A DNA stretch of 43,902 bases, from assembly GCF_014859555.1 (NCBI RefSeq), contig NZ_JACUTY010000013.1, forward strand, positions 1 to 43,902. The letters are read 5' to 3'. Position 1 is the first letter of the stretch. Each line of letters starts with the position of its first letter. The DNA is from Thiomicrospira sp. GTDB taxonomy: Bacteria > Pseudomonadota > Gammaproteobacteria > Thiomicrospirales > Thiomicrospiraceae. A program made the translations under genes and the position numbers. The notes under the pieces were generated by a model, which had not been told where the DNA came from, ran no database searches, and saw only the letters and a list, made by a program, of their open reading frames with translations. Of the stretch, positions 1 to 43,902 are shown in pieces.

Positions 1-31
1 TTATTATAGTCCGCCAACTCATTTATTGCAG

Positions 32-47
32 ATTACAAATATGTAAT
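32..47. promoter_or_regulatory. Candidate copper-responsive operator (cop box 1)
   Basis: The dyad ATTACAAATATGTAAT lies about 100 bases upstream of the first copper gene, with GGTCAG six bases further on and an AT-rich -10 candidate near 74-79. The same arrangement recurs at 662-677. The form ATTACA-N4-TGTAAT resembles sites of CopR/CusR-type response regulators. No such regulator is encoded in this window. Confidence 0.6.
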
Positions 48-145
48 GCATCGGTCAGCTAAGTGTCAGCTCCTATATTAAATAATAATCCTTAAAATTT
101 GTTCTGTTTATGAACCGCACGATTAACCCCCTAAGAGAATCCGCT

Positions 146-652
146 ATGAGATCTAAAATATCCCTCAAAATCACGTTGCTACTGGGCTTCGCGGCTTTTG
201 TTTTATTTGGATTCTATTATCTAAATAGCGCCCCCCAACAGTCCGACTCTGACTGGCCATTAGTCACGGTCTATAAAAATGCCGGTTGCGGCTGCTGCAA
301 TGACTGGATAACCCACCTCAAGCAAAACGGATTCGATGTCAAAGCCCATAATGTCGACAATATGTCGCGCTACAAAGATCAAGCCAAGCTGGGGCCGGGC
401 ATGGGGTCCTGCCATACGGCATTTGTGGATGGCTACGCGATTGAAGGCCATGTTCCCGCCCAGGATATCAAACGATTATTAACGCAAAGGCCAGATGTTT
501 CCGGCTTAACCGTCCCGGCCATGCCGATTGGCACACCGGGTATGGAAATTCCCGGTCAACCTGCGCAGGCCTACCAGGTTATTAGCTATAAGGATGGGGA
601 AGTAGTGAATGTATTCAGTGATTATCCGGCTGAACAACCTAACAAGCACTAA
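146..652 (+). CDS. copG: CopG-like periplasmic copper-binding protein (DUF411)
   Basis: This 168-residue protein belongs to the DUF411 family, whose copper-resistance members are called CopG. They are periplasmic and bind copper through cysteine clusters. An N-terminal hydrophobic segment (about residues 8-26) is a signal or anchor. It is followed by an AGCGCC cysteine motif in a thioredoxin-like context and later by a GMGSCH motif, both typical of the family. An in-frame ATG at 110 has no ribosome binding site, whereas the ATG at 146 follows AAGAGA at suitable spacing, so I start there. It opens a plus-strand copper cluster with copA, copB and copI, and its promoter region carries cop box 1. 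A role in handling periplasmic copper is inferred from family and context. Confidence 0.85.
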   Translation: MRSKISLKITLLLGFAAFVLFGFYYLNSAPQQSDSDWPLVTVYKNAGCGCCNDWITHLKQNGFDVKAHNVDNMSRYKDQAKLGPGMGSCHTAFVDGYAIEGHVPAQDIKRLLTQRPDVSGLTVPAMPIGTPGMEIPGQPAQAYQVISYKDGEVVNVFSDYPAEQPNKH

Positions 653-661
653 AGGCAATAG

Positions 662-677
662 ATTACAAAGTTGTAAT
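662..677. promoter_or_regulatory. Candidate copper-responsive operator (cop box 2)
   Basis: ATTACAAAGTTGTAAT is the second copy of the dyad at 32-47. As in the first copy, GGTCAG follows after a five-base gap. It sits just upstream of a poor -35 region and a good -10 (TATACT, 711-716) ahead of copA, the arrangement expected for an activator-dependent promoter. The conserved spacing at two places in one cluster is the main evidence. Confidence 0.65.
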
Positions 678-710
678 TGGGCGGTCAGTAAATCGACAGC
701 CCTTATGTTG

Positions 711-716
711 TATACT
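711..716 (+). promoter_or_regulatory. -10 element of copA promoter
   Basis: TATACT lies 31 bases upstream of the copA start codon. The hexamer 17 bases upstream (GTAAAT, 688-693) is a poor -35, so transcription probably depends on the regulator bound at 662-677. This implies that copA-copB-copI can be transcribed separately from copG. Confidence 0.5.
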
Positions 717-747
717 GATTTTGAAATTAAACAGGAGAGGTTTAACG

Positions 748-2571
748 ATGCAAACACAAATTTCACGACGCCACTTATTAAGAAGCGCGATGGCAGGCGG
801 TGCCGCCGTAGGTTTATCACCTTGGATGAATCATGCTTGGGCAAACCCGAAAATCACCCAACTGGGTAATGCTCCGACTTTATCAGGCACTGAGTTTGAT
901 TTAATCGTCGATGAGACGCCGGTCAATATCACAGGTAAAGACCGCGTGGCGGTCACCATTAACGGCTCGTTGCCTGCACCGACTTTACGCTGGCGTGAAG
1001 GCGATACCGTCAAAATTCGCGTCACCAACCGACTCAAACAAGACACCTCGATTCACTGGCACGGCATTATTTTGCCGTTCAATATGGATGGCGTACCTGG
1101 CGTGAGTTTTCCTGGCATTAGACCAGGCGAAACCTTTACTTATGAATTCACTCTTGAGCAGGCGGGCACCTATTGGTATCACTCGCATTCCGGCATGCAA
1201 GAACAACAAGGTATGTATGGCGCGATTATTGTCGAACCGGCGATACCTGAGCCTATTCAATATGATCGCGAACACGTCATTATGCTGTCGGACTGGACGG
1301 ATGAAAACCCACACCGCATTATTGAAAAACTCAAAATTAAAGGCCATTACTACAACCGTAATGAACCCACCGTATTTGACTTTTTCCGCGATGTAAAACA
1401 GTTAGGTTTTGGTGGCGCGATGCAAAAACGTGACATGTGGAATCAAATGCGCATGTCGCCAACCGACTTAGCCGATATTTCGGGTTATACCTATGAGTTT
1501 TTGACCAACGGAACACCGCAAAACGCTAACTGGACAGGGCTATTTAAAGCCGGTGAAACCGTACGTTTACGTTATATCAATGCCGGCGCCGCAAGCATTT
1601 TTGATGTGCGCATTCCGGGCTTAAAAATGACGGTAGTGCAAGCCGATGGACAGAATGTTCAACCGGTTGAAGTCGACGAATTTCGTTTTGGCCCCGGTGA
1701 AACTTATGATGTGTTAGTCACACCTCAACACCAGGCTTACACACTGTTTGCTCAGTCGATTGATCGCAGTGGGTTTGCACGCGGAACCCTCGCCACTCAA
1801 ATGGGAATGCAAGCCGAGGTGCCTGAAATGGATCCTGTTCAATGGCTCGAAATGCAAGACATGATGGGGGCGATGGATCACAGTGCACATGGTGATCACG
1901 CCGGTCACGATATGGCTGGCGATAGTATGGATCATAGTGGTCACAACATGGCAGGCGCAACCGATAGTCAAGCTGATCATAGTGCGCATGGCGGCCATGA
2001 CGCTCACGCAGGCCACAATATGACCGAGAATCCCTTAGCCAAACCCAGCCAACAGGTTCGTCATTCAAAACACGAATACGGTGCGAGCGTGGATATGCGA
2101 GTTGATACGCCTAGAAACAATTTGGACGATCCAGGGATTGGTTTAAGAAATAACGGCCGTCGCGTCTTAACCTATGCGGATTTACGTACTTTAGGTGGGC
2201 CTTTAGATCCACGCCAACCAGAACGTGAAATTGAGTTGCATTTAACCGGCAACATGCACCGTTATATTTGGTCAATTGATGGGGTCGAATATGGTAAATC
2301 CGAACCGATTCCGTTTCAGTTTGGTGAACGTATCCGCGTGATTATGCACAACGATACGATGATGACCCACCCTATGCATTTACACGGTATGTGGAGTGAG
2401 CTGGAGTCGCCTGACGGTGAGTTTCTAGTCAGAAAACATACCATCAGCGTGCAACCGGCCCAACGTGTTTCATTCTTAGTCACCGCCGATGCACTAGGCC
2501 GCTGGGTATGGCATTGCCACATTATGTATCACATGGACACCGGCATGTTTAGAGAAGTTGTTGTGTCATAA
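748..2571 (+). CDS. copA: Copper resistance multicopper oxidase CopA
   Basis: This 607-residue periplasmic multicopper oxidase is of the CopA/PcoA type, thought to oxidise Cu(I) and bind excess copper. A twin-arginine signal (SRRHLLRSAMAGGAAVG) would export the folded enzyme. The copper-ligand motifs are complete: HWHG (His103, His105), HSHSG (His145, His147), HPMHLHG (His541, His544, His546) and HCHIMYHMDTGM (His589, Cys590, His591, His595, Met600). Residues about 372-426 form a Met/His-rich insert of repeated DHSGH/GHDM units, expected to store copper. AGGAGAGG at 732-739 fixes the start at 748. A second cop box lies upstream, and copB follows after 78 bases. Confidence 0.96.
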   Translation: MQTQISRRHLLRSAMAGGAAVGLSPWMNHAWANPKITQLGNAPTLSGTEFDLIVDETPVNITGKDRVAVTINGSLPAPTLRWREGDTVKIRVTNRLKQDTSIHWHGIILPFNMDGVPGVSFPGIRPGETFTYEFTLEQAGTYWYHSHSGMQEQQGMYGAIIVEPAIPEPIQYDREHVIMLSDWTDENPHRIIEKLKIKGHYYNRNEPTVFDFFRDVKQLGFGGAMQKRDMWNQMRMSPTDLADISGYTYEFLTNGTPQNANWTGLFKAGETVRLRYINAGAASIFDVRIPGLKMTVVQADGQNVQPVEVDEFRFGPGETYDVLVTPQHQAYTLFAQSIDRSGFARGTLATQMGMQAEVPEMDPVQWLEMQDMMGAMDHSAHGDHAGHDMAGDSMDHSGHNMAGATDSQADHSAHGGHDAHAGHNMTENPLAKPSQQVRHSKHEYGASVDMRVDTPRNNLDDPGIGLRNNGRRVLTYADLRTLGGPLDPRQPEREIELHLTGNMHRYIWSIDGVEYGKSEPIPFQFGERIRVIMHNDTMMTHPMHLHGMWSELESPDGEFLVRKHTISVQPAQRVSFLVTADALGRWVWHCHIMYHMDTGMFREVVVS

Positions 2572-2649
2572 CTTGCGCAGGCTCTGGATGGATTCGGAGC
2601 CTACACCAAGCCTATTAACACTACCTTAAGAAACAAAAGGACATTTAGT

Positions 2650-3486
2650 ATGTTTAAAAAAACACTCATTTACAGCGCCTTACTCAGTATCGGGGTTTTA
2701 ACAAACCACCAGGCCTGGTCACAACAAGACCCTGAACCCATGGTAGATGATCATGGCTCCATGCAAGGCGGATCGGCTCCGGCCGATGCGCGTGATCCGT
2801 TAGATTACAGTGGCGATTTACGTTATAACGATGACGATCTGCAACGTCTGCATTTAATGGATCAGCATGTTTATAAAGCCTTTATGGTTGACCATGTTGA
2901 ACAGGTTTTTACTGATGATACCAACTACACGGCTTATGAACTTAAAGCCTGGATCGGTAAAGACTATAACAAACTGCAGTTCCAAAGCGAGGGCAGTATT
3001 AAGGACGGCGAATTTGAAGCGCACTCCGAACTTTACTGGTCTCACGCGATTGCGGCCTATTGGGACAGTCTAATCGGGGTTCGATTTGATAGCGGCGATC
3101 ATGAACGTCAATGGCTGGCTTTCGGAGTGCAAGGTTTAGCTCCCTATATGATTGATACCAGTGCCAAAGCTTTTATAGATGAAGACGGACGTGTCGCGGC
3201 CAAATTAGAATTTAAATACGAAATGATGTTTACCCAAGATCTTGAACTTGAACCTAAGATTAAAGCCAAGTTATTTAGCAGCAAAGACACCGCGTTTGGC
3301 GAAGGCGCTGGCTTAGCCGAATTAAAAGCTGGCTTGCGTTTGAAATATCACATCAAACCTGAGTTTGCACCCTATATTGGCGTGGAATGGAAAGGTCTAT
3401 TTGGTGAAACCAAAGATTTCGCGAACCAAGCCGGACACGCCACCAGTGAAACCCGTTACATGGTGGGTTTGAGTTTTTGGTATTAA
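2650..3486 (+). CDS. copB: Copper resistance outer membrane protein CopB
   Basis: This 278-residue protein of the CopB/PcoB family is an outer-membrane beta-barrel that partners CopA in periplasmic copper tolerance. It has a signal peptide (about residues 1-24, ending near AWS-QQ), a short Asp/Met-containing linker, then alternating amphipathic strands ending in an aromatic C-terminus (GLSFWY), typical of barrels recognised by BamA. An AAAGGA ribosome binding site lies just upstream. The linker is much shorter than the Met-rich region of some CopB proteins. The end of the signal peptide (NHQAWS) is encoded by a copy of the 12-bp palindrome. Confidence 0.93.
   Translation: MFKKTLIYSALLSIGVLTNHQAWSQQDPEPMVDDHGSMQGGSAPADARDPLDYSGDLRYNDDDLQRLHLMDQHVYKAFMVDHVEQVFTDDTNYTAYELKAWIGKDYNKLQFQSEGSIKDGEFEAHSELYWSHAIAAYWDSLIGVRFDSGDHERQWLAFGVQGLAPYMIDTSAKAFIDEDGRVAAKLEFKYEMMFTQDLELEPKIKAKLFSSKDTAFGEGAGLAELKAGLRLKYHIKPEFAPYIGVEWKGLFGETKDFANQAGHATSETRYMVGLSFWY
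2708..2719. repeat. Palindrome ACCAGGCCTGGT, copy 1
   Basis: Perfect 12-bp palindrome within copB, read in the frame that gives HQAW, at the signal-peptide cleavage region. Confidence 0.95.
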
Positions 3487-3542
3487 CCTGCTGAGCAACA
3501 AAACCTCAGCTATTTAGATGCACCAACTTTAGGAGAATTAAC

Positions 3543-4124
3543 ATGAACATTTCACGTCGTCAGTTTTTAATCGGCTTAAGCGCCACGGCCTTACCGGGTT
3601 TTGCGCTGGCTCAGAATCATGGTCACCAAGGTCACATGTCAAGCCAAGCATCCAGTAATGAACAGGGACATAATCACGGGCATGGCCATCAACATAATCA
3701 GACTATGTCACAAGGTGATCATGCGGGACACACACCAGGTATGAGTCATGGCACAACCGTGGGGCGTGAAGGCCGACCACAGGATGTGACACAAACCATT
3801 CAGGTTGATATGCACGATCAAAATCGATTCACACCCAATCGGATTGAAATTAAAGCTGGAGAAACCGTGCGTTTTTTCGTGCGTAACATGGGACAAATTA
3901 AACATGAGTTTGTAATCGGTACCAAACAAGAGCTACTTGAACATGCTGAAATGATGAAAAACATGCCTCACATGGCCCACAATGACCCTAATATGATTAA
4001 TTTAAAACCACGTCAACGGGGTGGCGTAGTTTGGCATTTTGACAAACCAGGCACCTATTATTTTGGCTGTTTAGAACCTGGCCATTATGAAGGCGGCATG
4101 GTTGGCACCATTGTAGTTAAATAG
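3543..4124 (+). CDS. copI: CopI-like cupredoxin copper-tolerance protein
   Basis: This 193-residue exported protein has one C-terminal cupredoxin domain. The N-terminus (SRRQFLIGLSATALPGFALA) is a twin-arginine signal. Residues about 26-70 are very rich in His, Gly and Met, as expected for loose copper binding. The cupredoxin domain carries a full type-1 copper set: His121, Cys176, His181 and Met186 in the arrangement C-x4-H-x4-M. Proteins of this build linked to copA/copB are called CopI and protect against periplasmic or cytochrome-assembly damage by copper. The function is assigned by family and neighbourhood. AGGAG precedes the ATG. It ends the classical part of the copper cluster. Confidence 0.82.
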   Translation: MNISRRQFLIGLSATALPGFALAQNHGHQGHMSSQASSNEQGHNHGHGHQHNQTMSQGDHAGHTPGMSHGTTVGREGRPQDVTQTIQVDMHDQNRFTPNRIEIKAGETVRFFVRNMGQIKHEFVIGTKQELLEHAEMMKNMPHMAHNDPNMINLKPRQRGGVVWHFDKPGTYYFGCLEPGHYEGGMVGTIVVK

Positions 4125-4153
4125 TTGCAAATAGAACCAGTGGGCGTAAAGTA

Positions 4154-4183
4154 GTGAAAACGTAACCTTTGTTGCGTTTTCAC
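4154..4183 (+). repeat. Strong hairpin between copI and the DUF2892 gene
   Basis: A 13-bp stem (GTGAAAACGTAAC against GTTGCGTTTTCAC, one G-U pair) closes a four-base loop, 19 bases before the next start codon. No T-run follows, so it is probably not a terminator. It may protect the 3' end of the copper mRNA or mark a processing site. Confidence 0.6.
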
Positions 4184-4201
4184 AAATCAAGGAGAAGTAA
4201 T

Positions 4202-4408
4202 ATGAAAACAAATGTTGGCGGTTTAGACCGCATGCTTCGAATTGCCGTCGGGCTGGTTTTGATCCTGCTCGCAGCGACACAGACCATCGGTTTATGGGGT
4301 TATATTGGGGTCATTCCACTATTAACTGGCGCGTTTCGTTTTTGCCCGGTTTATGTTCCATTTGGGCTTTCAAGTTGCCAAACCGGTAAACCCGAAAAAA
4401 TTAAGTAA
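4202..4408 (+). CDS. Small inner-membrane protein, DUF2892 (YgaP-like membrane domain)
   Basis: This 68-residue protein matches the DUF2892 pattern: an N-terminal NVGGLDRMLRIAVG motif, two membrane segments (about 13-30 and 33-48) and a conserved RFCPVY turn. The domain occurs alone or fused to rhodaneses such as YgaP, and its function is not known. The ATG at 4202 is set by AAGGAGAAG at 4189-4197. It follows copI in the same direction beyond a hairpin, so it may be co-transcribed with the copper genes, but a copper role is only inferred from position. Confidence 0.75.
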   Translation: MKTNVGGLDRMLRIAVGLVLILLAATQTIGLWGYIGVIPLLTGAFRFCPVYVPFGLSSCQTGKPEKIK

Positions 4409-4416
4409 CAGCCAAT

Positions 4417-4428
4417 ACCAGGCCTGGT
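4417..4428. repeat. Palindrome ACCAGGCCTGGT, copy 2
   Basis: Intergenic copy, eight bases from the next copy. The two can pair as a 12-bp stem with loop GCTTTATT between the convergent DUF2892 and moaC genes. Confidence 0.95.
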
Positions 4429-4436
4429 GCTTTATT

Positions 4437-4448
4437 ACCAGGCCTGGT
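4437..4448. repeat. Palindrome ACCAGGCCTGGT, copy 3
   Basis: Second member of the intergenic pair, ending three bases before the moaC stop codon. The pair is well placed to act as a bidirectional terminator, although T-runs are weak on both sides. Confidence 0.95.
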
Positions 4449-4451
4449 GAT

Positions 4452-4931
4452 TTAATCTTCGCGTGTCCAATGCCCGCTTTTGCCGCCTTTCTTTTCTAAT
4501 AACTGCACTTGATCAATCACCATACCTTTATCTACCGCTTTACACATATCATATAAAGTTAATGCCGCCACACTGGCCGCGGTTAAGGCTTCCATCTCTA
4601 CCCCAGTTTGGCCCACTAGTTTACAGATGGCGAGGATTTCAACACTTGAGTTTTCAAAGTTCGGCGTTAATTCGACCTTAACCGAAGTCAGCATCAACGG
4701 ATGACACATAGGGATTAAGTCGGGCGTGCGTTTGGCCGCCATAATGCCGGCAATACGAGCGGTGGCGAGCACATCGCCTTTTTTATGTTTGCCTTCGGCA
4801 ATCATTGTTAAGGTTTCCGGCAACATGCGAATCACCGCCATCGCCCGCGCTTCACGTTCAGTGTGTTGCTTCTCACTCACGTCCACCATACGTGCTTGGC
4901 CTTTTTCGTCTAAATGCGTCAATTCTGCCAT
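4452..4931 (-). CDS. moaC: Cyclic pyranopterin monophosphate synthase MoaC
   Basis: This 159-residue enzyme works with MoaA in the first step of molybdenum cofactor synthesis, turning the MoaA product (3',8-cyclo-GTP) into cyclic pyranopterin monophosphate. Family motifs are visible: MVDVSEK near the N-terminus, [13 protein letters not shown] in the middle, and [26 protein letters not shown]. Length is normal. It is separated from moeA by 132 bases containing a G-rich repeat, so it is probably expressed separately from the other Moco genes. Confidence 0.97.
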
Positions 4932-4956
4932 GTTATTTTCCTTTTTATTTTTTTAA

Positions 4957-5019
4957 ACCACAGACACACGAGGATTTTATCCCCTCTCCCTCAGTGAGAG
5001 GGCTGGGGTGGGGGGTGAG
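4957..5019. repeat. G/C-rich intergenic repeat with small hairpin
   Basis: The gap between moeA and moaC begins with an ACCACAGACACACGAGG stretch, followed by CCCTCTCCCTCAGTGAGAGGG and then a G-run (GGGTGGGGGG). Similar CCCTCTCCC / GGGAGAGGG units recur between genes in many bacterial genomes, often as REP-like elements. Only one copy lies in this window, so the repeat status rests on recognition of the type. Confidence 0.4.
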
Positions 5020-5063
5020 AAAGCTCATAAAATGGCGTCATACCTTGGTACTGGTAAGGTGAA

Positions 5064-6257
5064 CTAAAACTCGTTAAATGAAATATATTCGACCCAATCG
5101 CCTTTTTGAATCACGCTATCTTCTGGAATCACCACCAGGCCTGCCGCCCAAACCGTTGAGGTCAATACACCGGAACCTTGCTGCGGATAAATTTGTGCCC
5201 AAGTCTTAGCGTGCTGGTTTTGCAAACGCGCACGCACAAATTCACGTCGAAAACCGGGTTTTGACCAATCAAAATCCGCCTGCACCCAAACCGACTGGGG
5301 TTCTACCTGAGCTTGTCCTTGCAAACGCATTAAAAAAGGTCGTGCAAATAAATTAAAGGTGGTGAAGGCGGATACTGGATTGCCCGGTAAACCAAGGAAT
5401 GGCTTGCCTAACACCTCACCATAAGCCAAGGGTTTGCCAGGTTTCATTTTGACCTGCCACATATCAAGCTTACCTAAGCTTTCCACCGCTGGCTTAAGAT
5501 GATCTTCTTCACCGACCGACACACCGCCAGTAGTGATAATCACATCGCCGAGTTGCGCGGCTTTCTCTAAAGCCGCTTGGGTGGCCGCCAAGGTGTCGGC
5601 TACCTGGCCAAGATCAACCCATTCAAAACCGAGCTGCATCACCAAAGCCATTAAGTTGGTATGGTTAGAATTATAAATTTTTCCTGGCTGCGGCGCTGCA
5701 CCCGGTTCTAAAAGTTCGTCACCGGTAGTAAAGGTTACTAGTTTTAAAGGTTTATAAACCGCAACCTGTGCTTGGCCGACAGACGCAATCAACGCTAAAT
5801 CCTGCGGACGTAGACGTTGGCCTGGCTCTAAAATACAAGCGTTTTGCTTAATATCTTCACCACACTGACGAATATTTTGACCGAATGTTGGCATTTGCTC
5901 AAACTTAACACCTGCTTCTGAAGTCTCGGCTTGTTCTTGCATTATTACGGCATTCGCACCCGCTGGAATCGGCGCACCGGTAAAAATACGCGCGACACGG
6001 CCAGATTCTAACGGCTCGGGGTTGCTGCCCGCCGGAATCCGCTGGCTAATCGGAAGCACCAGGCCTGGTTGTATGTCTTCAGCTCGAACCGCATACCCAT
6101 CCATCATCGAATTGTCATGTGGCGGTACATTCACGGGCGACACGACTGACTGGGCTAATACACAGCCCAGTGCTTGGCTTAATGGCCGGGTTTCGATCTC
6201 CGATTTGGCTTGGGCTTGCGCCACTAGGTAAGCAATCGCTTCATCTACGGTTTTCAT
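5064..6257 (-). CDS. moeA: Molybdopterin molybdenumtransferase MoeA
   Basis: This 397-residue enzyme inserts molybdate into adenylylated molybdopterin, the last general step of Moco synthesis. It shows the PPHDNSMMDGYAVR motif, the IFTGAPIPAGANAV segment, TTGDEL and GGVSVGEEDHLK of the MoCF-binding domain, and KPGKPLAYG with LPGNPVSAF, all typical. The reading frame extends 24 codons further upstream, but the ATG at 6257 matches the family start (MKTVDEAIAYL) and has GGAA upstream. The longer version would also cross the terminator at 6270-6292. One exact and one near copy of the palindrome lie inside the gene. Confidence 0.97.
   Translation of the reverse strand: MKTVDEAIAYLVAQAQAKSEIETRPLSQALGCVLAQSVVSPVNVPPHDNSMMDGYAVRAEDIQPGLVLPISQRIPAGSNPEPLESGRVARIFTGAPIPAGANAVIMQEQAETSEAGVKFEQMPTFGQNIRQCGEDIKQNACILEPGQRLRPQDLALIASVGQAQVAVYKPLKLVTFTTGDELLEPGAAPQPGKIYNSNHTNLMALVMQLGFEWVDLGQVADTLAATQAALEKAAQLGDVIITTGGVSVGEEDHLKPAVESLGKLDMWQVKMKPGKPLAYGEVLGKPFLGLPGNPVSAFTTFNLFARPFLMRLQGQAQVEPQSVWVQADFDWSKPGFRREFVRARLQNQHAKTWAQIYPQQGSGVLTSTVWAAGLVVIPEDSVIQKGDWVEYISFNEF
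5134..5145. repeat. Near copy of the palindrome (10/12) in moeA
   Basis: ACCAGGCCTGCC differs from the consensus in its last two bases. In moeA it is read as AGLVV, the same frame as the PGLV-type exact copies. Confidence 0.6.
6058..6069. repeat. Palindrome ACCAGGCCTGGT, copy 4
   Basis: Within moeA, read as QPGLVLP in the minus-strand gene. Confidence 0.95.
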
Positions 6258-6269
6258 AAATTTTTCCAC

Positions 6270-6292
6270 AAAAAAATCCCCGCAATACGGGG
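6270..6292 (-). terminator. Rho-independent terminator after moaE
   Basis: On the minus strand CCCCG and CGGGG form a five-bp GC stem around a five-base loop, followed by ATTTTTTT. It lies between the moaE stop and the moeA start, so moaA-moaD-moaE would end here and moeA would rely on read-through or its own promoter. Confidence 0.65.
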
Positions 6293-6350
6293 AAAATGAC
6301 AGATTCAATAGGTTTGTTAAACAACTCAAGCCGCTTAATTTGTTAACCGG

Positions 6351-6812
6351 TTAAGCCAGCCAGCGTTGCATCGCTTGTTCATCACTTAAGCGTGCATCGA
6401 CCCAGCGTTCACCTTCCGGCGTCCATTCTTTTTTCCAAAAAGGCGCATTGGTTTTTAGATAATCCATAATATAGTGGCTGGCTTCAAATGCATTGTCACG
6501 GTGTCGACTGGCGACCGCGACCAAAACAATTTGATCTTTCGGCTGCATTTTTCCGATGCGGTGAATAATCAAACTAGACTCTAAATGCCAGCGTTTGTGC
6601 GCTTCCTGACGGATATTTTCGAGCGCTTTTTCGGTCATGCCTGGGTAGTGTTCAAGCTCTAACTGCTGCACATCATCGCCTTCGTTAATATCGCGAACTG
6701 TGCCCACAAACGCGACCACCGCACCCACATCGGTATGGTTTTCGCGCAACCAATTCACTTCGGTAGATAAATCGAAGTCTTCAATTTGCACGCGCACAAA
6801 TGGGTTATTCAT
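6351..6812 (-). CDS. moaE: Molybdopterin synthase catalytic subunit MoaE
   Basis: This 153-residue large subunit of molybdopterin synthase, with MoaD, transfers two sulfurs to cyclic pyranopterin monophosphate. Recognisable segments are GAVVAFVGTVRD, LELEHYPGMTEKAL, RIGKMQPKDQIVLVAV, SRHRDNAFEAS and APFWKKEWTPEGERWVDAR, the last holding the conserved active-site lysines. Three bases separate it from moaD, so the two are surely translated from the same mRNA. Confidence 0.97.
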   Translation of the reverse strand: MNNPFVRVQIEDFDLSTEVNWLRENHTDVGAVVAFVGTVRDINEGDDVQQLELEHYPGMTEKALENIRQEAHKRWHLESSLIIHRIGKMQPKDQIVLVAVASRHRDNAFEASHYIMDYLKTNAPFWKKEWTPEGERWVDARLSDEQAMQRWLA

Positions 6813-6815
6813 TAC

Positions 6816-7064
6816 TTAGCCCCCGGTAACCGGCGGGAAGAACGCAACTTCATCACCGGCTTTGATCGGTGTATCTCGGTTGGCGATATCGTGATTAACC
6901 GCGATTTGTACTTGCGCGTTTTCCAACAAAATTTCGCGCCAGTGCTCACCACGCTCAGCTAGATTATGAATAAGCTCACCCACGTTGGCAAACTGTGCTG
7001 GAATTTGTTCTTGTGCTTGGCCAAACACTTCGCGAAAACTAGCAAAATATAAAATATTAACCAT
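6816..7064 (-). CDS. moaD: Molybdopterin synthase sulfur carrier subunit MoaD
   Basis: This 82-residue ubiquitin-fold protein carries sulfur as a C-terminal thiocarboxylate and ends in the required Gly-Gly (PPVTGG). The start is the ATG at 7064, preceded by TAAGGAGG (7073-7080), one of the strongest ribosome binding sites in the window; the upstream in-frame codon at 7085 lies inside moaA. The moaA stop codon (TAA) is embedded in this Shine-Dalgarno sequence, which suggests translational coupling of moaA and moaD. Confidence 0.96.
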   Translation of the reverse strand: MVNILYFASFREVFGQAQEQIPAQFANVGELIHNLAERGEHWREILLENAQVQIAVNHDIANRDTPIKAGDEVAFFPPVTGG

Positions 7065-7077
7065 GTTGATTGCCTCC

Positions 7078-8073
7078 TTAACCACCTAACGACACCATTT
7101 GTCTAAATTCGATATTGTGTACATTTTCATTGAAAAAATGACGCTCCGGCTTTTGCGCAATGGCATCAATAATAATTTGGCGGAGTGTTTCATCACTCAC
7201 ACCAGCACGTATAGGTGAGCGTAAATCTACGCCATCTTCTTGACCTAAGCACAAAGCTAAAAAGCCGCGTGCCGTTAAACGCACGCGGTTGCAGGTTTCA
7301 CAAAAGTGCTGAGATACGGCTGAAATTACACCAATTTTGGCATCGGTGCCAGCAATTAAATAGTTACGCGCCGGGCCATCGTGTGAGCGTCCGCTCGATG
7401 GAATTAAGTCGGTACCAACATGTTCTCGCACCCGCTTCAAAATCTTTTCAGCGGCATAGTGTTGATCCATCATGCTGACGCCGGCGGGCCCAATCGGCAT
7501 AGTTTCGATAAAACGTACTTCGACACCTTTTCGGATACCGAAATCGACCATCGCTTCAATTTCATCATCGTTGGTGCCTTTCATCACCACCATATTCAAC
7601 TTAACCGGCTTCATACCCTGTGCCAAGGCTGCATCGATCCCCGCCATCACTTTTTCTAAGTTGCCACCGCGTGTGATGTGTTCAAACTTGTTGGGATTTA
7701 ATGAATCAATTGATACATTCACACGATTAATACTTTTGGCTAACGCCTCGGCGTGTTTGTCTAAATGATGCGCGTTGCTAGATAATGCAATATCCTCGAT
7801 CCCAGGAAGCGCCTTCAGACCCGCAGCAAATTCAGCTAAACCTTTACGCACTAAGGGTTCGCCACCAGTTAAACGTACTTTTTTAACACCCAGTTCACTA
7901 AACGCTTTAATAATGCGGGTCAGTTCTTCATAAGACAAATACTCGGTATGCTTGCCTTCGGGATGCACGCCTTGTTCCGGCATACAATAACCACAACGAT
8001 AGTTACACTTGTCGGTGACCGATACCCGAAGGTATTCAATTTTGCGCTGGAATGGATCGATTAATTCTTTCAT
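7078..8073 (-). CDS. moaA: GTP 3',8-cyclase MoaA (radical SAM)
   Basis: This 331-residue radical-SAM enzyme converts GTP to 3',8-cyclo-GTP, which starts molybdenum cofactor synthesis. The SAM-binding cluster motif CNYRCGYCMPEQG is near residue 23, TGGEPLVRKGL follows, and the C-terminal cluster motif (CETCNRVRLTARGFLALC) binds the second iron-sulfur centre. The protein ends in Gly-Gly, as needed for activity in this family. It is the first gene of moaA-moaD-moaE. A promoter and an inverted repeat lie immediately upstream. No clear ribosome binding site is seen before the ATG. Confidence 0.97.
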   Translation of the reverse strand: MKELIDPFQRKIEYLRVSVTDKCNYRCGYCMPEQGVHPEGKHTEYLSYEELTRIIKAFSELGVKKVRLTGGEPLVRKGLAEFAAGLKALPGIEDIALSSNAHHLDKHAEALAKSINRVNVSIDSLNPNKFEHITRGGNLEKVMAGIDAALAQGMKPVKLNMVVMKGTNDDEIEAMVDFGIRKGVEVRFIETMPIGPAGVSMMDQHYAAEKILKRVREHVGTDLIPSSGRSHDGPARNYLIAGTDAKIGVISAVSQHFCETCNRVRLTARGFLALCLGQEDGVDLRSPIRAGVSDETLRQIIIDAIAQKPERHFFNENVHNIEFRQMVSLGG

Positions 8074-8088
8074 AATTTGGACTTTTTT

Positions 8089-8118
8089 AACCGTTAGGTT
8101 CAGTTGGCTATAACGGTT
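8089..8118. repeat. Inverted repeat at the moaA transcription start
   Basis: AACCGTTA and TAACGGTT, 14 bases apart, form a perfect 8-bp dyad. It begins at about the +1 position predicted from the promoter at 8123-8151, so it is either an operator overlapping the start site or a hairpin at the very 5' end of the moaA mRNA. Confidence 0.5.
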
Positions 8119-8122
8119 GATT

Positions 8123-8151
8123 ATTCTAGATTAGAATTTGCTGAAATGCAA
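8123..8151 (-). promoter_or_regulatory. Predicted moaA promoter
   Basis: On the minus strand TTGCAT (8151-8146) and TAGAAT (8128-8123) are separated by 17 bases, a good sigma-70 pattern. The predicted start site leaves a leader of only about 40 bases, too short for a molybdenum-cofactor riboswitch. Confidence 0.5.
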
Positions 8152-8257
8152 TCAATAGAATAAAGCTTTAGAAAAGGATGCAAGCGAGAGTGTAGATTCC
8201 TTATATAAATCTAGGGTACTATCCTCATTATCGACCTTAAATAGTGAAAGGGATCCT

Positions 8258-8779
8258 ATGCAAGTCACGCAAAATTCTGGTCAACTGAGCATCATACAAA
8301 CTAAAGGTTCACTAGATTGGGCCTATCCGCCCATGATATTGGCCAGTACCGCTCGGGTTATGGATAAAGATGTACATTTGTTTTTTACATTTTACGGTTT
8401 ACGTTGTTTATTAAAAGACACCAAAAGCTTAAAGGTCTCCCCGGTAGGTAATCCCGGCATGCCGATCCATCTTCCGAATGGCCCGGCTGCACTTCGCCAA
8501 TTTGACTTTCGTCAACTCATGCCGGATCTGATTTGGGGATTACCAGGCATGACAAGCTTTGCCACTTGGGCCTTTAAAAAACAGCTCAAACAACAGGGGC
8601 AACTGTCTTTCGAGGAACTACGTGAGTTGTGCTTAGAAATGGGGGTCAAAATGACCGCTTGTGAGATGAGCATTGAATTAATGGGCTGGCGCCACAGTGA
8701 CTTTATTGATGGCATTGATTACGCTGGGGCGGCGACCTATTTCGCCAACAGCCCAGAGCAACAAAGTTTATTTATTTAG
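8258..8779 (+). CDS. dsrE2: DsrE2-like sulfur-trafficking protein (DsrE/DsrF superfamily)
   Basis: This 173-residue protein resembles the DsrE2 / COG2210 group, often labelled peroxiredoxin-like. Relatives relay sulfane sulfur with TusA and rhodaneses in sulfur oxidisers. The typical elements are an N-terminal strand and helix (DWAYPPMILASTARVMDKDVH), a hydrophobic TFYGLRCLL segment and the conserved MTACEMSIELMGW motif with the presumed sulfur-carrying Cys near residue 133. A membrane-like segment often seen in the middle of DsrE2 proteins is not obvious. No tusA or rhodanese gene lies alongside. AAGGGA precedes the ATG. The gene meets glmS tail to tail with no bases between the stop codons. 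Confidence 0.75.
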   Translation: MQVTQNSGQLSIIQTKGSLDWAYPPMILASTARVMDKDVHLFFTFYGLRCLLKDTKSLKVSPVGNPGMPIHLPNGPAALRQFDFRQLMPDLIWGLPGMTSFATWAFKKQLKQQGQLSFEELRELCLEMGVKMTACEMSIELMGWRHSDFIDGIDYAGAATYFANSPEQQSLFI

Positions 8780-10639
8780 CTATTCTACCGTCACGGATTT
8801 AGCTAAATTACGTGGCTGATCGACATCGGTGCCTTTAATTAAAGCGACATGATAAGCCAACAACTGTAAGGCAATGTTAAACGTAATGGGGGCGGTAATA
8901 CGGCCGACATTCGTCGTGGTTTTAACGACCGTAAAGGTGCCATCCGAACTGGTATCGGATTTTTCATCTTCAAACACAATCATCTGGCCACCACGTGCAT
9001 TTACTTCTTGTAAGTTAGATTTAAGTTTTTCTAACAAATCATCGTGTGGAGCGATGGCAATCACCGGAATCGATTCGTCAATTAATGCCAGCGGGCCATG
9101 TTTGAGTTCACCGGCTGGATAAGCTTCAGCATGAATATAACTGATCTCTTTAAGTTTTAACGCGCCTTCCAACGCAATTGGGTACATAGTGCCCCGGCCC
9201 AAAAACAGCGCATTTTGTTTATCTGCAAAGCCATTCGCAATTTGTATGATAATATTTTCATGACTTAACGCGTTTTGCACCAGGCCTGGTAGTTTTTGTA
9301 AACCATGCACAATCACGGTTTCACGACTTTCATCCATCGTGCCTTTAACTTTACCCACAGCCGTTAATAACAAAGCCAAAGAAACCAGTTGAGTGGTAAA
9401 AGCTTTGGTGCTGGCCACGCCTATTTCTGGACCAGCATGGGTTAAAAATACCAAGTCCGACTCACGAGTCATTGACGACTCTGGCGCATTACAAATGGTT
9501 AAAGTGGGAATAGTTAACGCGTATTTTTTAGCGTAGGCTTTAACTTGTTGCAGGGCGGCCAAGGTATCGGCGGTTTCACCGGATTGCGAAATCGTAACAA
9601 ATAAGGTTTTGTCCTGAATCACCGGATTGCGATAACGATATTCGCTCGCCACTTCGACTTGGCAAGCCAGTTGAATAATATCTTCAAACCAGTATTTCGC
9701 CACCAGGCCTGCATGATAACTGGTACCACAAGCAATAATTTGAACTTGCTGAATATCCTTAAATAAAGCTTCGGCTTGGTTGCCAAACGCGTTGACCAGA
9801 ACATGATCTTGCGTGATTCGACCCTCTAACGTATCAATAATAGATTGCGGCTGCTCAAAAATTTCTTTATGCATATAATGGCGATGCTCGCCCAATTCTA
9901 CTGCGGCTGAACTCAGGTTCGATACACGAATTTCTCGCTCAACCGCTTCACCAGCTTGGTTATAAATTTGTAACGAGTCGCGTGTAATATCAGCTACATC
10001 ACCTTCTTCTAAAAAGATCACATTCTGCGTAACCGGAAGCAAAGCCGACACATCTGAGGCGATAAAATATTCCCCAATGCCCACGCCAATGACTAATGGG
10101 CTACCCTTACGTGCCGCAATCAAGCGATTCGGCTCGGTGATTGACATCACACCTAAGGCATAAGCACCCTCAAAATGTTGAATCGCGGTTTGTACCGCAT
10201 TTAATAAATTTGGCTGGTGCTTGAGTTGTTCTGCAATGCAATGCGCCACCACTTCAGTATCGGTTTCGGAGGTAAAGCGATACCCTAGCTCTAACTGCTT
10301 CTTTTTAAGTTGCTGATAGTTTTCAATAATGCCATTGTGTACCACCGCCACTTGGTTATTACAAACATGCGGGTGGGCATTATTTTCAGAAGGTACACCG
10401 TGTGTGGCCCAGCGGGTATGCGCAATACCCATGTTGCCTGCGAGCTTATGTTCAGCCTCGTCAATTCGTGCTTCTAAGGCTTTAATTTTTCCAAGTGCTC
10501 GTTGGCGACTAATTTGGCCCTGCTCGTCTAACACCGCTACCCCGGATGAATCATAACCTCGATACTCTAGGCGTTTTAGGCCTTCAACTAAAATAGGGAC
10601 AACATTACGTTCAGCTACGCCGCCAACAATTCCGCACAT
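8780..10639 (-). CDS. glmS: Glutamine-fructose-6-phosphate aminotransferase GlmS
   Basis: This 619-residue enzyme makes glucosamine-6-phosphate from fructose-6-phosphate and glutamine for peptidoglycan and lipopolysaccharide. It has the N-terminal glutaminase domain starting at the processed Cys2 (MCGIVGG), with GIAHTRWATHG and HNGIIENY, and two SIS domains (CGTSYHAG, SQSGETADT, ESDLVFLTHAGPEIGVASTKAF, LGRGTMYPIALEGALKLKE). It ends in the typical LAKSVTVE. One exact and one near palindrome copy lie inside. Confidence 0.98.
   Translation of the reverse strand: MCGIVGGVAERNVVPILVEGLKRLEYRGYDSSGVAVLDEQGQISRQRALGKIKALEARIDEAEHKLAGNMGIAHTRWATHGVPSENNAHPHVCNNQVAVVHNGIIENYQQLKKKQLELGYRFTSETDTEVVAHCIAEQLKHQPNLLNAVQTAIQHFEGAYALGVMSITEPNRLIAARKGSPLVIGVGIGEYFIASDVSALLPVTQNVIFLEEGDVADITRDSLQIYNQAGEAVEREIRVSNLSSAAVELGEHRHYMHKEIFEQPQSIIDTLEGRITQDHVLVNAFGNQAEALFKDIQQVQIIACGTSYHAGLVAKYWFEDIIQLACQVEVASEYRYRNPVIQDKTLFVTISQSGETADTLAALQQVKAYAKKYALTIPTLTICNAPESSMTRESDLVFLTHAGPEIGVASTKAFTTQLVSLALLLTAVGKVKGTMDESRETVIVHGLQKLPGLVQNALSHENIIIQIANGFADKQNALFLGRGTMYPIALEGALKLKEISYIHAEAYPAGELKHGPLALIDESIPVIAIAPHDDLLEKLKSNLQEVNARGGQMIVFEDEKSDTSSDGTFTVVKTTTNVGRITAPITFNIALQLLAYHVALIKGTDVDQPRNLAKSVTVE
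9279..9290. repeat. Palindrome ACCAGGCCTGGT, copy 5
   Basis: Within glmS, read as LPGLVQ on the minus strand. Confidence 0.95.
9702..9713. repeat. Near copy of the palindrome (10/12) in glmS
   Basis: ACCAGGCCTGCA keeps ten of twelve bases and is read as HAGLVAK, at a conserved position next to the CGTSYHAG motif, where Ala replaces the Pro given by exact copies. Confidence 0.6.
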
Positions 10640-10669
10640 ATTTTTTCCTTAACTGCCAAACACAGTGCC

Positions 10670-10682
10670 GGACAACTTGTCC
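10670..10682. repeat. Short dyad in the glmS leader
   Basis: GGACAACTTGTCC is a 13-base dyad with one central base, about 30 bases upstream of the glmS start. It could be an operator or a small hairpin. No glmS ribozyme-like structure was recognised in the 122-base gap. Confidence 0.3.
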
Positions 10683-10761
10683 AGAAGACTGCATTTTCTT
10701 ATGATTAAATTCTAAGTCATTTTAACATGATATAAGCCCTAATCGCTCAAAGCTGAATGGA

Positions 10762-11583
10762 TTATTCATGGCTTCTTTGACGGTAATAAACGGCATGTCT
10801 TGGCCAACCTTTTTGGGTATAGCCAGAATATTGATAAGTGACTTGGCTACCTATTTTGGGCGGGTTATCGCGTAATTGATCCGTCAGCCCACTGCCGAGT
10901 TTTAGGTGTTGATTTTGTGCATTCAAACAAATTAATGCCCCAACTTTACCAGTATATTTTCCTTGACCCTCGGTATATCCGATCACTTTGCATTCGGCAT
11001 CATATTTGGGTTTAACTTTAAGCGAATCATGACTACGACCTACTTGATAACCTACATTTGGGTCTCTTACCACTAAGCCTTCTGCTCCGTTTTTAACCTC
11101 TTTTTCTAGACGTGCCTGCAATTGCTCAGCAGAGCTAATCGTGACTTGTGGGATAATGTTCAAATGTGGAATGTCATGCTCGGTTAAATAATTTTCTAAC
11201 ACACCCAAACGGGCCATTAATCCACCGCTGGCTTGCGGCACATCAAAAATGTGATAACCCACTTTTTTCCAGCCATCATGCGGGGTTTGGGTCATCACAA
11301 CCGACAGAGTAGCTTCAAACTGTTCGCGTCCTATCCAAAGCTCACCATCCAAAGCAAAAGGTGGAAAATCTTGAGTGAACCAGGCAGGGGTTGCCAAATG
11401 ATTGCCGCCTCGGCTGATTAAATTTTGACCATCCCAATAGGCCCTCACACCATCCAGCTTTTCACTGACCAACCAACCCGCTATTGATTGGTTTTCATAA
11501 CGCTCTAATGCCATAATTTCAGGTTGCTTAGCCCAGCTGGAAACCAGCGCTAAGTTCAACAAAATGATCAATATAATAGGCAT
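10762..11583 (-). CDS. ligE: Exported ATP-dependent DNA ligase, Lig E type
   Basis: This 273-residue minimal ATP-dependent DNA ligase would seal nicks in duplex DNA. Motif I is SEKLDGVRAYW with the adenylated Lys, motif III FALDGELWIG, motif IV GAEGLVVRDP and motif V SLKVKPKYDAECKV, followed by a compact OB fold with no extra domains. The first about 19 residues (MPIILIILLNLALVSSWAK) form a signal peptide, so the enzyme is probably periplasmic. Lig E proteins with such leaders are common in naturally competent proteobacteria and are proposed to act on incoming DNA or extracellular DNA. AAGGAA precedes the ATG. It lies downstream of dnaN beyond a terminator. Confidence 0.88.
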   Translation of the reverse strand: MPIILIILLNLALVSSWAKQPEIMALERYENQSIAGWLVSEKLDGVRAYWDGQNLISRGGNHLATPAWFTQDFPPFALDGELWIGREQFEATLSVVMTQTPHDGWKKVGYHIFDVPQASGGLMARLGVLENYLTEHDIPHLNIIPQVTISSAEQLQARLEKEVKNGAEGLVVRDPNVGYQVGRSHDSLKVKPKYDAECKVIGYTEGQGKYTGKVGALICLNAQNQHLKLGSGLTDQLRDNPPKIGSQVTYQYSGYTQKGWPRHAVYYRQRSHE

Positions 11584-11650
11584 GAGATTCCTTTTAAGCT
11601 AATCGCCAATCCTAAGTTTAATCCATTGTTTTTAAACAATAAACACAAAC

Positions 11651-11680
11651 AAAAAACCCCGAATTTAACGGGGCCTTTTG
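11651..11680. terminator. Terminator downstream of dnaN
   Basis: CCCCG (11657-11661) pairs with CGGGG (11669-11673) around AATTTAA. On the minus strand the stem is followed by GGTTTTTTG, so it would stop dnaA-dnaN transcription. A T-stretch on the other side makes it possibly bidirectional. Confidence 0.75.
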
Positions 11681-11750
11681 TTTGAATGGAAATAAGGGCA
11701 AATAGGGCACCTAGATTAACGCCGAATAAAATTCTGCGGGGCTTAAAGGT

Positions 11751-12860
11751 TTATAAACGCATCGGCATAATCACATGTTGACAAGACAGGGTTTCAAACT
11801 CGGCCGATACTAAACAACTACTGCTGCTGTCTTTCAAGCTCAAGGTGATGCAATCATCTTTAACCGAGTTAATCACATCAAGTAAGTAACTCACATTAAA
11901 ACCAATTTCAATTTTATCGCCTTGGTAGTCAATCGCCATATCTTCATGCGACTCATCTTGCTCACTATTTTGCGCATGTACGGTCAATAAATTCTGGTCC
12001 AATACCATGCGTACGCCTTTAAAGCGCTCGTTAGACAAAATAGCCGAACGTTGCAAAATCGCTTTCAGTAGTTCATGATCCGTTTGCACAAACACATCAT
12101 TATTCTGCGGAATGACTCGACGATAATCTGGATAACGACCATCAATTAATTTACAGGTAAACACCGTGTCCAAAAACTGTACCGTTAAATAGTTTTTGGC
12201 CAATGAAATCTGAATTTCTTCATCTTGATCAACTAAAAGCTTGGTCAATTCCATAATGGCTTTACGCGGCACAATGGCTTGGGTTGGTGTCAACTCACCA
12301 AAATCGGCCTCTAGTGCACAGGTTGATAGGCGGTGGCCATCGGTGGCCACTAAACGTAACCCACTCGAACTAATATCGAACAACATACCGTTTAAATAAA
12401 ACCGTACATCCTGACTGGCCATAGAAAAACTGCAGTGCTGAATCAATTGTTTAAACTGACCCTGCATCAAACGTAATCCGAGTTGGGCTTGCGTTAAGTC
12501 TATATGTGGATAATCTGCACCGGGTAAGGTGGAAAGCTTAAAAGAAGAACGTCCCGCTTTAACTGTACAACGAACCTCATCAAATTCAAGCGTGACTAAT
12601 ACACCATCGGGCAAGGATCGCACAATGGTTAATAACTTCTGAGCCGGTAATGTAATATCAAACACCTCACCTTCGACTTGCTCAAGCTCGGTTTGCGAAC
12701 GCGTTTCAATTTCTAAGTCCGAGCCCGTCACAATCAAAAAGGATTGTGACACTTGAAATAAAAAATTGCCTAAAATGGGCATGGTTTGACGTTTCTCAAC
12801 CACACCAGCCACGGTTTGAAGGGCTTTTAGGAGGTTTTCACGTTTCAAGGTCAATTTCAT
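11751..12860 (-). CDS. dnaN: DNA polymerase III beta sliding clamp DnaN
   Basis: This 369-residue ring-forming clamp tethers polymerase III to DNA. The N-terminal MKLTLKRENLLKALQTVAGVVEKRQTMPILGN pattern (split across the start), the repeated three-domain clamp fold and the C-terminal CQHVIMPMRL, with the hydrophobic-pocket MPMRL end, are diagnostic. It lies ten bases after dnaA, and GAGG overlapping the dnaA stop serves as its ribosome binding site. It does not continue into recF as in many gammaproteobacteria; recF lies 5 kb away on the other strand. Confidence 0.98.
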   Translation of the reverse strand: MKLTLKRENLLKALQTVAGVVEKRQTMPILGNFLFQVSQSFLIVTGSDLEIETRSQTELEQVEGEVFDITLPAQKLLTIVRSLPDGVLVTLEFDEVRCTVKAGRSSFKLSTLPGADYPHIDLTQAQLGLRLMQGQFKQLIQHCSFSMASQDVRFYLNGMLFDISSSGLRLVATDGHRLSTCALEADFGELTPTQAIVPRKAIMELTKLLVDQDEEIQISLAKNYLTVQFLDTVFTCKLIDGRYPDYRRVIPQNNDVFVQTDHELLKAILQRSAILSNERFKGVRMVLDQNLLTVHAQNSEQDESHEDMAIDYQGDKIEIGFNVSYLLDVINSVKDDCITLSLKDSSSSCLVSAEFETLSCQHVIMPMRL

Positions 12861-12870
12861 CTTAACAGCC

Positions 12871-14232
12871 TCAAGAAGTTATAATTCGAATTAGTTTGTT
12901 AAAGTCTTCATCCATTCGATGATCGGTTTCGCGCAATTCTTTTATTTTGCGAACCGCATGTAATACGGTGGTATGGTCACGACCACCAAAAGCATCGCCA
13001 ATTTCGGGCAAACTATGATGGGTTAATTCCTTTGCTAAAGCCATCGCTACCTGGCGGGGTCTGGCTACATTGCGAGTACGGCGTTTAGAAAGCATATCGG
13101 CCACACGCAACTTAAAATAATCCGCTACGGTTTTTTGTATATTTTCCAGCGTAACCATTTTTTGTTGCAATGCGAGTAGGTCTTTAAGTGCCTCTTTAAC
13201 CATTTCCACACTCAAAGATCTCTGAGTAAACTGGGCAAAGGCAACGACGCGCTTAAGTGCGCCTTCGAGTTCACGCACATTTCCACGTAAGCGCTTGGCA
13301 ATAAAAAAAGCCACGTCTTCAGGTAAAGCAAAACCCGCTTCGTTGGCTTTTTTCATTAATATTGCAACCCGCATCTCAAACTCTGGCGGCTCAACCGCTA
13401 TCGTCAACCCCCAACCAAAGCGTGATTTCAAGCGGTCTTCTAAACCATCCACTTCTTTTGGAAAACGGTCAGAAGTGAGGATAACCTGCTTATTACCTTC
13501 TAGCAAGGTATTAAACGTATGGAAAAACTCTTCTTGAGATTGCTCTTTATTCGCAAAAAACTGGATATCATCGATCAATAAAGCATCCAGTGACCGATAA
13601 AACCGTTTGAAATCTTCAATTTTATTATGACGCAGTGCGTTGACCATATCGGCTACAAAACTTTCAGAGTGTAAATAAACGACACGAGCCTGTGGGTTTT
13701 TTTCAATCAATGCATTACCAATTGCGTGCATTAAATGCGTTTTACCCAAACCGACGCCACCATAAATAAAGAAGGGGTTGTAGCTACCACCAGGGTTATC
13801 GGCTACTTGACGTGCCGCGGCGGCGGCGAGTTGGTTAGCTTTACCTTCAACAAAATTGTCAAACGTGTAATTAGGATTAAGTTTGTGCTTAATGGTTTTT
13901 TTATTCGGATCAATTTTAGATGATGTTTCTGATTGAATCGGTTGTTGTAAAGGCTGTGGAACCCTTGGTTCTGGCTCAGGTGCTTGGGTATCGTATTCAC
14001 CGATTTCTAACCGCACCTGAGGTGGGTTATGTGGCACGACCTTATGAACGGCTTCACGAATATTGCTCATCAGCTTACGATTTACCCAATCCAAAATGAA
14101 GGGGGTAGGCGCTAATAAACGAATCACGGATTCTTCTTCAATGACTTTTAAAGGGCGTATCCAGCTGTGAAACTGCTGTTCATTTAGATCATTCTCTAAG
14201 AACTTTAGACTTTGCGACCACAAATGACTCAA
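12871..14232 (-). CDS. dnaA: Chromosomal replication initiator DnaA
   Basis: This AAA+ initiator binds DnaA boxes and opens oriC. It shows domain I ([24 protein letters not shown]), a Pro/Gln-rich linker around residues 85-120, the [15 protein letters not shown] start of domain III, Walker [10 protein letters not shown] near residue 160, Walker B LLIDDIQF, and the domain IV signature [15 protein letters not shown]. No ATG is available. GAGGAG (14246-14241) has ideal eight-base spacing to a TTG at 14232, giving 453 residues beginning (M)SHLW. The GTG at 14241 overlaps that ribosome binding site and is less likely. A DnaA box lies in the presumed promoter, which suggests autoregulation. Confidence 0.97.
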
Positions 14233-14312
14233 AACACACACTCCTCAAATTAAGCTTGATCGACCAACCCAAAACACTAATAAATTTAGGGCTTAATCTT
14301 ATATTTGAACCG

Positions 14313-14329
14313 ATTATACCTGTGAATAA
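14313..14329 (-). promoter_or_regulatory. dnaA promoter -10 with adjacent DnaA box
   Basis: On the minus strand TATAAT (14318-14313) is a perfect -10 about 80 bases from the dnaA start. The DnaA box TTATTCACA lies two bases upstream of it, between -10 and -35, so bound DnaA would block RNA polymerase. The -35 match is weak. Confidence 0.55.
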
Positions 14330-14350
14330 CTTTTAAAAACAGAGCAGACC

Positions 14351-14359
14351 TGTGGATAA
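14351..14359 (-). promoter_or_regulatory. DnaA box (perfect)
   Basis: TTATCCACA read on the minus strand, 30 bases from the box at 14321 and 24 from the box at 14375. Confidence 0.85.
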
Positions 14360-14374
14360 GTCCATCTGAAACTC

Positions 14375-14383
14375 TGTGGATAA
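14375..14383 (-). promoter_or_regulatory. DnaA box (perfect)
   Basis: Second perfect TTATCCACA on the minus strand, immediately beside the AT-rich stretch. Confidence 0.85.
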
Positions 14384-14476
14384 GTTGGTTTTAAAAGCTT
14401 TATATTATTGATATAAATCACAAAATAATTTCACAATATTTATTTTCTGTTAGTTTGAAAACCATCACTTTACTGG

Positions 14477-15268
14477 CTAAAAGAAAAACAGCATCTTAAT
14501 GCCTAGCCCAATTAACAACAGACCAAACATCCGTTTTAAGGCTTTAACAGGCAAACGATGGGCTAACTTGGCCCCCAAGTAGGCGGTAAACATACTCATG
14601 CTCACAATCGCAATAAAAGCCGGCCAATATACAAATCCTGTAGTGTAGGCTGGCAAGTTATCTACTTTTAAACCGGCCAGCATATAACCAAGCGTTCCCG
14701 CTAATGCAATCGGCAAACCAATTGCCGCTGAAGTGGCAATGGCTCTTTGAATCACAAGGTTGTTCCATTGCAAATAAGGGGTTGAAATCGATCCACCGCC
14801 AATACCCAACAAAGCCGATAAGCTACCAATACCAAAACCCACACCGTTGAGTGGTAACAAGCCTGGTAAACATCGGTCAGCGTGCGGCTGTTTTCCCCAA
14901 ATCATATAAAGCGCGGCCAGAATTTCCATCACCCCGAATAACTTAGCTAACCAGAAGGTTGAGAAAAATTGCGAACTCCATGCGCCAATAAATCCGCCCA
15001 CTAAAATACCCAACAGCATGGCACGTAACACCTTCCACTGAACAGCACGCTCATAATGATGGCTAATAACAGAAGACAAGCCTGTGATCAAAATAGTGGC
15101 CAATGAGGTAGCAATGGCGATATGAACAATGTATTCGGACTGTAGAAATATTAAAAATACCGAGCTTAACACTGGCACCAGAATTAAACCGCCACCAATA
15201 CCTAATAAACCGGCGATTAAACCGGTAACCATGCCAGTTAAAGCATAAATCAGGAGTTCAATAATCAT
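14477..15268 (-). CDS. TauE/SafE family membrane exporter
   Basis: This 263-residue membrane protein has about eight hydrophobic segments and the duplicated family motif, GIGGGLILVPVL near the N-terminus and GIGGGSISTPYL at about residue 156. TauE/SafE proteins export sulfite, sulfoacetate or related organosulfur anions; the substrate here is unknown, though sulfite export would suit a sulfur oxidiser. It lies between oriC and yidC, downstream of the yidC terminator, so it probably has its own promoter. It interrupts the usual rpmH-rnpA-yidC / dnaA neighbourhood. Confidence 0.88.
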   Translation of the reverse strand: MIIELLIYALTGMVTGLIAGLLGIGGGLILVPVLSSVFLIFLQSEYIVHIAIATSLATILITGLSSVISHHYERAVQWKVLRAMLLGILVGGFIGAWSSQFFSTFWLAKLFGVMEILAALYMIWGKQPHADRCLPGLLPLNGVGFGIGSLSALLGIGGGSISTPYLQWNNLVIQRAIATSAAIGLPIALAGTLGYMLAGLKVDNLPAYTTGFVYWPAFIAIVSMSMFTAYLGAKLAHRLPVKALKRMFGLLLIGLGIKMLFFF

Positions 15269-15292
15269 AGTCTTTCTTTGGAGATTTAAATA

Positions 15293-15319
15293 AAAAAGCC
15301 ACGCTAGAGCGTGGCTTTT
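15293..15319 (-). terminator. Terminator downstream of yidC
   Basis: GCCACGC and GCGTGGC form a seven-bp stem with a four-base loop. On the minus strand it is followed by TTTTTTA, a textbook rho-independent terminator 12 bases past the yidC stop. Confidence 0.88.
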
Positions 15320-15330
15320 AAAGTCGAAAC

Positions 15331-17016
15331 TTAACGTTTCTTCGGTTCACTAGGCTCGCTGGTTTCACCCGCTTCAATTTTGCGCGTGATATACCACTGC
15401 TGAGATACCGATAGAATGTTGTTCATCAACCAGTAAAGTACTAAGCCGGCTGGGAACCACATAAAGAAGAAGGTGAAGATAAAGGGTAAGAGTTTCATTA
15501 CCTTCTGCTGCATCTCATCCATCATGGCCGTTGGGTTCAACCTTTGCTGAAGCCACATGGTGAGGCCCATTAACACCGGTAAGATGAAGTAAGGATCTTT
15601 AGCTGATAAATCTGTAATCCATAAAATCCATTCAGATTGACGCATTTCTACTGAATAGATCAATACCCAATACAAAGCGATAAACACTGGCATTTGTACC
15701 AAAATCGGTAAACAACCACCCAGCGGATTGATCTTCTCTTCTTTGTAGAGCTTCATCATTTTTTGCTGGAACAAGGCTTTATCGTCACCGTAGTTTTCTT
15801 TTAACTGTTTCAACTTAGGTTGGAACTTACGCAAACGCGCCATCGAACGATAACTGGTTTCCGAAAGCTTGTAAAAAGCTAATTTAATCAGGATCGTCAA
15901 GGCAATAATCGACCAACCCCAGTTACCGATGAAGTTATTAATAATATTCAATAACCAAAATAATGGCTCTGCCAAAATGGTGAACATACCGTAATCAATG
16001 GTTTTTTCCAGGCCTGGCGCAATCTTTTTAAGGATATTCTGCTCAGTTGGACCAATGTAAATCTGGCTTCGCAACACATCCGACTGACCCGCGTTAATTG
16101 TGACACTGGGTTCAACCACGCCAATCGCATAACGACCTTGGTCTAAGGTCTTAGCAAAGTATGTGTTGGTGGCTTGTTGATTGGGTATCGCGGCAGTTAA
16201 GAAATAGTGCTGGATCATCGCTGCCCAACCACCTTGAATTTGGTGGTTTTCTAATGCCTGATCACTAATATTACTAAATGAAATCTTATTGTATTTATTA
16301 CTATCACTGTGGTCATCGTAATAAACCGGACCGGTATAGGTGTACATCATACGAGATGAATAAGGATCATGCGCCGTGCGCACAAACTGTGAATACAAGC
16401 TGCCCGACCAGGCCTGGTCGGTGGTATTACGCACATCGTATTCGACATCAATTAGATAAGAACCTTTGGTAAACACATACGTTTTGACGACTTCAATGCC
16501 GTCTTCACGCCATACCATTGGAACCCGCAATTGCTCACCGGTTAATTGATAATCACGCTGTTCAACTTGATACACCGCTCGGTGAGTTGGCGCAGGCAAG
16601 TCGGCACTACGTGGCACTGCAATGCCATTCTGAGCAAAATAAATTAACGGACCTTGATCGCCCATTAAGTGAAACGGGGTTCCATGGTCATTTGGCATGC
16701 CATGTTTCAACATTTTTGCATCACGAATGTCGCCGCCCATCGTATCAATTTCTAGGGCTAAGGTATCGGTTGTGACCCGAATGCGCTGACCCTTTTCAAT
16801 TTGACTAATCGCCTGGGGCACGGATTGATCTCCAGACTGAGCACTTGGCGCCGTATCGGTTGAAGGCATATTGGCGAACGGTACATCAGACGGACGCTCT
16901 GCGTGAATCTCCGCCGTTGAAGTTACTGGTTGCGGCGCACTAAACTTCATCCACTCAAACCAAATCCACATGGCGGTGAAGGCGAGTGCGATCCACCAAA
17001 ATGCTCTCATATTCAT
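15331..17016 (-). CDS. yidC: Membrane protein insertase YidC
   Basis: This 561-residue insertase integrates and folds inner-membrane proteins with or without SecYEG. An N-terminal membrane anchor (about residues 4-20) is followed by a linker, the large periplasmic domain (about 70-330) and the conserved Oxa1 core of five membrane segments, with NNFIGNWGWSIIALTILIK, PLGGCLPILVQMPVFIALYW and the hairpin region KYQPKLKQL-like FQPKLKQLKENYG. AAGGA, which overlaps the rnpA stop codon, precedes the ATG, so yidC is translationally coupled to rnpA. yidD, usually located between rnpA and yidC, is absent here. One exact and one partial palindrome copy lie within. Confidence 0.97.
   Translation of the reverse strand: MNMRAFWWIALAFTAMWIWFEWMKFSAPQPVTSTAEIHAERPSDVPFANMPSTDTAPSAQSGDQSVPQAISQIEKGQRIRVTTDTLALEIDTMGGDIRDAKMLKHGMPNDHGTPFHLMGDQGPLIYFAQNGIAVPRSADLPAPTHRAVYQVEQRDYQLTGEQLRVPMVWREDGIEVVKTYVFTKGSYLIDVEYDVRNTTDQAWSGSLYSQFVRTAHDPYSSRMMYTYTGPVYYDDHSDSNKYNKISFSNISDQALENHQIQGGWAAMIQHYFLTAAIPNQQATNTYFAKTLDQGRYAIGVVEPSVTINAGQSDVLRSQIYIGPTEQNILKKIAPGLEKTIDYGMFTILAEPLFWLLNIINNFIGNWGWSIIALTILIKLAFYKLSETSYRSMARLRKFQPKLKQLKENYGDDKALFQQKMMKLYKEEKINPLGGCLPILVQMPVFIALYWVLIYSVEMRQSEWILWITDLSAKDPYFILPVLMGLTMWLQQRLNPTAMMDEMQQKVMKLLPFIFTFFFMWFPAGLVLYWLMNNILSVSQQWYITRKIEAGETSEPSEPKKR
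16007..16018. repeat. Near copy of the palindrome (10-bp core) in yidC
   Basis: TCCAGGCCTGGC keeps the inner ten bases. It is read as APGLEK on the minus strand. Confidence 0.55.
16407..16418. repeat. Palindrome ACCAGGCCTGGT, copy 6
   Basis: Within yidC, read as DQAWS. Flanking bases extend the dyad to 16 bp (16405-16420). Confidence 0.95.
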
Positions 17017-17025
17017 GCTTATTCC

Positions 17026-17451
17026 TTAACTCTGTTTGTTTTTTAGATTGCTTGTCTGAATCTTATGAATTAAATGCTGAAAACTGCTGGCCAGTGTCAG
17101 GCTATCAATATCTTGCATACCCTTGCGCCCCAGCACCACAATATCATACCCGCATAGCGCCAGCTTATGTTGACGAAATGCCTCACGTGCGATTCTTTTA
17201 ACCCGGTTTCGCCATACTGCACGTGCCAGTTGTTTTTTAGATACAGCTAAACCTAAACGCGGAATAGGTAAGTTATTTGGGCAGACGATTAAAGTCCAAT
17301 GTCGATTGGCAAATTTTTGCGCATCGGCAAAAACCAGTTGAAAGTCGTTTGGGGAAAGTAGGCGAAGGGATTTAGGGAAATCTTGGTGGCGCAACAAGCA
17401 ATCTTGTTGCTCACCAGATAAGGCATCCATGCTTACGCAAGGGGCGCTCAT
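17026..17451 (-). CDS. rnpA: Ribonuclease P protein component RnpA
   Basis: This 141-residue basic protein helps the RNase P RNA cleave 5' leaders from pre-tRNAs. The hallmark RNR motif is present (RNRVKRIAREAFR), preceded by LGLAVSKKQLARAV and followed by GYDIVVLGRKG. The N-terminus carries about 25 residues before the FPKSLRLLSPNDF segment where many relatives begin, so translation could start further in; the ATG at 17451 is six bases from the rpmH stop, which favours the full version. Confidence 0.95.
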   Translation of the reverse strand: MSAPCVSMDALSGEQQDCLLRHQDFPKSLRLLSPNDFQLVFADAQKFANRHWTLIVCPNNLPIPRLGLAVSKKQLARAVWRNRVKRIAREAFRQHKLALCGYDIVVLGRKGMQDIDSLTLASSFQHLIHKIQTSNLKNKQS

Positions 17452-17457
17452 TTAACT

Positions 17458-17592
17458 CTATACAGTCAAACGTGCGCGACCTTTTGCACGACGCGCCGCC
17501 AGAATTTTACGGCCATTTTTAGTCGCCATACGAGCACGGAAACCATGGTTGCGCTTGCGCTTGATTATGCTTGGTTGAAATGTACGTTTCAT
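17458..17592 (-). CDS. rpmH: Ribosomal protein L34 (bL34)
   Basis: This 44-residue ribosomal protein begins [19 protein letters not shown], with the L34 signature [17 protein letters not shown] and a basic C-terminus ([12 protein letters not shown]). It is small and highly conserved. It leads rpmH-rnpA-yidC on the minus strand and is preceded by a good promoter. Confidence 0.98.
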
Positions 17593-17638
17593 GTCAGTTA
17601 CCTATTACAAAATTTCGATCGAAAAAAGAGAACAGCGA

Positions 17639-17667
17639 ATTTTAAAGAAGTCAGCTAAAAATTGCAA
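17639..17667 (-). promoter_or_regulatory. Predicted rpmH promoter
   Basis: On the minus strand TTGCAA (17667-17662) and TAAAAT (17644-17639) are 17 bases apart, about 50 bases before rpmH. The 172-base gap between rpmH and recF has no DnaA box, so the origin is not here as it is in many relatives. Confidence 0.6.
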
Positions 17668-17734
17668 GTAAATTAACGACAAACGCGTAAATCAATCCCA
17701 AAAGCTTGCCAAGCTCAGCCGTTCGAGCTCGTGG

Positions 17735-17740
17735 TAGAAT
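17735..17740 (+). promoter_or_regulatory. -10 candidate for recF
   Basis: TAGAAT lies 25 bases before the recF ATG within GTGGTAGAAT. The same ten bases recur upstream of gyrB (18892-18901). No convincing -35 is seen. Confidence 0.35.
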
Positions 17741-17764
17741 GGTTTTTTTTATGATTGAAAATGC

Positions 17765-18850
17765 ATGGCGCGTCTTAAAACACTACAACTCACCCAGTTT
17801 CGCAACTTACACCAGGCCTGGTTATCGCTTGCGCCTGGTTTAAATGTCATTATAGGCGATAATGCCGCTGGCAAAACCTCGGTGATTGAAGCCTTATGGG
17901 TCATGGCCTCAGGCCGGTCATTTAGAACCACTAAACCTCAGCAATTGATTGAAATTAACCATGCTGATATGACGCTTTATTGTGAAGTGGAGCAAGATGG
18001 CCACACCCATAAACTTGGTTTACAGCGTAATGCTAACGGCTTAGAACTGCGTCTTGATGGCCAAAGTCTAAAAAATCAAACGGAACTCGCACGTCACTTA
18101 CCGGTTCAACTTTTAACGCCAGAAAGCCATCGTCTATTAGAGGAAGGCCCCAAAGCGCGTCGTCAGTTTTTAGATTGGGGCTGCTTTTATCACCATCCCA
18201 ACTTTATCCAAGCCTGGCGGGTTTATCAACGTGCGTTGAAACAGCGTAACCATAGCTTAAAAAAACAATTGCCCAGCGCGCAAACTCGTTTGTGGGATGC
18301 GCAGCTAATTGAAACCTCAGAACAAATAAATCATCTAAGGGCTGACTATTTAAACGCGTTAACGCCTTACTTAACCGATTTTATTCAGCACCTTATGCCC
18401 GAATTAAGCCGCCAGGTTGATGTGCGTTTTTATCCAGGCTGGCCTGCTAATCAAGCCAGCTATGCGTCTTGCTTAGATGAACATTACTTGCGTGATTGTC
18501 AACTAGGTCACACTCAATACGGTTGTCACCGAGCCGATATAAAGTTTCGTATTCAGCAACAAGAACCTTTGGTCAGCTTGTCGCGTGGTCAGCAAAAGCT
18601 GTTTGTTTGTGCTTTATTGCTCGCGCAAGCTCAGTATTTACAAACCCAAACACAAAACTCGGTCGTGATGTTAATTGATGATTTGCCGGCCGAATTGGAT
18701 AGTCAGCATCGCACCACTTTAATGTCATTATTACAAAACCTTGAGATCCAGCATCTAGTGACCACAACGGCGGCCGACTTAATTCCAATCTTAAACCCAG
18801 AAAATACGGCTTGTTTTGAAATTCAGCATGGCAAAATTCAGGCCTTGTAA
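17765..18850 (+). CDS. recF: DNA replication and repair protein RecF
   Basis: This 361-residue SMC-like ATPase loads RecA at gaps with RecO and RecR. Walker A is GDNAAGKT (residues 31-38), the ABC-type signature SLSRGQQKLF lies near residue 275, and Walker B is VVMLIDDLPAELD. The start MARLKTLQLTQFRNL fits the family, though the ribosome binding site is weak. It runs toward gyrB after an 87-base gap. It is unusually parted from dnaN, with which it commonly overlaps in gammaproteobacteria. Confidence 0.96.
   Translation: MARLKTLQLTQFRNLHQAWLSLAPGLNVIIGDNAAGKTSVIEALWVMASGRSFRTTKPQQLIEINHADMTLYCEVEQDGHTHKLGLQRNANGLELRLDGQSLKNQTELARHLPVQLLTPESHRLLEEGPKARRQFLDWGCFYHHPNFIQAWRVYQRALKQRNHSLKKQLPSAQTRLWDAQLIETSEQINHLRADYLNALTPYLTDFIQHLMPELSRQVDVRFYPGWPANQASYASCLDEHYLRDCQLGHTQYGCHRADIKFRIQQQEPLVSLSRGQQKLFVCALLLAQAQYLQTQTQNSVVMLIDDLPAELDSQHRTTLMSLLQNLEIQHLVTTTAADLIPILNPENTACFEIQHGKIQAL
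17811..17822. repeat. Palindrome ACCAGGCCTGGT, copy 7
   Basis: Within recF, coding HQAWL at residues 16-20, just before Walker A. Confidence 0.95.
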
Positions 18851-18871
18851 GCCAACCCAAACTTCGCCTAC

Positions 18872-18901
18872 TCAACAAATGCGGAAATTTTGTGGTAGAA
18901 T
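18872..18901 (+). promoter_or_regulatory. Predicted gyrB promoter
   Basis: TCAACA (18872-18877) and TAGAAT (18896-18901) are 18 bases apart, 36 bases before the gyrB start. This suggests that gyrB has its own promoter besides read-through from recF. Confidence 0.45.
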
Positions 18902-18913
18902 CCGAACACTTAA

Positions 18914-21358
<2,445 letters not shown>

Positions 21359-21360
21359 GA

Positions 21361-21385
21361 AATGACGCTCAAATATGGCGTCATT
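21361..21385. repeat. Hairpin after gyrB
   Basis: AATGACGC and GCGTCATT form an eight-bp stem just past the gyrB stop. The T-run (GTTTTTA) starts several bases later, so it is a weak terminator candidate. Confidence 0.45.
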
Positions 21386-21412
21386 ACAAAAAAGTTTTTA
21401 ATTTAAATCCTG

Positions 21413-21424
21413 ACCAGGCCTGGT
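21413..21424. repeat. Palindrome ACCAGGCCTGGT, copy 8
   Basis: Intergenic copy between gyrB and prk, extended to 14 bp (21412-21425), between two other hairpins. Confidence 0.95.
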
Positions 21425-21426
21425 CG

Positions 21427-21452
21427 AATGAATGCAAACCATTCATTTTTTA
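21427..21452 (+). terminator. Terminator-like hairpin just upstream of prk
   Basis: AATGAATG and CATTCATT form a perfect eight-bp stem with loop CAAAC, directly followed by a T-run (21446-21451), 16 bases before the prk ATG. Shape and T-run suit a terminator for gyrB or an attenuator controlling prk, but the stem is AT-rich. Confidence 0.45.
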
Positions 21453-21467
21453 TAATGGAGGCTGTTT

Positions 21468-22406
21468 ATGTCTGTAGTTCATCCTATTGTTACCGTCACC
21501 GGTTCATCTGGTGCTGGTACGTCATTTGTAAAGCGTGCGGTAGAAGAAATCTTTAAGCGCGAAAACCTGAATGCTGCGATTATTGAAGGTGATAGTTTTC
21601 ACAAGTATGATCGCGCTACCATGAAGCAAAAGGTCGCTGAAAGCAAAGAAAATGGTGGCCGTGTGTTAACCCATTTTTCTGAATATGCGAACGAATTTCA
21701 AAAACTTGAACAGTTGTTCAGTGAATACCGTTCAACCGGTAGCGGCAAACGTCGTTACTATATCCACAGTGACGACGAAGCAGCCGAGCTAAACGCGCGT
21801 TTAGGTACCAACCTAAGCCCGGGTGAGTTTACACCTTGGGAAGCGATTCCTGAAGGTACCGATATCCTATTCTATGAAGGTCTTCATGGTATGGTTCGTC
21901 GTGTCAAAACAGAAAAAGGCGACGCTGGATTTTATGATGTCGCTCAGCATGTTGATCTTGGGATTGGCGTATGCCCGGTAGTAAACATTGAATGGATGCA
22001 GAAAATTTATCGTGATACTTCTGAGCGTCCATATAGCGTGGGTCAAGTACGCGATATTATTTTAGAGCGTATGGAAGATTATATTGAATATGTCGTGCCA
22101 CAATTCCACCGCACTCACATCAACTTCCACCGTGTACCTTTAGTTGACACCTCTGACCCCTTCTCTACATTAGAGGATGAAGCGGCACTGGTTCCAGAGC
22201 CTAAAAATTCTTTAATGGTAACGCATGTTCGTCATCAGGATATCAACCTACAGTCGATTGCCGATAAGATTCCTGGTGCTTGGTTACAAACCCCAGAAAC
22301 CTTGGTATACAACTCTGAACACATGGTTTTAGCGATGGATTTATTAATGTCGCCAATCATTCATAACCTAGTAGAGAAAAAACGCGCGGCTCTAGCAAAA
22401 GTCTAA
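21468..22406 (+). CDS. prk: Phosphoribulokinase
   Basis: This 312-residue kinase makes ribulose-1,5-bisphosphate, the CO2 acceptor of the Calvin cycle, and marks the organism as an autotroph. The P-loop reads GSSGAGTSFVK, followed by IIEGDSFHKYDR, the FYEGLHGM catalytic segment and RDTSERPYSVGQVRDIILERMEDY, all typical of the proteobacterial (octameric, class I) form. ATGGAGG gives a strong ribosome binding site. No other Calvin-cycle gene is nearby, so regulation is separate from RuBisCO; its placement next to gyrB suggests constitutive expression, possibly modulated by the upstream hairpins. Confidence 0.97.
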   Translation: MSVVHPIVTVTGSSGAGTSFVKRAVEEIFKRENLNAAIIEGDSFHKYDRATMKQKVAESKENGGRVLTHFSEYANEFQKLEQLFSEYRSTGSGKRRYYIHSDDEAAELNARLGTNLSPGEFTPWEAIPEGTDILFYEGLHGMVRRVKTEKGDAGFYDVAQHVDLGIGVCPVVNIEWMQKIYRDTSERPYSVGQVRDIILERMEDYIEYVVPQFHRTHINFHRVPLVDTSDPFSTLEDEAALVPEPKNSLMVTHVRHQDINLQSIADKIPGAWLQTPETLVYNSEHMVLAMDLLMSPIIHNLVEKKRAALAKV

Positions 22407-22429
22407 GCTTATTATGCGTTTTTAATGTT

Positions 22430-22468
22430 AAGCCCTGTTTTGGTTAATTGATCAAAATAGGGCTTTTT
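22430..22468 (+). terminator. Terminator after prk
   Basis: AAGCCCTGTTTTG pairs with CAAAATAGGGCTT (one G-U pair) as a 13-bp stem, followed by TTTT. It cleanly separates prk from the signalling operon. Confidence 0.9.
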
Positions 22469-22482
22469 ACATCAAATCCAAC

Positions 22483-22511
22483 CCTTCACTTACGTCTTCC
22501 TTTGCTATAAT
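22483..22511 (+). promoter_or_regulatory. Predicted promoter of the signalling operon
   Basis: A perfect -10 (TATAAT, 22506-22511) lies 40 bases before the first gene. The -35 (CCTTCA at 22483-22488, 17-base spacing) is poor, so activation by a regulator is possible. Confidence 0.5.
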
Positions 22512-22551
22512 TCATTTTACTTATCCTCACAGAGTCAGCTTTATTAAACGG

Positions 22552-23058
22552 ATGATGCGCCCCCTATTTTTGCTGATATTTATCTTATACAGCAGCCTAA
22601 GTTTTGCGCTTAACCAGCGCGATGAAGCTTATTTGTGGGTGGGAACCGAGGTTTTTCCAACCCTAGTTAAATCCATCGTTAGCACACCAAATACCAACCA
22701 AGCCATTACGGTCGTCTACCTACAAAACCGTCACCAAGCTGAAGTCGTCGCTCAACAGCTTAAAAAAACCCTGAGTCATCCCATCCACGTCAGAACTCTT
22801 GAACAAACATTCACTGCACACGATAGTCAAATTCTATTTATAAGCCACCCAGATCTGCAAACACTCCGGCTAATTGAGTTTGTGGAGCTAAATCAAATTT
22901 TAAGTTTTTCCCCTTTTTATCAGGCCGTATCAAAAGGTGCGGATGCCGGTATTGTTGTTAAGGAACAAGTCCGTCCGCAAATCAACCTGAATCAATTACA
23001 ACGTAAAAACATCGTCTTAAAACCCTTCTTTGTCAGAGTAGCCGAATCCTATGAATAA
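22552..23058 (+). CDS. Periplasmic protein of unknown function, possibly YfiR-like (DUF4154)
   Basis: This 168-residue protein has a clear signal peptide (about residues 1-19, ending SLSFA-LN). The rest alternates beta strands and helices like small periplasmic binding domains. The C-terminal part (a GADAGIVVKEQVRPQINLN stretch followed by FFVRVAES) resembles YfiR/DUF4154 proteins, which often act as periplasmic partners of signalling proteins, but I would not rely on this. It overlaps the following kinase gene by eight bases, so the products are probably made together, and it may present a signal to the sensor domain. Confidence 0.6.
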   Translation: MMRPLFLLIFILYSSLSFALNQRDEAYLWVGTEVFPTLVKSIVSTPNTNQAITVVYLQNRHQAEVVAQQLKKTLSHPIHVRTLEQTFTAHDSQILFISHPDLQTLRLIEFVELNQILSFSPFYQAVSKGADAGIVVKEQVRPQINLNQLQRKNIVLKPFFVRVAESYE

Positions 23059-24739
23059 CCAAAACACCCATAGACTAACCGGGAACTTAGGCTTAATTTT
23101 TATTGCCTTATCCATCGGCATCATTTTATTGGTATTTGTGTACTTTTATTACGTCCTCCAGCCCCGGCTTCATGAAGAGGCGCATTCACAAGCGAATTTA
23201 CTTACTCAGTCATTAAGTCGTGAATTGATGCATAAAACTGTGCTGGATGATGCCTTTCTGTTGCAACGAGAAATTGGAAAAATCCTACTTTATAACGATG
23301 AAAATCGTCAAAGACCTTTTGTAAAAGGGATTACAATTGAATTCAATCCGGAATTTTTTCCAAATCACAATCGTTCATTACAGCGTGGCGAAAGTAACTG
23401 CCAAGACTGTTTTAAAATCGTTACTCCGCTTTATGATCAACAATCGTTAGATCTTTTGGCAAGTGTGACCTACTATGTTAATCCAGAAAATTACGACATA
23501 TTATTAGACGAAATTTCGCGTAAATTCTTTTTTATTTTAAGCATCCTAGCGATGCTGTTATTTGTGATTTGGTCCGCCACCCAAAAGCTATGGAAAGCCA
23601 TGCTTGAGTCACAACAAAAACTGTTTGACTCGAACCGTTACAATCAACAAATCCTCAATACTATGCAAGATATGTTGTTCTTAATCGATCATCAAGGGCG
23701 CATTTTAGATGCCAATTTATCGGCTCAAAACCAGCTTAAAGTCAGCCTAGAAACCTTACAAAGCCACTTTATTCAAGAGTATTTTCAAACCAGTCAAAAA
23801 AACCAAAGACTGTTAAGCCAGCTTAAAATCCTTGCACAAGAAAGTTTAGAAGTTATCTTTCAACTCAACCCAAACGGCAAACACTTTGGGTTGTTATCGG
23901 CTTCAAAATTTGATACCCAAGTTGAAAATGACGGCTTAAAAGATACGGCACGTTATTTGTTAGTGATTAAAGATATTGACGCGTTAAAAACCGCAGAGGC
24001 CAAACTGGCTTATCAAGCTCAAATGGCGCATGCGAGTCGTTTAAAGTCGCTAGGTGAAATGGCCACCGGAATTGCGCACGAAATTAATCAACCCTTGGCG
24101 GTAATCCGTTTAGGTGCCGAAGGCATCAAACACTCATTACAAGCGCAAACCCCACAGGCTTTCGAGGTAGAAATTGCCCAGGATGTGATTGATCAAGTGG
24201 ATCGTGCTACCCAAATTATTAATAACATGCGCTCGTTTGCTCGATTACAGCCCTCTCCCAAATGTTGGGTTGAACCACAGCATCCACTAAACTCGGCTTT
24301 ATCTTTTTTCAAAGAACAACTACGAATTAACTCGATTGAACTGGTCGAACAAATTGATACCAGTTGCCCACAAATATTGATTGAAACCCAGAAGTTCGAA
24401 CAGGTTATTGTTAACTTAATCACCAATGCCCGTCATGCCTTAAGTGCGCTTAAGGACAATAGGACGAAAAAAATTGGAGTCAAACTCAGCTGCGATCATC
24501 AGTTTGTAACTATTGTGATTGAAGACAATGGTATTGGCATGGACGAAATGACACGCCAGCATTGTCTCGACCCCTTCTTTACCACCAAAGAAGCCGGAGA
24601 GGGCACCGGGCTAGGCTTGTCAATCGTACATAATATTCTGCAAGAATTTAATATTAATCTCGTGATACAATCTGAAATAGGAAAAGGTACGCGTTTTATA
24701 ATGCAAATTCCCCATAAACTATCTGAGATTCCATCATGA
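23051..24739 (+). CDS. Membrane sensor histidine kinase with PAS domain
   Basis: This 562-residue kinase has a membrane segment (about 13-36), a periplasmic sensor region (37-157), a second membrane segment (about 158-177), a PAS-like domain (about 195-310), then HisKA with phospho-acceptor His343 in GIAHEINQPLAV and an ATPase domain with NLITNARHAL, EDNGIGMDE and GTGLGLSIV (from residue 518). The kinase core resembles the NtrB/DctB/FixL-like HEINQP group. The periplasmic region holds a C-x2-C pair (Cys117, Cys120; NCQDCFK), which could sense redox state, a metal or heme. It overlaps both neighbouring genes. The signal is unknown. Confidence 0.9.
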   Translation: MNNQNTHRLTGNLGLIFIALSIGIILLVFVYFYYVLQPRLHEEAHSQANLLTQSLSRELMHKTVLDDAFLLQREIGKILLYNDENRQRPFVKGITIEFNPEFFPNHNRSLQRGESNCQDCFKIVTPLYDQQSLDLLASVTYYVNPENYDILLDEISRKFFFILSILAMLLFVIWSATQKLWKAMLESQQKLFDSNRYNQQILNTMQDMLFLIDHQGRILDANLSAQNQLKVSLETLQSHFIQEYFQTSQKNQRLLSQLKILAQESLEVIFQLNPNGKHFGLLSASKFDTQVENDGLKDTARYLLVIKDIDALKTAEAKLAYQAQMAHASRLKSLGEMATGIAHEINQPLAVIRLGAEGIKHSLQAQTPQAFEVEIAQDVIDQVDRATQIINNMRSFARLQPSPKCWVEPQHPLNSALSFFKEQLRINSIELVEQIDTSCPQILIETQKFEQVIVNLITNARHALSALKDNRTKKIGVKLSCDHQFVTIVIEDNGIGMDEMTRQHCLDPFFTTKEAGEGTGLGLSIVHNILQEFNINLVIQSEIGKGTRFIMQIPHKLSEIPS

Positions 24740-25119
24740 GCACGATATTACTAGTAGATGACGAACCGGCCATTGTTAAAATGTTGAAGTGGCGATTAGA
24801 AACAACGGGTTATAAAGTAATCAGTGCCATCTCTGGGATTGAGGCACTAAAAGTGATTCAGCAAACGCCGGTGGATTTTGTGATTACCGATGTACGCATG
24901 CCACGCATGGATGGGTTTACCTTAATTACCAAAATTAAAGCCGTGTTAGCCAATATTCCATGCTTAATCATGAGTGGTCACGGTGATATTGATATGACCG
25001 GCCAAGCTACACAGGTAGGCGCTTGCGGTTATATTCACAAGCCTATTAAGTTTGAAGAACTCGAAAATTTGATTCACCAGAATCTTGATGTTAAAAGCCA
25101 TAGCAATGCTTGGGTATAG
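24736..25119 (+). CDS. Single-domain response regulator (CheY-like receiver)
   Basis: This 127-residue receiver has no output domain. The acidic pocket is Asp8/Asp9, the phosphorylation site Asp52 (VITDVRMPRMDG), the switch Ser80 and the conserved Lys102 (IHKPIKFEE). It overlaps the kinase gene by four bases (ATGA), so it is the obvious partner. Without a DNA-binding or enzymatic domain, it must act by protein contact or pass phosphate onward to a regulator elsewhere. It faces hslR tail to tail. Confidence 0.93.
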   Translation: MSTILLVDDEPAIVKMLKWRLETTGYKVISAISGIEALKVIQQTPVDFVITDVRMPRMDGFTLITKIKAVLANIPCLIMSGHGDIDMTGQATQVGACGYIHKPIKFEELENLIHQNLDVKSHSNAWV

Positions 25120-25139
25120 CGGGCTAATTCGAGTCAGAT

Positions 25140-25523
25140 TTAAGAATAATCCAACGAATCGATTTTGCGTCTATCGCGTTTAGTGGGTCGCCCCGCACCT
25201 CTTTCACGATAACCCACCAATGCCATATCTCCGGTAGGTTTACGTTGCAATAACTCTTCCTTTACCAACTCATATAACCCTAAAGCTTGCTCAGCCGAAC
25301 CACGCCGATCAGATAACACTAATAGCTTTATTTCAACTTTTCGATGCACTTGAGTGATACGCAAAGTATCACCAATTTGCATGGTTTTGCTAGGCTTGGG
25401 TTTTTGGCCGTTAATTTCTACTTTACCGCCTTTTACTGCCTCAGAAGCTAAGGCACGCGTTTTGAAAAAGCGCGCGGCCCATAACCATTTATCAATTCGA
25501 AGTTTAGATTCATCTGCTTGCAT
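25140..25523 (-). CDS. hslR: Ribosome-associated heat shock protein Hsp15 (S4 domain)
   Basis: This 127-residue RNA-binding protein is of the Hsp15 family, which binds 50S subunits carrying nascent chains after translation breaks off and helps recycle them. The S4 domain (LRIDKWLWAARFFKTRALASEAV, split) occupies the N-terminus, and the tail is basic (GRPTKRDRRKIDSLDY) as in E. coli HslR. The ATG at 25523 is preferred; an upstream in-frame GTG at 25541 lies inside the palindrome. It follows hemF on the same strand. Confidence 0.92.
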   Translation of the reverse strand: MQADESKLRIDKWLWAARFFKTRALASEAVKGGKVEINGQKPKPSKTMQIGDTLRITQVHRKVEIKLLVLSDRRGSAEQALGLYELVKEELLQRKPTGDMALVGYRERGAGRPTKRDRRKIDSLDYS

Positions 25524-25539
25524 GATTATCTCTGTCACC

Positions 25540-25551
25540 ACCAGGCCTGGT
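25540..25551. repeat. Palindrome ACCAGGCCTGGT, copy 9
   Basis: At the 3' end of hemF, where the dyad extends to 18 bp (25537-25554) and touches the stop codon. A hairpin here could act on hemF mRNA or the leader of hslR. No T-run follows. Confidence 0.95.
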
Positions 25552-25553
25552 GG

Positions 25554-26501
<948 letters not shown>

Positions 26502-26530
26502 TTAAATCTTATTCTATTGCATGCTTTTAA

Positions 26531-27163
26531 TTATTCGTCTGGACTTTCTGATAGGGTTGGATAGTCAAACCATTCATCCAATTTCGACCAGGCCTGGTGC
26601 AAGCCGTCTCTATTTAAAGATGAAAAAAGCTGGGCACTGGCATGGGGATATTCGTCATTTAAGACTTTTTTAACACCCAATAACGCACTGTTGGCGGGGC
26701 CTCGCTTAAATTTATCCGACTTGGTTAATAAGATATGAACCGGCAACGCCAGTTGTTTTGTCCAGCCCAGCATCATTAAGTCTAGCGGCTGTAAAGGATG
26801 ACGCACATCCATCATCAACATCAGCCCTTTTAAGGCTTTGCGTTTTTCAACATACTCCGCTAAACCAGCTTCCCACAATTTTTTCACATTTATATTAACC
26901 TTCGCAAAACCATAACCGGGTAAATCTACCAAGTAGCGTGTTTCATCTAAGGTAAAAAAGTTAATCATTTGGGTTCGGCCCGGCGTTTTACTGGTTCGCG
27001 CTAAGCTCTTCTGGGACGTTATAACATTGAGGGCGCTAGACTTTCCAGCGTTTGACCGACCCGCAAATGCGACTTCGTAGCCTTCATCTTCGGGGCAGTG
27101 TGACAAGTTGGGCGCACTTTTTAAATAGGTGGCCTTTTGGTACAGAGGGTGTTGAGTAATCAC
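26531..27163 (-). CDS. engB: Ribosome biogenesis GTPase EngB (YihA/YsxC)
   Basis: This GTPase of about 210 residues is needed for 50S ribosomal subunit assembly and cell division. G1 is [13 protein letters not shown]2/G3 [12 protein letters not shown] and VDLPGYGFA, and G4 LLTKSDK. The open frame extends to a TTG at 27214, but the GTG at 27163 with AAAGG about ten bases upstream, giving (M)[13 protein letters not shown], matches usual family starts better. A palindrome copy near the C-terminus encodes HQAWS. Divergent from resB. Confidence 0.94.
26587..26598. repeat. Palindrome ACCAGGCCTGGT, copy 10
   Basis: Within engB, read as LHQAWSK on the minus strand. Confidence 0.95.
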
Positions 27164-27252
27164 GGGTTTTTTACCTTTAACATTAACAGTGAGAAGTATA
27201 TACTCATACGCCAATCGATTTTTTTAAATCCGCAAAATTGAAGAAAACACTT

Positions 27253-29253
27253 ATGTCTGAAAATAAAAACATGTCCAAGCCTACTCATCGCAAAACACCT
27301 ACTATCTGGTTAGAGTTTTTAGGTTCAATGAATTTAGCCATTACTTTATTAGTAATGCTCTCCATTGCCTCTGTGATCGGCACGGTTTTACAGCAAAACC
27401 AAGTTATACAAGATTATATTATTAAATTTGGGCCTTTTTGGCATGAAGTATACAGTGGTCTAAATCTGTATGACGTTTATGGAGCGGCTTGGTTTATGCT
27501 GGTTTTGCTGTTTTTATTAGTTACCACCGGCGTCTGCGTAACTCGTAATACCCCTGTATTTATTAAAGACATGAAACAATTTAGCGAAAAACTCTCACTG
27601 AATGCGCTTAAACACCAGCCAAATCACAGCAGTTTTACACTCGACAATTCAATCGACAACGTCAAACAACACGCCATTGAGTCACTCAAACAAGATAGTT
27701 TTCGTCACCGTGTTCATCAAAAAGAGGATGGCAGCGTTACCGTAGCGGGTTTAAAAGGTCACTGGAATCGATTGGGTTATTTCTTCAGCCATGTGTCCAT
27801 CATCATAATTTGTATCGGTGCACTGATGGACAGTAACCTTTATCTCAAATATCACGAATGGACAGGTAGCCTAGTACCCGAAACACGTAATGTAACGTTA
27901 AATGATGTTGATCCGAAAGCTTGGTTATCGGCCGACAACTATTCTTACCGTGGTAATGTCAATATTACCGAAGGAAACAGTGCTGACGTATTGTTTCTAC
28001 CTTATGGGGATGGTTATTTGGTGCAACAGCTGCCGTTTAGAATTGAGGTGACTGACTTCCGTCTGGATTACTATGACAACGGCATGCCCAAGTCTTATGA
28101 AAGTGACATTTTGCTTTACGCAGACGACCTAGATGAACCCCTGGTTAAAACCATTGAGGTTAACCACCCACTTTATTATAAAAATTATGCGATTTATCAA
28201 TCGTCTTATGCTGATGGCGGTTCGAAGATAAACTTTAATGTGCATGCCTTAGCTTCGCCTCACATTAGCAGTTCTGTGGTTGAATCAGCCGTTAACAAAA
28301 ATGAATCTTTAACCACGCCGGTGGGTCAGTTCCGCATCGAATTTACCGACTTCAAACTCTACAATATTGTGCCTAGAGATGAAGAAGAAGCCGAACTTAC
28401 CGGGCGTAAAATGCAAAATAACGGGCCAAGTGTCCTGTTTAAAGTGCGTAATGAACAAGGCACGGCTTGGGAATATGAAAACTTCATGATCCCAACCAAA
28501 CAGGAAGACCGTTGGTTTTATATGAGTGGCGTGCGTACCTCAGTAGCCGATCCTTTCCGTTACTTATTTATTCCAGCCGATACAAACCGTAGCCGAGATC
28601 GGTTCTTTAGGTTTTTAGCTTTAGTAAATAATCCACAAGAGCTTGAAACCATATTAGCTAATATGGCGCCAAAGCCAGAAGATATGACTGAGTCGACTTA
28701 TCAAACTCAATTACGTTTGTTTAGTCAGTTGATTACACTTTATCGTCAAACCGGATTTGATGGTATTGCACGTTTTGTTGAAACGAATGTACCGCAAGAT
28801 CAACAAGAGCAAGTACTGGGCTTTTATTACGATCAATTAGCCAGCGCATTGCAAATGCTTTATCTGCATATTTTGGATGAAGAAGGAGTGATCAAGGATG
28901 ATGCGGGCAATATTACCGAAGCCCATCAAATTTGGTTTGAAGATGCGCTTACCTCTATTGCCAGCTTGCATCGATACGGTCCGCCTTTGTATTTTGAATT
29001 AACCAATTTTGAACAAATACAGTCAACCGGCCTTCAAATTACAAAATCTCCTGGTAAAGATGTGGTTTATTTTGGTAGCGCGTTGCTTATAATAGGGGTC
29101 TTCTTTATGTTTTATGTACGTCAACGCCGTGTTTGGATACACCTCAAAGCAGTCGGCGACAAAACAGAAGTGACAATTGCGGCTAAAGACAATAAGAAGC
29201 TGCCGGAAACGGAAGATGAGTTTGAAAAATTCGTGACACAATTTAAAGCATAG
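27253..29253 (+). CDS. resB: Cytochrome c biogenesis protein ResB (Ccs1)
   Basis: This 666-residue membrane protein of system II cytochrome c maturation, with ResC/CcsA, moves heme outward and attaches it to apocytochromes. The first membrane segments contain FLGSMNLAITLLVMLSIASVIGTVLQQNQ, split across the typical ResB start, then a second pair and a third near residues 175-195 (GYFFSHVSIIIICIGALMD), a large periplasmic domain and a final membrane segment near residue 605. An in-frame TTG lies at 27238, but the ATG at 27253 is preferred. The gene runs directly into resC after 11 bases. Confidence 0.94.
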   Translation: MSENKNMSKPTHRKTPTIWLEFLGSMNLAITLLVMLSIASVIGTVLQQNQVIQDYIIKFGPFWHEVYSGLNLYDVYGAAWFMLVLLFLLVTTGVCVTRNTPVFIKDMKQFSEKLSLNALKHQPNHSSFTLDNSIDNVKQHAIESLKQDSFRHRVHQKEDGSVTVAGLKGHWNRLGYFFSHVSIIIICIGALMDSNLYLKYHEWTGSLVPETRNVTLNDVDPKAWLSADNYSYRGNVNITEGNSADVLFLPYGDGYLVQQLPFRIEVTDFRLDYYDNGMPKSYESDILLYADDLDEPLVKTIEVNHPLYYKNYAIYQSSYADGGSKINFNVHALASPHISSSVVESAVNKNESLTTPVGQFRIEFTDFKLYNIVPRDEEEAELTGRKMQNNGPSVLFKVRNEQGTAWEYENFMIPTKQEDRWFYMSGVRTSVADPFRYLFIPADTNRSRDRFFRFLALVNNPQELETILANMAPKPEDMTESTYQTQLRLFSQLITLYRQTGFDGIARFVETNVPQDQQEQVLGFYYDQLASALQMLYLHILDEEGVIKDDAGNITEAHQIWFEDALTSIASLHRYGPPLYFELTNFEQIQSTGLQITKSPGKDVVYFGSALLIIGVFFMFYVRQRRVWIHLKAVGDKTEVTIAAKDNKKLPETEDEFEKFVTQFKA

Positions 29254-29264
29254 GTCGGGCTCTC

Positions 29265-30428
29265 ATGGAAAATATAAGTAAAAATTCAAATTGGCAACGC
29301 TTTTCACTTCGTGATTGGCTTTGGACACTCATTGTTATAACTGGAACAGTGGTGGCATGGCTAATCTACAAAGATAATATGGATATCTATGAGGAAGTCA
29401 TATTGTTCAGTATCGCTTTACCAACGATATGGCTAGGCTGGTATTGGAAAAGTTTCCAAACCCATGCTTATTCTGTTGCCGTTATCAGTTTATTATCAAT
29501 TTGGTTTTATCAGCTAAACGGTAATATCTATCAAGCCAATGAAGAAGTATTTTTACTTAAATATTTAATTTCAAGCCAAGCAGCCATTATGTGGATGAGC
29601 TTTTTAGTCCTATTAGGCACCGTAACTTACTTCTTTGGCCTATTCAAACAATCGGATTTCGTTTATAAAGTCTCTACTTTTATCACCTGGACGGCCGCCA
29701 CATTAGGTTTTGCCGGGTTAATGGTTCGTTGGTATGAGTCTTATTTAATCAGTTCTGATTATGGTCATATTCCGGTCAGCACCCTGTATGAAGTGTTTAT
29801 CCTATTTATCTTTATGACGATTCTTATGTACCTTTATTATGAGCAAAAATTCAAAACCCGTGCGATGGGTGGATTTGTGATGCTCGTTATGAGTGCTTCT
29901 GTTTTATTTGTACTTTGGTATGTATTTGACCGTCAATCACACGAAATTCAGCCTTTAATTCCAGCCCTACAAAGCTGGTGGATGAAAATTCATGTTCCAG
30001 CTAACTTTGTCGGTTATGGCGGCTTTTCGATTGCCTCCATGGTCGGCGTTGCGATGTTAATTCGTCTGAGCCTAGAAAAACGTCGACCACAAAGTCGTTT
30101 GTTAACCAGTCTGCCAAGTTTACGAATTATGGACGACATCATGTATCGTTCAATCGCCATCGGTTTTGCGTTTTTTACGGTCGCCACGGTTTTGGGCGCG
30201 ATGTGGGCCGCTGAAGCTTGGGGTGGGTACTGGTCTTGGGATCCAAAAGAAACCTGGGCTTTAATTGTTTGGCTTAACTATGCGGCTTGGTTGCATATCC
30301 GTATGACCAAAGGTTGGCACGGTGCGCCTATGGCTTGGTGGGCAGTCGTTGGCTTATTTATTACCACTTTTGCGTTTTTAGGTGTGAATATCTTCTTGTC
30401 CGGTCTTCATTCTTACGGTGAGTTATAA
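29265..30428 (+). CDS. resC: Cytochrome c biogenesis protein ResC (CcsA/CcsB type)
   Basis: This 387-residue multi-pass protein is the heme-handling partner of ResB in system II. The tryptophan-rich heme motif is WAAEAWGGYWSWDPKETWAL, and conserved His residues flank it (KIHVPANFVGY before, WLHIRMTKGWHG after). The WWD-type motif, about eight to ten membrane segments and close linkage to resB make the assignment secure. The dsbA-like gene follows after 14 bases, so the three likely form one transcript. Confidence 0.95.
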   Translation: MENISKNSNWQRFSLRDWLWTLIVITGTVVAWLIYKDNMDIYEEVILFSIALPTIWLGWYWKSFQTHAYSVAVISLLSIWFYQLNGNIYQANEEVFLLKYLISSQAAIMWMSFLVLLGTVTYFFGLFKQSDFVYKVSTFITWTAATLGFAGLMVRWYESYLISSDYGHIPVSTLYEVFILFIFMTILMYLYYEQKFKTRAMGGFVMLVMSASVLFVLWYVFDRQSHEIQPLIPALQSWWMKIHVPANFVGYGGFSIASMVGVAMLIRLSLEKRRPQSRLLTSLPSLRIMDDIMYRSIAIGFAFFTVATVLGAMWAAEAWGGYWSWDPKETWALIVWLNYAAWLHIRMTKGWHGAPMAWWAVVGLFITTFAFLGVNIFLSGLHSYGEL

Positions 30429-30442
30429 ATAAGGAACCAGAT

Positions 30443-31063
30443 ATGTTAAGACGCCGATTATTACAACTTGCGGGCTTGGGTTTATTAACAAGCCTGAGTT
30501 CACTGAGCTTAGCCAACACTTTAAGTTTAGGTAAAGACTATAAAAAAGTGCCTAATCCACAGTCGATTGAACCGCACAAAAAACAAGTGGTTGAGGTTTT
30601 TTATTATGGCTGTTCACACTGCTATAACTTAGAACCGAGTTTGCATGAATGGTTAACAACCAAACCACGTGATGTGCATTTTGAGCGGGTACCGGCGGTC
30701 TTAAATAACCCAAACTGGATATTTATGGCCAAGGTGTTTTTAACCGCACAAGAACTGGGGATTATCGAACAATCGCATTTGCCCTTTTTCCATGCATTAC
30801 ACCGTGATAAATTACCCTTGTTTAATTTAGAAGACATTGCCCAATTTCACAGTCAATTTGGCACCACTAAACAAGCCTTTATCGACATGTTTGAATCCTT
30901 TAAAGTTGATCAAGCCATGCGTCGAGCGCAGCGTTTAACCCAATCTTATGGGATTGAAGGCGTACCCAGCATGATTGTCAATGGTCAATATCTAACGGAT
31001 TTAACCATGACAGGTGGCCACGAACCTCTATGGTTAACCGTTAACCAACTTTTAAAACAATAA
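30443..31063 (+). CDS. dsbA: Periplasmic thiol:disulfide oxidoreductase, DsbA-like
   Basis: This 206-residue exported thioredoxin-fold protein has the active site Cys57-Ser-His-Cys60 (FYYGCSHCYNLEP) and the cis-proline loop GVPSM. DsbA proteins introduce disulfides into exported proteins. The CSHC dipeptide differs from the usual CPHC of E. coli and occurs in several gammaproteobacterial DsbAs. A signal peptide covers about residues 1-24. Co-transcription with resB-resC suggests a role in cytochrome c maturation or in general folding of exported proteins. A strong terminator follows. Confidence 0.92.
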   Translation: MLRRRLLQLAGLGLLTSLSSLSLANTLSLGKDYKKVPNPQSIEPHKKQVVEVFYYGCSHCYNLEPSLHEWLTTKPRDVHFERVPAVLNNPNWIFMAKVFLTAQELGIIEQSHLPFFHALHRDKLPLFNLEDIAQFHSQFGTTKQAFIDMFESFKVDQAMRRAQRLTQSYGIEGVPSMIVNGQYLTDLTMTGGHEPLWLTVNQLLKQ

Positions 31064-31089
31064 ATTATTGTTTTAATTGCTCACCATGT

Positions 31090-31113
31090 AACCACCAGGC
31101 CTGGTGGTTTTTT
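31090..31113 (+). terminator. Terminator after dsbA built on the palindrome
   Basis: A 20-bp dyad, AACCACCAGGCCTGGTGGTT, is followed by a T6 run (31108-31113). Its core is the iterated 12-mer (31094-31105). It ends the resB-resC-dsbA transcript. Confidence 0.8.
31094..31105. repeat. Palindrome ACCAGGCCTGGT, copy 11
   Basis: Core of the terminator after dsbA. Confidence 0.95.
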
Positions 31114-31130
31114 ACATTGGAAGAATTTAT

Positions 31131-32774
31131 ATGCAAGCGGCTAAATTATTTGTTGAGTGTTTAGAAAACGAAGGTGTGGAATACATTTTTGGTATTCCAG
31201 GCGAAGAAAACCTCGATATGATGGATGCCTTGCTGGATTCAAAAATCCAATTTATTACTACCCGCCACGAACAAGGTGCCGCTTTTATGGCGGATGTTTA
31301 TGGTCGTTTAACCGGTAAAGCTGGCGTATGTGTCTCAACCTTAGGGCCAGGCGCAACTAATCTGGTGACCGGTGTAGCGGATGCCAATATGGATAATGCG
31401 CCACTGGTTGCGATTGCTGGCCAAGCCGCCACCACTCGTATGCACAAAGAATCACATCAAGTCGTCGATTTGGTGAGTATGTTTAAACCCATCACCAAAT
31501 ACGCCACCCAAATTTTGGAACCTGGCACCATTCCCGAAGTGGTTCGCAAAGCGTTTAAATTAGCGCAAAGCGAAAAACCGGGTGCATGCTTTATCGATTT
31601 TCCTGAAAATATCGCCGAAATGCACACTAATGAACGTCCGTTAAGGGTATTTCAAAACCATTTAACCAGCGCTTCTGAAAACTTAATCAAACAAGCCGCC
31701 TTAGCGATTCAACAAGCCAAAAATCCACTTATATTAGTGGGTAACGGTGCGGTTCGTGCCAAAGCCGGTGGAGAGGTTTACGCCTTTAGTAAGCAACTTA
31801 ATATTGCGGTCGTCAATACATTTATGGCAAAAGGCATTGTGCCTTTTTTCAAAAATACGATAGCCATGGGCACCGCCGGATTACAAAAAGGCGATTATGA
31901 GAATGGTGGTTTTTCTAAAGCCGATCTTGTGATTTGTATTGGTTTTGATATGGTTGAATACCATCCCCATTTATGGAATCCGAATCGTAATCACAAAATT
32001 ATTCATATTGACACCTTAGCGGCTGAAGTTGATTCTAGTTATATGCCTGAAATTGAGTTAGTAGGCGACATTGCCCATAATCTACAAGCTCTACGCAGTC
32101 TAATTAATTTAGTCAAACCTCAACCGATAGACCATCCGTTACGTGATGCCACCATGCAAGAAATGAATCGCTGTGCAGATAGTCAGGATTGGCCGTTATT
32201 GCCACAAAAAATTATTTGGGATCTCAGAACCGCCATGAAATCGACTGATATAGCGATTTGTGATGTGGGCGCACATAAAATGTGGATGGCACGCATGTTT
32301 CGTGCTGAAAAACCCAACACTTGCATTATTTCAAACGGCTTTGCCGGTATGGGCATCGCTGTACCAGGTGCAATTGCCGCAAAACTCGCCTTTCCTAACC
32401 AGGCTGTGGTCGCCGTAACAGGTGACGCGGGGTTTATGATGAACTCACAAGAAATTGAAACCGCGATGCGCTGTAATGCACCGATTGTTATCTTAATTTG
32501 GAACGATAGCCAATACGGCTTAATAGAGTGGAAACAAAAACGCAAATACGGCCGATCTGCCTTTGTAGACTTTAAAAACCCCGACTTTGTTCAGTATGCC
32601 CAATCCTTTGGCGCCAACGCGTATCGTATAGAAAGTGCCGATCAATTATTACCAACCTTAGAACTCGCTTTAAAATCACCAACAGTCACAATTATTGATT
32701 GCCCGGTAAACTATTCAGAAAACGATCGTTTAACCGAATTACTCGGTAATGTCATTTCTGAAATGCAATCTTAA
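31131..32774 (+). CDS. Acetolactate synthase-like ThDP enzyme, large subunit type
   Basis: This 547-residue thiamine-diphosphate enzyme is of the acetolactate synthase family, which condenses two pyruvates to acetolactate. The cofactor-activating Glu lies in RHEQGAAFMADVYGRLTG, STLGPGATNLVTG follows, a middle domain occupies about 190-325, and the metal/ThDP motif GDAGFMMNSQEIETA ends before NDSQYGLIEWKQ. No regulatory small subunit (ilvN) is adjacent, so it may be a catabolic (AlsS-like) or otherwise stand-alone enzyme, and the substrate is not certain. ATG at 31131 follows GGAAG; an upstream in-frame GTG falls in the terminator. Confidence 0.85.
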   Translation: MQAAKLFVECLENEGVEYIFGIPGEENLDMMDALLDSKIQFITTRHEQGAAFMADVYGRLTGKAGVCVSTLGPGATNLVTGVADANMDNAPLVAIAGQAATTRMHKESHQVVDLVSMFKPITKYATQILEPGTIPEVVRKAFKLAQSEKPGACFIDFPENIAEMHTNERPLRVFQNHLTSASENLIKQAALAIQQAKNPLILVGNGAVRAKAGGEVYAFSKQLNIAVVNTFMAKGIVPFFKNTIAMGTAGLQKGDYENGGFSKADLVICIGFDMVEYHPHLWNPNRNHKIIHIDTLAAEVDSSYMPEIELVGDIAHNLQALRSLINLVKPQPIDHPLRDATMQEMNRCADSQDWPLLPQKIIWDLRTAMKSTDIAICDVGAHKMWMARMFRAEKPNTCIISNGFAGMGIAVPGAIAAKLAFPNQAVVAVTGDAGFMMNSQEIETAMRCNAPIVILIWNDSQYGLIEWKQKRKYGRSAFVDFKNPDFVQYAQSFGANAYRIESADQLLPTLELALKSPTVTIIDCPVNYSENDRLTELLGNVISEMQS

Positions 32775-32800
32775 CCAATTGATTTTAGTTTGAAACTTTA

Positions 32801-33364
32801 TTAAGGATAGGATTTTGTTACTTGAGATAAAGGTTGGCGTTGCGACTCTGGAATGCATTGCGGATAGCCAATATACAAAATCCCAACTAACTCAATTTCA
32901 GCTGAATTCAAGCCTAATAACTCATACGTTTCGCAAGCATTAATAACCGGACCAGTACTCCACTGAACACCTAAACCTTGTTCCCAGGCGGCTAATTGAA
33001 AGTTTTGAATGGCACAAGCGCAAGCCGCATAATCTTCCTTTGATTTTACTGAATCTATACTACGAACTTGACCTAACATAATGATTTGAGGGTTAGCCTT
33101 AAATCGATCACAGGCTTTTAAAAATATCGATTTGTGTTCTTCTGTGCCAGGCAAAGCACGTTTATCAGCGCGAAGCTTGGCATAAAGATGCATTAATTTT
33201 TGTTGAGTCTGATGACCTATAATATAAAATCGCCAGGGTTGGGTTAAACCATGGTTAGGCGCCCAAATAGCCGCTTCTAAACACTGATTTAACAACTCAG
33301 AATCGACTTTACGATCAATGAATTGATAAATTGTACGTCTTTGTTGCGCAAGTTCTAAAAACAT
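32801..33364 (-). CDS. Nitroreductase family flavoprotein
   Basis: This 187-residue flavoprotein is of the nitroreductase superfamily, YdjA-like by size. The N-terminal RRTIYQF and AIWAPNHGLTQPWRFYII contact FMN in this family, and GLGVQWSTGP with LVGILYIGYPQ forms the second conserved half. Members reduce nitro compounds, quinones or enones with NAD(P)H; the natural substrate is unknown. Divergent from oxyR across a dyad-rich 317-base region, so peroxide or redox control is possible. Confidence 0.88.
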   Translation of the reverse strand: MFLELAQQRRTIYQFIDRKVDSELLNQCLEAAIWAPNHGLTQPWRFYIIGHQTQQKLMHLYAKLRADKRALPGTEEHKSIFLKACDRFKANPQIIMLGQVRSIDSVKSKEDYAACACAIQNFQLAAWEQGLGVQWSTGPVINACETYELLGLNSAEIELVGILYIGYPQCIPESQRQPLSQVTKSYP

Positions 33365-33681
33365 AAAAGCCTCATAAAAATAAGTTTAAAGATTGGGCAG
33401 CTCGATTGTCTAACAGATAACATTTGAGCGCAAGCCAACAAGTTGGCTAACAAGGTGTGCACAACTGGGGATAAGTTTAAGGTTTCTATAAAACTAAAAT
33501 GTTATCCACAATTGGTGCACACCTCATACAAACGAAGCACCCCCAGTTCTTAGACAGCTTAATAACAGATCAACCTATTGTTTTATAAATAAAAATTCAG
33601 GTTATACGTTTTATTAGCCTACACAATAAAAACAAAGAAAAAGAAAACAAAAAAAACTAAACACTTTATAGGGATAACTTT
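33365..33681. other. Intergenic region with nested inverted repeats and a DnaA box
   Basis: This 317-base gap between the nitroreductase gene and oxyR has no plausible gene. It holds a dyad AGCCAAC-AA-GTTGGCT (33433-33448); a larger inverted repeat whose arms are AGGTGTGCAC (about 33453-33462) and GTGCACACCT (about 33515-33525), continuing inward through near-matching GGGGATAAG and TTATCCACA; and AACTGGGG (33463-33470) matched by CCCCAGTT (33541-33548). The remainder (33560-33680) is A-rich leader. A role as operator for the divergent genes or a DnaA-binding locus is inferred. Confidence 0.5.
33502..33510 (+). promoter_or_regulatory. Perfect DnaA box away from oriC
   Basis: TTATCCACA lies in one arm of the large inverted repeat; the opposite arm has TGGGGATAA (33466-33474), which is one base away from a DnaA box in the other orientation. 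Confidence 0.55.
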
Positions 33682-34602
33682 ATGACGCTTAATGAGCTCA
33701 AATATATCGTCGCACTAGCCAAACAACGCCATTTTCGTAAAGCGTCAGAAGTTTGTTTTGTCAGCCAACCTACTTTAAGTATTGCGATAAAAAAATTCGA
33801 GCAAGAACTAGGTATTACATTATTCGAACGACATAAATCTGAAATTATCATTACACCAGTTGGTGAAGAAATTATCAGACTAGCAGAAGACATTTTGCAA
33901 AAAAGCCAACTCATCAAACAAATAGCGCAAGAAGAACAAGGAGACCATAGTGGTGAACTTAGGGTTGGCGCAATTTATACGATTGCCCCATATTTATTGC
34001 CTAAATTGATACCCGAGTTTCATCAACTAGCTCCTAAAATTCCGTTTATTCTGCAAGAAAATTACACCGTAAATTTAATCGATAAACTTAGAAATGGTGA
34101 ATTAGACGTCGCGATTTTATCGCTGCCTTTTAGTGATCCACATATTGAAACTTTAGAACTCTATGAAGAACCGTTTGTGGTGGCTTTACCAAATGATCAT
34201 CACCTCGCTAACAAATCTAAACTTAGCCTAGTAGATCTTGAACAAGAAACTCTTTTACTGTTAGGTGCCGGACATTGTTTTAGAGATCAGGTAGTCGATG
34301 CGTTTCCAAACTTAAATCACTTAAATTTACAAACCAATCAACTCCAACGAACTTTGGAAGGCAGTTCATTAGAAACCATTCGTTTTATGGTTGGTTCTGG
34401 AGCCGGTATCACCATTCTGCCTTGCAGTTCGCTTAATACACACGACGCCGACTTATTTACCGTTAAAGAAATAGAGTCAACTCTATTATCTCGCACAGTT
34501 GTGTTAGCTTGGCGTAAGAGTTTTCCACGTAAACAAGTTCTAGAAACCTTAAAATTGGCACTTAACAACATTCAAATTGCTTGTACAATAAAGAAACACT
34601 AA
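33682..34602 (+). CDS. oxyR: OxyR-like LysR-family regulator lacking the second redox cysteine
   Basis: This 306-residue LysR-type regulator is closest to OxyR, the peroxide sensor. The N-terminal helix-turn-helix reads HFRKASEVCFVSQPTLSIAI with the conserved Cys25. The sensing loop has Cys199 in GHCFRDQ, at the same numbering as E. coli, and the downstream SLETIRFMVGSGAGITILP block is typical. However, position 208, the partner cysteine, is Phe (TTT, one base from TGT), so the usual 199-208 disulfide cannot form. Other cysteines (in ILPCSS and IACTIK) lie far away in sequence. It may sense peroxide by sulfenic acid or with another partner, or be degenerate. Confidence 0.85.
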   Translation: MTLNELKYIVALAKQRHFRKASEVCFVSQPTLSIAIKKFEQELGITLFERHKSEIIITPVGEEIIRLAEDILQKSQLIKQIAQEEQGDHSGELRVGAIYTIAPYLLPKLIPEFHQLAPKIPFILQENYTVNLIDKLRNGELDVAILSLPFSDPHIETLELYEEPFVVALPNDHHLANKSKLSLVDLEQETLLLLGAGHCFRDQVVDAFPNLNHLNLQTNQLQRTLEGSSLETIRFMVGSGAGITILPCSSLNTHDADLFTVKEIESTLLSRTVVLAWRKSFPRKQVLETLKLALNNIQIACTIKKH

Positions 34603-34616
34603 TTGTACGAATTATT

Positions 34617-35339
34617 ATGAAATACACCAAAACTACCTTATTAGCATGTTTATGCATTTTATTTTCTTCTACTTCATCCGCGCAAATGAATACCGAGGAT
34701 CCTTATGAATCCTTTAATCGTTCAATGTTTGAATTTAACCTAGCATTTCATGATTTAGTAGGGGAACCAGTCGGTAAATCTTATAAAAAATATGTACCTC
34801 GACCAGCAAGAACAGGTATTCATAATTTTTTTATAAATTTAAGAATGCCATTAAACATGACAAATAATTTGCTACAAGGCAAAGTTGAACGCGGTTTAGC
34901 TGACTTTATGCGGTTTACGATTAACACCGTATTTGGTTTCGGTGGCTTGTTAGATATTGCAACACCGGCTGGTTTACCTTATGAAAAAGAAGATTTTGGC
35001 CAAACACTTTATAAATGGGGTTTATGGAAAGAATCCTCTTTTGTTGTGCTTCCAGTTGTGGGTGGTTTCACATTTCGTGAATTAGCTGGAGCAGGCATTG
35101 ATGCCAGTTACAATCCAACCTATAGCCATATAATCCAAACCGATTTGGAAGGCCGCACTAAAATTTTGGTCGTTGATCAATTTGATAACTATATCCAATT
35201 TATGGATTTGATCGATACCGTCAGGGATTCTTATGATCCGTATATTTTTTATCGTGAAAGTTATTTACAATACCGAAATAACTTAATTTATGATGGCAAA
35301 CCACCTCAACCTGATCTTGATGATTTTGATTTCAATTAA
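34617..35339 (+). CDS. mlaA: MlaA (VacJ) phospholipid-asymmetry protein
   Basis: This 240-residue outer-membrane protein is of the MlaA/VacJ family, which removes misplaced phospholipids from the outer leaflet and passes them to MlaC. The motif DPYESFNRSMFEFN follows the signal peptide, with NNLLQGKVERGLADFMRFTINTVFGFGGLLDIA-type core and DFGQTLYKWGL. Most MlaA proteins are lipoproteins. Here Cys residues sit in the hydrophobic core (LLACLC) and SSA-Q looks like an ordinary cleavage site, so lipidation is uncertain. An in-frame codon at 34581 lies inside oxyR and is rejected. mnmE follows after three bases. Confidence 0.92.
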   Translation: MKYTKTTLLACLCILFSSTSSAQMNTEDPYESFNRSMFEFNLAFHDLVGEPVGKSYKKYVPRPARTGIHNFFINLRMPLNMTNNLLQGKVERGLADFMRFTINTVFGFGGLLDIATPAGLPYEKEDFGQTLYKWGLWKESSFVVLPVVGGFTFRELAGAGIDASYNPTYSHIIQTDLEGRTKILVVDQFDNYIQFMDLIDTVRDSYDPYIFYRESYLQYRNNLIYDGKPPQPDLDDFDFN

Positions 35340-35342
35340 TCT

Positions 35343-36698
35343 ATGACTTATAACTCAACCGACACCATTGCATCCATTGCTACCCCACCTGGTCGAGGAG
35401 GCGTTGGTATTGTGCGCGTTTCAGGCCCGCTTGTTGCAAGTATTACAAAAAAGATGCTAGGTAGTTTGCCTGAAATTAGAAAAGCGCATTACGGGGCTTT
35501 CTACGGCTCTGAAAATCAAATTTTAGATCAAGGAATCGCGCTTTATTTTAAAGCACCGCATTCTTTTACAGGCGAAGACATCCTAGAACTGCAAGCACAT
35601 GGCGGGCCTATCATTTTGCAATGGTTACTTACGCGTGTAATAGAACTAGGTGCTCGCTTAGCCCAACCGGGTGAGTTTTCTAAACAAGCCTTTTTAAATG
35701 ATAAATTAGATTTAGCTCAAGCTGAAGCCATTGCCGATCTTATCGAAGCCTCATCGGATCAAGCTGCACGCAGTGCTTTAAAGTCTTTACAAGGCGATTT
35801 TTCACATCAAATTGATGACATGGTTGAGGCGTTAATTCAATTGAGGTTATATGTAGAAGCCGCGATTGATTTTCCAGAAGAAGAAATTGATTTTTTATCA
35901 GATGGTCACGTTGCCGGTCAAATACAACATTTGTTACAACGCTTAATCGCGATCCAAAAATCAGCGCAACAAGGTGTATTGTTACGAGAAGGTATGTCAG
36001 TGGTGATTTTAGGTCGCCCAAATGCCGGTAAATCAAGTTTACTGAATGCCTTATCAGGACGCGAAAGCGCAATCGTAACCGAAATTGCAGGCACCACTCG
36101 TGATGTGCTGAAAGAAGAAATTCATATTGATGGTATGCCATTGCATATTTTAGATACCGCCGGTTTACGAGAATCGACCGATCAAGTTGAAAAAATAGGG
36201 ATTGAACGTGCTTGGAAAGCACTTGAAAACGCTGATCGGGTTTTGGTTGTATTACAAGCGGGTGAAGCAATACATCCTGAAGATAAAGCCATTTTGGATA
36301 AGTTGCCACCAAATCTACCGGTTAGTCTAATTCGCAATAAAATTGATTTAGTAGATGCCCAACCAGGCCTGGTGGAAACCGATAATCATACTGAAATTTG
36401 GTTATCAGCCAAACATAAAGTGGGTTTAGACAACCTGACATCACATTTAAAACAGGTGATGGGGTTTCAACAGACATCGGAAGGCGTATTTATGGCCAGA
36501 AAACGCCATTTAGATGCGATCCAGCAAGCCTTAGACTCGGTGTATAACGCTCAACATCAATTAGAACACTTTGCTGCGGGCGAGCTGGTGGCAGAAGATT
36601 TAAGATTAGCCCAAAATGCTTTGTCCGAAATCACCGGACGTTTCAGTTCAGATGATTTATTGGGTCGGATATTTAGCTCATTTTGTATCGGTAAATAA
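35343..36698 (+). CDS. mnmE: tRNA modification GTPase MnmE (TrmE)
   Basis: This 451-residue GTPase, with MnmG, installs cmnm5/mnm5 at U34 of certain tRNAs. The N-terminal folate-binding domain begins with [22 protein letters not shown]. The central G domain has [12 protein letters not shown] from residue 224, [13 protein letters not shown] and NKIDL, and the C-terminus ends in the functional FCIGK. In many gammaproteobacteria mnmE follows yidC; here it is about 18 kb away and behind mlaA. One palindrome copy (36362) sits in the G4-downstream linker. Confidence 0.97.
36362..36373. repeat. Palindrome ACCAGGCCTGGT, copy 12
   Basis: Within mnmE, read as QPGLVE in the G domain just after NKIDLVDA. 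Confidence 0.95.
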
Positions 36699-36730
36699 AT
36701 TGCCAGAATCAACCAGTGGTTAATTGAGGT

Positions 36731-36757
36731 GCCCTAACGTCAATCAAGGGTTTTTTT
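36731..36757 (+). terminator. Possible terminator after mnmE
   Basis: CCCT and AGGG (plus inner pairs) precede a T7 run at 36751-36757, overlapping the end of the convergent HAD gene. The stem is short, so this is a weak call. Confidence 0.35.
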
Positions 36758-37546
36758 AAGTAAATGCGTTTGTAAATAATAAGCCACGCCATCTTCGGCA
36801 TTCGATTTAGTTTTAGCCGCTTGCGTTAATTGGGTTTTCAAATCAGGGTGCGCGTTATCCATTAGTACTGGATAACCTACCAACTTCAACATATCGACGT
36901 CGTTTAAGCCATCACCAAATGCCATTACTTCAGATGGTTTAATATTTTTCTGAAGTAATACTTTTTTTAGCGCTTGGCCTTTCGACACCCCTTTGTTCAT
37001 AATTTCTAAATAATTTTCAGTGGTAAAGGTAATGTAAAGTTGATCGCCAAACTTGGCGCTTAAGCGTTGCTGAAGTGGCACTAGTTTTTCATGACTGGCA
37101 TTAAAGTAAAATTTATCAATATGTTGATAATCGATGATATCGAAGTCGGTAACTTGATATTCAAACCCTGAACTATGATGAATTTTAAGTAAAGGTTCAT
37201 TCGGCTCTTCTACCAACCATAAATCTTGTTGGTAAAGATTACGATGCACTTCGTAACCCGAAGATAAAACCAGAATATCTTTTACTAGCCCTTGTGGAAT
37301 GTGGTTTTCATAAATCAGTTTGGCTTGTTTATTGTGAACTCGGGCACCATTTGAAGTAATTAAACGGGTTGGAATTTGCAATTGTTGAGCCAACAAATAC
37401 ACATCTTGATAATGCCGACCCGTAGCTAACATGACTTCAACACCGTGTTGATGGAGCTGTCGCAAGGTTTGTTTAGAAACCTCAGAAATAAAGTGATCTG
37501 GATTCAATAAGGTACCATCTAGATCTATAACAACCAGTTTTATCAT
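36740..37546 (-). CDS. HAD-superfamily Cof-type phosphatase
   Basis: This 268-residue hydrolase is of the Cof/YidA group, which dephosphorylates sugar phosphates and other small phosphate esters. Motif I is DLDGTLLNP with nucleophile Asp8, motif II follows as LATGR, a C2 cap occupies about 80-185, motif III is KGQALKKVL with the conserved Lys, and motif IV is FGDGLNDVDML. The family's substrates cannot be told from sequence. Convergent with mnmE and divergent from the BCCT transporter. Confidence 0.9.
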   Translation of the reverse strand: MIKLVVIDLDGTLLNPDHFISEVSKQTLRQLHQHGVEVMLATGRHYQDVYLLAQQLQIPTRLITSNGARVHNKQAKLIYENHIPQGLVKDILVLSSGYEVHRNLYQQDLWLVEEPNEPLLKIHHSSGFEYQVTDFDIIDYQHIDKFYFNASHEKLVPLQQRLSAKFGDQLYITFTTENYLEIMNKGVSKGQALKKVLLQKNIKPSEVMAFGDGLNDVDMLKLVGYPVLMDNAHPDLKTQLTQAAKTKSNAEDGVAYYLQTHLLKKTLD

Positions 37547-37591
37547 TGGCTTAACCTAAAAATTATAATGAGGGTCACTTTAGCAAAAATT

Positions 37592-37624
37592 AACTAAATA
37601 AGCTGATTTTCGATTTATTTAGTT
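37592..37624. repeat. Inverted repeat upstream of the BCCT gene
   Basis: AACTAAATAA and TTATTTAGTT form a perfect ten-bp dyad with a 13-base spacer, 46 bases before the transporter start and about 45 bases from the divergent HAD gene. Position and size suit an operator for one or both genes; the AT-rich arms would make a weak hairpin. Confidence 0.45.
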
Positions 37625-37670
37625 TGGGTTTTGTTAAGGTATTGAGAATTAAATCATTTGGAGCAACTTT

Positions 37671-39743
37671 ATGCGTTCGATAAAATTAGCTTGGCCTTCC
37701 ACCGTCTTAATACCGGTCTTTATTCCGGCCGTTCTAGTTATTTTTCTAATGATTGTCGGCACACTCAGTAATCCTGAACTGGCTGGCCAATTATTTTCCC
37801 AAACTTTATCTTACGTCACCGTAAATTTTGGTTGGTTTTATATGCTGTCGGTGGCGATTTTTTTAATTTTTATTGTTTCGATTGCATTTACAAGTTGGGG
37901 CAATATTAAATTAGGGCCAGATCATGCCGAACCCGAATACAGTTTTCCAGCTTGGTTTGCGATGTTATTTTCAGCCGGTTATGGGATAGCGCTACTATTT
38001 TTTGGTGTCGCCGAGCCAGTTTTACATTACGCTTCGCCACCTGAAGGCACAGCGCAAACGGTGGATGCGGCTAAACAAGCCATGCAAATTGCCTTTTTTC
38101 ATTGGGGTTTTCATATTTGGGCGATTTATGGTTTGGTGGGTTTAACACTAGCTTATTTTGCATTTCGTCATGGCCTCCCGCTTTCAATGCGTTCAACCCT
38201 ATACCCTTTAATTGGTGAAAAAATTTACGGTCCGATGGGGCACACGGTCGACACGTTTGCTATTTTAGGGACCACTTTTGGTATTGCCACCACCTTAGGG
38301 TTATCGGTTTCTCAAATTAACGCCGGTATGAATTATCTCTGGCCCAGTATTCCGCTAGGTGTGACGACTCAAGTAATTACGATTGCGGTGATTACTGGTT
38401 TAGCCATTATTTCAGTTTTAGCTGGTATGGATAAAGGCATTAAACGTTTATCTTTAATTAATATTGCATTGGCGATTTCGATTATGGCGTTTGTGTTTAT
38501 TGTGGGTCCGACGATTTTCATTTTAGAAACTTTTTTGGAAAATACCGGTAGCTACTTAAGTGGCATTGTTGAACGTACTTTCAGCTTACAAGCTTATACA
38601 TCAAGTGATTGGATCGGTAACTGGACCTTATTTATTTTTGGTTGGACAATTGCTTGGGCGCCGTTTGTTGGTTTGTTTATTGCCAAAATTAGTCGTGGCC
38701 GCACCATTCGACAGTTTGTATTGGGTGTTATGTTAGTGCCGACTATGTTTACGTTTTTATGGTTTTCGGTATTTGGCGATACCGCGCTGCATTTTATTAT
38801 GGTTGAGGGTTACACAAGCTTAATTGACCAAGTCCAGGCGGATCATTCGATTGCCTTGTTCCAGTTGTTCGAAATTTTACCCTTTAGCAGCATTGTTTCA
38901 TTCTTAGCGGTATTTTTGATTATTACGTTTTTTATTACCTCCGCCGACTCAGGGGCCTTAGTTATTGATTCATTGGCTTCGGGTGGGGCACTTAATACGC
39001 CAGTTTGGCAACGTGTATTCTGGGCCGCTTTACTTGGTGTGGTGGCTTCGGTTTTACTGATTGCGGGTGGTTTAAGCGCGTTACAAACCGCTTCGATTGT
39101 AAGTGCGTTGCCATTTTCGGTCATTATGTTGATTGCGGCGTTTGGTATGTGGCGTGCGCTAAGGATTGAAACCCATCGTGATTTAAGTTTACAAAATGCC
39201 ATGCAAGGTGGACGTGCTCATCAATCGGCTAATGTTTGGCGAAAACGTTTGGCGAGTATGGTTGATTTTCCACCGCGTGCCGAGGTGGAAAAGTTCATTA
39301 TGAATACGGTTTTACCGAGTATGAAGCAGGTCGAAAAAGAACTAAAAACCCAAGATTGGCCAGCCCAAGTGTTTATTGATGAAGATCAATATCGGGTACG
39401 TATAGAGGTATTTAAAGCCGATCAGGTTGAGTTTATCTACGAAATTAGATTACGTAACTACACCTTGCCAGGTTATGCCTACCCAGAAATTAATCGAGCA
39501 GATGAAGCTGAAGAAACGCATTATTATCGAGCGGAAGTCTTTTTGCGCCGTGGCAGTCAATCGTATGATGTATACGGTTATGAACAAGCCGATTTGATTT
39601 CCGATATTTTGGATCATTTTGAACGTTATTTACAATTCCTCCATACTTCTCCAAATATTTTGCCATGGAACATGGAACATCATGTTGATGAAGAATTACC
39701 GCCACAACCTTTGAGTCAGGCTGTCAAAGATGAAGAAAAGTAA
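37671..39743 (+). CDS. BCCT-family transporter with atypical aromatic box and C-terminal extension
   Basis: This 690-residue 12-helix carrier belongs to the betaine-choline-carnitine transporter family: the FISWG-like FTSWGNIKLG start, AGYGIALLFFGVAEPV and the signature region GNWTLFIFGWTIAWAPFVG followed by ISRGRTIRQF. In the canonical signature (WTxFYWAWWxSW) three Trp form the betaine/choline box. Here the sequence gives I322, F323, W325, T326 and W329, so two aromatics are replaced and the substrate may not be choline or betaine. About 180 cytoplasmic residues follow the last helix. Choline genes (bet) are not nearby. Confidence 0.88.
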   Translation: MRSIKLAWPSTVLIPVFIPAVLVIFLMIVGTLSNPELAGQLFSQTLSYVTVNFGWFYMLSVAIFLIFIVSIAFTSWGNIKLGPDHAEPEYSFPAWFAMLFSAGYGIALLFFGVAEPVLHYASPPEGTAQTVDAAKQAMQIAFFHWGFHIWAIYGLVGLTLAYFAFRHGLPLSMRSTLYPLIGEKIYGPMGHTVDTFAILGTTFGIATTLGLSVSQINAGMNYLWPSIPLGVTTQVITIAVITGLAIISVLAGMDKGIKRLSLINIALAISIMAFVFIVGPTIFILETFLENTGSYLSGIVERTFSLQAYTSSDWIGNWTLFIFGWTIAWAPFVGLFIAKISRGRTIRQFVLGVMLVPTMFTFLWFSVFGDTALHFIMVEGYTSLIDQVQADHSIALFQLFEILPFSSIVSFLAVFLIITFFITSADSGALVIDSLASGGALNTPVWQRVFWAALLGVVASVLLIAGGLSALQTASIVSALPFSVIMLIAAFGMWRALRIETHRDLSLQNAMQGGRAHQSANVWRKRLASMVDFPPRAEVEKFIMNTVLPSMKQVEKELKTQDWPAQVFIDEDQYRVRIEVFKADQVEFIYEIRLRNYTLPGYAYPEINRADEAEETHYYRAEVFLRRGSQSYDVYGYEQADLISDILDHFERYLQFLHTSPNILPWNMEHHVDEELPPQPLSQAVKDEEK

Positions 39744-39767
39744 TCGCCAATTAAATAGAGGTTAAAT

Positions 39768-40331
39768 ATGTTTGATAAATGGCTTTTGCAACAAATTAGT
39801 GACGCGCGTTTAAGGGTTCAGCAAGGCCGTGTGATTGCTTATCCAACCGAGGCGGTTTATGGTTTAGGTTGTGATCCATTAAATCAACAGGCGGTAACAC
39901 GCCTGTTGGAACTCAAACAACGTCCCCAGTCAAAAGGTTTAATTTTAATTGCGGCTGAAGTACCAGCCTTGGCGAAGTTTTGTAAACTTAACCACCAGGC
40001 CTGGTCACAAAAGATTATGGATTCTTGGAAACAATCCGATCAAGCGATCAGTTGGGTGGTGCCTAAAACCGATATTTGTCCTAACTGGATCAGTGGAGAT
40101 CATGACAGTGTGGCAGTGAGATTAAGTCACCACCCGATTGTGCAGGCCTTGTGTGGTGATGGCGTATTGGTCTCTACCTCAGCCAATCCGGCGACTCAAT
40201 CACCAGCGAAAAGTTGCCAACAGGTGGCTGAGTATTTTAACGATCAAGTTTGGTGTTTAGACGCGCACTTAGGCGGATTGGAAAATCCATCCCAAATTTG
40301 GGATGCACAAACTAACCAACGAATTCGCTAG
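39768..40331 (+). CDS. tsaC: Threonylcarbamoyl-AMP synthase TsaC (YrdC/Sua5)
   Basis: This 187-residue enzyme makes threonylcarbamoyl-AMP for the t6A37 modification of ANN-decoding tRNAs. The signature residues are near the N-terminus (GRVIAYPTEAVYGLGCDP), LLELKQRPQSKGLI follows, and the C-terminal half has VAVRLSHHPIV and LVSTSANPA. It is the short, single-domain TsaC form. GAGG precedes the ATG, 24 bases after the BCCT gene, so co-transcription is plausible. It is convergent with fbpB. Confidence 0.95.
   Translation: MFDKWLLQQISDARLRVQQGRVIAYPTEAVYGLGCDPLNQQAVTRLLELKQRPQSKGLILIAAEVPALAKFCKLNHQAWSQKIMDSWKQSDQAISWVVPKTDICPNWISGDHDSVAVRLSHHPIVQALCGDGVLVSTSANPATQSPAKSCQQVAEYFNDQVWCLDAHLGGLENPSQIWDAQTNQRIR
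39994..40005. repeat. Palindrome ACCAGGCCTGGT, copy 13
   Basis: Within tsaC, coding NHQAWS, the same hexapeptide as in copB although the proteins are unrelated. Confidence 0.95.
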
Positions 40332-40346
40332 CCGTTAGGTTTGGGA

Positions 40347-40371
40347 TCGCGTTTTATTTAGCGCGAATTTT
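40347..40371 (+). terminator. Weak terminator candidate after tsaC
   Basis: TCGCG and CGCGA form a five-bp stem around a ten-base loop, followed by ATTTTG, overlapping the 3' end of the convergent fbpB. Confidence 0.3.
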
Positions 40372-41949
40372 GTAGCGTTTATTGATGCGATGTACCATAT
40401 AAAGCCCGAGCAAACCAAGCCCTAACAGCATTAGTGAGGGTAAGGCCGCTCGTTCATATAAGCCTTCCGAACTTAATTCATATACCCGAATCGCTAAGGT
40501 GTCCCAGCCGTAAGGACGTAATAAATACGTGGCGGGTAATTCTTTCATCACATCTACTGCCACCATAAAACCGGCGACCACCAGGCCTGGTTTAAGCATT
40601 GGCAAGTACACATGTGAAACTAAGCGTGATGTATTAGCGCCTAAACTGCGGGCGGCTTCGGTCATCGATGGGGTAATGCTATCAAAACTGCTTTCGACTG
40701 GCCCATAAGCGACCGCCAAAAACCGCACCATATAAGCCAATAACAACGCAAAAATGCCACTACTTAACCAGATACCTTGGCCGGGCGAAACCAATTCACC
40801 AATATCAATAATTAACAACATAATCCCGACCGCCAACACCGAACCTGGCAAGGCATAACCCAAGTTGGCAAACCGAATACCGGTTTTTAGCGGCCAAGAT
40901 AAGTGGGTTTGTTGGCGTACACTGTTAACGATGACCGCGAGCCCGACCGTTAATATGGCGGCACCAACCGCCAATACAAAGCTGTTGCTAATCCAATCTA
41001 AATAACGGGTATCCCATTCTATATCAATGGTGATTAGCGCCCAGAATAGCAGTTGGGCTACTGGTAATACAAAGGCTAATAACACCACACTGCCAACAAA
41101 ACCAGTAATCAACCAGGCCTGGTGGCCTTTAAGTTTATAAGGGCGTAACGTCATGCGTTTATTTGAATCGTAGCGTGCGCGCCCGCGACTCCAACGTTCA
41201 ATAAAAATCAGTAAAACCGCTATTCCAAGCAATAAAGTCGATAATTGTGCGGCGGCTTGTAATGATCGGAAATCTTGCCAAACACTGAATATGCCGCTGG
41301 TTAGAGTGGAATAATTAAAAATAGCGACGGTACCAAAATCGGCTAGAGTTTCCATTAAGGCCAGCATTACCCCGGCCGCAATTGCCGGACGCGCCATTGG
41401 CACAGAAATTCGCCAAAACACACCAAAGCCCGACATACCCAATAAACGTGCACTTTCTACTAGGGTATTGTTTTGGCTATAAAACGCATTACGCGCCAAC
41501 ATATATACATAAGGATAAAGCACTAATGTCATCACCAGCATTATGCCAAGTTTGCCGTCTCGAATGTCGAGGCCATTCCAACCAAATAGCTCACGCAAAA
41601 AACTTTGAACCGGGCCAGGAAAGTCGAATAAACCTAAATACACGAAACCCAGCACATAGGCCGGAATGGCAAACGGCAAAAATAACATCCACTCTAATAT
41701 TTTGCGACCCGGAAATTCGCACATGGTGACAAACCAAGCCAAACTCACACCCAATAAAGTTACACCGATGCCCACGCCTAGTAATAACCAGAGGGTATTG
41801 GTGATCATGCTCCACAAAAGGGTTTCGGAAAGGTGTAGCCAAATTTCAGAACTGGGTTCAAACCAAGCGCTTAATATGCGAAGTAGGGGTAGGCTGATTA
41901 AGATGATCAGCCCCCACAAAGCGATGTGCCAAAGGGTTTTAGAATTCAT
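40354..41949 (-). CDS. fbpB: Iron(III) ABC transporter permease (FbpB type)
   Basis: This 531-residue permease has two fused MetI-like membrane domains, as in FbpB/AfuB-type iron(III) importers. Each half has an EAA loop for contact with the ATPase: VESARLLGMSGFGVFWRISVPMARPAI and TEAARSLGANTSRLVSHVYLPMLKPGL, both split conserved blocks. About 12 membrane segments are visible. It lies downstream of the binding protein gene by 51 bases. Two palindrome copies occur in its second half. Iron as substrate is inferred from the binding protein and candidate Fur boxes. Confidence 0.9.
   Translation of the reverse strand: MNSKTLWHIALWGLIILISLPLLRILSAWFEPSSEIWLHLSETLLWSMITNTLWLLLGVGIGVTLLGVSLAWFVTMCEFPGRKILEWMLFLPFAIPAYVLGFVYLGLFDFPGPVQSFLRELFGWNGLDIRDGKLGIMLVMTLVLYPYVYMLARNAFYSQNNTLVESARLLGMSGFGVFWRISVPMARPAIAAGVMLALMETLADFGTVAIFNYSTLTSGIFSVWQDFRSLQAAAQLSTLLLGIAVLLIFIERWSRGRARYDSNKRMTLRPYKLKGHQAWLITGFVGSVVLLAFVLPVAQLLFWALITIDIEWDTRYLDWISNSFVLAVGAAILTVGLAVIVNSVRQQTHLSWPLKTGIRFANLGYALPGSVLAVGIMLLIIDIGELVSPGQGIWLSSGIFALLLAYMVRFLAVAYGPVESSFDSITPSMTEAARSLGANTSRLVSHVYLPMLKPGLVVAGFMVAVDVMKELPATYLLRPYGWDTLAIRVYELSSEGLYERAALPSLMLLGLGLLGLYMVHRINKRYKIRAK
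40580..40591. repeat. Palindrome ACCAGGCCTGGT, copy 14
   Basis: Within fbpB, read as KPGLVV directly after the second EAA loop, at a position where Lys-Pro-Gly is common in the family. Confidence 0.95.
41112..41123. repeat. Palindrome ACCAGGCCTGGT, copy 15
   Basis: Within fbpB, read as HQAWLI in the linker between the two permease halves. Confidence 0.95.
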
Positions 41950-42000
41950 GCGCTTATTTTAGTGCGAAACCCATATGGAATGGTGTGTGTTGCTGGTTTT

Positions 42001-43029
42001 TTATTCATAATTTGCGCGATTGATTAGTATCGTAGCGGTTTGCTGTAATTCGCCCAGACGTTTTAGATTGGTTTGATCTTGTTTAAACGTACCCCAGGAT
42101 TCAACTTGTGGGTTAGGGGTCACATTTGAATTAGCCGGATATTCACGATTGAGGGCCCCAAAAATTTGTTGAGCGGGTTTTTCAGATAACCACTCGATCA
42201 GCTTTAATGCATTATCGCTGTTTTTAGCGTGTTTCAATAAACCCGCGCCAGAGACATTGATGTGTGTGCCCGTAGTGGATTGATTCGCCCAACCTAAACG
42301 TAATGGGGTATCTGGGTTTTCAGCCTGCAAACGGCCAAAATAGTAGGTGTTGACCAAACCTATATCACATTGACCGGCTAAAATAGCTTCCATTACATGG
42401 GAATCTTTTGATTGAGGTTTGGCGGCTAAATTATTCACCCAGCCGGCTAAAATTTGCTGGGTTTGTTCTTCACCAAGGTGTTCTATTAAAGAAGCCACTA
42501 AAGACTTGTTATAAACCGAACCGGATGTGCGTAAACATAAACGCCCTTGCCATTTTGGATCGGCTAAGTCTTCATAACCAATCACTTGCTCGGCGGATAC
42601 ACGGTCTTGATGATAAACCAAGGTACGGGCCCTGACGGATAAGCCGGTCCAGAGTTGTTGCGGATCTTGTAAGTGAGGCGGAATATTACGTTTAATAAGG
42701 TCACTGTTCATTGGTTGAAACAATCCTTGATCGGCCGCATACCAAAGGTTACCGACATCGTTGGTAATTAACATATCGGCCGGAGTATTACGGCCTTCGG
42801 CCTTTAAACGTTCAACCAAAGCGTTGGCGTTACCGGTTTGAAACTGTACTTTAATGCCGGTTTGGTTAGTAAATTCATCAAATAAGGGTTTAATCAAATG
42901 TTCGGCTCGGGCGCTATAAACCACGACTTTACCGGCATCAACTTGTGCTTGATCGGTTTGCTGATCTTGCGAACAGCCAATAATCAGCAAGGAACTGGCA
43001 ACAAGCATGGCGGATATAATTTTTTTCAT
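42001..43029 (-). CDS. fbpA: Iron(III)-binding periplasmic lipoprotein (FbpA/FutA type)
   Basis: This 342-residue solute-binding protein resembles FbpA/FutA/IdiA iron(III) receptors. A lipobox (LLIIGC, Cys19) predicts a lipoprotein rather than a soluble protein. VVVYSARAEHLIKPLFDEF opens the mature domain, and the ferric-binding Tyr pair is likely in the GLVNTYYFGRLQ segment, with SGAGLLKHAKNSDNALKLIEWL near the end, all typical. The gene follows fbpC beyond a terminator, and a candidate Fur box and a hairpin covering the ribosome binding site lie in front of it. Confidence 0.92.
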   Translation of the reverse strand: MKKIISAMLVASSLLIIGCSQDQQTDQAQVDAGKVVVYSARAEHLIKPLFDEFTNQTGIKVQFQTGNANALVERLKAEGRNTPADMLITNDVGNLWYAADQGLFQPMNSDLIKRNIPPHLQDPQQLWTGLSVRARTLVYHQDRVSAEQVIGYEDLADPKWQGRLCLRTSGSVYNKSLVASLIEHLGEEQTQQILAGWVNNLAAKPQSKDSHVMEAILAGQCDIGLVNTYYFGRLQAENPDTPLRLGWANQSTTGTHINVSGAGLLKHAKNSDNALKLIEWLSEKPAQQIFGALNREYPANSNVTPNPQVESWGTFKQDQTNLKRLGELQQTATILINRANYE

Positions 43030-43033
43030 GATT

Positions 43034-43054
43034 AAACCTCATATCATTAGGTTT
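43034..43054 (-). repeat. Small hairpin covering the fbpA ribosome binding site
   Basis: AAACCT and AGGTTT form a six-bp stem with a nine-base loop. On the minus strand the second arm contains the AGG used as Shine-Dalgarno before the fbpA ATG, so folding could reduce translation. Confidence 0.35.
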
Positions 43055-43062
43055 TTGTAAAA

Positions 43063-43081
43063 GAGAATTATTAATATTTAC
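43063..43081. promoter_or_regulatory. Candidate Fur box upstream of fbpA
   Basis: GAGAATTATTAATATTTAC matches the E. coli Fur consensus (GATAATGATAATCATTATC) at 12 of 19 positions, within the fbpC-fbpA gap. Iron regulation of such importers is general; the site itself is a modest match. Confidence 0.4.
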
Positions 43082-43085
43082 ATTG

Positions 43086-43115
43086 CAAAAAAAACGCCTA
43101 TTAAGGCGCTTTTTA
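43086..43115. terminator. Terminator after fbpC
   Basis: CGCCT and AGGCG form a stem with a four-base loop, flanked by A/T runs on both sides. On the minus strand it ends in T8, so it stops fbpC transcription and separates it from fbpA-fbpB. Confidence 0.75.
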
Positions 43116-43132
43116 AAAATTAGATCTAGCGT

Positions 43133-43804
43133 TTAGGCCGCGTTATTGTGTTGCCATTGGGCGTTTCCCAATAAACAGCTTTCCAGCGTGCCGTAACGAT
43201 CACACATTAACTCCGCTTCGCGGAAAGTGTGGGTGACCAAGATAGCTGAGGTATTCTGTTGTTTTAATAACTGGCGAATTTCAACTGCCAAATGTTCGCT
43301 TAAAGTGGTGTCTAAGTTTGAGAAAGGTTCATCAAACAAAATTAAACTAGGGCGTGGCGCTAATGCACGAGCCAAAGCGACACGTTGTTGCTGGCCTCCC
43401 GATAATTCATGCGGGTAACGTTGTTCTAAACCTTGTAATTGAATTAACTCAATTAACTCAGCCACGCGAGATTTACGCTCGGTTTTTGATATTTTGTTTA
43501 AGCCAAAAGCAATATTTTCTTCTACGGTTAAGTGTGGAAACAAAGCGTTGTCTTGGAACACCATACCGACGCCGCGTTTTTCGGGCGGGATGGTGCATTG
43601 GCAACTGGCCAAACAATCATTATTTAGGCAGATTTCGCCTTTTGCAATTTCAACAAAGCCAGCAATGGCGCGTAGTAAAGTACTTTTACCACACCCGCTT
43701 GGCCCAAGAATACCGACAATCTCACCCGCGGCAATGTCCAGATTAAACTGGTCCAGTACCGGCGTATGATTGTAAACAACTTGTATGTCGCTGATCTTTA
43801 ACAT
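43133..43804 (-). CDS. fbpC: Iron(III) ABC transporter ATPase (FbpC-like, short form)
   Basis: This 223-residue ABC ATPase should power the FbpB permease. Walker A GPSGCGKST, Q-loop MVFQDNALFPHLTV, signature LSGGQQQRVALARAL, Walker B LILFDEPFSNLD and switch His (ILVTHTFREAEL) are all present. FbpC proteins usually have 340-350 residues, with a C-terminal regulatory/TOBE region. Here the frame ends about 25 residues after the switch His with an unusual tail (CDRYGTLESCLLGNAQW), and no continuation is seen in the other frames. It is either a naturally short form or truncated. A Fur-box-like site lies upstream. Confidence 0.88.
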   Translation of the reverse strand: MLKISDIQVVYNHTPVLDQFNLDIAAGEIVGILGPSGCGKSTLLRAIAGFVEIAKGEICLNNDCLASCQCTIPPEKRGVGMVFQDNALFPHLTVEENIAFGLNKISKTERKSRVAELIELIQLQGLEQRYPHELSGGQQQRVALARALAPRPSLILFDEPFSNLDTTLSEHLAVEIRQLLKQQNTSAILVTHTFREAELMCDRYGTLESCLLGNAQWQHNNAA

Positions 43805-43846
43805 TGCTCTGCCATTTGAAAATGATTTCGTTAGTGCAAATGTAAG

Positions 43847-43865
43847 CTAAATGATATTAATTTGC
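43847..43865. promoter_or_regulatory. Candidate Fur box upstream of fbpC
   Basis: CTAAATGATATTAATTTGC matches the Fur consensus at 12 of 19 positions, including AATGATA in a row. It lies about 45 bases before the fbpC start. Confidence 0.4.
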
Positions 43866-43902
43866 AATAGCAGTTAGCATTAAAACTCTTTTAGTTTTTA
43901 TT

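Follow-up and report, generated by a model that had tools for sequence, protein, structure and literature searches.

Does a regulator that keeps the peroxidatic cysteine of OxyR and has lost the resolving one still work as an OxyR? The window, a 43,902-nucleotide stretch of DNA from Thiomicrospira sp., raises this question with an intact ORF on its forward strand (33682..34602, ATG start) coding for a 306-residue OxyR-like protein. In an ordinary OxyR, C199 is converted to a sulfenic acid, which C208 then traps; in this protein the former reaction would be kept and the latter would be impossible. The loop reads GHC-FRDQVVDA-F-P, with the peroxidatic Cys199 encoded by TGT (34276..34278, forward strand) and Phe replacing the resolving cysteine at residue 208, encoded by TTT (34303..34305, forward strand). 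The original prediction of Cys199 with Phe208 in an otherwise intact OxyR-like protein is borne out by the codons, the whole ORF and the OxyR-grade matches, as is its deduction that the usual C199-C208 disulfide cannot form; it named the TTT codon correctly and placed it one base off, at 34302-34304. A sequencing error at this codon, a possibility it had raised, is ruled out because the same TGT and TTT codons stand at 199 and 208 in both of the nearest relatives (89% and 78% identical). "One-cysteine OxyR" is a misnomer, since the protein has four cysteines, and those at positions 25 (33754..33756, in the DNA-binding domain), 248 (34423..34425, in LPCSS) and 301 (34582..34584, close to the C terminus), all encoded on the forward strand, are conserved in the family as well.

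Among regulators, the protein is nearest to OxyR by sequence and by fold. Pfam HTH_1 and LysR_substrate are both found above cut-off, as expected for a LysR protein with HTH and substrate domains. The best NCBIfam model is OxyR, first among the 50 models matched; its 224.6 bits lie below the equivalog cut-off of 329 bits, which is not decisive because three two-Cys OxyRs of other genera (Paraburkholderia, Thioalkalivibrio and Alcaligenes; 249.7-270 bits) miss it too. The top ten PDB chains by sequence are OxyR entries, 3jv9 among them being named via VIA. An AlphaFold (AF2) model (mean pLDDT 86.5, pTM 0.67), built on 47 mostly two-Cys sequences and poor at residues 211-220 (mean pLDDT 49), aligns best in VIA with OxyR of N. 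meningitidis (Z 27.8, 2.1 Å over 213 residues) and of P. aeruginosa (Z 25.6, 5.2 Å over 292 residues). The NCBIfam ranking, the PDB chains and the fold matches together rule out a different LysR subgroup, the other objection foreseen in the original prediction. A pseudogene is ruled out by the intact ORF and by the codon differences from the nearest relative (89% identical), which number 29, 11 and 137 at positions 1, 2 and 3; this third-position bias indicates that oxyR is under purifying selection. The gene is the sole strong match in its own genome, where no second, two-Cys OxyR was found and the other three LysR matches are only 24-28% identical.

The protein shares domain layout, fold and peroxidatic pocket with the two-Cys OxyRs of E. 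coli, P. aeruginosa (4x6g/4y0m) and N. meningitidis (3jv9), and its relatives share their operator class, but it falls outside the classical two-Cys type because Phe208 replaces C208 and no C199-C208 disulfide is available. The comparison with the one-cysteine OxyR of Deinococcus radiodurans (DR0615), put forward in the original prediction, turns out to be reversed. DR0615, too, is an OxyR-like LysR protein in which just one of the two redox positions is filled; in the portions of the sources available, its single C210 is given as the counterpart of C208 (PMC2881104) and T201C as the missing cysteine put back (PMC2225504). It is the mirror image of the window protein, which keeps C199 and three other cysteines and, with Phe at 208, is not of the Deinococcus type, whose only cysteine sits at the C208-equivalent. 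The open-licence PMC literature searched yielded no account of a natural OxyR lineage with C199 only.

The trait extends well beyond the window. The family, Thiomicrospiraceae, comprises 62 genomes (in the genome set also the whole order), 58 of them with an OxyR-grade match at E <= 1e-40, and in 55 of these 58 Cys199 is accompanied at 208 by Phe, Tyr, Leu or Ile. The best gene is one orthologue, mostly syntenic, in 51 family genomes; every copy has C199 and none has C208 (Tyr in 25, Phe in 23, Leu in 3), an outcome of the proposed orthologue alignment that agrees with the original reading. The 51 rows form one clade in a quick tree (support 98), and 49 of the clade's 51 genomes have no OxyR-grade match besides the C199-only gene. 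To judge from alignment and tree, this is a real, conserved OxyR variant throughout nearly all of the sampled family, best explained by an exchange of C208 for a bulky side chain, hydrophobic or aromatic, in the common ancestor of the main clade. In four g2 genomes the gene is more distant and lacks the usual neighbours (F, I, I and F at 208); it branches apart from the 51-row clade, and C208 was therefore probably lost independently in g2. One of the 51 orthologues (L045, G035:C76) contains two TAG and one TAA within the match, indicating a broken copy or an assembly error. A canonical two-Cys OxyR, 34-37% identical, occurs in five g6 genomes (L059-L063, from G038, G044, G040, G045 and G046, respectively). 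In G044-G046 it is the only OxyR-grade match (34-36% identity), and G038 and G040 have both this gene and the C199-only one.

The gene neighbourhood is well kept. A divergent nitroreductase-like gene (32801..33364, reverse strand) and a downstream mlaA/vacJ-like gene (34617..35339, forward strand; start taken as the ATG at 34617 and not the listed TTG at 34581), both named by inspection, are detected by tblastn in 45 and 50 of the 51 family loci, respectively. The nitroreductase was undetected beside oxyR in L044, L047, L051, L052 and L054; in L020 and L022 the contig ends near oxyR.

Outside the family Cys208 is the rule. The OxyR-grade search gave 191 matching genomes, 186 of them outside the family. 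A scan of contigs with the single window protein as query gave no matches and an alignment-based scan gave at least 588 confirmed loci, of which the best 80 were kept. The 162 outgroup rows combine 25 search loci, 59 fetched sequences (60, one identical) and 78 of these 80 loci. Cys208 is kept in 157 of these rows, mostly high-ranking matches and not a random sample; the others have F (3), Y (1) and S (1), and without one doubled gene (L142 = L184) the count is 156/161. Set against the 51 family rows, none with Cys208, this contrast is well beyond chance. The loop pattern with F/Y-P occurs in 10 of 370 genomes of the class, three in the family and seven outside (reversed control 0), an undercount because the pattern is blind to Leu, Ile and Ser at 208. 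The seven outside genomes belong to four families (f65, f116, f49 and f140), all within the OxyR-grade matches, and only three of them are in the tree (L183, L207 and L234). On this 222-row tree, position 208 requires 7 changes by parsimony. Among the genomes sampled, losing C208 while retaining C199 is thus rare but recurrent. Outside the family it turned up only in single sampled genera or single rows, whereas here it takes in nearly the whole family; by these counts it is not private to the window but a trait of nearly all the sampled family, with separate losses elsewhere.

Residues T100, T129, H198, C199, F200, R201, Q203 and R271 are identical in all 51 family rows, and T100, T129, H198, R201 and R271 are those that we take to form the peroxidatic pocket with C199. 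The substitution pattern points to an oxyR that is under selection with its peroxide-reactive pocket retained; this invariance after the loss of C208 speaks against a dead sensor, which one would expect to drift. Positions 19, 20, 71, 92, 245, 287 and 302 are family-specific; to all appearances they offer no obvious compensation for the missing cysteine.

What the protein might regulate was approached through ATAG-N7-CTAT, which we take to be the E. coli OxyR half-site pair. KatG is present in the window's genome (C132), where no PF10417 peroxiredoxin or PF03150 peroxidase match was found. KatG is also present in six other members of the genus; the two nearest relatives, G057 and G058, have no KatG match, G058 being only 83% complete. 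The regions upstream of ten katG genes were read: seven in the window's genus, the window's own genome among them, and three in g6. The exact pair lies within 300 nt upstream of katG in four of the ten (background 0.0033 per 300 nt on one strand), a looser three-block form drawn up after reading these sequences in seven (background 0.0004), and either form in eight; the backgrounds were computed on 20-kb stretches that are poorer in A and T than promoters are. Upstream of its own katG the window's genome shows no more than a near-match (12/16 positions, reached by shuffles too; 10/12, equalled in 7% of shuffles), and the g6 locus L301 has no significant operator match. A scan of the window's genome with the four-block E. 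coli operator gave 3 matches per strand versus 7 for the reversed-pattern control. The exact pair also precedes 12 of the 30 PF10417 peroxiredoxin genes fetched (loci L238-L267), at -122 to -163 (approximate distances, gene starts having been taken mechanically), and none of 12 PF03150 peroxidase genes. PRLN appears within the first 15 residues of eleven of the 12 peroxiredoxins with a site, and in the twelfth (L252) this stretch ends in FPR; those without the exact pair include all nine with an MSVLV start, three with PRLN and six with other or unclear starts. One of the 12 sites (L244) belongs to G035, where oxyR itself contains internal stops. These katG and peroxiredoxin operators occur in relatives whose only OxyR-grade match is the C199-only form, which is therefore probably a working regulator.

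Upstream of oxyR itself the picture differs from that of two-Cys OxyR. The exact pair precedes 4 of 60 oxyR loci, all two-Cys paralogues (L059-L062, of five), and is absent from the 51 family-clade loci (50 genomes, one twice) and the four g2 loci, so that the C199-only genes seem to lack autoregulation through ATAG-N7-CTAT. It is likewise absent from the intergenic region between the nitroreductase-like gene and oxyR in the window (33365..33681). A conserved element found there, considered as an OxyR operator and rejected, resembles instead an inverted DnaA-box pair, TGTGGATAA-N27-TTATCCACA, at 33466-33474 (one mismatch) and 33502-33510. In 39 of the 51 family loci (one genome twice) the pair departs from this pattern at no more than 2 of 18 positions; shuffles give means of about 7 to 8 mismatches and a lowest value of 3. 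In nine of nine relatives, GC skew over 20 kb turns from negative ahead of oxyR to positive beyond it; in eight of the nine, the kilobase with the lowest GC content within 40 kb falls at kb 18-20, on oxyR or next to it. The cumulative-skew minimum is within 1.3 kb of oxyR in only four of the nine, up to 7.6 kb off in the others and at 27.7 kb in the window; no exact DnaA box was found near oxyR in two of the nine (G053 and G061). The region upstream of oxyR may be the chromosome origin. The dnaN- and dnaA-like genes (11751-14383, named by inspection), about 19 kb from oxyR and with exact DnaA boxes at 14351 and 14375, may be a rival origin site or reflect dnaA autoregulation.

We favor as probable the hypothesis that the window gene encodes a functioning natural C199-only OxyR that would signal without the C199-C208 disulfide, either through modification of C199 or through a C199-C199' bond that joins two subunits. 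C199 would be attacked by peroxide or by a sulfane-sulfur species and would then carry the signal as a sulfenic acid, as a mixed disulfide, as a persulfide or in the form of an intersubunit C199-C199' disulfide. In the tetramer model described in the part of PMC2881104 available, C199 and C208 are near the dimer-dimer interface, where a C199-C199' bond or a C199 adduct could move the tetramer. The sensors HyPer and TriPer without C208 form disulfide-bonded, dimer-size species on H2O2 exposure, C199-SOH being resolved in trans (PMC5368998, in excerpt). In the relatives, such a regulator would most likely control katG and the peroxiredoxin gene. The residues, their conservation, the synteny and the operator motifs in relatives are observed; that C199 of this form is reactive, which form the signal takes, in which direction it regulates and that it binds these operators is what we infer.

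Laboratory mutants with the same 199/208 cysteine pattern respond poorly. In the sections of the sources available, N. meningitidis C208A represses catalase and does not activate it, and C199S does neither (PMC2881104); E. coli C208S loses polysulfide induction (PMC6831875); HyPer without C208 gives no optical signal (PMC5368998). The family would thus need either compensating changes or a locked regulator. Such mutants, N. meningitidis C208A, E. coli C208S and HyPer C208S, carry Ala or Ser at 208 in two-Cys proteins without the family's other substitutions. The locked regulator, which we regard as rather unlikely, is a protein that would bind the same operators without switching on peroxide, as a constitutive repressor or activator of katG/prx. 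The behavior of Neisseria C208A fits it, and an aromatic side chain at 208 could hold the loop in the reduced form. Helices 201-207 and 209-217 of the AF2 model flank residue 208 and resemble those around C208 in the reduced N. meningitidis structure, but a model made from mostly two-Cys sequences, with a mean pLDDT of 49 over residues 211-220, says little about the switch. Against a redox-dead regulator stands the invariance of C199 and its pocket, which would be needless unless C199 were structural, as it could be given that Neisseria C199S loses repression in the excerpt available (PMC2881104).

The remaining cysteines could offer other ways of handling an oxidized C199. C248 and C301 are both present in 50 of the 51 family rows and both absent from one; the 162 outgroup rows have both in 51, neither in 105, only C248 in 5 (4 without the doubled row) and only C301 in 1. 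In the outgroup this co-variation is strong (Fisher p 4e-35, or 6e-36 without the doubled row) in a test that ignores relatedness; on the tree, 7 supported independent pairs show about 5 changes together, 0 opposite and 2 unmatched (median p 0.0625). Most family rows have C-T at 301-302 (47 of 51 have the T), in a C-terminal tail that varies elsewhere. On the simplest view, C248 and C301 would make a disulfide or another contact linking the tail to the end of strand 243-247; no mention of this pair was found in the open-licence PMC literature searched. C248 or C301, or both in relay, might instead resolve C199-SOH in place of C208, a proposal for which the joint presence in the family and the strong co-variation could speak and which we nevertheless judge improbable. 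The pair is older than the loss, since 50 of the 51 outgroup rows that carry it also have C208, and it is not needed for a C199-only OxyR, since L043 and the four g2 rows lack both C208 and the pair. Further, the tree test falls short of p 0.05, no association of C208 loss with C248 was found on the tree, and the C-terminal C305 of N. meningitidis OxyR is placed on the face opposite C199 in the available part of PMC2881104.

A sulfur-oxidizing way of life might give C199 another role. The window's genus includes a Thiomicrospira (L095), a genus of sulfur oxidizers, as are Thioalkalivibrio, Sedimenticola and Sulfuricella. Loss of C208 might suit cells rich in sulfane sulfur, with persulfidation of C199 as the main signal, and E. 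coli OxyR is indeed persulfidated at C199 (PMC6831875, in excerpt). This is very improbable in our view: rows of Thioalkalivibrio (L108, L112), Sedimenticola (L118, L151) and Sulfuricella (L119) keep C208, and in E. coli OxyR the C208S change abolishes the polysulfide response as well. C25, present in 49 of the 51 family rows, could in turn be the sensor, C199 being secondary. Mycobacterial OxyS, another LysR protein that regulates katG without switching through a C199-C208 pair, senses through Cys25 of its DNA-binding domain, which controls DNA binding under H2O2 (PMC3260234, in excerpt). OxyS is however a different LysR protein, and C25 is about equally conserved in the mostly two-Cys outgroup (152/162), which points to another cause; we give this idea hardly any credence.

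The preferred reading of a functioning C199-only OxyR can be widened to the family. In nearly all its members C199 alone may sense peroxide or sulfane sulfur, by being stably modified or by bonding to C199' across the interface of the tetramer, together with a co-evolved C248-C301 disulfide that would tie the C-terminal tail to the regulatory domain; we advance this larger proposal as tentative and on the doubtful side. The pair itself suggests a second thiol feature in OxyR. It has been disputed whether the switch of OxyR is the C199-C208 disulfide or a modification of C199 alone (PMC2881104 and PMC6831875, each in the part available). A natural C199-only clade with OxyR-type operators allows this question to be asked without engineered mutants and, if the proposal is true, the C199-C208 disulfide would be dispensable for OxyR signalling in nature.
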